From Vulcanococcus limneticus LL (GTDB lineage: Bacteria; Cyanobacteriota; Cyanobacteriia; PCC-6307; Cyanobiaceae): 57,044 bases of DNA. Location: positions 1 to 57,044 of the forward strand of contig NZ_NQLA01000017.1 in the NCBI RefSeq assembly GCF_002252705.1, read 5' to 3'. The notes under the pieces were generated by a model. It saw only the letters and a list, made by a program, of their open reading frames with translations, ran no database searches and was not told the origin of the DNA. The first letter of the stretch is position 1. Every line of letters begins with the position of its first letter. Shown piece after piece: positions 1-57,044 of this stretch. Position numbers and translations under genes: made by a program.

Positions 1-203
1 TCGGCGGCGGCCCGGGCCTCGGTGGCCTCACGCTCCAGTCGGTCCTGCTCCTCGCGGCGGTTGATGGCCAGCACCTGGGGCGGCTTGCGCACCGGCGCCT
101 GGGCTGCGGCGGGCCGCACCGGCGCCGGCGGCGTCGGCCGGGGGGACTGGGCCTGGGGCCTGGTCGGCGGCTGGGGGGGCTGCGGGGTGCCGGATCCGGC
201 CAT
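1..203 (-). CDS. N-terminal part of an unrecognised Pro/Ala-rich protein (runs off the window)
   Basis: An open frame reads leftward from an ATG at 203-201 to the window edge with no stop, giving 67 residues. It begins MAGSGTPQPPQPPTRP, is rich in Pro, Ala, Gln and Arg for about 45 residues, then becomes charged and probably helical (INRREEQDRLEREATEAR). The low-complexity head followed by a charged helix suggests a disordered N-terminal tail on a longer protein. I do not recognise the family. It is divergent from the creatininase-family gene, with about 54 bp between the two starts, so the promoters must lie back to back. Confidence 0.55.
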   Translation of the reverse strand, partial: MAGSGTPQPPQPPTRPQAQSPRPTPPAPVRPAAAQAPVRKPPQVLAINRREEQDRLEREATEARAAA

Positions 204-257
204 GACCACGAGGGATGCACAGCGCCACACTGTAGAGACGTCCCCTGGGCTTTCTGG

Positions 258-1079
258 ATGCGCCCCTACCGCCGTCTGGAGCAGCTCAGCTGGCCCGAGC
301 TGCAGCGGGCGGCTGCCCGGCCGAGCAGCACCGTGATCTGGCCCTTCGGCGCCTTCGAGCAGCACGGCCCCCAGCTGCCGCTCGGCACCGATGCCCTGTT
401 CGCCGAGCGCCTGGCCGCGGCGGTGCTGGAGCGGCTGGGGCAGGACGGTGCTGACCCACCGATCTGGAGCCTGCCCTGCTGGAGCTTTGGCTTCTCCCCG
501 GAGCACCGCGGCTTTCCCGGCACCCTCAGCCTGCCGGCGGAGCTGCTGATCGCCCAGGTCGTGGCCCTCGGCGGCCAGTTGGCCGCCGCCGGGTTCCGGC
601 GCCTGGTGCTGTTCAACGGCCATGGCGGCCAGATCGCCCTGCTGCAGGTGGCCGCCCGCCAGCTGCGGGCCGCCCATCCTGAGCTGGCGGTGCTGCCGCT
701 GTTCCTGTGGAGCGGCCCCGAGGGCGTCGCCGAGCTGATTCCCGAGCCCGAGCGCAGCCAGGGGCTGCATGCCGGCCTGGCTGAAACCAGCCTGATGCTG
801 CACCTGGCGCCGGAGCTGGTGGGCCCGCAGCGCCCCGTCGATGGGCTGCTGCCGGAGCCACCGCCGCCCGGCTGGAGTCTGGAGGGGGCGGTGCCCCAGG
901 CCTGGCTCACCGCCGATCTCTCCCGTTCGGGAGTGGTGGGGGATGCCCGCGGAGCCGACGCCGCCCTGGGCGAGCGCCTGTTCGAGCAGCTCGTGGCGGG
1001 CTGGACCCGGCTGTTCTCCGACCTGTTGGCCAGCGCCTGGCCGCCCGTCAGCTCCGGATCGCCATGGTTACAGTCGTGA
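258..1079 (+). CDS. Creatininase-family amidohydrolase
   Basis: 273 residues, the usual length for the creatininase/creatinine amidohydrolase fold. Family metal-site motifs are visible: FEQHGPQLPLGTD near residue 35, a central NGHGGQ near 120, and HAGLAETS near 172. The usual EQHGPHLP motif has Gln in place of the second His, which is worth noting for metal binding. Cyanobacterial members have no firmly assigned substrate; they are probably metal-dependent amidases acting on a cyclic amide or formamide, which is inference. The gene lies directly upstream of ado in the same orientation, with 26 bp between them, but a TACAGT hexamer inside its 3' end suggests ado also has its own promoter. Confidence 0.85.
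   Translation: MRPYRRLEQLSWPELQRAAARPSSTVIWPFGAFEQHGPQLPLGTDALFAERLAAAVLERLGQDGADPPIWSLPCWSFGFSPEHRGFPGTLSLPAELLIAQVVALGGQLAAAGFRRLVLFNGHGGQIALLQVAARQLRAAHPELAVLPLFLWSGPEGVAELIPEPERSQGLHAGLAETSLMLHLAPELVGPQRPVDGLLPEPPPPGWSLEGAVPQAWLTADLSRSGVVGDARGADAALGERLFEQLVAGWTRLFSDLLASAWPPVSSGSPWLQS
1069..1074 (+). promoter_or_regulatory. -10-like TACAGT upstream of ado
   Basis: TACAGT ends 31 nt before the ado ATG and lies in the last codons of the creatininase-family gene. It matches the -10-like hexamers found before many other transcription units in this window. No convincing -35 is visible. Confidence 0.4.
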
Positions 1080-1105
1080 CCTGACCTGTTCCTGTTCCGG
1101 TAGCC

Positions 1106-1825
1106 ATGGCCACCCTCGACACCGCAGCGGCCTCCGCCACCCTCGAGGGCTCCGCACTGCCCGATTTTGCGAGCGCTACCTATAAGGACGCCTACAGCCG
1201 CATCAACGCGATCGTGATCGAGGGCGAGCAGGAGGCCCATGACAACTACATCGCCATCGGCAGCCTGATCCCCGAGCAGGCCGAGGAGCTCACCAAGCTG
1301 GCCCGCATGGAGCTCAAGCACAAGAAGGGCTTCACCGCCTGCGCCGCCAACCTCGGCGTGGAGGCGGACATGGCCTTCGCCAAGCAGTTCTTCACCCCCC
1401 TGCACGACAACTTCCAGGTGGCCCTGGCCGAGGGCAAGGTGACCACATGCCTGCTGATCCAGGCGATCCTGATCGAGGCCTTCGCCATCTCGGCTTACCA
1501 CATCTATATTCCGGTGTCCGATCCCTTCGCCCGCAAGATCACTGAGGGTGTGGTGAAGGATGAGTACACCCACCTCAACTATGGCCAGGAGTGGCTCAAG
1601 GCCAACCTGGAGAGCGTGCGCGAGGAGCTGGAGCAGGCCAACCGCGACAACCTGCCGCTGGTGCGCAAGATGCTGGAGCAGGTGGCCGATGACGCCGCGG
1701 CCCTGCACATGGACAAAGAGGATCTGATGGCCGATTTCATGACCTCCTATCAGGAGGCCCTGATCGAAATCGGCTTCACCTCCCGCGAGATCGCCCGCCT
1801 GGCCACTGCTGCCCTGCTGGGCTGA
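1106..1825 (+). CDS. ado: Aldehyde deformylating oxygenase
   Basis: 239 residues, a ferritin-like di-iron enzyme that converts fatty aldehydes to alkanes (mainly C15/C17 in cyanobacteria) plus formate, using O2 and ferredoxin electrons. The six expected iron ligands are present at family spacing: E41 (in EGEQEAHDN), E69 and H72 (in MELKHKKG), E124 (in ILIEAF), E153 and H156 (in DEYTHLNYG). The first ~20 residues are a variable Ala/Thr-rich head. The gene is followed by aar after 108 bp, the normal cyanobacterial hydrocarbon pair. A small GC-rich hairpin just after the stop and the sizeable gap fit separate transcription of aar. Confidence 0.97.
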
Positions 1826-1933
1826 GGGGGCTGTTCGGTCGCGTCAGCCGGTCGGGCCGGCAGCCCGTGGCAAACTGTGTTCACGGTCACATCTGACCCT
1901 GCGCCCGCCGCCCTCCAGCTACCACCCACCTGC

Positions 1934-2977
1934 ATGTTCGGCCTGATCGGTCACTCCACCAGTCTTGACGAGGCCCGGAGCAAGGCCCTTGCCCTTGGTT
2001 ATCCCGAGTACGCCGAGGGCGATTTCGACATGTGGTGCGTGGCTCCGCCCCAGTTGGTGGAAACGGTGCATGTCACCAGCCGCACCGGCCAGGTGATCGA
2101 GGGTGCCTACATCGATTCGGTGTTCGTGCCTGAGATGCTGAGCCGCTTCAAGACAGCGCGCCGCAAGGTGCTCAGCGCCATGGAGCTGGCCCAGAAAAAC
2201 GACATCGCCATCACGGCGCTGGGCGGCTTCACCTCGATCATCTTCGAGAACTTCAACCTGCTCAAGGAGCAGCACATCCGCGGCACCACCCTGGAGTGGG
2301 AGCGCTTCACCACCGGCAACACCCACACCGCCTGGGTGATCTGCCAGCAGGTGGAGCGCAACGCCCCCCTGCTCGGCATCGACCTGGCCAAGGCCAAGGT
2401 GGCCGTGGTGGGCGCCACCGGCGACATCGGCAGTGCCGTCTGCCGTTGGCTGCAGCGCACCGGCGTGGGCGAGCTGCTGCTGGTGGCCCGCCAACAGCAG
2501 CGCCTGCAGGAGCTGCAGAGCGATCTGGGCGGCGGCCGCATCCTGCCCCTGGAGGAGGCCCTGCCCGAGGCCGATGTGGTGGTGTGGGTCGCCAGCCTGC
2601 CCCAGGGCCTGGCCATCGATCCCGCCAGCCTCAAGAAGCCCTGCCTGATGATCGACGGCGGCTATCCCAAGAACCTGGACAGCAAGTTCGCCGGTGAGGG
2701 CGTCTATGTGGTGAAGGGCGGCATTGTGGAGTTCTGGCAGGACCTTGGCTGGCAGATGATGGAAGTCGCCGAGATGGAGAACCCCAGGCGCCAGCTGTTC
2801 GCCTGCTTCGCCGAGGCGATGCTGCTGGAGTTCGAGGGCATCCACACCAATTTCAGCTGGGGCCGTAACAACATCACCCTGGAGGCGATGGAGCTGATCG
2901 GTGGGGCCTCCCTGCGGCATGGTTTCCAGGCCCTCGGCCTCGATCCGGCCCGCCTGGGTCAGTTGGCCGCTGTCTGA
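1934..2977 (+). CDS. aar: Long-chain acyl-[acyl-carrier-protein] reductase
   Basis: 347 residues from the ATG that gives the family-typical start [14 protein letters not shown]. The frame is open upstream to 1877 (GTG), but those 19 residues look unlike the family. AAR reduces acyl-ACP to fatty aldehyde with NADPH, the substrate of ADO. A Rossmann motif GATGDIGS lies near residue 165, and the C-terminal half carries the Cys of [10 protein letters not shown], which corresponds to the thioester-forming cysteine region. The protein appears complete. The stop codon lies inside the first unit of a 17-bp tandem repeat. Confidence 0.96.
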
Positions 2978-3053
2978 ATCGCACCGCCGTCTGAATCGCA
3001 CCGCTGTCTAAATCGCACCACCATCTGAATCGCACCGCAGCCTGGATCGCACC
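2969..3053. repeat. 17-bp tandem repeat, five units, starting in the aar stop codon
   Basis: Five consecutive 17-bp units at 2969, 2986, 3003, 3020 and 3037, consensus GCYGTCTGAATCGCACC. Unit 1 contains the aar stop codon (TGA at 2975). Units 2 and 4 repeat TGA and unit 3 has TAA at the same place. Because 17 is not a multiple of 3, the stop triplets fall in all three frames. Units 1-2 are nearly identical and unit 5 is the most diverged. No gene is encoded here; accA starts 62 bp further on. Confidence 0.95.
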
Positions 3054-3115
3054 GCCGCGCGAGGTCAGTTCTCCATCCAGGCCCCTTCCTTACGCCCCCC
3101 AGTCCGCCCCCCGCC

Positions 3116-4105
3116 ATGGCCCGCCGCCCCCTGCTTGAGTTTGAGAAGCCTCTGGTGGAGCTGGAGGAGCAGATCGAGCAGATCCGTCAGCTGGCCAAGG
3201 ATTCCGAGGTGGACGTGAGCCAGCAGCTGCTGCAGCTCGAAACCCTTGCCGCCCGCCGCCGTGAGGAGATCTTCACCAACCTCACCCCGGCCCAGAAGAT
3301 CCAGGTGGCGCGCCATCCCCAGCGGCCCAGCACCCTCGATTACATCCAGGTGCTCACCGATGAGTGGATCGAGCTGCACGGCGACCGCCGTGGCAGCGAT
3401 GACCAGGCACTGGTGGGCGGCGTCGGCCGCATCGGCGACCAGGCCTGCGTGCTGTTGGGCCACCAGAAGGGGCGCGACACCAAGGAGAACGTGGCCCGCA
3501 ACTTCGGCATGGCCTCCCCTGGGGGCTACCGCAAGGCCCTGCGCCTGATGGAGCACGCTGACCGCTTCCGCCTGCCCATCCTGACCTTCATCGACACCCC
3601 CGGCGCCTATGCCGGCCTGCTGGCCGAGGAGCAGGGCCAGGGCGAGGCCATCGCCGTGAACCTGCGCGAGATGTTCCGGTTGCGGGTGCCGATCATTGCC
3701 ACCGTGATCGGCGAGGGGGGCTCCGGCGGGGCCCTGGGCATCGGTGTGGCCGACCGGCTGCTGATGTTCGAACACAGCGTCTATACCGTGGCCAGCCCCG
3801 AGGCCTGCGCCTCGATCCTCTGGCGGGATGCCGGCAAGGCCGCCGCCGCCGCCGAGGCCCTCAAGATCACCGCCAGCGACCTGCTCAAGCTGGGCGTGAT
3901 CGATGATGTGATCACCGAACCTTCCGGCGGCAACCATTGGTCGCCGCTGCAGGCGGCTGAGGGGCTCAAGCAGGCGCTGCTGCGGCATCTGGGCGAACTC
4001 CAGCGGCTGACTGAGGCCGAGCTCACCCAGCAGCGCTACGCCAAGTTCCGTGCCATGGGGCGCTATCTGGAGGCGGGTGCCACCGATACATCGCTGAGTT
4101 CCTGA
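3116..4105 (+). CDS. accA: Acetyl-CoA carboxylase carboxyltransferase subunit alpha
   Basis: 329 residues, full length for AccA. With AccD it transfers the carboxyl group from biotinyl-AccB to acetyl-CoA, the committed step of fatty acid synthesis. The N-terminal helical part ([17 protein letters not shown]) and the crotonase-like core with [16 protein letters not shown] near residue 200 are typical. It lies downstream of ado/aar, an arrangement I recall from picocyanobacteria, which places fatty-acid supply beside fatty-aldehyde use. A tight GC hairpin follows the stop codon. Confidence 0.97.
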
Positions 4106-4106
4106 G

Positions 4107-4122
4107 CGGGGCCTTCGCCCCG
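4107..4122 (+). terminator. GC hairpin just after accA
   Basis: CGGGGC, loop CTTC, GCCCCG: a perfect 6-bp stem two bases after the accA stop. There is no T-run, so it may be an RNA-stabilising or weak terminator structure. Confidence 0.4.
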
Positions 4123-4172
4123 TCCGCTCGAGGATCCGAACCTTTAAGGTTTCGTTTCCTTTCCCGGGGGCA

Positions 4173-4937
4173 GTGCCCCCTGTGTGCTTGCCCGTTGCCT
4201 TGATCACCGGCGCCTCAAGGGGCATCGGCGCCGCCGCCGCCCGGCGCTTCGCCGCAGCCGGCTTCGACCTGCTGCTGCTCTCCCGCAGCGCCGACCCCTT
4301 GGAGGCGCTGGCCGAGGAGCTGCGCCACGGCACTGGCGAGTTCAACCCCGCTGGAGGCCTCCCCCCTGGAGCCCGCCGGATTGAGACCCTGGCCCTGGAT
4401 CTGGCCGATCCCGGTGCCATTGCCCCTGGCCTGGCCGGGCTGCTGGGCCGCGGCCTCACCCCCCAGGTGGTGATCAACAACGCCGGCGCCGCCTATACCG
4501 GCCCCCTGGCCGCGATGCCCGTGGAGCGCTGGCAGTGGCTGTTCCAGCTCAATTTGACCAGCGTGTTCCAGGTGAGCCAGGCGGTGCTGCCCGCCCTGCG
4601 GGCGGCCGGTGGCGGTCACCTGATCAACCTGAGCAGCCATGCCGCCCGCAACTCCTTCCCCGACTGGGGGGCCTACTGCGCCAGCAAGGCCGCCCTGGCC
4701 TCCTTCAGCCGCTGCCTGGCGGAGGAGGAGCGCCCCCACGGGATCAGGGTGAGCACGCTCACCCTGGGTGCGGTCAATACGCCCCTGTGGGATAGCGAAA
4801 CCGTCCACAGTTCCTTTGATCGGCGTGCCATGCTTGATCCCGAGCGTGCGGCCGAAGCCCTGCTGTTCCTCGCCCAACAGCCCGCCTCCCAAGTTGTGGA
4901 GGACCTCACCCTCATGCCGGCCGCCGGCGCTCTCTGA
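4173..4937 (+). CDS. Short-chain dehydrogenase/reductase
   Basis: 254 residues from a GTG at 4173; GTG 4182 is an equally possible start because the fold begins only at VALITGASRGIG. This is a classical SDR: TGASRGIG cofactor loop, NNAGA near residue 105, the catalytic Ser in NLSSHAARNS, and the YCASKAA catalytic Tyr/Lys. The substrate cannot be read from sequence; members next to accA/folE in cyanobacteria are usually annotated FabG-like, and a role in acyl or pterin reduction is only inference. TTTAAGGT, a possible -10, lies about 25 bp upstream. The folE start follows 9 bp after its stop, so the two are probably co-transcribed. Confidence 0.88.
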   Translation: MPPVCLPVALITGASRGIGAAAARRFAAAGFDLLLLSRSADPLEALAEELRHGTGEFNPAGGLPPGARRIETLALDLADPGAIAPGLAGLLGRGLTPQVVINNAGAAYTGPLAAMPVERWQWLFQLNLTSVFQVSQAVLPALRAAGGGHLINLSSHAARNSFPDWGAYCASKAALASFSRCLAEEERPHGIRVSTLTLGAVNTPLWDSETVHSSFDRRAMLDPERAAEALLFLAQQPASQVVEDLTLMPAAGAL

Positions 4938-4946
4938 GATCACTCC

Positions 4947-5690
4947 ATGACCTCCACCCTTCCCTCGGGCTTCACCAGCCAGCCGACCACCCCGGACTCG
5001 GCACCGCTGCCTGTGAGTCTGCGCATCCGCCAGCGGCTGGAAGCCGCGGGGGTGCCGTTTCTCGCCAACGACAACATCGCCAACCAGCTGCTTGAGGGCG
5101 AACTCGACCAGCTGGAGATCGAGGTGGCCGGCAAGGTGCGGGAGCTGCTTCGCAGCCTCGTGATCGACATCGATAACGACCACAACACCGAGGAGACGGC
5201 CGAGCGCGTCGCCCGGATGTATCTGCATGAAGTGTTCAAAGGCCGCTATCACCAGCAGCCCAAGATCGCCAGCTTCCCCAATGTCAAGAAGCTTGATGAG
5301 ATCTACACCGTGGGACCGATCACGGTGCGCTCCGCTTGTTCGCACCACCTGGTGCCGATTCTCGGCTCCTGCTGGATCGGCATCAAGCCGGGTGAACGGG
5401 TGATCGGCCTCTCCAAGTTCGCCCGGGTGGCGGACTGGGTCTTCTCCCGACCCCACATCCAGGAGGAGGCGGTGATGATCCTGGCCGACGAGATCGAGCG
5501 CCTCTGTGAGCCCCAGGGCCTGGCGATCCTTGTCAAGGCTCAGCACTACTGCATGAAGTGGCGCGGCGTGAAGGAACCCCAGACCAGCATGGTGAATTCG
5601 GTGGTTCGCGGTGATTTCCGCCACGACCCCAGCCTCAAGGCCGAGTTCTTCGAGCTGGTGAAGCAGCAGGAATCGCTGCTGGGCCACTGA
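4947..5690 (+). CDS. folE: GTP cyclohydrolase I
   Basis: 247 residues. Converts GTP to 7,8-dihydroneopterin triphosphate, the first step of folate (and in cyanobacteria also pterin) synthesis; it acts as a cytosolic toroidal decamer. The C-terminal catalytic half has the zinc Cys and neighbouring His in SACSHHLVPILG and the second site in KAQHYCMKWRGVKEP. The first ~35 residues are a variable leader. It is translationally close to the upstream SDR and converges on the Ig-like gene, with a shared hairpin between them. Confidence 0.96.
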   Translation: MTSTLPSGFTSQPTTPDSAPLPVSLRIRQRLEAAGVPFLANDNIANQLLEGELDQLEIEVAGKVRELLRSLVIDIDNDHNTEETAERVARMYLHEVFKGRYHQQPKIASFPNVKKLDEIYTVGPITVRSACSHHLVPILGSCWIGIKPGERVIGLSKFARVADWVFSRPHIQEEAVMILADEIERLCEPQGLAILVKAQHYCMKWRGVKEPQTSMVNSVVRGDFRHDPSLKAEFFELVKQQESLLGH

Positions 5691-5717
5691 GCCTCAGTTG
5701 CCCAATGGCGCGTAGAT

Positions 5718-5743
5718 CAGCTGGCTCCACTGGGGGCCAGCTG
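5718..5743. terminator. Bidirectional hairpin between folE and the Ig-like gene
   Basis: CAGCTGGC and GCCAGCTG form a perfect 8-bp stem around a 10-nt loop in the 62-bp gap between two convergent genes. There is no clear T-run on either side. Confidence 0.5.
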
Positions 5744-5752
5744 AGTAGCTCT

Positions 5753-6385
5753 TCAGGGGGCGGCCTTGACCGGCCCCAGTGGCGCTGACGCCACCCGCTT
5801 GACCTGGCCGTTCTGCGTCACCACGGTCACCACCATCAGCTTCTGGCCAATGTCGATCGGGCTGGGAACGTAGGTGGTGCCTTTGGCACCTTCGATCAGT
5901 ACCCAGCTGCGCTGGCCCGGGGCCAGGCGATACCAGTGGTAGTTGGCCGTCGGCAGGGCCGCCTGTGCGGAGGCGACGGCGGTGGCTGTGAGCAGCCCCC
6001 CCACGGCGGCATTGCCGTCCAGCACCAGCTGGCTCAGGCCATTGATCTGCTGCTGCACGGCCCCCTCCTGCAGGAGGGTGTTCGAGAGCTGCTGCTCCAG
6101 GGCACGGATCTGCTGCTGGGGATCGGCGCTCACCCCCGGCACGCACTGGATGTTTGCACCCACCAGTTGGCAGCCCACCAGATCCTGGGCTCGGGCGGCA
6201 CCCCCGAGGGCGAGGACGCTCGCGGTGAGGCCGGTCGCGCCGAAGGCAGCGGCAATGAAGCCTGTGGCAGCAAAGGCAGTGGAAGCGAAGGCAGTGGCAG
6301 CGAAGGCAGTGGCAGCGATGCTGGCTGCCGCCCCGTGGCCAAGGTGGGCACCGGCGACGGGAAGGGGGAACCGGGAGGGGGCCAT
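5753..6385 (-). CDS. Exported protein with C-terminal Ig-like domain
   Basis: 210 residues. The first ~65 form an unusually long, Ala/Phe-rich hydrophobic leader ending in a signal-peptidase-like ARAQD, so the protein is probably exported. A short coiled-coil stretch follows (DPQQQIRALEQQLSN, roughly 88-115). The last ~65 residues (YHWYRLAPGQRSWVLIEGA, then TYVPSPIDIGQKLMV) resemble the bacterial Ig-like beta-sandwich found in surface proteins. The leader is built from a repeated 15-bp DNA unit (TAFAA). The role is unknown. It converges on folE; trpF lies 9 bp upstream on the same strand, so the two may be co-transcribed. Confidence 0.7.
   Translation of the reverse strand: MAPSRFPLPVAGAHLGHGAAASIAATAFAATAFASTAFAATGFIAAAFGATGLTASVLALGGAARAQDLVGCQLVGANIQCVPGVSADPQQQIRALEQQLSNTLLQEGAVQQQINGLSQLVLDGNAAVGGLLTATAVASAQAALPTANYHWYRLAPGQRSWVLIEGAKGTTYVPSPIDIGQKLMVVTVVTQNGQVKRVASAPLGPVKAAP
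6264..6323. repeat. 15-bp tandem repeat encoding the TAFAA units of a leader peptide
   Basis: Three full units of GTGGCAGCGAAGGCA (with single-base variants) at 6264, 6279 and 6294, plus a diverging fourth at 6309. They are in frame with the minus-strand Ig-like gene and encode alternating Ala/Thr/Phe residues of its hydrophobic leader. Confidence 0.9.
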
Positions 6386-6394
6386 GGACGCAGC

Positions 6395-7150
6395 TCAGCT
6401 GGGCTGATCCTGGCGGAAAGGCCGCAGGGCAGCCACCAGGGCGGCGACCCGCCCGAGGTCCTTGTCGCCCGGGGCGTACTCAAGGGCACTGGAGGCATCG
6501 AGGCCATCGGGGCGCAGGGACGCCAGCACCGGCGCCACCCGCTCGGGGCCGATGCCGCCGGCCAGCCACCAGGGCAGGCTCGGGCGGAATGCCTGCAGCC
6601 ACTCGATCGGTATGCGGTGGCCCGTGCCGCCCAGCTGGTCCGGCACCCAGGCATCCAGCAGCAGCGCATCCACGTGGGGGGCGTAGGCCTCCGCCAGCTC
6701 CAGATCCGTGGGCCGGCGGATGCGCAGGGCCTTCCACAGCCCCAGCTCCGGGCCCAGGCGCTGGCGCAGCTCGACGCAGCGCTGGGGCGACTCGTCGCCA
6801 TGGAGCTGCACCACCTGATGCCCCAGCCCCGTCGCCAGCTCCGCCAGCTCGGCCTCGCCGGGGTTGGCCACCACCAGCACTCCCAGGCAGGCCGGGGCGG
6901 CCTCGGCCATCGCAGCAAACAGGGCGGGGCGCTCGTCTGGCGCTAGCCAGCGGGGCGAGCGCCGCACGCCGATCACGCCCAGGGCATCGACCCCCAGGGC
7001 TGCCACGGCGGCCGCTTGCTGGGGCTGGCGCAGGCCGCACACCTTGAGCAGCGGGCGCTGGCGAGGCCACACTGGAGCTTGGGGCGCTGCGGGCACAAGC
7101 TCGCGGGCAGAACCCGAGCGGGGTGTGGGTGGGGTGGACACGGCGGACAC
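6395..7150 (-). CDS. trpF: Phosphoribosylanthranilate isomerase
   Basis: 251 residues from a GTG; the family core starts only at LLKVCGLRQ near residue 34, so the true start may be more internal. Third step of tryptophan synthesis: N-(5-phosphoribosyl)anthranilate to CdRP, a TIM barrel. Visible motifs are the catalytic Cys of KVCGLR, QLHGDE, LLLDAW, WWLAGGIGPE and the phosphate-binding LDASSALEY near the C-terminus. It is divergent from the M50 protease gene, with 64 bp between starts and overlapping promoter signals. Confidence 0.93.
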   Translation of the reverse strand: MSAVSTPPTPRSGSARELVPAAPQAPVWPRQRPLLKVCGLRQPQQAAAVAALGVDALGVIGVRRSPRWLAPDERPALFAAMAEAAPACLGVLVVANPGEAELAELATGLGHQVVQLHGDESPQRCVELRQRLGPELGLWKALRIRRPTDLELAEAYAPHVDALLLDAWVPDQLGGTGHRIPIEWLQAFRPSLPWWLAGGIGPERVAPVLASLRPDGLDASSALEYAPGDKDLGRVAALVAALRPFRQDQPS

Positions 7151-7187
7151 GGCGGCGGAGACGGCGGCCTGAAGGGTCCGACCTTTC

Positions 7188-7193
7188 TAGGAT
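7188..7193 (+). promoter_or_regulatory. -10-like TAGGAT upstream of the M50 protease
   Basis: TAGGAT ends 21 nt before the GTG start. The identical hexamer precedes sds and aroA in this window. Confidence 0.45.
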
Positions 7194-7214
7194 CGGCGCA
7201 CTGGGGCTCCGTGC

Positions 7215-8498
7215 GTGGGTGAAGGCTGGCAGCTGCTGACGATCCGGGGCATCCCCCTGCGTATCCACCCCAGCTGGTTTGTGATCCTGGGCCTGGCCAC
7301 CCTGGCCTTCCAGCAGCAGTTCGCCGCCGAGTTCGCGGCCCGCGGCAGCGCCGCGCCGCTGCTCTGGCTCGTGGCCCTGGCCACGGCCCTGCTGCTGTTC
7401 GTCTCCGTGCTGCTGCATGAGCTGGGCCACTCCGTGGCCGCCCTCAGCCAGGGGGTGAAGGTGCGCAGCATCACCTTGTTTCTGCTCGGCGGTGTGGCCA
7501 GCGTGGAGCGGGAGTGCAGCCGCGCCAGCGGCGCCCTGCTGGTGGCCGCCGCCGGTCCGGCCGTGAGCCTGGCCCTGGCCGGTCTGCTGATCGGTAGCCG
7601 CCATGGCGCCGCCCACCTCTCGCCCCTGCTGGGGGCGATGGTCACCGAGCTGGGCACCCTCAACCTGGTGCTGGCTCTGTTCAACCTGCTGCCGGGCCTG
7701 CCCCTCGATGGCGGCCTGATCCTCAAGGCTCTGGTGTGGCAGTGGACAGGCAGCCAGCGCAAGGGCACCCAGGTGGCGACCGCCACCGGCCGTTTCCTGT
7801 CGCTGCTGGCGGTGGGCCTGGGCACGGTCTTGCTGCTGCGCAGCGGCAGCGTCGGCAGCCTGTGGCTGATCCTGCTGGGCTGGTTCGGCCTGGGCTCGGC
7901 CCGCAACCAGACCCAGATGCTGGCCCTGCAGCAGGCCCTCAAGGATCTGACCGTGCGCGATGCGGCCCGCCGCCGCTTCCGGGTGCTCGAGGCCGGCGCC
8001 AGCCTGCGGGACCTGAGTCGGATCCGCATCGGTGAAGCCAAGGGCCCGGCCGACTGGCTGCTGGTGTGCGAGGGCGGGCGCTGGCGCGGCGTGATCGACG
8101 ATGCTGCCCTCAATGCGCTGCCGGTGCAGTGCTGGGACCAGGAGCGGGTGGAGGACCACATGCGCCCCCTGGATAGCCTGCCCTCGATCCGGGAGGACTC
8201 ACCCCTCTGGCAGGCGGTGCTTCAGCTCGATCGGGAGGGGGATCCGGCCTCACGGCTGCTGGTGCTGGGGCCGGCGGGTCTGCCCAGTGGCACCCTGGAG
8301 CGCCCCGAGATTGCCGAGGTGGTGCTGGCGCGCCTCGGGGTGAAGCTGCCGCCGCCACTGCTGGAGGCCGCCCGCCGCCAGGGCAGCTATCCCCTAGGCA
8401 TGGCCCTGGCTCAGGTGGCGCGGGCCATGGTGGCCAGCGGCGACGTGGCCTCCGGCGCTGACGACACCAGACTCGCGCCGGCCGCCGGCCAGCGGTAG
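7215..8498 (+). CDS. Site-2 protease family (M50) membrane metalloprotease
   Basis: 427 residues from GTG. The first ~235 residues are hydrophobic with several membrane segments and hold the zinc motif HELGHS (near residue 70) and the distal NLLPGLPLDGG (near 157), both diagnostic for S2P-type intramembrane proteases. After the last membrane segment (LWLILLGWFGLGSARN) comes a soluble region of about 190 residues in the place where CBS domains occur in this family. The likely role is regulated cleavage of membrane proteins; the substrate is unknown. The last 88 nt overlap, in antisense, the 3' end of the lipoate-ligase-like gene. Confidence 0.92.
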   Translation: MGEGWQLLTIRGIPLRIHPSWFVILGLATLAFQQQFAAEFAARGSAAPLLWLVALATALLLFVSVLLHELGHSVAALSQGVKVRSITLFLLGGVASVERECSRASGALLVAAAGPAVSLALAGLLIGSRHGAAHLSPLLGAMVTELGTLNLVLALFNLLPGLPLDGGLILKALVWQWTGSQRKGTQVATATGRFLSLLAVGLGTVLLLRSGSVGSLWLILLGWFGLGSARNQTQMLALQQALKDLTVRDAARRRFRVLEAGASLRDLSRIRIGEAKGPADWLLVCEGGRWRGVIDDAALNALPVQCWDQERVEDHMRPLDSLPSIREDSPLWQAVLQLDREGDPASRLLVLGPAGLPSGTLERPEIAEVVLARLGVKLPPPLLEAARRQGSYPLGMALAQVARAMVASGDVASGADDTRLAPAAGQR

Positions 8499-9229
8499 CG
8501 CTCAGCGCGGGCCTGGACGGCGGCCCACTCTTCGCCACCCAGGGGCTGCTCCTGCAGCCCTCCCGCGCAGAGGTCCTGCTCGGCGCAGCGGCGCAGGAGC
8601 GTCATGAGCTCATGGCCCCCCAGGCCCAGGGGCGGCAGCGGTGTCGGCGCTTCGCCGAACACCTCCCGCCACAGGGTTTCCGATGGGGCCAGCAGCAGGC
8701 TGCCGTGCTGCAGAAGCGTTCCCTGGCGCCAGAGCTGGGCGCTGCCGATGCGCTTGGCGCCGTTGGCATGGACCAGGTCGGCAGCGGTGCTGGTGGCGAA
8801 GCAGCTGGCGCGTTGCAGGGGGGCCTCTGCCCGGGCTGCCGCCCGGCCCATGGCCAGGGGCTGCCCCAGCTCCCGGAACGCCCGCTGCAGCCAGCGGCAG
8901 CTGTCGGCGTAGGCCCGTGGCCGATTGGCCTGGGCCGGCCTCTGGACCAGGGCATAGGTGAGGCCCGCCTGCTCCGGCTCGTGCAGCACGGCGCGGCCGC
9001 CGCTGGGGCGCCGCACCAGAGCCAGCCGGCCGGCGGCGGCCAGGGAGGGCCAGTGGCTCTCCAGGCGCCGCTGGTGGAAGCCCAGCGACAGGGTCGGCCG
9101 GCTCCAGCCATAGAGGCGCAGCACCGGCGGCCCGCCCGCCAGCGCCTGGTCCAGCAGCCAGTCATCCAGAGCCATCTGCAGGGCTCCATCGGCCTCCAGG
9201 AGGGGGATCCAGCGCCAGGGAGCCGTCAA
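8411..9229 (-). CDS. Lipoate/biotin-protein ligase A-like protein
   Basis: 272 residues with the LplA/BPL_LplA_LipB fold: RRPSGGRAVLHEPE near residue 75 (the family RR-x-GGG-x-VxH motif) and the ANGAKRIGSAQLWRQ segment near 158 with the conserved Lys. It could be a lipoyltransferase, octanoyltransferase (LipM-like) or ligase; sequence alone does not decide. The last ~30 residues (GASLVSSAPEATSPLA) look non-conserved and lie opposite the 3' end of the M50 gene. CRR6 lies upstream on the same strand with 24 bp between. Confidence 0.85.
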   Translation of the reverse strand: MTAPWRWIPLLEADGALQMALDDWLLDQALAGGPPVLRLYGWSRPTLSLGFHQRRLESHWPSLAAAGRLALVRRPSGGRAVLHEPEQAGLTYALVQRPAQANRPRAYADSCRWLQRAFRELGQPLAMGRAAARAEAPLQRASCFATSTAADLVHANGAKRIGSAQLWRQGTLLQHGSLLLAPSETLWREVFGEAPTPLPPLGLGGHELMTLLRRCAEQDLCAGGLQEQPLGGEEWAAVQARAERYRWPAAGASLVSSAPEATSPLATMARAT

Positions 9230-9253
9230 GGCCGCATGGCGCCGGGCGCTGCG

Positions 9254-9736
9254 TCAGTCGAGCCCATCCCAGAAGCTCCCGTCCAGCTCAAAGCCCAGCA
9301 CCGCGGCCATCTGCTCCAGGTTGCCGCGGCAGCTCAGTCCCTGCTCCCGGCCCCAGCCATCCAGCAGGAAGAGCCGGTGGGTGATCCACAGTTCCAGGGC
9401 CTCGGGGGCAAAGCGGATCCCCTCGCTGCGGCTGAAGCTGTGGGGCAGCAGCATCGCCACATGGCGCGTGAGCTGGCCGCCACTGCGCTCCAGCAATAGG
9501 GGCAGCCAGGGGCAGAGGGCATCGGCCCGCAGGCTCCACACCCTCAGTTCGGGGATCTCGGAGAGCTCACGGGGATCCTCCGGATCGCGGGGCCACTCGA
9601 AGGCGAGTTCCAGCGTGCCGCTGCGGGCTTGGAGCTCGCTCGCGGCCAGGCCCCGCAGTGGACTCAGGGGCGCCAGGCTGCGCCGGCTCACGGCCTCCGC
9701 CGGAATCGTCAGCGGGGCCGAGGGGAGGGGCGACAC
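9254..9736 (-). CDS. CRR6-type protein (DUF1817), NDH-1 biogenesis factor
   Basis: Recognised from the segment ELAFEWPRDPEDPRELSEIP, the WLPLLLE and MLLPHSFSRSEGIRFAPEAL stretches and the C-terminal FELDGSFWDGL, all characteristic of the CRR6/DUF1817 family. The plant homologue is needed to assemble NDH-1 subcomplex A. A GTG at 9736 gives 160 residues, the expected family length. The frame continues open to an ATG at 9886, but that extra Pro/Gly/Arg-rich part looks non-coding. The 285 bp from here to psaM hold no gene I can support. Confidence 0.8.
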   Translation of the reverse strand: MSPLPSAPLTIPAEAVSRRSLAPLSPLRGLAASELQARSGTLELAFEWPRDPEDPRELSEIPELRVWSLRADALCPWLPLLLERSGGQLTRHVAMLLPHSFSRSEGIRFAPEALELWITHRLFLLDGWGREQGLSCRGNLEQMAAVLGFELDGSFWDGLD

Positions 9737-9985
9737 GGTCCGGGGCGGCAGCAGGGCCTGGACGGTAGCGGCTTCGCGATGGGAGTGACCTTGCCCGCTG
9801 CCTGGGCGTGGTCCGTGTGCCAGCGGAGGGCCCTGGCGGGTCCCGCCGGATCCATCGGCCGGATTGGAGACCAGTCTCTCGGCCAACGCGCCGGGGGCGA
9901 GGGGGCGGGCGGGGGACCATCCCGGGCCGCCATCAAGAGCTGTGACAGCCCTCCGACCTCGAAGCGCGCGGGCGGCCGGGCCGCA

Positions 9986-9991
9986 GACAAT
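9986..9991 (+). promoter_or_regulatory. -10-like GACAAT upstream of psaM
   Basis: GACAAT ends 30 nt before the psaM ATG, a spacing shared with other -10-like hexamers in the window. Confidence 0.3.
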
Positions 9992-10021
9992 GGGCCCGAC
10001 ATCTTTTGCTCAGAACAGGTC

Positions 10022-10126
10022 ATGGTTTCGTCCCTCACCCAGGCCGAAGTGCTGATTGCCCTGGTGGTGGCTGCCCACGCCGGTGTGCTGGCCGTGCGTC
10101 TGGCCGCCAGTCTCTATCGCGCCTGA
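10022..10126 (+). CDS. psaM: Photosystem I reaction centre subunit XII
   Basis: A 34-residue single-span membrane protein starting MVSSLTQAEV, with a hydrophobic helix (LIALVVAAHAGVLAVRLA) and ending SLYRA. PsaM proteins share the pattern T/S-Q-xx-xALVVA...LAxRLxxxLY, which fits. It contributes to the PSI monomer interface. The position just upstream of por and the chlLBN genes matches what I recall from other picocyanobacteria. It would be missed by length-limited gene callers because the open frame extends far upstream. Confidence 0.75.
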   Translation: MVSSLTQAEVLIALVVAAHAGVLAVRLAASLYRA

Positions 10127-10472
10127 TGCCCTTGGCAGGCTGGGGCCGGCCTGCTACAAGCGGGCCAGCCCCGCCGCTACCCCAGCCTTGAGCTCCCCCC
10201 GGCACGCCCAGCCATCTCAGCGGAGATCCGCACGCCGGGACCCCAGCTCCTCCACGCCCAAACCCTCCAGCGCCCGCCCCGGCTCTGGGCGTCGCCCGGG
10301 TGTCACCGCAGCGGCGGCCCCAGGGGGTCTTGTGGGTGCCCTGGCCGCCGGCCTTGACAACCGCAGCCCGGACCTCCAGGCCGCGGGCTCCGCCCTCAGC
10401 AGCCCCTCCCCCCTTCCGGAGCACCCCGGTCTGAGGCCCTCCAGCGGCCAGCAGGAGCTGATCTGCAGTGCC
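10127..10472. other. 346-bp gap between psaM and the coiled-coil gene
   Basis: Very C-rich sequence. The frame of the downstream coiled-coil gene stays open across it but encodes Pro/Ala/Ser-rich sequence with no recognisable domain, so I treat it as non-coding. A TTGACA at 10354 is a possible -35 but has no convincing -10 at 17 bp. Confidence 0.4.
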
Positions 10473-10823
10473 ATGGGCCTCACCCTCAAGCTGGGGCTGT
10501 CGCTGGTGGCCGTGGTGAGCCTTGTGCGCCTGGCGGGGGCCTACCAGGAACGCCTCGATCGCCACGGCGAGATCACCGCTGTGCTCGAGATCCAGAAGGC
10601 CAAGCTGTTCAAGGCCCGCGAGCGCTTCGATCAGCTGTTCGCCACCGGGGGCGAGCAGCGCCTGATCGAGGAGCAGGACCAGTGGATTGCTCCCAACCGG
10701 CTGCGGGTGGTCTGGGAACAGCAGAACCAGCAGATCGGCGCCGCCGGCTCCTCGGGCCCCTCCAGCCCGTTTCCAACTGTTGAGCAGCCCCCTGGCACCC
10801 CCGGCACCCGCCCTTCCCATCCG

Positions 10824-10826
<3 letters not shown>
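10473..10826 (+). CDS. Small membrane-anchored coiled-coil protein
   Basis: 117 residues from the ATG that opens MGLTLKLGLSLVAVVSLVRL, a single N-terminal membrane helix followed by a charged heptad-like helix (QERLDRHGEITAVLEIQKAK) and the segment EEQDQWIAPNRLRVVWE. The layout resembles FtsB/DivIC-type septum initiators, but the family match is uncertain. The Ser/Pro-rich tail is probably disordered. The frame is open far upstream, so the start is chosen by the hydrophobic helix. It ends in TAG, which is also the start of the -10-like hexamer for por. Confidence 0.65.
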
Positions 10827-11858
<1,032 letters not shown>

Positions 11859-11881
11859 GCCGCGAACCCAGCACCGCCCTG

Positions 11882-12574
11882 ATGGCTTCGCCCCCGGTCC
11901 GCCGTGCCTATCCCCCCGCCATCCTCGGGATCGGCAAGAACTACGCGGCCCATGCCCGCGAGCTGGGCCTGGAGGCCCCCACGGAGCCGGTGCTGTTCTT
12001 CAAGAACCCTGCCGCGGTGATCGGCGATGGCGAGCCCATCCTGCTGCCGCCGGTGGTGCACACCCCGGATCCCGGGGTCGACTACGAGGGCGAACTGGCG
12101 GTGATCCTGGGCTGTGATGCCCGCGATGTGCCGGAGGGTGAAGCCCGCTCCGTGCTCTCCCACGTGGCCGTGGCCAACGACGTGAGCCAGCGCTGGTGGC
12201 AGTGGCATGGTGGCGGCGGCCAGTGGTGCCGTGGCAAGAGCTTCGATGGCTTCTGTCCCCTGGGTGAGCCCGTGCCGATCGGCCAGGTGCCGGATCTGCA
12301 GGCCCTGGAGCTGCGCACCAGCCTCAACGGCGCGCTGGTGCAGCACGACAGCACCGCCTCGATGCTGTTCCCGGTGGCGCGGCTGATCGCCGATCTGAGT
12401 CGCGGCACCACCCTGCTGCGGGGCACGGTGATTCTCACCGGCACCCCCTCGGGCGTGGGGGCCGGCCGCACGCCGCCCCGCTTCCTGCGCCATGGCGACC
12501 GGGTGGAGGTGAGCATCAGCGGCGTGGGAACCCTCAGCAATCCGGTGCTCGATCCGCTGCTGTCAGAGGGTTGA
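11882..12574 (+). CDS. Fumarylacetoacetate hydrolase-family protein
   Basis: 230 residues from ATG 11882. Typical FAH C-terminal-domain enzyme (acylpyruvase/oxaloacetate tautomerase-like): the N-terminal GIGKNYAAHARELG, the metal ligands in the DYEGELAVILG region, NDVSQR, GKSFDGFCPLG, and TGTPSGVGAGR near residue 185. Members hydrolyse or tautomerise 2,4-diketo acids in a Mg-dependent way; the substrate here is unknown. It lies 23 bp after por, so it may be co-transcribed with it. Confidence 0.88.
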   Translation: MASPPVRRAYPPAILGIGKNYAAHARELGLEAPTEPVLFFKNPAAVIGDGEPILLPPVVHTPDPGVDYEGELAVILGCDARDVPEGEARSVLSHVAVANDVSQRWWQWHGGGGQWCRGKSFDGFCPLGEPVPIGQVPDLQALELRTSLNGALVQHDSTASMLFPVARLIADLSRGTTLLRGTVILTGTPSGVGAGRTPPRFLRHGDRVEVSISGVGTLSNPVLDPLLSEG

Positions 12575-12641
12575 ACCGGCGGCCCCGCCGCTCCTTCCGT
12601 CTTCCCGACGGGCCAGGGCAGCCGGCCGGGCCCTCCGTTGC

Positions 12642-12647
12642 TAAGAC
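12642..12647 (+). promoter_or_regulatory. -10-like TAAGAC upstream of an unknown gene pair
   Basis: TAAGAC ends 24 nt before the ATG at 12672. Confidence 0.35.
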
Positions 12648-12671
12648 CCGGGGGCACTGCCTGAGCAGACG

Positions 12672-13286
12672 ATGAACCGTGCCCTGCGCTGGGGCCTGGC
12701 GGCCCTGCTGGCGACAGGTCTGCTGGTGGGTGCCGTGGTGCTGGCGCCCTTCAGCTCCTGGCTGCCCGGCGGCACCGTGGCCGATGTGCCCCTGGCCCAG
12801 GTGGTGAATGGCAGCGCCTTCAACCGCCTGTTCCCGGCTCCGGAGGCCGGCCAGCAACTGGTGTTCACCCAGGAGAAGCGCGGCTTCAGCGAGGCCAGGC
12901 TCAAGCAGGGCGGCGAGGCCCTGGCCCTGCTCGCCATCTCCGACACCCGCACCGCCCCTGAAGCCCGCGCCAAGTTTGAGGGCAGCCGGGAGCGCCTCCA
13001 GGGCTGGCCGCTGCTGGAGCAGGGGGCCCAGGCCAGTGCCCTGCTGGTGGCCGATCGCTTCCAGGTGAAGGTGATCGGCCAGGGCCAGGGCCTGGCGGCC
13101 GATCAGCGCCACGTGCTGCTGGAGGGCTTCGATCTGCCGGGTCTGGCGGCCCTGGCCCCCGCCCGGGGGCGGACTGCCGCGGGCCGCCTGCCGGCCGGAG
13201 CGGCGGGCCCTCCGCCGGTAGCGGCCGCCCCGGGGATCCGCAACGGCGCCTACAGCTCTGAGTCCGCCCTGCAGGAGGCCGCATGA
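12672..13286 (+). CDS. Membrane-anchored or exported protein of unknown function
   Basis: 204 residues. The N-terminus is a clear signal-anchor (LRWGLAALLATGLLVGAVVL) followed by about 120 residues of mixed alpha/beta character (FNRLFPAPEAGQQLVFTQEK, then alternating charged and hydrophobic stretches) and a Pro/Ala/Gly-rich tail. No catalytic motif is visible and I do not recognise the family. Its stop overlaps the start of the next gene by ATGA, so the two are translationally coupled and probably function together. Confidence 0.7.
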   Translation: MNRALRWGLAALLATGLLVGAVVLAPFSSWLPGGTVADVPLAQVVNGSAFNRLFPAPEAGQQLVFTQEKRGFSEARLKQGGEALALLAISDTRTAPEARAKFEGSRERLQGWPLLEQGAQASALLVADRFQVKVIGQGQGLAADQRHVLLEGFDLPGLAALAPARGRTAAGRLPAGAAGPPPVAAAPGIRNGAYSSESALQEAA

Positions 13287-14170
13287 GCCCCACCGTTCTC
13301 GATCGCCTCGATCGCCTGCCCCGCCGGGGCCTCACGGTGCTGGCCCTGCGGGGCATCGCCACCCTGGTGCCCGGCGGTTGGAGCAACCCCACCAACGCCG
13401 ATGCCCTGATCGCCGAGGTACTCGGCGACGACGATCCGTCCCTGGTGCGCCAGGTGCGGGCCCGGGCTGACCTGCTCAGCCGCGCCCGCCACGAGGGCTA
13501 CGGCCGGGCCCTCAGCCTCTACGACGCCGTGAACCGTTCCCAGCGGGCCAGTGGCGGCCTGCGGGTGCTGGCCAACGTGACCGCGGGCCTGCCCCTGCTC
13601 AAGCGCATCGGCAGCATCACGCCCCCCAGCGACAGGCTCCAGGCCGCCGACCTCAGCCTCAAGGTGGGCGCCGAGCTGCTGGCCTTCACCCAGGTGAATG
13701 GCCTGCCTGGAGACTCCTTCGGCGACTTCACGGCCGCCCTGGCGGACTACGCCGGCGATGCCCGGGTGCGCATGGCGGCGCTGATCTGCTTCGACGCCTT
13801 ACTGCCCCTGGGCAACCAGGCCCTGGAGCGCCTCGACGGCCTGCTGGGCCAGGTGAGCGGCGGCGAGTTGCGGCAGCTTCCGGCCTACGGCCGCCTCAGT
13901 GGCCTGCTGCCCGGCCGCGGCGACCAGGCCCACCTGGGCTTCCTGCGCCGTGGCGTGGAGAGCTGGGCGGGCTGGGCCGGCGGCTTCATCGGCCAGCTCG
14001 GTCTCACAGGCCAGAGGGCGGTGCAGGCGCTGGAGGGCACGCTCGGGCCTTGGCAGGGGCGGATGGAAGGGCTGGCGGCCTTCCTGGATGCCTTCACCGA
14101 CACCTATGCCCACACTGGCGTGCAGGCGGTGGCCCGGCGGCTGGTGGAGCGGGCCGTTGCCGAGATCTGA
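13283..14170 (+). CDS. Unknown soluble protein coupled to the preceding membrane protein
   Basis: 295 residues starting in the ATGA overlap with the upstream stop. It is largely helical with conserved-looking motifs GGWSNPTNADALIAEVLGDD (residues 30-50) and LSLYDAVNRSQRASGGL, and has no membrane segment, cofactor loop or known active site. Composition and codon use match the neighbours, so it is a genuine chromosomal gene. The function is unrecognised; the coupling to a signal-anchored partner suggests a membrane-peripheral complex. Confidence 0.7.
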   Translation: MSPTVLDRLDRLPRRGLTVLALRGIATLVPGGWSNPTNADALIAEVLGDDDPSLVRQVRARADLLSRARHEGYGRALSLYDAVNRSQRASGGLRVLANVTAGLPLLKRIGSITPPSDRLQAADLSLKVGAELLAFTQVNGLPGDSFGDFTAALADYAGDARVRMAALICFDALLPLGNQALERLDGLLGQVSGGELRQLPAYGRLSGLLPGRGDQAHLGFLRRGVESWAGWAGGFIGQLGLTGQRAVQALEGTLGPWQGRMEGLAAFLDAFTDTYAHTGVQAVARRLVERAVAEI

Positions 14171-14176
14171 GCAGTC

Positions 14177-14192
14177 GCGTCTGAGCTGACGC
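14177..14192. terminator. Small hairpin between convergent genes
   Basis: GCGTC, six-base loop, GACGC, seven bases after the stop of the plus-strand gene, in the 48-bp gap before a convergent gene. The stem is short and there is no T-run, so the call is weak. Confidence 0.3.
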
Positions 14193-14218
14193 CAGGATCC
14201 GGGCCCTGCCCGCCCAGA

Positions 14219-14587
14219 TCAGGGAATGCGGCCCTGGAGCAGCCGCTGCAGTCGGCTCAGGATCCGCCCCTGCAGGGTGGGCTCCAGGGGGTAGGGCCTG
14301 GGGGGGCGCTGGGCCCGGCGCCGTTCAGCCTCCTCCAGCGAAGGGCTCTCCATCAGGGCTCCGGCCTCGTAGTCCTGGGCCATGTGGTCGATTCCCTCAC
14401 CCACCACCAGGTAGGCGAACAACAGGGCCGTGCCGAGAAACAGCAGGCCGATCAGGCCGGAGATCCACTGGCTGGCCTGGCTGATCCCCCCACGGCGCCG
14501 TTGGCCGGGGCCGGCACTCCGCCGGATCCCGCTGCTGCGGCCCCTGGAATCCGGGGTGGGTCTGGAGGACGGCATGGGTTGCACCAT
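14219..14587 (-). CDS. Small single-span membrane protein
   Basis: 122 residues (or 118 from an ATG at 14575). A basic, Ser/Pro/Arg-rich N-terminal tail is followed by one membrane helix (ISGLIGLLFLGTALLFAYLV) and an acidic, then basic C-terminal part ending in LQGRILSRLQRLLQGRIP, which looks like an amphipathic helix. The family is unknown. It follows chlL by 36 bp on the same strand, so it may be the last gene of the chlN-chlB-chlL transcript. Confidence 0.6.
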   Translation of the reverse strand: MVQPMPSSRPTPDSRGRSSGIRRSAGPGQRRRGGISQASQWISGLIGLLFLGTALLFAYLVVGEGIDHMAQDYEAGALMESPSLEEAERRRAQRPPRPYPLEPTLQGRILSRLQRLLQGRIP

Positions 14588-14623
14588 GCCATGGATGACC
14601 TGACCTGAACAGGGGGATCCCGA

Positions 14624-17225
<2,602 letters not shown>

Positions 17226-17315
17226 GGGGTTCGGGTGGGAGCGAGTGGGGAAAGCGGAACCCGTCGCGGACGGGTTGGTGAGCCGGGCGTGGTGGATCGG
17301 AGGCTGGCGGCCGTC

Positions 17316-18727
<1,412 letters not shown>

Positions 18728-18756
18728 GCCAGCAGCCCCGCTGGCCCCTGGCGGCC

Positions 18757-19461
18757 TCACTCAGGAGGCAGGGCCTCCAGGGCGGCGGCGGAGCCCATCA
18801 CCACCAGCAACTCGCCGGCCTGGAGCACCTGGGAGGCCGGCGGGTTCACCGTGAGCCGCTGGCTGGGGCCAGCCGCCAGCACGCTCACGTTGTGGGTCTT
18901 GCGCAGGTTCAGATCCCGCAGGGTGCGGCCCACGAAGGCCGAAGGCACGCGGATCTCCTCGATGCTGTTGCGGTCGTCGAGGCGCAGCTGCTCCAGCAGG
19001 TTGGGGCGCATCAGCTCCAGGCCCAGGCGCTGGCCCTGCATCTTGGAGGGGAACACCACCCGGTCGGCACCCACCCGGCGCAGCATCTTTTCGTGCAGGT
19101 CGCTGGTGGCGCGGGCGATCACCTGGCGCACCCGGGTGCCCTCGCCGTCCTTGCAGATCAGGGTGGCGGTGATGCTGGCCTCGATCGGCTCGCTGATGCC
19201 CACCACCACCGTGTCGAGGTCGAGCACGCCGGCCGCCCGCAGCGCCTCCTCGTCGGTGCAGTCCACCACCCGGGCCTCGATCGAGGGGTCGATCTGACGC
19301 AGCTCGTCGATGGCCCGCTGGTTCAGGTCCACCGCCAGCACATCCGCGCCGCAGCGCACCAGTTCGGTGATCACGGCGGAGCCGAAACGCCCCACGCCGA
19401 TCACGGCGAAACTGGCCCGCCCGCCCGCCTGGTCGGCGGGCCATTGCCACCATTGGTTCAT
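18757..19461 (-). CDS. ktrA: Potassium uptake regulatory subunit KtrA (RCK domain protein)
   Basis: 234 residues from the ATG of MNQWWQWPADQ; a longer open frame to 19593 would overlap ktrB and is unlikely. The N-terminal RCK/TrkA-N Rossmann domain has VIGVGRFGSAV and an acidic residue after the second strand (AVDLNQ). The C-terminal TrkA-C domain follows (SIEEIRVPSAFVGRTLRDLN). It binds nucleotides and gates KtrB. It lies 76 bp downstream of ktrB on the same strand. Confidence 0.94.
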   Translation of the reverse strand: MNQWWQWPADQAGGRASFAVIGVGRFGSAVITELVRCGADVLAVDLNQRAIDELRQIDPSIEARVVDCTDEEALRAAGVLDLDTVVVGISEPIEASITATLICKDGEGTRVRQVIARATSDLHEKMLRRVGADRVVFPSKMQGQRLGLELMRPNLLEQLRLDDRNSIEEIRVPSAFVGRTLRDLNLRKTHNVSVLAAGPSQRLTVNPPASQVLQAGELLVVMGSAAALEALPPE

Positions 19462-19537
19462 TGGACTGGAAGGCACAACGGAAAAAGGGGAAAAGCTCAG
19501 AGAGAGGCGCTGGCCGGCAAGCCAGGCAATGGGGGGC

Positions 19538-20944
19538 CTACACGTAGAGGTCCTCCCGGGGATAGCCGACCCGGGCCTGGGGTCGATTGGCATAGAGGGC
19601 CGAGAGCAGCAGCAGGATCCCCAGCCGCCCCACGAACATGCACACCATCAGCACCAGCTGGCCCCAGCGGTTGAGGTTGGCCGTCACGCCCACATCCAGG
19701 CCCACGGTGCCGAAGGCCGACACGCAGGTGAACAGTTTCTCGAGGAAGCTGAACGGCTCATGGCCGGGCACCCCCGCCGCGCTGGGACCCACCTGCAGGA
19801 GCAGGGTCATCAGCACCACGAACAGGGCCGAGGCCAGGGTCACCCCCACGGCCCGCAGCACGGTGGAGGAGGGGATCAGCCGTCGGCCGATCACGACGTC
19901 GTCGCGGCCCTCGAGGGTGGAGCGGGTGGCCCCCATCAGGATCGCGAAGGTGGTGGTCTTGATGCCGCCGCCGGTGCCGCCGGGGCTGGCGCCAATGAAC
20001 ATCAGCACGACCATCAGCAGCAGACCCGCGTCCGAGAGGGTCTCGATCGTGAGGGGGATGGTGTTGAAGCCGGCGGTGCGGGTGGTGATCGACTGGAACA
20101 GCGTGATCTGCAGCTGCTGCAAGAGGCTGAACTTCTGCAGCGTGCCGTCTGGGGCGAAGTGCTCGGTGAGCAGCAGGCCCACGGCCCCCAAGAGGATCAG
20201 GCCGATCGTGCTGCGCAGCACCAGGCGCGTGTGCAGGCTCAGGCGCCGCAGCCTGGCGAGTCGCCGGCGGTTGGCCCAGAGGTCGTTGATCACCCGCCAG
20301 CCGATGCCGCCCACCACGATCAGGCTGGCGATCACGCCGTTCACCACCGGGTTGTCGCGGTAGTTCTCCAGGTTGTTGGCCCATAGGCCGAAGCCGGCGT
20401 TGTTGTAGGCGCTGATGCAGTGGAACAGCGAGGCCCACAGGCGGGCCAGAGGGTTCGGGATGTCGGCGAAGCCGAAGGCGTAGAGCACCACCGTGCCCAG
20501 CCCCATCACGCAGAAGCCCGTGAGCAGGATGCTGTGGAAGGTGGGGCCGATGCCCCCCACGCCGAATTCATCGAGGGAGCGGCCCTTGTCGAGCCGGTGG
20601 CGCAGCCCGGAGCGCCCCTGCACGAAGCCCTGCAGGAAGGTGGTGATCGCCATCAGGCCCAGGCCGCCGGTCACGATCAGGCCGGCCAGCACGATCTGGC
20701 CGAAGGGCGTGAGGTCGCGCTCCACCACGATCACCGACAGCCCCGTGACCGTGATGGCGGAGGTGACGGTGAACAGGGCCTGCCAGAGGCCCACCGCGTC
20801 GGTGGAGCAGAGCGGCGAGGCCAGGATCACCGTGCCGGAGGCGATCACCAGCAGGCCCGTGACAGCCGTGAACTGGGGCACCGTGAGCTGGTGTCGCCAG
20901 CGCTGCAGGCGCACCCAGAGGGTCAGCGGCGCGCTCAGGGTCAT
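19538..20944 (-). CDS. ktrB: Potassium transporter membrane subunit KtrB
   Basis: 468 residues from the ATG of MTLSAPLTLW. A Trk/Ktr/HKT-type channel-like protein with the four pore loops visible: SAITVTGLS, SAYNNAGFG, TTRTAGFN and SAFGTVGLD, each carrying the selectivity Gly. In cyanobacteria Ktr imports K+ with Na+ dependence and is central to osmotic shock response. It is first in a ktrB-ktrA unit and divergent from the CNNM-like gene. Confidence 0.95.
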   Translation of the reverse strand: MTLSAPLTLWVRLQRWRHQLTVPQFTAVTGLLVIASGTVILASPLCSTDAVGLWQALFTVTSAITVTGLSVIVVERDLTPFGQIVLAGLIVTGGLGLMAITTFLQGFVQGRSGLRHRLDKGRSLDEFGVGGIGPTFHSILLTGFCVMGLGTVVLYAFGFADIPNPLARLWASLFHCISAYNNAGFGLWANNLENYRDNPVVNGVIASLIVVGGIGWRVINDLWANRRRLARLRRLSLHTRLVLRSTIGLILLGAVGLLLTEHFAPDGTLQKFSLLQQLQITLFQSITTRTAGFNTIPLTIETLSDAGLLLMVVLMFIGASPGGTGGGIKTTTFAILMGATRSTLEGRDDVVIGRRLIPSSTVLRAVGVTLASALFVVLMTLLLQVGPSAAGVPGHEPFSFLEKLFTCVSAFGTVGLDVGVTANLNRWGQLVLMVCMFVGRLGILLLLSALYANRPQARVGYPREDLYV

Positions 20945-21018
20945 CGGGTGCTGTTGCGGCGGCGGCGGGGTGGTGGAACTCCCGGATCGGGAGGCGTGGC
21001 ACGGGCGCCAGACGGGCA

Positions 21019-21024
21019 ACCGTA
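21019..21024 (-). promoter_or_regulatory. -10-like TACGGT upstream of ktrB
   Basis: TACGGT on the minus strand, 74 nt before the ktrB ATG. The spacing is longer than for the other hexamers. Confidence 0.3.
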
Positions 21025-21077
21025 GCCGGAGTGCTGGTCTTTCTCTGTCTCGCAACGGCCCAGAAGAAGACCGGCGG

Positions 21078-21083
21078 TAGGTT
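21078..21083 (+). promoter_or_regulatory. -10-like TAGGTT upstream of the CNNM-like gene
   Basis: TAGGTT ends 25 nt before the ATG at 21109. Confidence 0.4.
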
Positions 21084-21108
21084 CCCCGCAGCTCTGCAGG
21101 ACCCGTCG

Positions 21109-22122
21109 ATGGATCCGATCGTCGTGCTGCTGCTGATGGCGGGGGTGATTCTGGTGGGCTCCGCCATCGCCACCGGGGTGGAGGCGGCGATTCTCACGGT
21201 GAACCCGATCCAGGTGCACACCCTCACCAAGCGGGGCGTCCCGGGGGCCCGGGCGCTCGAGCGGATCAAGAACCGACCCGGTCGGGCCCTGGCGGTGCTG
21301 GTGGTGGCCAACAACCTGTTCAACATCTCCGGCTCGATGGTGCTGGGCAGCCATGCCGACGGGGTGTTCCAGGGCGGCTATGGCGGCGCGGCCGGCCTGG
21401 TGATCTTCAACGTGGTGTTCACCCTGCTGGTGATCCTCTTCGCCGAGATCCTGCCCAAGGCGATCGGCAACAACCTGGCCATGCCGCTGTCGCTGGTGTC
21501 GGCTCGGGTGCTGCTGGTGATCGAACGCCTCAGCCTGCCGCTGCTGCTGCTGCTCGAGCGCCTGATGCCGGCCATCACCGCCGAGGCCGAACTCACCACC
21601 AACGAGCGGGAGATCCACCTGCTGGCGAGGCTCGGTTCCGAACAGGGCCAGATCGAGGCGGACGAGGCCGCCATGATCGGCAAGGTCTTCGCCCTCAACG
21701 ACCTCACGGCCCGGGAGCTGATGGTGTCGCGGGTGGCCACCCCAGCCCTGGCGGGGAGCCTGAGCCTGGAGCTGGCCCGCGACCAGATCGTGGCGGCCCC
21801 GGAGGACACCTGGTGGGTGGTGCTGGGCGAAGGAGTCGACCAGGTGCTGGGGGTGCTGAGCCGCGAGGAGGCGATGGCGATCCTGCTGCGGGGAGGCGGA
21901 GGTCGCCAGGTGTGCGAGGTGTGCGATGCGCCCCTGTTCGTGCCCGAAATGATCCGGGTCGACCGCCTGCTCACCAGCTTCCGCCGCGGTGACCGCAGCG
22001 CCGTGCGGGTGGTGGTCGACGAGCACGGGGCCTTTGTGGGCCTGGTGAGCGCCGCGGCCATCCTGGGGGTGCTGGCGGGATGGAAGCGGATTCAGGGCCG
22101 TCCCGAGAGTCTCGACGCCTAG
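21109..22122 (+). CDS. CNNM/CorC-type membrane protein with CBS pair
   Basis: 337 residues from the ATG of MDPIVVLLLM; the longer frame from 21031 would include the promoter. The N-terminal ~175 residues form the CNNM (DUF21) membrane domain, with NPIQVHTLTKRGVPGARA, FAEILPKAIGNN and the ERL helix. A CBS pair follows (from about residue 200; DEHGAFVGLVS in the second). Relatives are linked to Mg2+/Co2+ efflux and Na+-coupled Mg2+ transport. It lies directly upstream of a Ca-type P-ATPase gene, 63 bp away. Confidence 0.88.
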   Translation: MDPIVVLLLMAGVILVGSAIATGVEAAILTVNPIQVHTLTKRGVPGARALERIKNRPGRALAVLVVANNLFNISGSMVLGSHADGVFQGGYGGAAGLVIFNVVFTLLVILFAEILPKAIGNNLAMPLSLVSARVLLVIERLSLPLLLLLERLMPAITAEAELTTNEREIHLLARLGSEQGQIEADEAAMIGKVFALNDLTARELMVSRVATPALAGSLSLELARDQIVAAPEDTWWVVLGEGVDQVLGVLSREEAMAILLRGGGGRQVCEVCDAPLFVPEMIRVDRLLTSFRRGDRSAVRVVVDEHGAFVGLVSAAAILGVLAGWKRIQGRPESLDA

Positions 22123-22154
22123 AGGGTGCTGGCCAAGTTCGCCCCCACCCCATC

Positions 22155-22160
22155 TAAGGT
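22155..22160 (+). promoter_or_regulatory. -10-like TAAGGT upstream of P-type ATPase 1
   Basis: TAAGGT ends 25 nt before the TTG at 22186. This spacing supports the TTG start over the GTG at 22126, which would lie upstream of the hexamer. Confidence 0.4.
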
Positions 22161-22185
22161 TCGGGCCAGCTTTGTAAACGCGCCC

Positions 22186-24948
22186 TTGACACGCCCAGCG
22201 TCTCCTGCCTGGCACGCCCTGGCCGCCGATGAGTGCCTGCAGCAGCTGGACGCGAGCCGGGCCGGCCTGTCCACGGCCCAGACCTCCGAGCGCCTCGCCC
22301 GCCTGGGCCTGAACCGCCTGGAGCTGGCGGCCGGCCGCAGCGATCTGCAGATCCTCTGGGATCAGTTCAGCAACGTGATGCTGATCATGCTGCTGGCCGT
22401 GGCGGCGGTGTCGGCGGTGGTGGCCCACGTGGAAGCCCGCTTCCCCAAGGACGCCATCGCGATCGTGCTGATCGTGGTGCTCAACGGCCTGCTGGGCTAC
22501 CTGCAGGAGAGCAAGGCCCAGCAGGCGCTGCTGGCCCTGCGCAACATGGCCCAACCGATGGTTCAGGTGCGCCGCGATGGCCAGTGGCAGCGGCTGTCCA
22601 GCGAGCAGCTGGTGCCCGGTGACCTGATCCGCCTGGAGGCGGGCGACCGGGTGCCCGCCGATGCCCGCCTGCTGGAGGTGGCCGAACTGGGCCTGCGGGA
22701 GGCGGCCCTCACCGGCGAGGCCGAGGCCGTGTTCAAGAAGGCGGAGCTGGTGCTGGAGCCGGGTACGCCGGTGCTCGAGCGCCAGAACTGCCTGTTCCAG
22801 GGCACCGAGGTGGTGCGCGGCCGCGGCGTGGCCTTGGTGACGGCCACGGGCATGGCCACCGAACTGGGCCAGATCGCCGAGCTGATCAACACGGCCGGCG
22901 GCGAGGACACGCCCCTGCAGCAGCGGCTGGATGGCCTGGCCAAGGTGCTGGTGAGCGGTGCCCTCGCCCTGGTGGCGGTGGTGATGGGGGTTGGTGTGGC
23001 CATGGGGCTGGACCTGCTCAACCTGCTGGAGGTGGCCCTCTCGATGGCGGTGGCGATCGTGCCGGAGGGTCTGCCCGCCGTGATCACCGTGACCCTGGCG
23101 ATCGGCACCCAGCGCATGGTGCGCCGCGCCGCCCTGATCCGGCGCCTGCCGGCCGTGGAGGCCCTCGGGTCGGTGACCGTGATCTGCTCCGACAAGACCG
23201 GCACCCTCACCCAGAACCGCCAGGTGGTGCAGGAACTGCGCAGCGGCACCGAGGCGGTGACCGTGGGGGGTCAGGGTTACGAGCCGGTGGGCTCCTTCAG
23301 CGCCACCGCCCTGACCGCCCCGGCCGGGGCCAGCCCGGGCAGCGTGCCCGGCGGTCGGTCGCTTTTGCTCCAGGCCGGGGTGCTCTGCAGCGACGCCGAA
23401 CTCAAGCAGGATGGCCCCAGCGCCTGGGAGATCCTGGGTGATCCCACCGAGGGGGCCCTGGTGGTGGTGGCCGCCAAGGACGGGGTGGACGACTTCGCCC
23501 TGCGCAACCGCTTCCCGCGCTCGGCTGAGATCCCCTTCAGTTCCGAGCGCCAGCTGATGGCCGTCTGGGTGGAGGACCCGGACGGCACTCTGCAGGCGCC
23601 CCTGGGGGCGGTGGCCGCGGGTTCCAGCCGGCTGCTGATCACCAAGGGCGCTCCGGAAGTGATCGTGGCCAGCTGCGACCGCTGGCTGGATGGCTCCGGC
23701 GTGGTGCCTCTGGATCCGGCCCAGGCCCAGTGGTGGCTGGAGCAGGCCCGGGAGCTGGCCGCCGGCGGGCTGCGGGTGCTGGCCTTCGCCTGCGCCCCCC
23801 ACCATCCCAGCCCGGAGCTGGAGCTGGAGCGGCAGGTGCTGCTGGGCCTGATGGCCCAGCTCGATCCCGCCCGCCCCGAGGTGACCGAGGCCGTGGCCAC
23901 CTGCCGGCAGGCCGGCATCCGCCCCGTGATGATCACCGGCGACCACCCGCTCACCGCCCGGGCCATCGGCGCGGGCATCGGCCTCACCAGCGCCGATGGC
24001 GAGGTGGTGCTGGGCCGGGAGCTGGAGGGCTTCGATGACGCCACCCTGCAGCAGGTGGTGGCCCGCTGCAGCGTCTACGCCCGGGTGGCCCCCGAGCAGA
24101 AGCTGCGGATCGTCAAGGCCCTGCAGGCCAACGGCCAGGTGGTGGCCATGACCGGCGACGGCGTCAACGACGCCCCGGCCCTGAAGCAGGCCCACATCGG
24201 GGTGGCCATGGGCATCACCGGCACCGAGGTGAGCAAGGAAGCCGCCGACATGGTGCTGCTCGACGACAACTTCGCCACGATCGTGAGCGCGGTGGAGGAG
24301 GGGCGGCTGGTGTACGCCAACATCCGCCGCTTCGTGAAGTACATCCTCGGCAGCAACGTTGGCGAGCTGATCACCATCGGTGCCGCGCCCCTGCTGGGCC
24401 TCACCGGCGTGCCGATGACGCCGCTGCAGATCCTCTGGATGAACCTGGTGACCGACGGCGTTCCGGCCCTGGCCCTGGCCCTGGAGCCTGGGGAGGACGG
24501 CTTGATGCTGCGGCCACCGGCCCGCCCCGGCGAGTCGATCTTCGCCCGCGGCATCGGCCGCTACATCGTGCGCATCGGCCTGGTGTTCGCTGCCATCACG
24601 ATCGTGATGATGGTGTATGCCGCCCGCAGCGGAGCCCCCTGGCAGCCCATGGTGTTCACCACCCTCTGCCTCGCCCAGATGGGCCACGCCCTGTCGGCCC
24701 GCAGTGACCTGCCCCTGAGCCGGGTCGCCCCCTTTTCCAACCCCTGGCTGCTCTGGGCCGTGGTGCTCACCACGGGTCTGCAGCTGGCCCTGCTCTACGT
24801 GCCAGCCCTCTCGAGCTTCTTCGGCACGGTGCCCCTGGCCGGCCACGACCTGCTGGTGTGCGTGGGCTTCAGCCTCGTGTTCTTCGTCTACCTGGAGCTG
24901 GAGAAGTGGTGGCGGCTGTGGCGGCGCCGTTCCAGCGCCAACGCCTGA
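22186..24948 (+). CDS. P-type cation ATPase 1 (P2A, Ca2+-type)
   Basis: 920 residues from TTG 22186, chosen because it aligns with the start of the paralogue at 28905 (both then read ...WHALA) and follows a -10-like hexamer at normal spacing. Order: actuator N-domain, M1-M2, actuator with LTGEAEAV (Ala where TGES is usual), M4 PEGLPAV, phosphorylation DKTGTLT, nucleotide domain (KGAPEV), hinge GDGVNDAPA, M5 SNVGEL, M6 NLVTDGVPA. The SERCA-like Ca2+ ligands (Glu in M4, Asn/Glu in M5, Asn/Thr/Asp in M6) are kept, so Ca2+ export is likely. Paralogous to ATPase 2. Confidence 0.93.
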   Translation: MTRPASPAWHALAADECLQQLDASRAGLSTAQTSERLARLGLNRLELAAGRSDLQILWDQFSNVMLIMLLAVAAVSAVVAHVEARFPKDAIAIVLIVVLNGLLGYLQESKAQQALLALRNMAQPMVQVRRDGQWQRLSSEQLVPGDLIRLEAGDRVPADARLLEVAELGLREAALTGEAEAVFKKAELVLEPGTPVLERQNCLFQGTEVVRGRGVALVTATGMATELGQIAELINTAGGEDTPLQQRLDGLAKVLVSGALALVAVVMGVGVAMGLDLLNLLEVALSMAVAIVPEGLPAVITVTLAIGTQRMVRRAALIRRLPAVEALGSVTVICSDKTGTLTQNRQVVQELRSGTEAVTVGGQGYEPVGSFSATALTAPAGASPGSVPGGRSLLLQAGVLCSDAELKQDGPSAWEILGDPTEGALVVVAAKDGVDDFALRNRFPRSAEIPFSSERQLMAVWVEDPDGTLQAPLGAVAAGSSRLLITKGAPEVIVASCDRWLDGSGVVPLDPAQAQWWLEQARELAAGGLRVLAFACAPHHPSPELELERQVLLGLMAQLDPARPEVTEAVATCRQAGIRPVMITGDHPLTARAIGAGIGLTSADGEVVLGRELEGFDDATLQQVVARCSVYARVAPEQKLRIVKALQANGQVVAMTGDGVNDAPALKQAHIGVAMGITGTEVSKEAADMVLLDDNFATIVSAVEEGRLVYANIRRFVKYILGSNVGELITIGAAPLLGLTGVPMTPLQILWMNLVTDGVPALALALEPGEDGLMLRPPARPGESIFARGIGRYIVRIGLVFAAITIVMMVYAARSGAPWQPMVFTTLCLAQMGHALSARSDLPLSRVAPFSNPWLLWAVVLTTGLQLALLYVPALSSFFGTVPLAGHDLLVCVGFSLVFFVYLELEKWWRLWRRRSSANA

Positions 24949-24981
24949 ATCTGCCGCTGAATCCAGCAGCGCCGGCCGCCC

Positions 24982-25245
24982 TCAGGGCTGGCGCTCCACG
25001 ACCCGCTCCGTTGCGGTGGGTTCATCGGCATGGGCTTCGGCTGCCATCTGCAGCTCTTCCAGCATGCCGATACCGATGGCGAGGGGCACCAGCATCACCA
25101 CCCCCAGCAGGATCAGGCCGTGGGCCCTCAGCCAGCCCACCATTGGGTTGGGGGCATGCTGCGGCTGGGGACGCCCGCAGCCACAGCACACCAGCTGCCG
25201 GCCGACCAGGCTGAGCATGTGGTCACCGCAGTGGGGACAGGCCAT
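24982..25245 (-). CDS. Small membrane protein with N-terminal zinc ribbon
   Basis: 87 residues from the ATG of MACPHCGDHML. Two CxxC-type pairs (CPHC and CCGCG) form a zinc-ribbon-like knuckle in the first 25 residues. A membrane helix follows (LILLGVVMLVPLAIGIGML) and then an acidic tail. A zinc ribbon fused to one membrane helix is a common layout in small bacterial membrane proteins; the function is not known. It lies in the gap between P-ATPase 1 (convergent) and the antiporter. Confidence 0.65.
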   Translation of the reverse strand: MACPHCGDHMLSLVGRQLVCCGCGRPQPQHAPNPMVGWLRAHGLILLGVVMLVPLAIGIGMLEELQMAAEAHADEPTATERVVERQP

Positions 25246-25351
25246 GCGGAATCTTGAAACAAGGTTCAACCCTGGCAGCTGGGGCTGAATGCCCGCTGTT
25301 CCCTGTGAACAGTCGGGCTGTGGGGCCGTCTGTCCGGAGCTGGAGGGCGGT

Positions 25352-26440
25352 TCAGATCTCGGCGATGCGGCGCACCCGCCGCCACTTCAGGCTGCTCCAG
25401 GCCAGGAACACCAGCAGCAGCGGCAGGATCCCCACCAGCACCACCAGTCGGAACTCATCCGCCGAGTCCGGCAGACTGGTGGAGAGCACCTGGTCCACCA
25501 GGTAGAGCCCGTAGAGGGCCATCAGCAGGCCGCCCTCCAGGCGGTTGATCACGCCCCCGGTCCAGAAGATCGGCAGGCAGGCCAGGGTGGTGGCCACCAT
25601 CACCGGGAAATCGCGGACGAGCATCACGGGATCCACCCCCAGGCCGCGCCCGCCGCTCACCACCCCGCACAGCCCCAGGATCACGAGCTGGTTGAGCAGG
25701 TTGCTGCCCACCACGTTGCCGATGGCGATGTCGGCCTTGCCGCGGTAGGCGGCCACCAGCGAGGTGACCAGTTCGGGCATCGAAGTGCCGGCGGACACGA
25801 TCGTGAGGCCGATCACGGTTTCGCTCACCCCCAGGCCCAGGGCCGCGGCGGTGGCGCCCTTCACCAGCAGCTGGGAACCCACCACCAGCAGGCCCAGACC
25901 CGCGGCCAGCTTGGCCAAGGCCACCGGGGTGGGGGCCGCGTCGGCGGCATCGAGCTCATCGCCGTCCGCCTCCGGCTCCTCCTTGGCCGTGCGCATCTCC
26001 CAGATCACATTGATCACCGTGCCGGTGAGCAGCGCCAGGCCCGCCACCCAGGTGAGCCGGCCGCCCGAGGCCATGCCCCAGGTGGCCATCGACACCCCGA
26101 GCAACAGCGGCACGTCGCGGCGCACCAGCCGGCTCTTGACCCGCAGCGGCATCACCAGGGCGCTGGCGCCGAGCACCACCAGCACATTGAAGATGTTGCT
26201 GCCCACCACGTTGCTCACGGCGATGGCATCGCCGGCGGCGTTGCCCTGGATGGTGGAGAGCAGGCTCACGAACAGCTCCGGCGCGCTGGTGCCGAGCGAC
26301 ACCACCGTGAGGCCGATCACGATCTGGGGAATGCCCAGCAGCAGCGAGATGGCGATCGAGCCGGCCACGAACAGTTCACCTCCGCCGAAGAGGAGCAGGA
26401 TCCCGCCGAGGATCTCAAGCACGTTCCAGAGGTAGGGCAT
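25352..26440 (-). CDS. Calcium/sodium antiporter (CaCA family, YrbG-type)
   Basis: 362 residues from the ATG of MPYLWNVLEI. Ten-helix exchanger with two inverted alpha-repeats: LGTSAPELFVSLLS followed by NVVGSNIFN, and AGTSMPELVTSLVA followed by NVVGSNLLN. An acidic cytosolic loop (EEPEADGDELDAADAA) separates the halves, as expected. Exports Ca2+ in exchange for Na+ or H+. With the two P2A ATPases around it, this region is rich in Ca2+ export functions. Confidence 0.93.
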   Translation of the reverse strand: MPYLWNVLEILGGILLLFGGGELFVAGSIAISLLLGIPQIVIGLTVVSLGTSAPELFVSLLSTIQGNAAGDAIAVSNVVGSNIFNVLVVLGASALVMPLRVKSRLVRRDVPLLLGVSMATWGMASGGRLTWVAGLALLTGTVINVIWEMRTAKEEPEADGDELDAADAAPTPVALAKLAAGLGLLVVGSQLLVKGATAAALGLGVSETVIGLTIVSAGTSMPELVTSLVAAYRGKADIAIGNVVGSNLLNQLVILGLCGVVSGGRGLGVDPVMLVRDFPVMVATTLACLPIFWTGGVINRLEGGLLMALYGLYLVDQVLSTSLPDSADEFRLVVLVGILPLLLVFLAWSSLKWRRVRRIAEI

Positions 26441-26461
26441 GGCGGGGGCAAGGGTGCGGGC

Positions 26462-26467
26462 ATTATC
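26462..26467 (-). promoter_or_regulatory. -10-like GATAAT upstream of the antiporter
   Basis: GATAAT on the minus strand, 21 nt before the ATG. One of the closer matches to the classical TATAAT in this window. Confidence 0.45.
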
Positions 26468-26525
26468 GGCACCTGCGGCCCGCAGGCTGCGGCCGAGCGC
26501 CGTGGCCGGGCCGGGCCGATCTCCA

Positions 26526-26531
26526 TACGAT
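26526..26531 (+). promoter_or_regulatory. -10-like TACGAT upstream of a small exported protein
   Basis: TACGAT ends 39 nt before the ATG at 26571. Confidence 0.35.
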
Positions 26532-26570
26532 GGCCGCGAGCCCCGCCCATCCACTCCCCCCACCCCCGCC

Positions 26571-26846
26571 ATGACCCGACCCCTGCTTTGCCTGGCCCTC
26601 CTCGGCGCCATCGGGGGCCTGAGCGGCGCGGCGAGCCCGGCCCAGGCCGCCAGCGCGACCTTCGGCTCCTACATCTCTGAGGTGGATGCCTGCAACCGGG
26701 CCCAGCTGCCACTGCCGGCCAACGCCATCGTCACCCGCACCCGGGCATGGGTCGGCCGCCAGGGCGGCACCGTGACCTACACCTGCCGTGTCGATTGGAG
26801 CGACCGCAGCGGCACCCAGCCCAGCAACCTGCCGATCCTGTTCTGA
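26571..26846 (+). CDS. Small exported protein, unknown function
   Basis: 91 residues from the ATG of MTRPLLCLALLG. A clean signal peptide ends near PAQAASA, leaving about 63 residues that carry two cysteines (VDACNRAQ and VTYTCRVD), which could form one disulfide in the periplasm. The C-terminus is short and ends NLPILF. The fold is not recognised. It converges on the PilZ protein with 36 bp between. Confidence 0.65.
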   Translation: MTRPLLCLALLGAIGGLSGAASPAQAASATFGSYISEVDACNRAQLPLPANAIVTRTRAWVGRQGGTVTYTCRVDWSDRSGTQPSNLPILF

Positions 26847-26882
26847 CGGGCTGGGGGTAGGGCGGATGGCCTGGGCCTGGCC

Positions 26883-27269
26883 TCAGTCGGCCCAGCTGTC
26901 CTGGAGGTAGCTCTCCAGGAACGTATCGACCGGCAGGCCGCCCTGCTGCAGGAAGGAGAAGCCACAGAAGGCGTTGTGCATCTCCGGATCGCACCACTGC
27001 ACCGTGGCCTCCAGGCTCACCACCTCGGGCGACTGGGCATCGCGCATCGTGAGCTGGCAGCGGTGGCCCACCTGTTCGTCGAGATGGCCCTGCACCAGGG
27101 CACAGCAGCCCTCCCGCGTGATGTCCCAAAGGGTGGCCGGGTAGGTGAGGCCAGCGCCGTCCTGGCCATCGCCGTCCCCGGCAAAGCTCACCTCCACCAC
27201 GATCACCCCGGCGGAGAAGGGGATCGGCTGACGCTTGTGGCCCCGGGGGACCTTCTGCACGTTCGGCAT
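26883..27269 (-). CDS. PilZ-domain protein A
   Basis: 128 residues from the ATG of MPNVQKVPRGHKR. The two c-di-GMP-binding signatures of PilZ are visible: RGHKR (RxxxR) at residues 9-13 and DITREG (D-[ST]-x-x-G type) near 49. The domain closes with a beta-rich part and the tail FLESYLQDSWAD, nearly identical in form to that of PilZ protein B at 31871-32293. Probably a single-domain c-di-GMP effector; the partner is unknown. It is divergent from the trypsin-like protease. Confidence 0.8.
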   Translation of the reverse strand: MPNVQKVPRGHKRQPIPFSAGVIVVEVSFAGDGDGQDGAGLTYPATLWDITREGCCALVQGHLDEQVGHRCQLTMRDAQSPEVVSLEATVQWCDPEMHNAFCGFSFLQQGGLPVDTFLESYLQDSWAD

Positions 27270-27294
27270 CGCAGCCGTGGGAGGACGCAGCCTC

Positions 27295-27300
27295 AGCCTA
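27295..27300 (-). promoter_or_regulatory. -10-like TAGGCT upstream of PilZ protein A
   Basis: TAGGCT on the minus strand, 25 nt before the ATG. Confidence 0.4.
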
Positions 27301-27332
27301 GGGATGTTTCCCAGGGTTGCTAGCTGGGTGCT

Positions 27333-27338
27333 TACGGT
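27333..27338 (+). promoter_or_regulatory. -10-like TACGGT upstream of the trypsin-like protease
   Basis: TACGGT ends 24 nt before the ATG at 27363, the same spacing as at other genes. It supports the longer protein that includes the GRWL repeats. Confidence 0.4.
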
Positions 27339-27362
27339 TCGCCGCAGGGCTTGGGCGACGGC

Positions 27363-28343
27363 ATGGGCCAGGCAGGCGTGCGGTGCGTGCGGAGGCTGGG
27401 ACGTTGGCTCGGGAGGTGGCTCGGGCGTTGGCTCGTGCGGTGGCGGCGGGGGCTGCCAACCCAATGGTCTCGCCTGCGGATGGCCTTGCAGTGCCTGGAG
27501 CCGCCGCTGCCGGCTTCCGAGGTGTTCCGCCGGGTCTCGGGTTCGGTGGTGGCGATCGACGTGCCCGACGGGTCCGGCGGCGGCGTGCTGCTCAGCCGCG
27601 CGGGGCTGGTGGCCACGAACCACCACCTGGTGGAGGGCTGGAGCACGGTGCTGGTGCGGCTGACCAACGGCCACCGGGGGGCGGGCCGGGTGGTGCGGGC
27701 CTACCGCGATCCCGACCTGGCCTTCGTGCAGCTGGAGCCGCCGCTGCTGCAGGAGGCGATCGGCCTGGCCTCCCAGCCCCTGATCGGCGAGCGGGCCCCG
27801 GAGGGGCGGATGCCCCAGGTGGGTGAGACCGTGTATGCGATCGGCCATCCCCTCGGCCTCGAGTACAGCCTCAGCTCCGGCGTGGTGAGTGGCATCGATC
27901 GGTCGATCGAAGGGCGCCGCTACATCCAGCTCGATGCGGCGATCAATCCGGGCAACAGCGGTGGCCCCATCTGCGACGACCGGGCCCGGCTGGTGGGGCT
28001 GATCACCTGCAGTCGGGCCGAATCCCAGGGCCTCAACTTCGCGATCCCTGCGCCGCTGCTCTACCGCCGCTTCAACGACTACCTGCAGGAGCGGGCCCAG
28101 GGCGGCGTCCACTACTGCCCCAGCTGCGGCATGGCCTCCCGCAGCGCCGACTACTGCCACAATTGCGGCGCCCTGATCGCCCTGGCCGATGCGTTCGAGG
28201 AGCTGGGCGCCACGGCCGGATCCCCGGAAGCCCCCGGAGCCGCGGCAGATCCTGAGCCCCCCGCCGCCGAGCGCTGCCCTGTCTGTGGGGTGCCCAACCC
28301 CGAGCACCTGCCCTACTGCCCGGTCTGCGGCGCCACCCTCTGA
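27363..28343 (+). CDS. Trypsin-like serine protease with C-terminal zinc ribbons
   Basis: 326 residues from ATG 27363; an alternative ATG at 27480 would remove 39 residues. The N-terminus has four Arg/Trp-rich tetrapeptide repeats (LGRW LGRW LGRW LVRW). A HtrA-like protease domain follows with the full triad: His in ATNHHLVEG, Asp in RDPDLAFVQ and Ser in NPGNSGGP. There is no PDZ domain; instead two zinc-ribbon knuckles follow (CPSC...CHNC and CPVC...CPVC) joined by a Pro/Ala linker. It has no signal peptide, so it is probably cytoplasmic or membrane-bound via the basic helix. The YbjN-like gene follows 45 bp downstream. Confidence 0.85.
   Translation: MGQAGVRCVRRLGRWLGRWLGRWLVRWRRGLPTQWSRLRMALQCLEPPLPASEVFRRVSGSVVAIDVPDGSGGGVLLSRAGLVATNHHLVEGWSTVLVRLTNGHRGAGRVVRAYRDPDLAFVQLEPPLLQEAIGLASQPLIGERAPEGRMPQVGETVYAIGHPLGLEYSLSSGVVSGIDRSIEGRRYIQLDAAINPGNSGGPICDDRARLVGLITCSRAESQGLNFAIPAPLLYRRFNDYLQERAQGGVHYCPSCGMASRSADYCHNCGALIALADAFEELGATAGSPEAPGAAADPEPPAAERCPVCGVPNPEHLPYCPVCGATL
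27396..27443. repeat. 12-bp repeat coding the L-G-R-W units
   Basis: Four imperfect 12-bp units at 27396, 27408, 27420 and 27432, of the form CTCGGGCGTTGG, in frame with the protease gene. Confidence 0.85.
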
Positions 28344-28388
28344 CGGTCGGCCGCGGCACGGGCAGCCGCGACACGGGCGGACGTGGCG

Positions 28389-28877
28389 ATGACGGGCTTC
28401 CTCCCCGATCTGCTGGCCCGCTGGTTGCCCCACGAACCGGCCAGCCCCTCCCTGGAGCAGGTGGTGGACCTGGTGGATGAGGTGCTGGCGGGGCTGGGCA
28501 TCGATGGCCAGCGCGAGGACGGCGACGACGGGGCCGACTGGTCGTTGCAGGTGGGCAGCGCCACCCTCGAGCTGGGCCTGCACCACAACGTGATCCTCGA
28601 TGAGGACACCCTGGAGGTGCGTTCCCCGATCCTGCGGCTGCCCGAGCGCAACCTGCTGGCCTTCTACCGGCGCTGCCTGGAGCTGAACCGGATCGTGGTG
28701 GGCTGCTGCTTCGGGGTGGACGAGGACGTGGTGGTCGTGGCGACGGAGCGCACCCTGCCCGGCCTGGGTAAGCCGGAGGTCGCGCGGATGCTGCTGGATG
28801 TGGCCAGCGTGGCCGACCAGTTCGATGACGAGCTGGCCCGGGAATTCGGCGCCGAGCAACTGGGCCAGGCTCCCTAG
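28389..28877 (+). CDS. YbjN/CesT-like small protein
   Basis: 162 residues from ATG 28389 (GTG 28383 also possible). The first ~25 residues include a hydrophobic helix; then an alpha/beta domain with DWSLQVGSATLELGLHHNVI and NLLAFYRRCLELNRIVVGCC resembles the YbjN/type III chaperone fold, which is usually a protein-binding or chaperone-like module. The assignment is by pattern only. It is in line with the protease upstream and P-ATPase 2 downstream; its TAG stop begins the -10-like hexamer of the ATPase gene. Confidence 0.6.
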   Translation: MTGFLPDLLARWLPHEPASPSLEQVVDLVDEVLAGLGIDGQREDGDDGADWSLQVGSATLELGLHHNVILDEDTLEVRSPILRLPERNLLAFYRRCLELNRIVVGCCFGVDEDVVVVATERTLPGLGKPEVARMLLDVASVADQFDDELAREFGAEQLGQAP

Positions 28878-28880
28878 CGT
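28875..28880 (+). promoter_or_regulatory. -10-like TAGCGT upstream of P-type ATPase 2
   Basis: TAGCGT ends 24 nt before the GTG at 28905 and begins with the stop codon of the preceding gene. Confidence 0.4.
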
Positions 28881-28904
28881 GGGGTTCAAGCCGCCCCTCG
28901 GCGC

Positions 28905-31898
28905 GTGTCTGATCCCGCCCCGCCGAGCTGGCATGCCCTCGCGCCGCAGGCCTGCCTGGCTGCCCTCGCGGCCGCGCCGCTGGGGCTGACGTCGGAACAG
29001 GCGGCCAGACGGCTGGCTCAGTCGGGTCCCAATCGGCTGGAGCCGGAGCGGGGCCGGAGCCGTGTGCGCATCCTGCTCGACCAGTTCGGCAACGTGATGC
29101 TCCTGTTGCTGCTGGCGGTGGCCGGGGTGGCGGCCTGGCTGGATCTCAGCGCCCAGCGGCTCCCGCGGGACACGATCGCCATCGGCCTGATCGTGGTGCT
29201 TAACGCAGCACTGGGCTACCTGCAGGAGAGCAGGGCCGAGCGGGCCCTGCTGGCCCTGCGCCAGCTGGCCCAGCCCCAGGTGCCGGTCTGCCGCGACGGT
29301 CAGTGGCAGGTTCTGGCCGCCGAGCAGCTGGTGCCGGGCGATCTGATCCGCCTGGCGGCGGGCGATCGGGTGGCCGCCGATGCCCGCCTGCTGGAGGGCA
29401 GCGAACTGGGGGTGCGCGAGGCGTCCCTCACGGGCGAGTCGGACACGGTGGACAAGCGGGCCGAGCTGGTGCTTCCCGCTGGCACGCCGGTGGCGGAGCG
29501 GCGCAACTGCGTGTTCCAGGGCACCGAGGTGGTGCGCGGCCAGGGCCTGGCGCTGGTGACCGCCACCGGCCTGGCCACCGAGCTGGGGCGCATCGCCCTG
29601 CTGCTGCGCCGCACGCCGCGGGAGCGCTCGCCGCTGCAGAGGCGGCTGGATCAGCTCTCGCAGCAGCTGGTGGGCGGGGCCCTGGTGCTGGTGGGGGCGG
29701 CGATGCTGGTGGGAGCCTGGCGGGGGCAGCCCCTGCTGGAGCTGCTGGAGATGGCGCTGGCGGCCGCGGTGGCGGTGGTTCCGGAGGGGCTGCCGGCCGT
29801 GATCACCGTGACCCTGGCCCTCGGCACCCAGCGGATGGTGCGCCGCCATGCCCTGATCCGGCGCCTGCCGGCGGTGGAGACCCTCGGTTCGGTGACGGTG
29901 ATCTGCACCGACAAGACCGGCACCCTCACCGAAAACCGCCAGGTGGTGCAGACCCTGCGGGTGGGCACCGTGAGCCTGGGCTGGGGGAGCGCGTCCAGGC
30001 TCGCTCCAGATCCTGCTGTTCCCGGCCAGCTCACTCGCAGCTCCTGGACCCGGGAGGTCCCCGGGCATCCGGCAGATCCCGAGCCCTTGCGACGGGAGGT
30101 GCTGCCACCACCGGCCGGGGCCCGGCCCGGCAGCACGTCCGGGGCCCTGTCGCTGCTGCTGAGCGCCGGGGTGCTCTGCAATGACGCCCGCTGGAGTGCG
30201 GCGGTGATCGCCGGCAGCCCGGCGGCTGGCGGGAAGCAGGCGACTGGCGAGCCAACGGCCTGCGCTGGGCCAACCCTTGCGGGGCCAACCCTTGAGGCGC
30301 GAACCCTGCTGGGCGATCCGACCGAGGGGGCCCTATTGCTGGCCGCCGAGCGCGCCGGCCTCGATGGCGAGGCGATCCGCCGGCGCCACCCGCGCTCGGC
30401 CGAGCTGGCCTTCTCGGCCGAGCGCCAGTGGATGGCGGTGGCGGTGCTGGACGGCGACGGCGCTCTCCAAGCTGGCCTGGCGGATCCGGCGGCTGGGACG
30501 GACTCCCTGGCCGCAGCCGGGCAGCTCGCCCTCGCCAAGGGGGCGCCCGAAGTGCTGCTGGCCCGCTGCAACCGCTGGCTGGATGGCGCTGGCGTGGCGC
30601 CGCTGGACGATCTCCAGCGGCGCTGGTGGCTGGAGCAGGCCCAGGGTCTGGCGGCTTCCGGCCAGCGGGTGCTGGCCCTGGCCTGCGGATCGCCCCGGGC
30701 GCTGGCCCAGTTCGACGCCAGCGACGACTGGATCCTGCTGGGGCTTGTGGGCCAGCGGGATCCCGCCCGGCCGGAGGTGCCGGAGGCCCTGGCCCGCTGC
30801 CGCAGCGCCGGCATCCGCGTGGTGATGATCACCGGCGACCATCCCCTCACGGCCCGCAGCATCGGCGCCGGCATCGGCCTGGCCGACCCCCAGAGCCCGG
30901 TGCTGCTGGGCCAGGAGCTGGAGCTGCTCAGCGACGCCGAACTGGCGGTCGCCGTTGCCGGCTGCGACATCTACGCCCGGGTGCCACCGGAGCAGAAGCT
31001 GCGCATCGTCCAGGCGCTGCAGGCGGGGGGCGCGATCGTGGCGATGACCGGCGATGGCATCAACGACTCCCCGGCCCTGCGCCAGGCCCATATCGGCGTG
31101 GCCATGGGGCAGCAGGGCACGGAGGTGTGCAAGGAGGCTGCGGACATGGTGCTGCTCGACGACGACTTCGCCACGATCGTGAGTGCCGTGGAGGAGGGCC
31201 GGCGGGTGCTGGTCACGATCCGCCGCTTCGTGACCTACGTGCTGGCCAGCAACATCGGCGAGCTGGTGGCGATCAGCGCCGCCCCACTGCTGGGTGTGCC
31301 GCTCACCCCCCTGCAGATCCTCTGGATCAACCTGGTGACCGACGGGGTGCCGGCCCTGGCCCTGGCCCTCGGCCCCGTGGATCAGGCGCTGATGCAGCGG
31401 CCGCCACTGCCGGCCCGCGAGCCGATCTTCGCCCAGGGCACCGGCGCCGCCATCCTGCGCATCGGCCTGGTGTTCGCGGCCCTCACCCTGGGGCTGATGC
31501 TGGTGGCGGCGCGCTCCGGAGCCCCCTGGCCCACGATGGTGTTCACCACCCTCTGCCTGGCCCAGCTGGGCCATGCCCTCTCGGCCGGCAGCGAGCGGCC
31601 CCTGCTGGCCACCAGCCCCCTGCGCAACCCCTGGCTGCTGGGGTCGGTGCTGCTCAGCGCCACGGCCCAGCTGGCCCTGCTGCAGGTGCCTGCCCTGGCC
31701 CGTTTCTTTCAGCTCACGCCCCTGACGGCGACCAACCTGGCCATCTGCCTGGGTTGCAGTGGGCTGTTCGTCGCCTACCTGGAGGCCGAGAAGGCCGTGC
31801 GCCTGTGGCGGCGGGCGCCGACCATCCAGACGCCGACCGTTCAGCTGGATCCGGATCAGACGCTCCCGGCTCAGTCAGCCCAGTGCGGGTCCAGATAG
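28905..31898 (+). CDS. P-type cation ATPase 2 (P2A, Ca2+-type), paralogue of ATPase 1
   Basis: 997 residues from GTG. Same architecture as ATPase 1: SWHALAPQACL start, actuator LTGESDTV (canonical TGES), PEGLPAV in M4, DKTGTLTENRQ, KGAPEVL, GDGINDSPA, SNIGEL in M5 and NLVTDGVPA in M6, so the Ca2+-type ligands are kept. It is about 75 residues longer than ATPase 1, mostly from Ala/Gly/Pro-rich insertions in the nucleotide domain near residues 365-460, including a local repeat (PTLAGPTLEARTL). The last 28 nt overlap PilZ protein B in antisense. Confidence 0.93.
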   Translation: MSDPAPPSWHALAPQACLAALAAAPLGLTSEQAARRLAQSGPNRLEPERGRSRVRILLDQFGNVMLLLLLAVAGVAAWLDLSAQRLPRDTIAIGLIVVLNAALGYLQESRAERALLALRQLAQPQVPVCRDGQWQVLAAEQLVPGDLIRLAAGDRVAADARLLEGSELGVREASLTGESDTVDKRAELVLPAGTPVAERRNCVFQGTEVVRGQGLALVTATGLATELGRIALLLRRTPRERSPLQRRLDQLSQQLVGGALVLVGAAMLVGAWRGQPLLELLEMALAAAVAVVPEGLPAVITVTLALGTQRMVRRHALIRRLPAVETLGSVTVICTDKTGTLTENRQVVQTLRVGTVSLGWGSASRLAPDPAVPGQLTRSSWTREVPGHPADPEPLRREVLPPPAGARPGSTSGALSLLLSAGVLCNDARWSAAVIAGSPAAGGKQATGEPTACAGPTLAGPTLEARTLLGDPTEGALLLAAERAGLDGEAIRRRHPRSAELAFSAERQWMAVAVLDGDGALQAGLADPAAGTDSLAAAGQLALAKGAPEVLLARCNRWLDGAGVAPLDDLQRRWWLEQAQGLAASGQRVLALACGSPRALAQFDASDDWILLGLVGQRDPARPEVPEALARCRSAGIRVVMITGDHPLTARSIGAGIGLADPQSPVLLGQELELLSDAELAVAVAGCDIYARVPPEQKLRIVQALQAGGAIVAMTGDGINDSPALRQAHIGVAMGQQGTEVCKEAADMVLLDDDFATIVSAVEEGRRVLVTIRRFVTYVLASNIGELVAISAAPLLGVPLTPLQILWINLVTDGVPALALALGPVDQALMQRPPLPAREPIFAQGTGAAILRIGLVFAALTLGLMLVAARSGAPWPTMVFTTLCLAQLGHALSAGSERPLLATSPLRNPWLLGSVLLSATAQLALLQVPALARFFQLTPLTATNLAICLGCSGLFVAYLEAEKAVRLWRRAPTIQTPTVQLDPDQTLPAQSAQCGSR

Positions 31899-32293
31899 GA
31901 CTCGAGGAACTGCCCTTGGCGCAGGCTTCCCTCGGCGAAGTGGATCCCGAGGAAGGTGGACCTGAGCTCGGGGTGACTCCAGCGTGCCTGGCCCTGCACC
32001 TCCAGGCTCTGGTGGGTGGACTCGCAGATCAGGCGCACCGTCACCAGCGCACCGTCCAGCAGCTCGTCGATGAAGTCGCGCACCACCAGGCAGGCCCCGA
32101 TCGGGCTGATGTCCCAGAGCTGACCCCGCGGGAAGACCTGCTCCGCCGTCACCAGCTCGGCCCGCACCGCCCCCGTCATCAGCGGCACGGGGGTTCGCCT
32201 CATGGCCCGGCGCTCGATTCGCTGTCCTGCCTGCTGATGGAGCTGCCGATCCCTCGCCGCGCTGTCGCCCTTTCTCACTTCAAACCAATCCAC
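31871..32293 (-). CDS. PilZ-domain protein B
   Basis: 140 residues from GTG 32293; an ATG at 32203 would give a shorter protein. PilZ signatures: the arginine cluster ERRAMRR (RxxxR) and DISPIGA (DxSxxG). The C-terminal tail FLESYLDPHWAD matches that of PilZ protein A, so the two are paralogues lying on either side of the protease-YbjN-ATPase 2 block. Both PilZ genes point left. Confidence 0.78.
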   Translation of the reverse strand: MDWFEVRKGDSAARDRQLHQQAGQRIERRAMRRTPVPLMTGAVRAELVTAEQVFPRGQLWDISPIGACLVVRDFIDELLDGALVTVRLICESTHQSLEVQGQARWSHPELRSTFLGIHFAEGSLRQGQFLESYLDPHWAD

Positions 32294-32413
32294 CGATCTT
32301 TACTAGCCAGGGGTCCGGGCCAGGACAAGTCCCTTCATGGGGCCTCTTAGGGGATGCTCCTACCTCCCATGGAGGTGTCCTGTGCGGTCTCTCGCCCTCC
32401 GGGGGGCTTGCCC

Positions 32414-33379
32414 TCAGATGCCAGCGCCGTCGGCGAAGGTCTCGTTTCGGGCCATGGCCTGGGTCACCGTGGCCCCCGCCGGCACCGAGGAGGTGAGCCA
32501 CACATTGCCGCCGATCGTGGCGCCGCTGCCGATGGTGACGCGCCCCAGGATCGTGGCGCCGGAGTAGATCACCACGTCGTCTTCGACGATCGGGTGGCGC
32601 GGTTCGCCCTTGACCAGATGGCCGTTCTGGTCCACCGGGAAGCGCTTGGCTCCCAGGGTCACCGCCTGGTAGAGCCGCACCCGGTTGCCGATCACCGCCG
32701 TGCCGCCGATCACCACGCCGGTGCCGTGGTCGATGAAGAAGCTGTCGCCGATGCGGGCGCCGGGGTGGATGTCCACGCCGGTGCAGGAGTGGGCCGTCTC
32801 GCCGATGATCCGCGCGATCACCGGTACCCCCAGCCCATGCAGGGCATGGGCGAAGCGGTGGTAGGTGATCGCCTTGAAGCCTGGATAGCAGGCCAGCACC
32901 TCGTGCAGGCTGTCGGCGGCGGGATCGCCGATGTAGGCGGCGCGCAGATCGGTGTCGAGCAGGTGGCGGATGGTGGGTAGCTGGCTGGCGAAGTCCTGCA
33001 CCAGCGCCCGTGCCCTGGCCAGGAGGTCGGCGCTGTCCGTGCCCCCGGGTTCCGCCGGATCCGGGGCGCCCGGACCTTGGGCGCTGCGCCCTTCTGCCTG
33101 GTTCACCTCCAGCTCGATGCGCACCTGCTTCGCCAGGGCTTCCAGGGCCTCCTCCAGGCTGCGGGCCACGGCGCCGTCCACGTCGTGGTCATCGCCCGCG
33201 ACCCGGCTGGTGGGGTAGAGGGCGCTGCTGAGGGCCTCCACCACCTGGGTCAGGACAGCCTGGGATGGCAGGGGCAGCAGGGTGCGGGGATGGGGCCACT
33301 CCTGCTGCCAGCGCTCGCGTCCATCGCGCAGGGCCCCCACGATCCAGTCCAGGTCCCAGTGGCTCAGCGGCGTGCTCAT
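32414..33379 (-). CDS. Serine O-acetyltransferase (SrpH/EpsC-like)
   Basis: 321 residues. Acetylates serine with acetyl-CoA, the first step of cysteine synthesis. An all-helical N-terminal half contains a variable Pro/Gly/Ala insert; the left-handed beta-helix half shows HRFAHALHGLGVP, ETAHSCTGVDIHPGARIG, FIDHGTGVVIGGTAVIG and LYQAVTLGAKRF. The length and plan fit the long cyanobacterial SrpH/EpsC class rather than the ~270-residue enterobacterial CysE. It is divergent from the srpA-like gene with 199 bp between starts. The 120 bp on its 3' side hold a small palindrome but no gene. Confidence 0.93.
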   Translation of the reverse strand: MSTPLSHWDLDWIVGALRDGRERWQQEWPHPRTLLPLPSQAVLTQVVEALSSALYPTSRVAGDDHDVDGAVARSLEEALEALAKQVRIELEVNQAEGRSAQGPGAPDPAEPGGTDSADLLARARALVQDFASQLPTIRHLLDTDLRAAYIGDPAADSLHEVLACYPGFKAITYHRFAHALHGLGVPVIARIIGETAHSCTGVDIHPGARIGDSFFIDHGTGVVIGGTAVIGNRVRLYQAVTLGAKRFPVDQNGHLVKGEPRHPIVEDDVVIYSGATILGRVTIGSGATIGGNVWLTSSVPAGATVTQAMARNETFADGAGI

Positions 33380-33417
33380 GGGGCCAGACCCTGCTCAGTG
33401 TGGGGCATCTGTGCTGC

Positions 33418-33423
33418 ACGGTA
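33418..33423 (-). promoter_or_regulatory. -10-like TACCGT upstream of the serine acetyltransferase
   Basis: TACCGT on the minus strand, 38 nt before the ATG. Confidence 0.35.
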
Positions 33424-33546
33424 CTGATGGGGTGGGCCGTGCCCCCTCCAGCCCCTGGCAACGGGGACGGGACAGGGCGCTTGGCCTGTTCCCTGGGGCA
33501 CGCCGGGGCCAGCCTGGGGGCACGCCCTGGCGGGGCTGGCGCTGCA

Positions 33547-33552
33547 TAGGGT
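33547..33552 (+). promoter_or_regulatory. -10-like TAGGGT upstream of srpA
   Basis: TAGGGT ends 26 nt before the ATG at 33579. With the hexamer for the acetyltransferase it defines a divergent promoter region of about 130 bp. Confidence 0.4.
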
Positions 33553-33578
33553 CCCAGGCCAGATCCATCACGTCGTCC

Positions 33579-34598
33579 ATGGTTGACCCGCTCACGCGCT
33601 GGCAGCGCCGCCTCTCCCTGGCCCTGGTGGCGCTGGTGGCCTCGGTGGGAATCGCCACGGCAGGACTGGCGGCGGGCGGCGTCACCCCCCAGCAGGTGAT
33701 CGCCACCTTCGAGCAGAACTTCGGCGTGCACTCCGGCCAGCGCCGCAACCACATCAAGGGCAGCTGCGCCAGCGGCAGCTTCGTGGCCAACGCCAACGCG
33801 CGCCAGTATTCGCGCTCGCCGATCTTCTCTGGCCAGCCGGTGCCGGTGGTCGCCCGCTTCTCCCTGGCCGGAGGCAATCCCAAGGCCCCCGATACCGCCC
33901 GCTCGCCCAGGGGCCTGGGGCTGCAGTTCAAGCCCAGGGGTGCCGGGGTGGTCAACATGGCACTGATCAACACCCCCGTGTTCGGGGCGGCCACGCCCGA
34001 GAGCTTCCACGGCAACCTGATCGCCACCCGGCCCGATCCGGCCACCGGTAAACCCGATCCGGACACGGTCAAGGCGTTCCGCGCCAGCCATCCCGATACC
34101 AAGCCCCAGGCTGCCTTCCTGGCCGCCAACAATCCGGTGGCGAGCTACACGAGCAGCAGCTACTACAGCCTGCACGCTTTCCGCTTTCTGAACAGCGCCA
34201 ACCGCTCCCAGCTGGTGCGCTGGGCCTTCGTTCCCCAGGACGGTGAACGGCGCCTGAGCGATGAGGAGCTCAAGGCGGCGCCCGCCAATTTCCTGGAGCA
34301 GCGGCTGCTGGAGCGCACCCAGCAGGGGCCGGTGAAGTGGGATCTGGTTCTCACCCTCGGCAGGCCCGGCGATGTGGACAACGACCCCTCCGTGGCCTGG
34401 CCCGAGGACCGCAAGACCGTCACCGTCGGCACCCTGACGCTGAGCGGAGCCTCACCCCAGAAGGGCGGTGCCTGCGAGGCGGTGGCGTTCGATCCGCTGG
34501 TGCTGGGCGATGGCATCGTGGCCACCAACGATCCGGTGCTGCAGTTCCGCTCCGGGTCCTATGCCATCTCCTACGACCGGCGCAACCGCGGCGTCTGA
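33579..34598 (+). CDS. srpA: SrpA-like catalase-family haem protein, exported
   Basis: 339 residues from ATG 33579. An N-terminal signal or anchor (LALVALVASVGIATAGLAAG) is followed by a short catalase-fold protein: HSGQRRNHIKGSCASGSF, VVARFSLAGGNP, RSPRGLGLQFK, SYYSLHAFRF and YDRRNRG at the end. These match the small catalase-related SrpA class, thought to be a peroxidase rather than a true catalase. The family was first named as a sulfur-regulated plasmid gene in Synechococcus elongatus. Export would place it in the periplasm. The stop codon lies in the first unit of a 15-bp repeat. Confidence 0.87.
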   Translation: MVDPLTRWQRRLSLALVALVASVGIATAGLAAGGVTPQQVIATFEQNFGVHSGQRRNHIKGSCASGSFVANANARQYSRSPIFSGQPVPVVARFSLAGGNPKAPDTARSPRGLGLQFKPRGAGVVNMALINTPVFGAATPESFHGNLIATRPDPATGKPDPDTVKAFRASHPDTKPQAAFLAANNPVASYTSSSYYSLHAFRFLNSANRSQLVRWAFVPQDGERRLSDEELKAAPANFLEQRLLERTQQGPVKWDLVLTLGRPGDVDNDPSVAWPEDRKTVTVGTLTLSGASPQKGGACEAVAFDPLVLGDGIVATNDPVLQFRSGSYAISYDRRNRGV

Positions 34599-34683
34599 CA
34601 ACAGAGCCTCTGATAACCAAGCCTCTGATAACAAAGCCTCTGATAACAAAGCCTCTGATAACCAAGCCTCTGACAACAAAGCC
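34594..34683. repeat. 15-bp tandem repeat, six units, starting in the srpA stop codon
   Basis: Units at 34594, 34609, 34624, 34639, 34654 and 34669, consensus TCTGATAACAAAGCC. In the srpA frame every unit contains TGA and four of the six contain the tandem stop TGA TAA. Units 3 and 4 are identical. Confidence 0.96.
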
Positions 34684-34708
34684 GGGGAGATGGATCCATC
34701 TCCCCGGC
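34681..34708. terminator. Perfect 28-bp palindrome, probable bidirectional terminator
   Basis: Two uninterrupted 14-base arms (GCCGGGGAGATGGA and its complement) followed by CTTTCC on the plus strand and by GGCTTTGTTG on the minus strand. It lies between the convergent srpA and Nif11 genes. Confidence 0.8.
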
Positions 34709-34738
34709 TTTCCATTGATCGAGAGAAGGCGTAGCGGC

Positions 34739-34996
34739 TCAGACCGCCTGCAGGTTGGAGCGCTCGGCGGCGGCGAAGAAGCTCTCGCGCCAGTCATCAC
34801 CCTTGCGGGCCCAAACCCAGTGGTCGCCGTTGAGGCGCTTGGAGAAGAAGCTCAGCTGGGGCACGGTGATCTGGTAGCCGTTCTCGGCGGCGACGGCGAC
34901 GATCTCCTCCGGGGACTGGACCTGGCGGAGTTTCTCCTGCACGGGGCTGCTGAAGGTGGCCAGGGCGGTGAACAGATAGAAATGATCCGACGACAT
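34739..34996 (-). CDS. Nif11-domain protein A
   Basis: 85 residues. Nif11 pattern: an N-terminal helix (FYLFTALATFSSPVQEKLRQ), then SPEEIVAVAAENGYQI and TVPQLSFFSKRL. Nif11 domains occur as stand-alone proteins and as leaders of modified peptides; here there is no Gly-Gly site and no Cys-rich core, so a peptide precursor role is unlikely. The C-terminus contains WVWARKGDDWRESFF. A TAGGGT hexamer lies 27 nt upstream. Confidence 0.8.
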   Translation of the reverse strand: MSSDHFYLFTALATFSSPVQEKLRQVQSPEEIVAVAAENGYQITVPQLSFFSKRLNGDHWVWARKGDDWRESFFAAAERSNLQAV

Positions 34997-35023
34997 CGGT
35001 GACAGCGCAATCGAACGCCCTTG

Positions 35024-35029
35024 ACCCTA
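35024..35029 (-). promoter_or_regulatory. -10-like TAGGGT upstream of Nif11 protein A
   Basis: TAGGGT on the minus strand, 27 nt before the ATG, in the AT-richer part of the intergenic region. Confidence 0.4.
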
Positions 35030-35086
35030 AAAATCACCTCCGCACTGTGATGTAGCGGCATCCACATGCCTTTATCGCTCCCACTA

Positions 35087-35119
35087 CCCGCCCACCCCAG
35101 CGATGGGCTGGGTGGGCGG
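35087..35119. promoter_or_regulatory. Imperfect hairpin upstream of P-type ATPase 3
   Basis: CCCGCCCACCCCAGC and GCTGGGTGGGCGG can pair as a roughly 13-bp stem with one bulged C around a short loop. It lies about 60 bp before the ATPase 3 start and may be a 5' leader structure or a regulator site. Confidence 0.45.
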
Positions 35120-35178
35120 CCGGCGCTGGCGGGCCGATCTGGCTAGCCCTGGAGCACCGTGAGCCCCCGGGGAGACCC

Positions 35179-37617
<2,439 letters not shown>

Positions 37618-38963
37618 CCAGCTGCCGGGCGCGGCCCAGGGCCAGGGCGCCGGCGGGCACATCCTTGGTAAGTGTGGAGCCGGCGGCCACCGTCACGTTG
37701 GCGCCGAGTGCGATCGGCGCCACCAGCACGCTGTTGGCCCCGGTCTTGCTGCCGGAGCCGATCACGGTGCGGTGCTTGGCCACGCCGTCGTAGTTGGCGG
37801 TGATCGTGCCGGCCCCCACGTTCACCCGCTCGCCGAGTTCGGCATCGCCGATGTAGCTGAGGTGATTCACCTTGGAGCCGGCGCCGATGCGGCTCTTCTT
37901 GATCTCCACGAAGTTGCCCACACGGCAGTCCGCTGCCAGATCGGCTCCTGGGCGGAGCTGGGCGAAGGGGCCGATGGCGCAGTCGTCCGCCACGCGGGCC
38001 TCGCGCACCACCGAATAGAGCACCTCCACATTGCGGCCGAGGTGGGCGTTCTCCAGCAGGGAGCCGGGGCCGATGTGGCAGCCATCGCCGATCTGGTTGG
38101 CGCCGCGGAAGTGGCAGCCCGGCTCCACCAGCACATCCCTCCCGAACACGGTGCGGTCGCTGAGGGTGCAGCTGGCCGGATCCACGAAGGTCACGCCCTC
38201 GCGCATCCAGTGCTGGCGCAGCCGCTGCTGCAGCACCGCCTCGCACTGGGCCAGCTGCAGGCGGTCGTTGATGCCGTTGATCTCATCCGGGTCCGCCACC
38301 TCCAGGTGCATGGCCGGCCGCAGCAGCGCCACGGTGTCGGTGAGGTAGAGCTCGCCCTGGTCGTTGTCGGCGCGCAGCTGGGGCAGCACGGCGGCCAGCT
38401 TGGGCCAGTTGAAGATGTAGATGCCGGCGTTGGTGAGGGTGTTGTCGCGCTGGGCGTCGGTGCAGTCGCGGTGCTCGATGATCCCGGACACGTTGCCGGC
38501 CCCATCGGCGAACACCCGGCCGTAGCCCGTGGGGTCGACCAGGCGTGCGCTCAGCAGGGTCACGGCGGCGCCACTGGCGCGGTGCCGCTCCACCAGTTCG
38601 GCGATGGTCTGGGGGCGCAGCAGCGGCACATCGCCGTTGAGCACCAGCAGGTCGCCCTGGAAGCCGGCCAGGGGCTCGAGCAGCTGCTGCACGGCGTGGC
38701 CGGTGCCCCGCTGTGGCTGCTGCAGCACGAATTCCAGGCCGCTGTGGGCCGCCAGGGAGTGCTCCACGCGCTCGGCCTGGTGGCCCACGATCAGCAGGCG
38801 CCGCTCCGGTTCCAGCGCTTCGCAGCTCGAAAGCACCCGCTCCACCAGGGTGGCGCCGGCGATCGGCTGCAGCACCTTGGGCAGCTCGCTCTTCATGCGG
38901 GTGCCCTTTCCGGCGGCCAGGACGGCAACGGCGAGCATCGGCAGCAGCGGGCGGTTGGGCGGG

Positions 38964-38969
38964 AATCTA
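38964..38969 (-). promoter_or_regulatory. -10-like TAGATT upstream of glmU
   Basis: TAGATT on the minus strand, 25 nt before the glmU ATG. Confidence 0.4.
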
Positions 38970-39038
38970 CCGGGGCTGGCCCGCTGGGCCGAAGCCGCTG
39001 GACCGGCACCGTGGAGTCCGGCGGGCGGCCGGGTCAGC

Positions 39039-40070
39039 TCAGGGAGCCAGGCCCCAGCGGCGGCGCCAGGCGCTGGTGCTGCCGGCCGTGCTGGTGCCCT
39101 GGGCCCGCTGCCGCTCCGCCAGGATCTCGGCGGCTGGGGCCCTGCCGCTGGGGTCCCGGTAGGGCTCGGCGGCGCGGGTCTGCAGGTGTTCCAGCTCCAG
39201 GGGGCCCAGGGCCCGCAGGATCCTGGCTGGCGGGAGCCCCCGGCCGTCCAGCACCGGCAGGGCCTGGGGGCTGGCGGCGGTGCCGTGGCTCCAGAGCTGC
39301 CCCGCCCCGGGAGGCTGGCCCTGGGCGTCGGCAGCGTCCTCACCGGCCGCCGCGATGCTGGCCAGCTGCAGCCCAGCCAGCTGCAGGCTCCGGCGCACGG
39401 CGGCGGCGGCGCAGTAGGTCAGTAGCCGGCCGTCAGGCCGCAACAGGGCCGCCAGAGCCGCCAGGAACTCCATGCTCCAGAGCTGGGGGCAGTGGCCCGG
39501 TGAGAAGGCGTCGTGCAGCACCAGATCGCACTGGCCCCGCGCCTCGGCCAGCACCGCCGCCAGCTGCTGACGGGCATCGCCCAGCCACCAGCGGCCGCGG
39601 CTGCCGCCTGGCACCGCCCCCGCGGCGGGGCGGTGCCAGGCGCCCTGATCCCGCAGCTGCTCCAGCAGTGCCACGGTGCCCGGCCGCCACAGGCCCCGAA
39701 AGCCCGGATCCGCCAGGGCCAGCTGCAGCGGCCGGGGATCGAGCTCCAGTCCCCACCAGCGCACCGCCAGCCCCCGATCGGCGGCGGCTTCCAGCAGGGC
39801 GGCGCTGTTGTAGCCAAGGCCCACGCACACATCCACCACCTGCAGGCTGCTGCCCGGGGCAAAGCGCTCCAGTTGGGCGGGGGCCACGAACTTGGCATGG
39901 GCCTCCGCCAGGGCACCGCGGCCGCAGTGGAAGGCCTCGCCAAAGTCCTCGCTCCAGAGGCTCAGGCTGCCGTCGCCGGTGCGGCGGGCCTCCAGCCGGC
40001 CGCCGGGCGCGCCAACTTCGGCGGCGGCGGCGGCGCGGGCCCCCTCAGGCCCGCAGTCGCTCGAGGTCAT
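39039..40070 (-). CDS. MnmD-like tRNA methyltransferase (DUF752)
   Basis: 343 residues. The family signature [20 protein letters not shown] is at residues 40-60; the SAM-binding part shows [28 protein letters not shown] and the acidic [11 protein letters not shown] motif. MnmD-type domains methylate the aminomethyl group at U34 of certain tRNAs; in enterobacteria the domain is fused to an oxidase (MnmC), which is absent here. The start lies 26 nt inside the 3' end of aroA on the same strand, so the two are translationally coupled. Confidence 0.85.
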
Positions 40071-41370
40071 CCCAGAAGGTCGGGTAGGACACGGCCGCCG
40101 CCTCGGGGCGATGCAGCCTGGTGGTGCCGCTGGCGATCTGGGCCGCCACCGCCAGGCTCATGGCCACCCGGTGGTCGGTCTCGCTGTCCACCTCGGCGCC
40201 GTGCAGCGTCGTCTCCCCCTGGATGGTGAGGCCGTCGGCGTGCTCCTCGATGCGGGCGCCCATGGCGCCCAGCTGGCGGGCCATCACCGCCAGCCGGTCG
40301 GTCTCCTTCACCCGCAGCTCGGCGGCCCCCGTGACGCGGCTGACGCCCTCGGCGCAGCAGGCGGCCACCGCCAGCACCGGGATCTCATCCACCAGCCGGG
40401 GGATCAGCTCCTCGCCGATCGTGAAGGCCTGCAGCGGGCCGTGGCTCACCTGCAGGTCGCCCACGGGCTCGCCGGCCACGTCGCGGGCATTGAGCACGGT
40501 GATGCGGGCGCCCATCTGCTCCAGCACCTCGAGAATGCCGGTGCGGCTGGGGTTGAGGCCCACGTTCTGCACCGTCAGCTCGGCGCCGGGGGTGATGGCG
40601 CCGGCCACGAGCCAGAAGGCGGCCGAGCTGATGTCGCCGGGCACGATCACATGCTGGCCCCGCAGGGCGGCGCCGGGGGTGACGGTGACTTGCGTGTTGC
40701 CTGCCCCCCCCACCACCAGGTCGGCCCCGAAGGCCCGCAGCATCCGCTCGCTGTGGTCGCGGCTCTGGACCGGCTCGATCACGGTGGTGGGGCCGTCAGC
40801 GGTCAGGCCCGCCAGCAGGATCGCGCTCTTGACCTGGGCCGAGGCCACGGGCGTGCGGACCGTGGCGCCCTGCAGCCCCCGACCCTGGATGGCCAGTGGG
40901 GCCAGGTTGCCGCCGTCGCGCCCGGCGATCGTGGCGCCCATTTCCGCCAGCGGCCCGCCGACGCGCCGCATCGGCCGGCGCCGCAGCGAGGCGTCGCCGT
41001 TGAGGACGAAGTGGCGACTGGCGCGGCCCGCCAGCAGGCCCAGCATCAGCCGCATCGTGGTGCCGGAGTTGCCGCAGTCGAGCACGTCTTCCGGCTCCCG
41101 GAAGCCATCGAGGCCCACGCCCTGCACGGTCACCGGCTGGCCCGCCTCGATCGGCGAGACGGCCACCCCCATCGCCCGCAGGCAGGCGGCGGTGCTGAGC
41201 GGATCCTCGGCCGGCAGCAGCCCTTCGATGCGGGTGGCGCCCTCGGCGATGGCGCCGAACAGCAGCGCGCGGTGCGAAATGGATTTATCGCCCGGCACCG
41301 TGACCGTGCCCCGCAGGCTGCCGCCTCCCGTCAGGGTCAGCGGGCTGGGGTCAGCGGCGGGATGGGCCAA
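40045..41370 (-). CDS. aroA: 3-phosphoshikimate 1-carboxyvinyltransferase (EPSP synthase)
   Basis: 441 residues. Joins PEP to shikimate-3-phosphate in aromatic amino acid synthesis. Conserved stretches: [55 protein letters not shown] and the VKETDRL motif near the C-terminus. The overall sequence is closer to the CP4-like class II than to the E. coli class I, but the residue equivalent to CP4 Ala100 is Gly. Downstream mnmD overlaps its stop. A TAGGAT hexamer precedes it. Confidence 0.96.
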
Positions 41371-41394
41371 GGCGGGAGGGGATCCGGTGGGGGG

Positions 41395-41400
41395 ATCCTA
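41395..41400 (-). promoter_or_regulatory. -10-like TAGGAT upstream of aroA
   Basis: TAGGAT on the minus strand, 24 nt before the aroA ATG. Confidence 0.45.
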
Positions 41401-41452
41401 TGGAGCGCCCCGGAGGGGGCCGGTCGGACGTTGCTGGCCCCGCCAGAGCCGT

Positions 41453-41842
41453 TCAGGCCAGAGGCAGGAAGCGCAACGGGCCCCGGGGCTCCATCCCCAG
41501 GCTCCAGAGACCGCCCGCCAGGGCTCGCAGCTCCTCCACCAGGGCGGTGGTGTCGCCCGTGGCGATCCAGCGGGCCTTGAGGGCCGGCAGCTGCTCCTGC
41601 AGCGCGTCGATCGGCACGGTGAGCACCAGCAGGCTCTGGTCGCCCGCCGCCTGGCGTAGGGGCGCGGCTGCGCTGCGCTGCCACACCCGCAGCAGCAGCT
41701 CCAGGGCCTGGGCCCGGGCCACCTCGCCGGGATCGCCAGCGGGCGGCAACGGCTCCCGCAACGAGAGGCCCTGCAGGGGCATGGCCCTTTGGCCCCCCTG
41801 CTCCAGCAGGGCCAGGATGATCAGATAGGGGGCGTCGGCCAT
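41453..41842 (-). CDS. Small protein of unknown function
   Basis: 129 residues, ADAPYLIILALLEQGG at the start, a long leucine-rich helical middle (ALELLLRVWQRSAAAPLRQA) and a C-terminal GLWSLGMEPRGPLRFLPL. No signal peptide, metal or cofactor motif. It reads as a genuine gene with neighbour-like codon use. It lies 82 bp upstream of aroA on the same strand and is divergent from Nif11 protein B. The family is not recognised. Confidence 0.6.
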   Translation of the reverse strand: MADAPYLIILALLEQGGQRAMPLQGLSLREPLPPAGDPGEVARAQALELLLRVWQRSAAAPLRQAAGDQSLLVLTVPIDALQEQLPALKARWIATGDTTALVEELRALAGGLWSLGMEPRGPLRFLPLA

Positions 41843-42008
41843 GGCGCAGCGCAGCGGAGGCCAGGGTCGGCGGAACCCCAGGGTCCCAATCCTGCGGCAT
41901 GGGTCGCCCGATCCTTTGGCGCCAGGTCACCAGGGCGCCCAGTTCTCCTTCCCCCGGTGGCGCCGCTCCGCCGGCGCCGCTACCACGAGGACGCCCTGCC
42001 GCCATTCC

Positions 42009-42266
42009 ATGGCCAACCAGCTTGAGGCCGTCTTCGTGTTCCTGGGCCTGATCCAGGGCGATGCCGACCTGCGCGCCCGCCTCAATGAGGTCTGCACCGC
42101 AGACGAAGTGGAGGCGATCGCCGCCGAGCGGGGCTACGCCGTGCCGGCGGCCACCCTGCTGGAACTGTTCCAGCGCTGCAACGAGGCACCGATCGCCCGC
42201 AGCGGCCTGATGGATGAGAAGCTGATTCGCGTCTGGCTGCGGCGCCAGAGCCTGGTCGCTGGCTGA
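42009..42266 (+). CDS. Nif11-domain protein B
   Basis: 85 residues from the ATG of MANQLEAVFVFLGL. Nif11-like: an N-terminal helix, DADLRARLNEVCTADEVEAI, ERGYAVPAATLLELFQRC. No Gly-Gly cleavage site and no Cys/Ser/Thr-rich core follows, so it is a stand-alone Nif11 protein. It is the same length as Nif11 protein A but clearly diverged. It contains a HIP1 octamer at 42114. It is convergent with the Rrf2-like gene. Confidence 0.75.
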   Translation: MANQLEAVFVFLGLIQGDADLRARLNEVCTADEVEAIAAERGYAVPAATLLELFQRCNEAPIARSGLMDEKLIRVWLRRQSLVAG

Positions 42267-42306
42267 CGGCCCGGCTCAGCCCGCAGCAGGCTCGCCGGGT
42301 CCGGGT

Positions 42307-42792
42307 TCAGCCGAGCATCAGGCCGCCCCCATTGCTGAGGGTTTCCCGCCAGCTGCGCAGGTCGTAGAGCAGTTCCTCCAGGCTGAGGGCGGCCAGTTCC
42401 CGCTCCAGGGCCCGCCGCAGCCGCCGCTCCAGGGCCAGCAGCACCTGGGCTTCGGGATCAGCCGGAGCCGTGTCACCGTCTGGGCCGCTAGCTGATGTCG
42501 CGGCCATGGCCTGGGGAGCCCGTCCCCCCAGGTCGGGCATCGCCCCCACCGCCGCCAGTAGCTCCGCCACCGGGATCTCCCGCGCCGGCCGGCGCAGCCG
42601 GTAGCCCCCGAGGCGCCCCCGCCGGGCCTCCACCAGCTGGGCCCGCCGCAGTTGCAGCAGCAGCTGTTCGAGCATCGGGGCCGGTAGGTCCTGGGCGCTG
42701 GCGATGGCGGCCACCGAGCGCCACTGGCGCGGATCCCCCGCCGCCAGCTCCAGGGCGGCCCGCAGCGCCTGCACCCCGCTCTGGCGCAGCAT
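42307..42792 (-). CDS. Rrf2-family transcription regulator without cysteines
   Basis: 161 residues from the ATG of MLRQSGVQALRAAL; the frame is open further upstream only inside ubiD. A winged-helix of Rrf2 type: SVAAIASAQDLPAPMLEQLL (HTH), LVEARRGRLGGYRL (wing), IPVAELLAAVG. The central part that in IscR/NsrR-type members carries three Fe-S cysteines has none here, so it cannot sense through a cluster. The ATG comes one base after the ubiD stop, so the gene is in an operon with ubiD and may regulate it. Confidence 0.8.
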   Translation of the reverse strand: MLRQSGVQALRAALELAAGDPRQWRSVAAIASAQDLPAPMLEQLLLQLRRAQLVEARRGRLGGYRLRRPAREIPVAELLAAVGAMPDLGGRAPQAMAATSASGPDGDTAPADPEAQVLLALERRLRRALERELAALSLEELLYDLRSWRETLSNGGGLMLG

Positions 42793-42793
42793 C

Positions 42794-44368
42794 TCAGCGT
42801 CTGGTCCGATCGCCCGCCAGCCGCTCGAGCACGTGCTCCAGCGTGTAGCCGAACAGGGCCGGATCGGGTGCGGCATCGCCGAGGTCCGCCAGGCCCAGCT
42901 CGGCCCAGCGGGCATCGAGGCGCGCCTCCAGCTCGGCGGGCCGTTCCAGGGCCTCCCCCCAGTCGTGGCGCTTCTCGGGGCCGATCTTGGTGGTGGCATC
43001 GATGGCCAGCCGGCCGCCCAGCCCCAGGCGCTCGCTGGCGAAATCCAGGGTGTCGAAGGGCGTGTTCTCCAGCACGAACAGATCCCGCTGGGGATCCACC
43101 AGGGCGCTGATCGCCCAGATCACCTGGCGCGGGTCGCGGATGTTGATGCTCTTGTCGACCACCACCACGAACTTGGTGTAGGTGAACTGGGGCAGGGCAC
43201 TCCAGAAGGCCATCGCCGCTCGCTTGGCCTGGCCCGGGTAGGCCTTGTCGATGGCGATCACGGCCAGCTTGTAGCTGAGGCCCTCCATCGGCAGGAAGAA
43301 ATCGACGATCTCCGGGATCTGCTGGCGCAGGATGGGTGTGTAGATCCGGTTGAGCGCAATCGCCAGCATCGCGTCCTCCTTGGGCGGCCGGCCGCTGAAG
43401 GTGGTGAAGTAGATCGGGTCGCGCCGCTGGGTGACGGCCTGGATGCGCAAGAGCGGAGAATCTTCCACACCGCCGTAGAAGCCCATGTGGTCACCGAAGG
43501 GGCCATCGGCCAGCTCCTCGCCGGGCGTGATCGTGCCTTCGAGCACCACCTCGCTGTGGCTGGGCACCTCCAGGTTCACCGTCTTGCACTTGGCCAGGCG
43601 AACCCCTTCACCGGCATAGAGGCCGGCGAACAGCCACTCGCTCAGCTGCACCGGGATCGGCGTGGCCGCCGCCATCACCAGCAGCGGGTGCACCCCGATG
43701 GCGATGGCGACCTCCAGCTTCTTGCCCATCGCCGCCGCCTTGCGCAGGTGGCGGGCGCCGCCGCGCACGCTCAGCCAGTGCACGGTCATCGTGTTGATCG
43801 ACTGCTGCTGCAGCCGGTACACGCCCACGTTGGGGGTGCCAGTTTCGGGGTCTTTGGTGATCACCAGGCCCAGGGTGATGATCCGGCCGCCATCCCCCGG
43901 CCAGGGCCGCAGCAGCGGCAGGGCATCGAGGTTCACGGCCTCGCCCCTGAACACCTGCTGGTGGCAGGGGGGGGTGAGATCCAGATCCGGCCGGGCCTTC
44001 AGCACATCCCAGAGCACCCCGCCGAAGCGGGCGGCCTCCTTGAGGCCCTTGGGCGGCCGCGGCTGCTGCAGCAGCGCCAGCCGTTCACCGAGGGACTCCA
44101 GCTCCTCGGGCCGCTCCATGCCCATGCTCCACAGCACCCGCTCCTGGGTGCCGAGCAGGTTCACCGCCACCGGCATCGAACTGCCGATCACGTTCTCGAA
44201 CAGCAGGGCCGGGCCCCCCAGGCTCAGCACCCGATCGGCGATCGCCGCCAGCTCCAGATCGGGATCCACCGGGGCGGTGATGCGCCGCAGCCGGCCCCGC
44301 TGCTCCAGCAGCTCCAGAAAGCCGCGCAGATCCCGGCGGCTGCGCTGGCTGATCAGGGGCGCTGCCAT
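42794..44368 (-). CDS. ubiD: UbiD-family (de)carboxylase
   Basis: 524 residues from the ATG of [17 protein letters not shown]. UbiD-family enzymes use prenylated FMN made by UbiX to decarboxylate aromatic or unsaturated acids; in cyanobacteria the member is assigned to plastoquinone head-group decarboxylation. Motifs: [12 protein letters not shown], the catalytic [14 protein letters not shown] near residue 290, and [12 protein letters not shown]. The C-terminal tail ends GDRTRR just before the Rrf2 start. Confidence 0.92.
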
Positions 44369-44503
44369 GGGCTGGCTGGGGTGGGGAAAGGGATCTGGCC
44401 ACTGTGACGCAGGCGGGTGGGTGCCCGCGGGTGCGCGGCATCGCTTGCGGTTCAGCCCGGAAGCGGGCGGTCCAGCCTGCAGCCCGCCCCAGGCTCGGCT
44501 GCC

Positions 44504-44509
44504 TACGGT
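44504..44509 (+). promoter_or_regulatory. -10-like TACGGT upstream of comB
   Basis: TACGGT ends 26 nt before the GTG start. Confidence 0.4.
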
Positions 44510-44535
44510 GGCCAACTCTTCCCCTGGCGGCGGCC

Positions 44536-45291
44536 GTGCAGATCTCCTATTTCCACACCTCCGAAGCCGTGCCGGCGGTGCGTCCCATGGCCGAGGGCGG
44601 CCCGGATGCCGCCGTGGCGATCGATGTGCTGCGGGCCACCACCACCATCGCCTGGTCGCTGCGCAATGGCGCCGAGGCGATCCAGGCCTTCGCCGACCTG
44701 GCGGAGCTGGAGGCGGCGGCCGCCGCCTGGCCGGCCGAGCGGCGCCTGCGGGCCGGCGAGCGGGGCGGCAAGCGCGTCGACGGCTATGAGCTGGGCAATT
44801 CGCCCCTGGCCGTGACACCGGAGCTGGTGGGGGGCAAGCGCATCTTCATGAGCACCACCAACGGCACCCGTTCCCTGGCGGCGGTGCGTGCCGTGCCGCT
44901 GCTCCTCACCGCCTGCCTGCCCAACCGCACGGCCGTGGCCCAGCGGCTGATCGCCGCCGGCGCCCAGCGGGTGTGGATCGTGGGCAGCGGCTGGGAGGGC
45001 GACTACTCCCTGGAGGACAGCCTGGCGGCCGGCGCGGTGATCTCGGCCGCCACCGAGCTGGCGGTGGCCCCCCATGTGGGTGTGACCACCGGCAACGACG
45101 AGGCCCTGGCGGCCCTGGCTCTGTGGCAGCAGTGGCGCCATGAGCCCGAGACCTGCCTGCGGGCCGCCAGCCATGGCCAGCGCCTGATCGGCCTGGGAGA
45201 CCACGATGCCGACTTCGCCTGCTGCGCCGCCGTGGACAGCCTGCCGGTGGTGCCGACCCAGACCAGCCCGGGCGTGCTCCAGCTGGTCTGA
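44536..45291 (+). CDS. comB: Probable 2-phosphosulfolactate phosphatase (ComB family)
   Basis: 251 residues from GTG, reading (M)[12 protein letters not shown]. ComB family motifs: [34 protein letters not shown] and [17 protein letters not shown]. In methanogens it dephosphorylates phosphosulfolactate on the way to coenzyme M. Cyanobacteria do not make coenzyme M, so the physiological substrate is uncertain, possibly sulfolactate metabolism or another phosphate ester. It is divergent from ubiD. Confidence 0.88.
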
Positions 45292-45348
45292 GGGCCGCCG
45301 GCGCCTCAGGCTGGCCGTGGGCCCCGTGGCTGGCCGCGGCGGCTCCCC

Positions 45349-45354
45349 TACAGT
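45349..45354 (+). promoter_or_regulatory. -10-like TACAGT upstream of the nitrilase-family gene
   Basis: TACAGT ends 24 nt before the GTG start at 45379. Confidence 0.4.
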
Positions 45355-45378
45355 GCCGCCGACAGCGAGACTCCAGCG

Positions 45379-46197
45379 GTGACAAGCTTTCTGGCGGCAG
45401 CCCTGCAGCTCACGAGCACGCCGGATCCCGAGGCCAACTTCGCCGCCGCCGAGGAGCAGATCGAGCTGGCAGCGCGCCGCGGCGCCGAACTGGTGGGCCT
45501 GCCCGAGAACTTCGCCTTCATGGGCGACGATGGGCGCCGGCTCGAGCTGGCCCCGGCCCTCGCGGAGCGCTGTAGCCGCTTTCTCGTCACCATGGCGCGC
45601 CGCTACCAGGTGACCCTGCTGGGCGGTGGCTTCCCGGTGCCCGCCGGCGAGCGGCTCACCCTCAACCGGTCCGAGCTGGTGGGCAAGGACGGGCAGCTGC
45701 TGGCCCGCTACGACAAGATCCACCTGTTCGATGTGGACCTGCCTGACGGCAACACCTACCGGGAGTCGGCCACGGTGCAGCCGGGCAATGAGCTGCCCCC
45801 CGTGGTGGAGGTGCCGGGCCTGTGCCGCGTAGGCCTGTCCATCTGCTACGACGTGCGCTTTCCTGAGCTGTACCGCCACCTGGCCGGCGCCGGCGCCGAC
45901 CTGCTGATGATCCCCGCCGCCTTCACCGCCTTCACCGGCAAGGACCACTGGCAGGTGCTGCTGCAGGCCCGGGCGATCGAGAACACGGCCTACGTGGTGG
46001 CCCCGGCCCAGACCGGCAACCACGGCGGCCGCCGCCAGACCCATGGCCACGCCCTGGTGATCGACCCCTGGGGCACGGTGCTGGCCGATGCGGGGGTGGC
46101 TCCGGGGCTGGCGGTGGCGCCGATCGATCCGGTGCACCGCGAGCGGGTGCGGGCCCAGATGCCCAGCCTCCAGCACCGCCGTCCCGCCCTGTTCTGA
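45379..46197 (+). CDS. Nitrilase-superfamily amidase (Nit1-like)
   Basis: 272 residues from GTG. The Glu-Lys-Cys triad is visible: E43 in GLPENFAFMGDD, Lys in RYDKIHLFDVDLP, and Cys in LSICYDVRFPELYR. The DVDLPDGNTYRES stretch is typical of the Nit1 branch, whose members hydrolyse deaminated glutathione (metabolite repair); omega-amidase activity is the alternative. It leads a compact plus-strand run with the cell-wall genes: the amidase gene starts 5 bp after its stop. Confidence 0.9.
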   Translation: MTSFLAAALQLTSTPDPEANFAAAEEQIELAARRGAELVGLPENFAFMGDDGRRLELAPALAERCSRFLVTMARRYQVTLLGGGFPVPAGERLTLNRSELVGKDGQLLARYDKIHLFDVDLPDGNTYRESATVQPGNELPPVVEVPGLCRVGLSICYDVRFPELYRHLAGAGADLLMIPAAFTAFTGKDHWQVLLQARAIENTAYVVAPAQTGNHGGRRQTHGHALVIDPWGTVLADAGVAPGLAVAPIDPVHRERVRAQMPSLQHRRPALF

Positions 46198-46202
46198 AGA
46201 CG

Positions 46203-47297
46203 GTGAGCGTGCGCGGCCGATCTCTGCTGGCGGCGGGTCTTCCCCTAGTGGCGGGCCTGGCCACGCTCTTCTCGGCCCTGCCGGCCTGGGCGGGCAGCGC
46301 GCTGGGCGCCTGGCGGATCAGTCGCGAGGGGCAGCTGGAGCTGCGCACCTCCCCCGACATCCAGATCCAGGCCTTCTACGAGTCGGGCCGCGGCCGCTCC
46401 GGGCCGCGCATCTGGGTGGACCTGCCCGGCGCGCCGATCCGCACCCGCACGATTCCGGGGGCCGGCCTGGTGCGCCAGGTGCGGATCGGCAAGCCAACCC
46501 CCTACGAGACCCGGCTGGTGCTGGAGTTCCAGCCCGGCACGCCGATCAACCCGGCGGACCTGCGCCTGGTGGGCACCGCCCGGGACCGCTGGCGCATGGA
46601 TCTCAAGGCCCTGGGGGCCGGCTTGGTGCCCCTGGGGGAAGGGGATGTGGAGGCCCCGAGCGCGCCCACCTGGCGCCAGGGTCCGCCGGCCACCGCCTTC
46701 GTGCCCCGCGGCTCGGTCAACGCCGGCAGCCTGCCCCAGGTGCCCCGGGGCCGCTTCAAGGTGGTGCTCGATCCGGGCCATGGCGGCCCCGATCCCGGGG
46801 CCGTGGGCATCGGCGGCCTGCGCGAGACCGATGTGGTGCTGGATGTGGGCCTGCAGGTGGCCCAGCTGCTCCAGGCCCGCGGCGTGCAGGTGCTGCTGAC
46901 CCGCACCTCCGAGGTGGATGTGGACCTGCCGCCACGGGTGGCCCTGGCCAACAACAGCGGCGCCGATGTGTTCCTGAGCATCCACGCCAATGCCCTGAGC
47001 ATGGCCCGCCCGGATGTGAACGGCATCGAGACCTTCTTTTTCCAGAGTTCCCTGTCCCGCGCCCTGGCCCAGGCCGTGCAGGAGCAGATGGTGGCCATCT
47101 CACCGGGCTCCCCCGATCGCGGCGTGCGGCCGGGCCGCTTCTTCGTGATCCGCCGCACCGTGATGCCCTCGGCCCTGGTGGAGATGGGCTTCGTGACCGG
47201 TCAGATCGACGCTCCGCGCCTGGCCGATGCCGGCTTCCGCCGCCGCCTGGCCGTGGCGATCGCCACCGGGTTGCTCAACCACCTCGGCGGCCGATGA
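46203..47297 (+). CDS. N-acetylmuramoyl-L-alanine amidase (AmiC type)
   Basis: 364 residues from GTG. Signal peptide (LLAAGLPLVAGLATLFSALP, ending in WAG), an AMIN-like beta domain to about residue 130, a Pro-rich linker, then an Amidase_3 domain with zinc ligands His in LDPGHGGPDPG, Glu in LRETDVVLD, His in SIHANAL, and the catalytic Glu in VEMGFVTG. It cleaves the stem peptide from MurNAc during cell separation, in the periplasm. Its TGA overlaps the murI ATG. Confidence 0.94.
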   Translation: MSVRGRSLLAAGLPLVAGLATLFSALPAWAGSALGAWRISREGQLELRTSPDIQIQAFYESGRGRSGPRIWVDLPGAPIRTRTIPGAGLVRQVRIGKPTPYETRLVLEFQPGTPINPADLRLVGTARDRWRMDLKALGAGLVPLGEGDVEAPSAPTWRQGPPATAFVPRGSVNAGSLPQVPRGRFKVVLDPGHGGPDPGAVGIGGLRETDVVLDVGLQVAQLLQARGVQVLLTRTSEVDVDLPPRVALANNSGADVFLSIHANALSMARPDVNGIETFFFQSSLSRALAQAVQEQMVAISPGSPDRGVRPGRFFVIRRTVMPSALVEMGFVTGQIDAPRLADAGFRRRLAVAIATGLLNHLGGR

Positions 47298-48217
47298 GCC
47301 GCCCGCGACCGACTGACTCTGGGGATCCCGGGAGCCAGCGTTCTGGAAGCCAGCGGGCGGCTGCCCCGATCGGCATCTTCGATTCCGGGGTTGGCGGGCT
47401 GAGCGTCTGGCGGGAGCTGGTGGCCCAGCTGCCCGCCGAATCCACGGTCTACGTGGCGGACCGGGCCCACGTTCCCTACGGCAACCGCAGCAGCGCCGAG
47501 ATCCGCCGCTTCAGCGAGGCCATCGCCGACTTCCTGGTGGCCGAGGGCTGCAAGGCGATCGTCGTGGCCTGCAACACGGCCTCGGCCGTGGCCCTGCACG
47601 GCCTGCGCGAGCGCTTTCCCGGCGTGCCGATCCTGGGCCTGGAACCGGCGGTGAAGCCGGCGGTGTCGCTGACCCGCTCGGGCGTGGTGGGGGTGATGGC
47701 CACACCGGCCACCTTCCAGGGGCGCCTCTACCGGGCCACCGTGGGCCGCCATGCCGCCGATGTGCGGGTGGTGGAGCAGGTGTGCATCGGCCTGGCGGAC
47801 CTGGTGGAGCGGGGCGAGCTGGAGGGGCCCGGCTGCGAGGCGCTGCTGCAGGGCTTCGTGGGGCCGATGCTCGCCGCCGGCGCCGACACGATCGTGCTGG
47901 GCTGCACCCACTACCCTTTCGTGATCGAGGCCATCCGCCGCCTGGCGGGTCCCGCGCTGGAGGTGGTGGATCCGGCGCCTGCTGTGGCGCGCCACCTGGG
48001 GCAGGTGCTGCGCCACTTTGCATTGGAGGCCCCGGCCGGGGTCGGCTTCCCGCGACACCGGTTCTTCACCAGCGCCGAGCCCGCCTGCTTCGATCGCGCC
48101 GCCGGTCGGCTGCTGGGCCTCCACGCCAGCAGCGAGGGCCTGCTATGGCGCGATTCGGAGCGCCAGGCCCTGATCCGGGAGGCCCAGCACTCCCGGCCAG
48201 CAGCGGGCGCCTTCTAG
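47294..48217 (+). CDS. murI: Glutamate racemase
   Basis: 307 residues starting in an ATGA overlap with the amidase stop. Supplies D-glutamate for peptidoglycan. Family motifs: IGIFDSGVGGLSV, YVADRAHVPYG, the two catalytic cysteines in VACNTASA and LGCTHYPF. A Ser/Gly/Pro-rich head of ~24 residues is extra. Coupled to the amidase, it forms a small cell-wall operon. Confidence 0.96.
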   Translation: MSRPRPTDSGDPGSQRSGSQRAAAPIGIFDSGVGGLSVWRELVAQLPAESTVYVADRAHVPYGNRSSAEIRRFSEAIADFLVAEGCKAIVVACNTASAVALHGLRERFPGVPILGLEPAVKPAVSLTRSGVVGVMATPATFQGRLYRATVGRHAADVRVVEQVCIGLADLVERGELEGPGCEALLQGFVGPMLAAGADTIVLGCTHYPFVIEAIRRLAGPALEVVDPAPAVARHLGQVLRHFALEAPAGVGFPRHRFFTSAEPACFDRAAGRLLGLHASSEGLLWRDSERQALIREAQHSRPAAGAF

Positions 48218-48220
48218 GAT
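48215..48220 (+). promoter_or_regulatory. -10-like TAGGAT upstream of sds
   Basis: TAGGAT ends 19 nt before the ATG of sds and starts with the murI stop codon TAG. Confidence 0.45.
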
Positions 48221-48239
48221 CGGCCCACCGCAGGGGGTC

Positions 48240-49211
48240 ATGGCAACGGTCGCAGAGCTGCTTCAGCCCGTCGAGGCCGACCTGGAGGCCCTGCTCAGCG
48301 ACCTGCGCAGCCTGATCGGCGCAGGTCACCCGATCCTGCAGGCCGCCGCCGAGCACCTGTTCAGCGCCGGCGGCAAGCGCCTGCGGCCCGGCATCGTGCT
48401 GCTGATCTCCCGGGCACTGGCGCCCGATGGCGAGCTGAGTGCTCGCCACCGGCGCCTGGCGGAGATCACCGAGATGATCCACACCGCCTCGCTCGTCCAC
48501 GACGACGTGGTGGACGGGGCCTCCACCCGCCGCGGCGTGGACACGGTCCACAGCCGCTTCAACCACCGGGTGGCGGTGCTGGCCGGTGATTTCCTGTTCG
48601 CCCAGGCCAGCTGGCACCTGGCCAACCTCGACGACCTCGAGGTGGTGAAGCTGCTCAGCCGCGTGATCATGGATCTGGCCGATGGCGAGGTGCGCCAGGG
48701 CTTGTTCCGCTACGACACCGGCCAGAGCTTCGAGACCTACCTCGAGAAGAGCTACTGCAAGACGGCCTCGCTGATCGCCAACAGCGCCCGCGCCGCCGGC
48801 GTGCTCAGCGGCCTGGCTGAGTCCCAGCTCGATGCGCTTTACCGCTTTGGTCGCCAGCTGGGCCTGGCCTTCCAGGTGGTGGACGACATCCTCGACTTCA
48901 CCGGCAGCGATCAGCAGCTGGGCAAGCCCGCCGCCAGCGACCTGGCCAGCGGCTACCTCACGGCTCCCGCCCTCTATGCCCTGCAGGAGCGACCGGCCCT
49001 GGCGGGCCTGATCGAGCGCGAGTTCAGCCAGGAGGGCGATCTCGAGCAGGCCCTGGAGCTGGTGCGGGGCAGTGAGGCCATCCCCCGCTCGCGGGTGCTG
49101 GCGGAGGGCTTCGCCAACGAGGCCCGCGAGGCCCTCACCTGGCTGCCCGCCTCCGAGTGCCGCAGTGCCCTGCTGGCCCTGCCGGAGTTCGTGCTGAGCC
49201 GGCTCTACTGA
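48240..49211 (+). CDS. sds: Solanesyl (all-trans polyprenyl) diphosphate synthase
   Basis: 323 residues. Makes the C45-type prenyl tail for plastoquinone. GGKRLRPGIVLL, the first Asp-rich motif HDDVVDGASTRRG, GDFLFAQAS, KTASLIANSARAAG and the second Asp-rich motif VVDDILDFTG are all present. Bulky and small residues before the first DDxxD fit a long-chain enzyme. It is complete. With ubiD nearby, the window holds two candidate steps of plastoquinone synthesis. Confidence 0.94.
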   Translation: MATVAELLQPVEADLEALLSDLRSLIGAGHPILQAAAEHLFSAGGKRLRPGIVLLISRALAPDGELSARHRRLAEITEMIHTASLVHDDVVDGASTRRGVDTVHSRFNHRVAVLAGDFLFAQASWHLANLDDLEVVKLLSRVIMDLADGEVRQGLFRYDTGQSFETYLEKSYCKTASLIANSARAAGVLSGLAESQLDALYRFGRQLGLAFQVVDDILDFTGSDQQLGKPAASDLASGYLTAPALYALQERPALAGLIEREFSQEGDLEQALELVRGSEAIPRSRVLAEGFANEAREALTWLPASECRSALLALPEFVLSRLY

Positions 49212-49219
49212 GCCGCTGT

Positions 49220-49894
49220 TCACAGCACCAGCTCCCGCAGCGAGTCCAGCCAGCGCACCCCCTCGGGATAGGCCGCCGGATCGCCGCCCTCCGGCAGCAG
49301 CACATGCACGCGGCAGCCGGCCGTGTCGGCCGCCTTGGCGCCGGCGGGCGAGTCCTCGAAGGCCCAGCAGCTGCCGGGCGCCTGGCCCAGCCGCGCCGCC
49401 GCCAGCAGGAACACATCCGGCGCCGGCTTGCCCTCCCGCAGCTCCGGATCGTCGCCATGGACGCGGACCCTGATCAGCTCCAGCCAGGGGTGGGGCGCGG
49501 CCTTGAGGGCCACGGCGGCTCGGGCACTGCTGGTGGCCAGGGCCATCGGGATCGCCAGCTCGGCGCAGCGCCGCACCAGCTCAGGCGCCCCTGCCATCGG
49601 CTGGGCGTGCACCAGCAGGGCCTCGGCGATCGGCTGGCGCACCGCTAGCAGGGCCTCGAGACTCGGCGGATCGCTCCTGACCGCGCCTTCTGCCTGCTCG
49701 GATGCCCCCGCGATCCAGCCGCGCACCTGCTCGGCGCAGTCGAGGCGGCGGCGGCCCCGCAGCTGCATCAGCTCCGCCGCATTGAGCTGGCGGCCGAAGT
49801 GGGCGGCGGCTTCTCGCCAGGCCCGGGCGTGCAGCGGCTCGGTGTCGAGCAGCAGGCCATCGAGGTCGAACAGGCAGGCGGCGGGTCGGGCCAT
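49220..49894 (-). CDS. HAD-family phosphatase (beta-phosphoglucomutase-like)
   Basis: 224 residues from ATG 49894 (TTG 49912 possible). HAD motifs: [14 protein letters not shown] (motif I), LATSSARAA (II), GKPAPDVFL (III) and [11 protein letters not shown] (IV). The cap is of the helical C1 type, as in beta-phosphoglucomutase and sugar-phosphate phosphatases. The substrate is undetermined. It is convergent with sds, 8 bp apart. Confidence 0.9.
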
Positions 49895-50109
49895 CGAGCC
49901 ATCCTGGGTCAACGCGGGCCTGGGTCAGCGCGGTGCACGGCACGGCAGCGCGAGTCTCTGCCCACGTCATGAACGCGATGCCGTTGGATTGGGCCGACCC
50001 GGTCGGCGGCCCTGGCAGCGGCGCGGCGACCCCGGCCCGTTACAGCGGAGTGTCCCGGGCCCGTTTCTCGCTTGAATGGCAGCTCGCCGACCACCGCGTC
50101 CCCGTCGCC

Positions 50110-52080
<1,971 letters not shown>

Positions 52081-52114
52081 CGGTGGCGGCGCGACCAGGC
52101 TGCGGGGGCGGGGG

Positions 52115-52861
52115 TCAGTCCCCGCCGGCGTGCCAGCGCTGGATCCCCTCGGCCAGGGCGTCGATCTCCCGCTGGCGCTGCGGATCGTCGGCCCAGCTTC
52201 CCAGCAGGTTCTGGCGCAGGCCGGCGCTGGCCGGGGTGAGGTGATCTCCCGACCGCTCCACCAGCCGTGAGCGGTCGCCGCTGCGGGCCTGCAGCACCGT
52301 CAGCAGCCGCTGGCTCTGGTCCAGACCGTCGGACTTGAAGCGCACCAGCAGGTTGCGGGGCTGGCGGTAGTGGGCCCCGGCCAGGCGCAGGGTCTCCTCT
52401 GGCGAGGGGCTGAACTCGCTGCTGATGCCCAGCCGGGGCCCCAGCTCCGCCAGCAGCGGCACCGAGCGCTCGGCGGAGAAGTTGTTGAAGCTCAGGGCCG
52501 CCAGGCCGCTGCAGGCCCTGCCGTTGTCCGGGGCCAGCAGGTGCAGCTTGCAGCCCAGGCTGTGGCCCAGCCGCAGGATTCCGCCAGCCAGCTCCAGGGG
52601 CTGGCGCTCACGGGCCTGACGGAAGGCGCGCCAGGCCTCGTTGGCCTGGGCCTGGTGGTCGAAGCCCGGCACGTAGCTCCAGGCCCGCACCATCAGGCCC
52701 TGCCGGGCCAGGGCCTCCAGCAGGCGCCGGTAGCTCAGCTGGGGCGTGGCGGCCAGGTAGCTGCCGCCGATGAACTCCACCAGGGCGCTGGGCCGAGGGG
52801 GCGTCAGCACCCAGAGGCTGCCCTGCTGCCGCCAGTTGCCCGCCAGGGGGCTGGCGCTCAT
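52115..52861 (-). CDS. DUF1350-family alpha/beta-hydrolase-like protein
   Basis: 248 residues from the ATG that overlaps the prxQ stop (ATGA). It resembles the DUF1350 family of cyanobacteria and plastids: LVEFIGGSYLAATPQLSYR at the start, VRAWSYVPGFDHQAQANEAW, LRLGHSLGCKLHLL (a nucleophile-elbow-like GHSLG) and LSFNNFSAERSVP. An alpha/beta-hydrolase fold is likely; no activity is established. It is translationally coupled to the peroxiredoxin. Confidence 0.82.
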   Translation of the reverse strand: MSASPLAGNWRQQGSLWVLTPPRPSALVEFIGGSYLAATPQLSYRRLLEALARQGLMVRAWSYVPGFDHQAQANEAWRAFRQARERQPLELAGGILRLGHSLGCKLHLLAPDNGRACSGLAALSFNNFSAERSVPLLAELGPRLGISSEFSPSPEETLRLAGAHYRQPRNLLVRFKSDGLDQSQRLLTVLQARSGDRSRLVERSGDHLTPASAGLRQNLLGSWADDPQRQREIDALAEGIQRWHAGGD

Positions 52862-53322
52862 GCGCTCTGCAGGGCCTCCAGGGCCCGACGGGCCTCGGCC
52901 ACGTGGGCCGGCGCGTTGAGCAGGTCGTTGAAGACGTGGCGGATCACCCCCTCGCCATCGATCACGTAGGTGACCCGCCCGGGCAGCACCAGCAGGCTGT
53001 TGGGCACCCCGAAGGCCTGGCGCAGGCGGTTGCCCTGGTCGGCCAGCAGGGGGTAGGGCAGGCTGTGGCGCTCGGCGAAGCGCCGGTGGCTCGCGGCATC
53101 GTCGCCGCTGACGCCCCACACCTCGGCGCCGAGCTCGGTGAGGACGCCGTGACTGTCGCGGAAGGTGCAGGCCTCGATGGTGCAGCCGGGGGTGTCGTCC
53201 TTCGGGTAGAAGAACAGCACCAGTGGCCGGCCGGCCAGCTGATCGCTGCGCCGCTCGATGCCGTCCTGGTCGCCCAGGGCGATCAGGGGAGCGCGATCAC
53301 CGACGCCAAGGGCCTTCGCCAC
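52858..53322 (-). CDS. Peroxiredoxin, PrxQ/Bcp type
   Basis: 154 residues from GTG 53322, which gives the family length; the open frame runs to 53715 but that part is antisense to the exonuclease gene. Peroxidatic and resolving cysteines are in TPGCTIEACTFRD (C-x4-C), the PrxQ arrangement, with the preceding FFYPKDDTPG. It reduces peroxides using thioredoxin. It is divergent from the exonuclease gene; a TAGGCT hexamer lies 22 nt upstream. Confidence 0.92.
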   Translation of the reverse strand: MAKALGVGDRAPLIALGDQDGIERRSDQLAGRPLVLFFYPKDDTPGCTIEACTFRDSHGVLTELGAEVWGVSGDDAASHRRFAERHSLPYPLLADQGNRLRQAFGVPNSLLVLPGRVTYVIDGEGVIRHVFNDLLNAPAHVAEARRALEALQSA

Positions 53323-53344
53323 GGGGTGCTTAAGCAGTAGATCC

Positions 53345-53350
53345 AGCCTA
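53345..53350 (-). promoter_or_regulatory. -10-like TAGGCT upstream of prxQ
   Basis: TAGGCT on the minus strand, 22 nt before the GTG. It supports the GTG start. Confidence 0.4.
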
Positions 53351-53399
53351 GGCAGCGGCTTGCCTGGCCTGGGATCATGGCGCGATCCAGGGAAGGGCC

Positions 53400-54524
53400 A
53401 TGGCCAGCGCGGGGGACCAGCAGCCGGAGCGGCAGACGCGCCCCGCCGCGGCCGAGTGCGACCCGATCCAGCCCGGCCCTGCGGTGTGGGAGCAGACCGA
53501 CCTGCTCTCCCTGGTCGCGACCCTGGAGCAGGCCGTCCCTCCGGAGCAGCCAGCTCCTGCCGCTGGCCTGCCCGACCCCCGCGCCCCAGGGGAAGCCGCC
53601 GCTGGCCCACCCCAGGAGCCAACAACACCATCGGATCAGCCGGCCAGCACCGAATCCGATCTGCTCCAGAGCGCGCAACCGCAGGCGGCGGCTTCCCCGG
53701 CTCCGGAGCCAGCACCGGCTCCCCAGGCCCCAGCCCCAGTCGCGCTGCCGGCGCCGCCTGCCGCGGAGCCCGTCCAGCTCCCCTCCTTCGTGGCTGGTGG
53801 CGGCCAGCCCCGCTGCCCCCAGCGCCTGCTGATCCTCGACACCGAGACCACCGGCCTGGATCCCGAGCACCACAGCTGCATCGAGCTCGGCGCCGTGCTG
53901 TTCGACGTGCCCCACCGGGCCGTGCTGAGCCAGGTGTCGTTTCTGATCCCTTGCCAGAGCAACCCCGCCGAAGCGGTGAATGGCATCCCGGCCGCCGTGA
54001 GCCGCTTGCCCCAGCCCTGGCGCTCCGGCCTGGTCTGCTTCGAGGCGATGCTGGAGGCCGCCGACGTGGTGCTGGCCCACAACGCGGCCTTTGATCGCCA
54101 GTGGTTCGGCCGGGGCGAGCTGCCCGCCATCCGCAAGCCCTGGCTCTGCAGCATGGAGGACCTGCGCTGGCCGGCCGAGCGCAACCTGCGGGCCACCCCC
54201 TCGGTGCGGGATCTGGCCCTGGCCTATGGCGTGCCGGTCTGGGCGGCCCACCGCGCCCTCACCGACTGCATCTACCTGGCCCAGGTGTTCGAGCGCTGCG
54301 CCGACCTGGAGGCCCTGCTGCAGGCGGGCCTGGAGCCCCGCCAGCTCTATCGGGCCCGCCTCTCCTATGAGGAGCGCCACAAGGCCCGCGAAGCGGGATT
54401 CCGCTGGAACGAGCCTGTCAGTGGCGCCTGGAGCCGCCGGCTCTCGGAGCGGGAGGCGGCCCTGCTGCCCTTCCCGGTGGTGCCCGTGCCGAGCGATGGC
54501 GCAGGGCTGCGTCGCTCCGCCTGA
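53400..54524 (+). CDS. DEDDh 3'-5' exonuclease (DnaQ-like) with a long disordered head
   Basis: 374 residues. The first ~135 are Pro/Ala/Gln/Glu-rich and look disordered. The exonuclease core follows with ILDTETTGLD (Exo I), AHNAAFDRQW (Exo II) and AAHRALTDCIY (Exo III). The C-terminal ~60 residues include SYEERHKAREAGFRWNEPVS, a small extra module seen after some bacterial exonuclease domains. A role in DNA or RNA 3'-end processing is likely; a Pol III epsilon subunit is less likely given the extra parts. Confidence 0.88.
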   Translation: MASAGDQQPERQTRPAAAECDPIQPGPAVWEQTDLLSLVATLEQAVPPEQPAPAAGLPDPRAPGEAAAGPPQEPTTPSDQPASTESDLLQSAQPQAAASPAPEPAPAPQAPAPVALPAPPAAEPVQLPSFVAGGGQPRCPQRLLILDTETTGLDPEHHSCIELGAVLFDVPHRAVLSQVSFLIPCQSNPAEAVNGIPAAVSRLPQPWRSGLVCFEAMLEAADVVLAHNAAFDRQWFGRGELPAIRKPWLCSMEDLRWPAERNLRATPSVRDLALAYGVPVWAAHRALTDCIYLAQVFERCADLEALLQAGLEPRQLYRARLSYEERHKAREAGFRWNEPVSGAWSRRLSEREAALLPFPVVPVPSDGAGLRRSA

Positions 54525-54683
54525 GGCAGCCCTGTCGCCGGAGGGGCTCCATCGGCTGAGGAACTCCGCCAGTTGAACAGCCCGTCTCACCGGCTCCGAT
54601 TCTCTTTCGCTTTCCGAAGCTGATCGGCGGCTTTGGCCCGCTCCGCTCTCGCCTGGCCAAGCTGGACGCATCACGCCGTGGCG

Positions 54684-54938
54684 ATGGTGAGGCAGCCCCC
54701 CTCCCACTGGTTTCACCGGGGTGCCCGCCTGCGGGAGCAGGTGCGGCGCTGGCAGGACATCCGCACCTGGGCCCGGTTGATCCGTGAGGCCGAGGCCCTC
54801 TGGCATGTCGATGTGCGCGACTTGCGGCGCCTCGGCGCCATGGAGCTGGGCCAGCTGCTGGAGGAGGTCCCGCCAGAGCTGCGGCCCCGCGTCAACCGCT
54901 GGCTCGCCTGCTATGGCGTGAGCACCCGCCTGACCTGA
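54684..54938 (+). CDS. Small basic protein, unknown function
   Basis: 84 residues from the ATG of MVRQPPSHWFH (a TTG at 54633 would add 17). It is rich in Arg, Trp and Leu, with helical patterns (REQVRRWQDIRTWARLIREA and LRRLGAMELGQLLEEVP) and no known motif. It is the last ordinary chromosomal gene before the region of short repeats and the tRNA remnant. The family is unrecognised. Confidence 0.5.
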   Translation: MVRQPPSHWFHRGARLREQVRRWQDIRTWARLIREAEALWHVDVRDLRRLGAMELGQLLEEVPPELRPRVNRWLACYGVSTRLT

Positions 54939-55095
54939 ATCCCGCTGCAATCAGCGGCCCAGACAATCACGTCTGACGACTGCGTGCGGCCATCAGCTCT
55001 GATGGCACCTAGTCGGCGCATCCAATCAGCGCGACAGGCCAGTTCCACTCAAGCAAAACAGCGACTGAGCGATACCGCTTACATAGAGCTAGCCA

Positions 55096-55134
55096 CACAA
55101 CAACCGCTCACAACAACCGTTTACAACAACCAAT
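55096..55134. repeat. 13-bp tandem repeat, three units
   Basis: CACAACAACCGCT, CACAACAACCGTT and TACAACAACCAAT at 55096, 55109 and 55122. They lie in the AT-richer 210 bp between the last chromosomal gene and a terminator; I see no gene in that stretch. Confidence 0.9.
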
Positions 55135-55149
55135 CACAGAAATCCGCCC

Positions 55150-55178
55150 ACAAAAAAACCGCCTGGGGAGGGCGGTTG
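55150..55178 (-). terminator. Rho-independent terminator, minus strand
   Basis: On the minus strand AACCGCC, a short C-rich loop and GGCGGTT are followed by a run of seven T. It lies about 50 bp downstream of the tRNA-Pro fragment in the tRNA's direction and is probably the native terminator of that tRNA gene. Confidence 0.88.
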
Positions 55179-55226
55179 GATTCAGCCATCAGTTGGATGA
55201 CCTTGGGAATGGACCGGTGATTGTAA

Positions 55227-55273
55227 TCGGAGCGACAGGATTTGAACCTGCGACCCCCACTACCCCAAAGTGG
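55227..55273 (-). tRNA. 3' part of tRNA-Pro(GGG), probable attachment-site scar
   Basis: Reading leftward: anticodon stem CCACT, loop TTGGGGT (anticodon GGG), stem AGTGG, variable GGGTC, T-arm GCAGG-TTCAAAT-CCTGT, acceptor CGCTCCG and a discriminator A. All stems pair, with one G-U. The sequence 5' of the anticodon arm has no D-arm and no CGGAGCG acceptor strand, so the gene is only a 3' remnant of about 47 nt. This is the typical leftover when an element integrates at a tRNA gene. The native terminator is retained downstream. Confidence 0.85.
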
Positions 55274-55327
55274 CTCTCATCCTGCAAGAACCTGTGCCCT
55301 GGCTTGGCTTCGTCGAGTGTTCTTCTT

Positions 55328-55351
55328 GATGGTGGACCGGATGGTGGACCG
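55328..55351. repeat. Perfect 12-bp direct repeat, two units
   Basis: GATGGTGGACCG twice in tandem, 55 bp to the right of the tRNA fragment, in a 210-bp stretch (55274-55483) where I see no gene. It could be an integrase arm site, but that is inference. Confidence 0.7.
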
Positions 55352-55483
55352 ATCTGGTCTGTGGTCCTCACTGCTTGACGGTCGCAGAAGGCTTATCCCA
55401 GGCGGGCGTGTTGAGTTGTCGGGAGGCTTTTCTCCAGGCCGTAGCTGTTGGTGGAGCTTGAGCCTTGATTGGTGCAGGGCGAC

Positions 55484-55777
55484 TCAGGCCTCCACGAAGG
55501 GCTGGATTTGAGCCAGCTGTGGTGCGATCGCCCGGCGCTGCAGCTCCAAGTCATGGGCTGCCTGAGCTCGCAGCCAGTACCCCTCGCTCAACCCGAAGAA
55601 CTTGCTGAGGCGCAGGTCGGTGTCTGCCGTGACCCCCCGCTTGCCCTTCACGATCTCCCAGAGGCGGGTCTGGGGCACGCCGATCTCCTTGGCCACCCGG
55701 TAGACGGTCAGGCCCATGGGATCGAGGAACTCTTCGCGGAGCAGCTCGCCGGGGGTGATGGGGGGAAGCAGGTCCAT
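55484..55777 (-). CDS. higA: HigA-type antitoxin (XRE family)
   Basis: 97 residues from the ATG of MDLLPPITPGELL. The HigA/VapI pattern is clear: PGELLREEFLDPMGLT, then the HTH YRVAKEIGVPQTRLWEIVKG, RGVTADTDLRLSKFFGLS and WLRAQAAHDLEL. It neutralises HigB and usually represses its own operon. It follows higB by 22 bp on the same strand (toxin first, as is normal for higBA). It contains a HIP1 octamer at 55524. Confidence 0.9.
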   Translation of the reverse strand: MDLLPPITPGELLREEFLDPMGLTVYRVAKEIGVPQTRLWEIVKGKRGVTADTDLRLSKFFGLSEGYWLRAQAAHDLELQRRAIAPQLAQIQPFVEA

Positions 55778-55799
55778 GGCGCCCTCCTGGGCTGGCGGG

Positions 55800-56078
55800 T
55801 CAGTGGTAATCGACGATCTCGACGCCTTCTGGGCCGGCCTCACTCCAGGTGAAGCAGATCCGCCATTGCCCGTTGATGCGGATGCTGTGCTGGCCCCGGC
55901 GGTCGCCCTGGAGGGGCTCCAGGCGGTTCCCAGGGGGAACGCGCAGATCGTCCAAGGTGGCCGCGATGGTGAGCTGCAGGAGCTTGCGGCGGGCCACCTT
56001 CTCGAAGGCAATGAACCGCCGGACGCGCACACCGCTGGCTAGGGCCTGGGTGTCCGCACAGCGGAACGACCGGATCAT
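55800..56078 (-). CDS. higB: HigB-type toxin (RelE-fold mRNA interferase)
   Basis: 92 residues. Family pattern: MIRSFRCADTQAL, then LDDLRVPPGNRLEPLQGDRRG, QHSIRINGQWRICF and the C-terminal VEIVDYH. Ribosome-dependent mRNA cleavage is the family activity. First gene of the higBA unit, with no disruption visible. Its upstream side abuts the truncated phage-type gene. Confidence 0.9.
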   Translation of the reverse strand: MIRSFRCADTQALASGVRVRRFIAFEKVARRKLLQLTIAATLDDLRVPPGNRLEPLQGDRRGQHSIRINGQWRICFTWSEAGPEGVEIVDYH

Positions 56079-56604
56079 GTCCCGATACTAACGACCTCCG
56101 TAAGCACTCGTCAGCCTCGCCTCCTCTGCCTTCCCCGGCTGATGAGGCGACCCTGCCATAGCTGAAATGCAGGGAGGGGGTGGCCAGGGCGGCGGTCTCC
56201 GCGAAGGTGTCGCCGTGCCGGCGGAGGTAGCCCTTGGCCTGGGCCGCCGCGGCGGTGACGGCATCGAGGGGGATGGAGACATCGAGCCGGCCGCGCTCGG
56301 GGAGAGCCTCGTCGGTGAGGTCGCTGGCGGCACCCAGGCCCAGGCGGGAGGAGCGGCCCAGCAGGGTGCGGAGCGCCTTGTCGTAGCGATCGATCCGGTC
56401 CGGGCGGAAGGCGGGCACCAGCTGCTGGAACTCGCGCAGCAGGGCGAGGTCACGCTCCGCGGGGTCGCGGTAGGGGGCGCGGAGGTGGATGCGGGCCCGG
56501 CGCACCAGGCGGTTGAAGCTGGCATCCATCACCCCGTGCAGGCGGGTGATGGCGTCGTCCTCGAGGGAGCGGAGGCGCTGGTTGTAGCGCTCCAGGAGGT
56601 TCAC
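55840..56604 (-). pseudogene. Truncated phage head-morphogenesis-like gene
   Basis: The frame starts GTG (MNLLERYNQRLRSLEDDAIT) in a GTGA overlap with the preceding stop. About 155 residues look like a genuine helical protein resembling MuF-like/minor capsid proteins (AERDLALLREFQQLVPAF, LDAVTAAAAQAKGYLRRHG). Beyond roughly 56110 the frame becomes Arg/Pro/Gly-rich and overlaps higB in another frame, so the native 3' part is missing and the nominal stop at 55840 is accidental. The phage assignment is by pattern and by its pairing with the upstream fragment. Confidence 0.55.
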
Positions 56605-56801
56605 GGGGTCCGGGCGGCTCGGCGCTCTGCACGACGCTGCTCGGCCTTGGCGGCCCGCTCGGCCATCACCCGGGCGCGGTTCTCCCGGAACTTGCGGATG
56701 GTCTCGGGGTCGCTGACTGCAACGGTGGCGGGCAGGTCCCTGTAGTCAGGATCCAAGTCCGAAAGGATGAGGCCCTTGCGGACCCAGCCAGAGTGGGATG
56801 G
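56601..56801 (-). pseudogene. 3' end fragment of a phage-type gene (possibly portal)
   Basis: A 66-codon open stretch with no start. It reads WVRKGLILSDLDPDYRDL, TVAVSDPETIRKFRENRARV, then a very basic Ala/Arg/Glu tail ending AARTP. Its TGA overlaps the next gene's GTG, the tight overlap typical of phage structural operons, in which the gene before a MuF-like protein is usually the portal. The upstream part has been replaced by the AT-richer sequence. Confidence 0.45.
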
Positions 56802-57044
56802 TCACAGGTTGCACAATATCAAATTAACTTATACATGTCACATAGTTATAGGCGGCTATCTAGTTTTCCTTTGCGTGAGAGCAAAGCGCCGGTGCTGTCT
56901 GTATTTTCGCATCTGGCAACCAGGGATGTCCGCGATATAGGCAATTGCGGTGACTTTCAGGAAAGTTGCCACTCTTGGGCTGCTCTTCAAGCAGCCTGAG
57001 CCAATGGTACCGCCAGTGCCGACTGCGGCTCTTCTGGTGGCCTG
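56802..57044. other. AT-richer block at the window edge, possible mobile-element end
   Basis: Composition changes sharply from the GC-rich chromosome; bases 56815-56880 are especially AT-rich. No gene is certain: a plus frame (56793-56999, 68 aa) and a minus frame open from the edge to 56856 are both unconvincing, though the minus frame (ATFLKVTAIA) vaguely recalls sequences next to insertion elements. Two small hairpins are present, ACTTTC-AG-GAAAGT near 56953 and GGCTGCT-CTTCA-AGCAGCC at 56978-56996. Confidence 0.4.

Follow-up and report, generated by a model that had tools for sequence, protein, structure and literature searches.

A truncated tRNA-Pro(GGG) gene near the end of a contig

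The window analysed here is the whole of contig C85 (57,044 nucleotides) from the draft genome of Vulcanococcus limneticus LL, which comprises 3,548,884 bases in 160 contigs. Close to its right end lies what appears to be half of a tRNA-Pro(GGG) gene, which raises the question of how this gene came to be divided and what the DNA beyond it is. A first-pass annotation had described a 3' part of the gene on the minus strand, a T-run terminator downstream and no 5' half, and all three observations were borne out. The 47 nt at 55227-55273 form the anticodon arm, T-arm and acceptor 3' strand; a terminator-like site lies downstream, which we take as the native terminator of the original gene, left beside the remnant; and no 5' half is present upstream of the repeat at 55225-55273, where the window shares nothing with an intact gene. 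Coordinates of all features are collected in Table 1.

Scanning the window with Rfam at the gathering score gave zero tRNAs, and with a loose threshold the remnant reached 19.8 bits (cut-off 29), compared with 60.4 bits for the intact copy on a second contig, C41. ARAGORN alone called a 75-nt tRNA-Pro at 55227-55301, which we rejected as a false full-length gene because of the lack of any likeness to the intact gene upstream of the repeat, in line with the Rfam scores; errors of this type are known for tRNA fragments, according to PMC9897764. A weak match to isrN at 55154-55223 (14.5 bits versus a cut-off of 44) was likewise set aside as chance.

Table 1. Features at the remnant in the window and on contig C41; locations lacking a contig name refer to the window.
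Feature	Location	Strand	Evidence or remark
Host flank gene, 101 aa	54633..54938	+	conserved beside tRNA-Pro(GGG) in the genus
Terminator-like site	55157..55177	-	resembles sequence 3' of the intact tRNA in G016
tRNA-Pro(GGG) 3' remnant, proposed attR repeat	55225..55273	-	tRNA part 55227-55273, 47 nt
Proposed element DNA, remnant-side end to contig end	55274..57044	.	absent between tRNA and flank gene in 20 empty-site relatives
Putative integrase arm site	55331..55351	+	GGTCCAC doublet on the tRNA strand, with a period of 12; the identical 21 bp recur at C41:13662-13682
HigA-like antitoxin, 97 aa	55484..55777	-	phrog_1381, E 1.7e-22
HigB-like toxin, 92 aa	55800..56078	-	PF05015, E 4.4e-15; phrog_3066, E 3e-28
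Phage minor head protein gene, N-terminal fragment, remainder missing	56155..56604	-	55% over 138 aa to the minor head gene of the related phage contig (L089:7753-7340)
HsdM, HsdS, HsdR (Type I restriction-modification)	C41:437-7460		profile matches; end 437 bp from contig end
Prim-Pol/AAA primase, 940 aa	C41:8939-11761
xis-like ORF, 96 aa	C41, downstream of integrase		named by position only; no Pfam or PHROG family match
Tyrosine integrase, 348 aa	C41:12613-13659		phrog_1 integrase, E 4.3e-13

The intact gene and the empty site

It had also been predicted that the intact tRNA-Pro(GGG) lies beyond the window, with everything to the right of 55273 belonging to, or having replaced, an integrated element, and an integrase next to the intact gene had been named as a check; each of these expectations agrees with what we found. 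The intact gene is at C41:13789-13862, and 55225-55273 matches C41:13787-13835 at 49 of 49 positions, this being the only other strong match in the genome. The exact 49-bp repeat extends from the 5' edge of the anticodon stem to 2 nt beyond the tRNA, and a terminator-like hairpin with a T-run follows the intact gene. The remnant and the intact gene are on the minus strand of their respective contigs, and we set the relative orientation of C85 and C41 by collinearity with the complete genome G005, in which window 44611-54932 and C41 13786-24761 flank one intact tRNA for ~10 kb on each side (20 kb read). The locus has the form of a tRNA-targeted island, an intact tDNA with its own 3' fragment in the same orientation.

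Comparison with 24 other genomes of the genus identified the uninterrupted site. In 20 of the 24, an intact tRNA-Pro(GGG) has relatives of the C41-side and C85-side genes as its two neighbours. The distance from the tRNA to the matching portion of the C85-side gene is 55-343 nt in 18 genomes and 687 and 794 nt in two, and the sequence right of 55273 does not occur at this place. In the remaining four, the tRNA and flank gene are on different contigs (G007 and G017), the contig stops at the tRNA (G022) or no match to the flank genes was obtained (G021). The flank gene in the window had tblastn matches in 22 of 29 loci (L013-L041), including 96% over 92 aa in the nearest relative, G016, where the two flank proteins match at 88% and 96% and the tRNA has the same sequence as the intact gene on C41. 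The first-pass annotation had proposed a search for such an empty site and had also listed an intact syntenic tRNA-Pro(GGG) in uninserted relatives as a refutation; this gene is the expected attB, and its presence in 20 of 24 genomes supports the reading. Together with the 49 identical bases, the intact syntenic gene in these relatives excludes a chance origin of the remnant.

In G007 a decayed tRNA-Pro(GGG) remnant lies by the flank gene (L072:8014-8062) and an intact tRNA near the end of another contig (L073:8572-8645), so that G007 has probably undergone a separate insertion at this site.

An integrase beside the intact gene

The integrase on C41 adjoins the intact tDNA, as is expected of an island. 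It is recognised by PHROGs and not by Pfam PF00589, with zero families returned from Pfam-A, and its placement among the tyrosine recombinases is based on the PHROG profiles and on motif order. Its motifs GLRPHE, TKTGN, YTLRHA, MGHS and TRTY align with relatives in G007, G005 and contig C1 of the same genome, and the catalytic residues R, K, xxR, GH and Y of the tyrosine recombinase consensus occur in that order, with Y replacing the usual first H of HxxR. A PDB sequence search did not recognise the protein and gave one weak, unrelated match. PF00589 detected five integrases in the genome, one of them that on C1; the integrase next to the intact tRNA-Pro is not among them, nor is that of a second element on contig C36, described below. 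Relatives of the C41 integrase at 34-39%, often of ~400-430 aa, are present in 23 of the 24 same-genus relatives (all but G019) and on the genome's own C1; these may represent a conserved resident recombinase.

On the window side, 55274-57044 contains an arm-like motif and a fragment of a phage gene, and with C41:1-13835 this gives at least ~15.6 kb of sequenced element DNA. The head ORF in the window itself has no Pfam or PHROG match; the 291-aa head protein of a related phage contig (see below) is recognised by minor head and head morphogenesis PHROGs through residues ~119-263, which are mostly missing from the window fragment. This fragment matches the C36 element at 66% over 61 aa, and searches of annotated phages and of the 24 other genomes of the genus returned no match. 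A second copy of 56780-57044 was not found in the genome, and by eye 56800-57044, at the contig end, is richer in A+T.

Related elements with different defence genes

A complete element of 21,054 bp is present in the same genome at C36:31633-52774 (L096, L097), inserted in tRNA-Ser(TGA). It is bounded by the intact tRNA-Ser(TGA) at 52688-52774 and, at 31633-31694, by 62 bp that repeat the 3' part of this gene exactly, and portal and head gene fragments lie beside this remnant, as a head fragment does in the window. The C36 primase matches that of C41 at 90% over 837 aa (96% over the best 637), while the integrases match at 27-30%. Using PADLOC profiles, its cargo was found to be HMA-like: a DUF499 protein had HmaC as best match and a methylase HmaB, with the helicase matching PLD_Helicase best and HmaA fifth.

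We then searched 300 genomes of the family with the primase, obtaining matches at E <= 0.001 in 40 (own genome included) and long matches (at least 629 of 940 residues) at 10 places in nine other genomes, and examined the regions in eight of these nine (all but G286). The order tRNA, integrase, primase was seen in only two of the eight. In G058, from a third genus, it starts at tRNA-Pro(GGG) and continues in the same order to the contig end, with matches of 43% for the integrase, 37% for the xis-like ORF and 53% for the primase. In G102, a complete genome from another genus, a ~36-kb element occupies tRNA-Ser(TGA) (G102:C1:412550-448494; L148, L138, L139) and leaves a 58-nt fragment (88%); its integrase matches that of C36 at 69%, a primase (46%) is present, and its cargo comprises six BREX proteins by profile match (BrxA, BrxB, BrxC, BrxL, PglX and PglZ). 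An anti-restriction-like protein (phrog_7245) is also encoded in the G102 element.

Among the other six genomes, G063 and G070 have tRNA-Pro(TGG) and an integrase relative arranged otherwise, in G192 a tRNA-Pro(TGG) is present and no integrase relative was found, in G263 and G296 the integrase relative is present and no tRNA was found, and the 13-kb contig of G198 yielded neither. HsdM and HsdR matching those of C41 at 72-93% lie near the related primases of G070 (L136:128-5716) and G063 (L145), both of other genera; the G070 HsdR is cut by the contig end. No relatives of phage portal, head or terminase genes were found in the stretches from the eight genomes, so head and portal stubs were seen only in the window and C36. 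Known defence genes lie inside the C41, C36 and G102 elements, as judged by profile matches, which is the mark of a mobile defence island.

Probable phage origin of the element

A 52,226-base contig from IMG/VR, IMGVR_UViG_3300032286_001250, encodes a relative of the C41 integrase (80% over all 348 residues), of the xis-like ORF (69%) and of the primase (52%), in addition to DNA polymerase, Dda-like helicase, tail, terminase and portal genes. It also has a tRNA-like stretch that agrees with the tRNA at 96% over 50 nt altogether and, beginning with the anticodon loop, without interruption. In the surrounding 17 kb ARAGORN detected no tRNA; since the 3' part of a tRNA is present without a tRNA gene, this stretch is attP-like. 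The late genes of the phage contig point to the att site, as does the head fragment in the window. A MAG record from 'LacPavin' has an intact tRNA-Pro(GGG) together with an integrase relative that is missing its middle part.

The resemblance of the integrase, xis-like ORF, primase and head fragment to this one phage contig, with its tail, portal and terminase genes, would suit a complete temperate prophage whose late genes are on unplaced contigs, with the restriction-modification system and HigBA as extras. This version of the phage-derived reading is nevertheless unlikely. Searches of the genome with the phage terminase and a 953-aa phage protein, run without a positive control, gave no match, and the sole portal match is on C36, where it is truncated and belongs to the other element. 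The head gene in the window is cut ~880 bp from the proposed attR, where the phage would have tail genes, and in the C36 sibling, a complete element of 21 kb, the late genes are represented only by pieces of the portal and head genes.

Proposed pairing of the two ends

C85 and C41 are separate contigs of a 160-contig draft with no bridging contig, while for C36 and G102 both ends are seen on one continuous replicon. The two contigs do share the 21-mer GGTGGACCGGATGGTGGACCG, at window 55331-55351 and C41:13662-13682, and these are its only exact matches in the 3.55 Mb genome; another site differs from it at 2 positions, and a reversed pattern, searched as a control, had 0 matches. The 21-mer contains a GGTCCAC doublet, and on the integrase side of C41, C36, G102, G058 and the phage contig, doublets with a period of 11-12 are found ~103-119 nt beyond the 3' end of the tRNA. 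The doubled words vary between elements, that of the phage differing from that of C41 by one base, and in all three elements with known or proposed two ends (C85, C36 and G102) the remnant side carries the element's word too, again as a doublet. In the phage contig the doublet is on one side of the att core only, with a single copy on the other. The doublets had been spotted by eye before counting and the search stretches (147-206 nt) were chosen knowing the C85 and C41 distances. Some doublet was present in 11% of random 190-nt stretches, and 20 of 200,000 random pairs shared a word, in a control pool that includes the doublet loci themselves. We read the GGTCCAC doublets as putative integrase arm sites, and we infer that C85 and C41 carry the two ends of one element.

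The remnant could instead be the scar of an older, different insertion, with the C41 element entering separately. The contigs are not joined, the head fragment in the window is decayed, and the site seems to have been struck more than once in the genus, given the split across contigs in G007 and G017. Against this, the two ends have in common 49 bases and the 21-bp motif, neither of which has another exact copy, and a single phage contig encodes relatives of genes at either end, which leaves two insertions only a slim chance. A partial tRNA duplication arising by chance or recombination without a mobile element can be dismissed, for while genomes do contain partial tRNA copies, here an integrase adjoins the intact copy, the identity begins at the anticodon arm and is followed by the shared motif and a fragment of a phage gene, and relatives have empty sites.

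Proposed course of integration

Because of the repeat, the integrase beside the intact tRNA, the empty site, the shared 21-mer, the attP-like phage contig and the like layout of the C36 and G102 elements, where both ends are seen, we conclude that the window holds the remnant-side end of a phage-derived element, with 55225-55273 as its attR and the tRNA gene rebuilt at the integrase end (probability about 0.93). The overall reading of the first-pass annotation, a 3' tRNA copy at one end of an integrated element with the tRNA re-formed at the other, is thereby supported as far as a draft genome allows. Its view of the letters alone could not reveal the phage derivation, the defence genes or the sibling element.

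Integration would proceed by the tyrosine integrase recombining an attP, which carries the 3' portion of tRNA-Pro starting with the anticodon loop, with the chromosomal tRNA-Pro(GGG). The gene would be restored at the integrase end (now C41) with the 3' half and terminator borne by the element, and the original 3' half and terminator would move to the opposite end, in the window, with arm sites (the GGTCCAC doublets) on both sides of the core. On its C41 side the element would have the integrase, the xis-like ORF, the PrimPol/AAA primase and the Type I restriction-modification genes, and on its window side HigBA and the truncated head gene. The integrase is predicted to be active and the cargo may act in defence.

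More tentatively, and at slightly less than even odds, the window end may belong to a family of picocyanobacterial mobile defence islands derived from a temperate phage, which would have kept the integrase and PrimPol primase, eroded the late genes to portal and head stubs, and taken up exchangeable defence systems in their place. Its members would insert in tRNA-Pro(GGG) or tRNA-Ser(TGA) and have an arm word of their own at both ends, by which ends could be paired across contigs. The picocyanobacterial label and the host of the phage contig are both presumptive, and the related elements, with their differing defence genes, we treat as a lead and not as a result. Among the literature matches listed, the titles and opening parts of abstracts contain no description of these elements. 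With this analysis, one end of a mobile element is located to the base in a fragmented genome and a spurious tRNA call is eliminated. It also brings out two elements of a single genome with a common primase but different integrases, tRNA targets and defence genes, which bears on how these bacteria exchange anti-phage systems.

Comparison with known systems

Hackl et al. 2023 are said to have stressed nutrient functions as the cargo of tycheposons. In contrast, the cargo here consists of Type I restriction-modification, HMA-like and BREX genes, together with phage head remnants. The likeness is one of layout, as tycheposons, described in PMC10872708, have the same tRNA border, tyrosine recombinase and variable cargo, and the C41 end has both a tRNA border and a tyrosine recombinase. 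The P2-like phages and P4-like satellites of PMC9122126 are likewise phage-type mobile DNA with exchangeable anti-phage systems, although the phages and hosts are different.

In PMC6337551, a Synechococcus is reported to have two predicted defective prophages, one of them flanked by a 12-bp repeat, which does not form part of the tRNA repeat described here. The only matches of the C41 integrase in the phages collection were three records of the cyanophage PSS2 integrase, which at 31% over 47% of the query is no close relative.

A close parallel is with the Islander islands. According to PMC4383910, a tRNA gene is split on integration and made whole again by element sequence, and the fragment pushed aside marks the end, with 2083 anticodon-centred and 1836 T-stem-region islands listed, so the anticodon-centred class of site is common. 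Elements of this class have an intact tDNA and displaced 3' fragment in the same orientation, an integrase beside the intact tDNA and an att core from the anticodon loop, and we see no difference in principle from the element described here. The mechanism of insertion is therefore ordinary, and the new parts are the host, the integrase sequence and the cargo.
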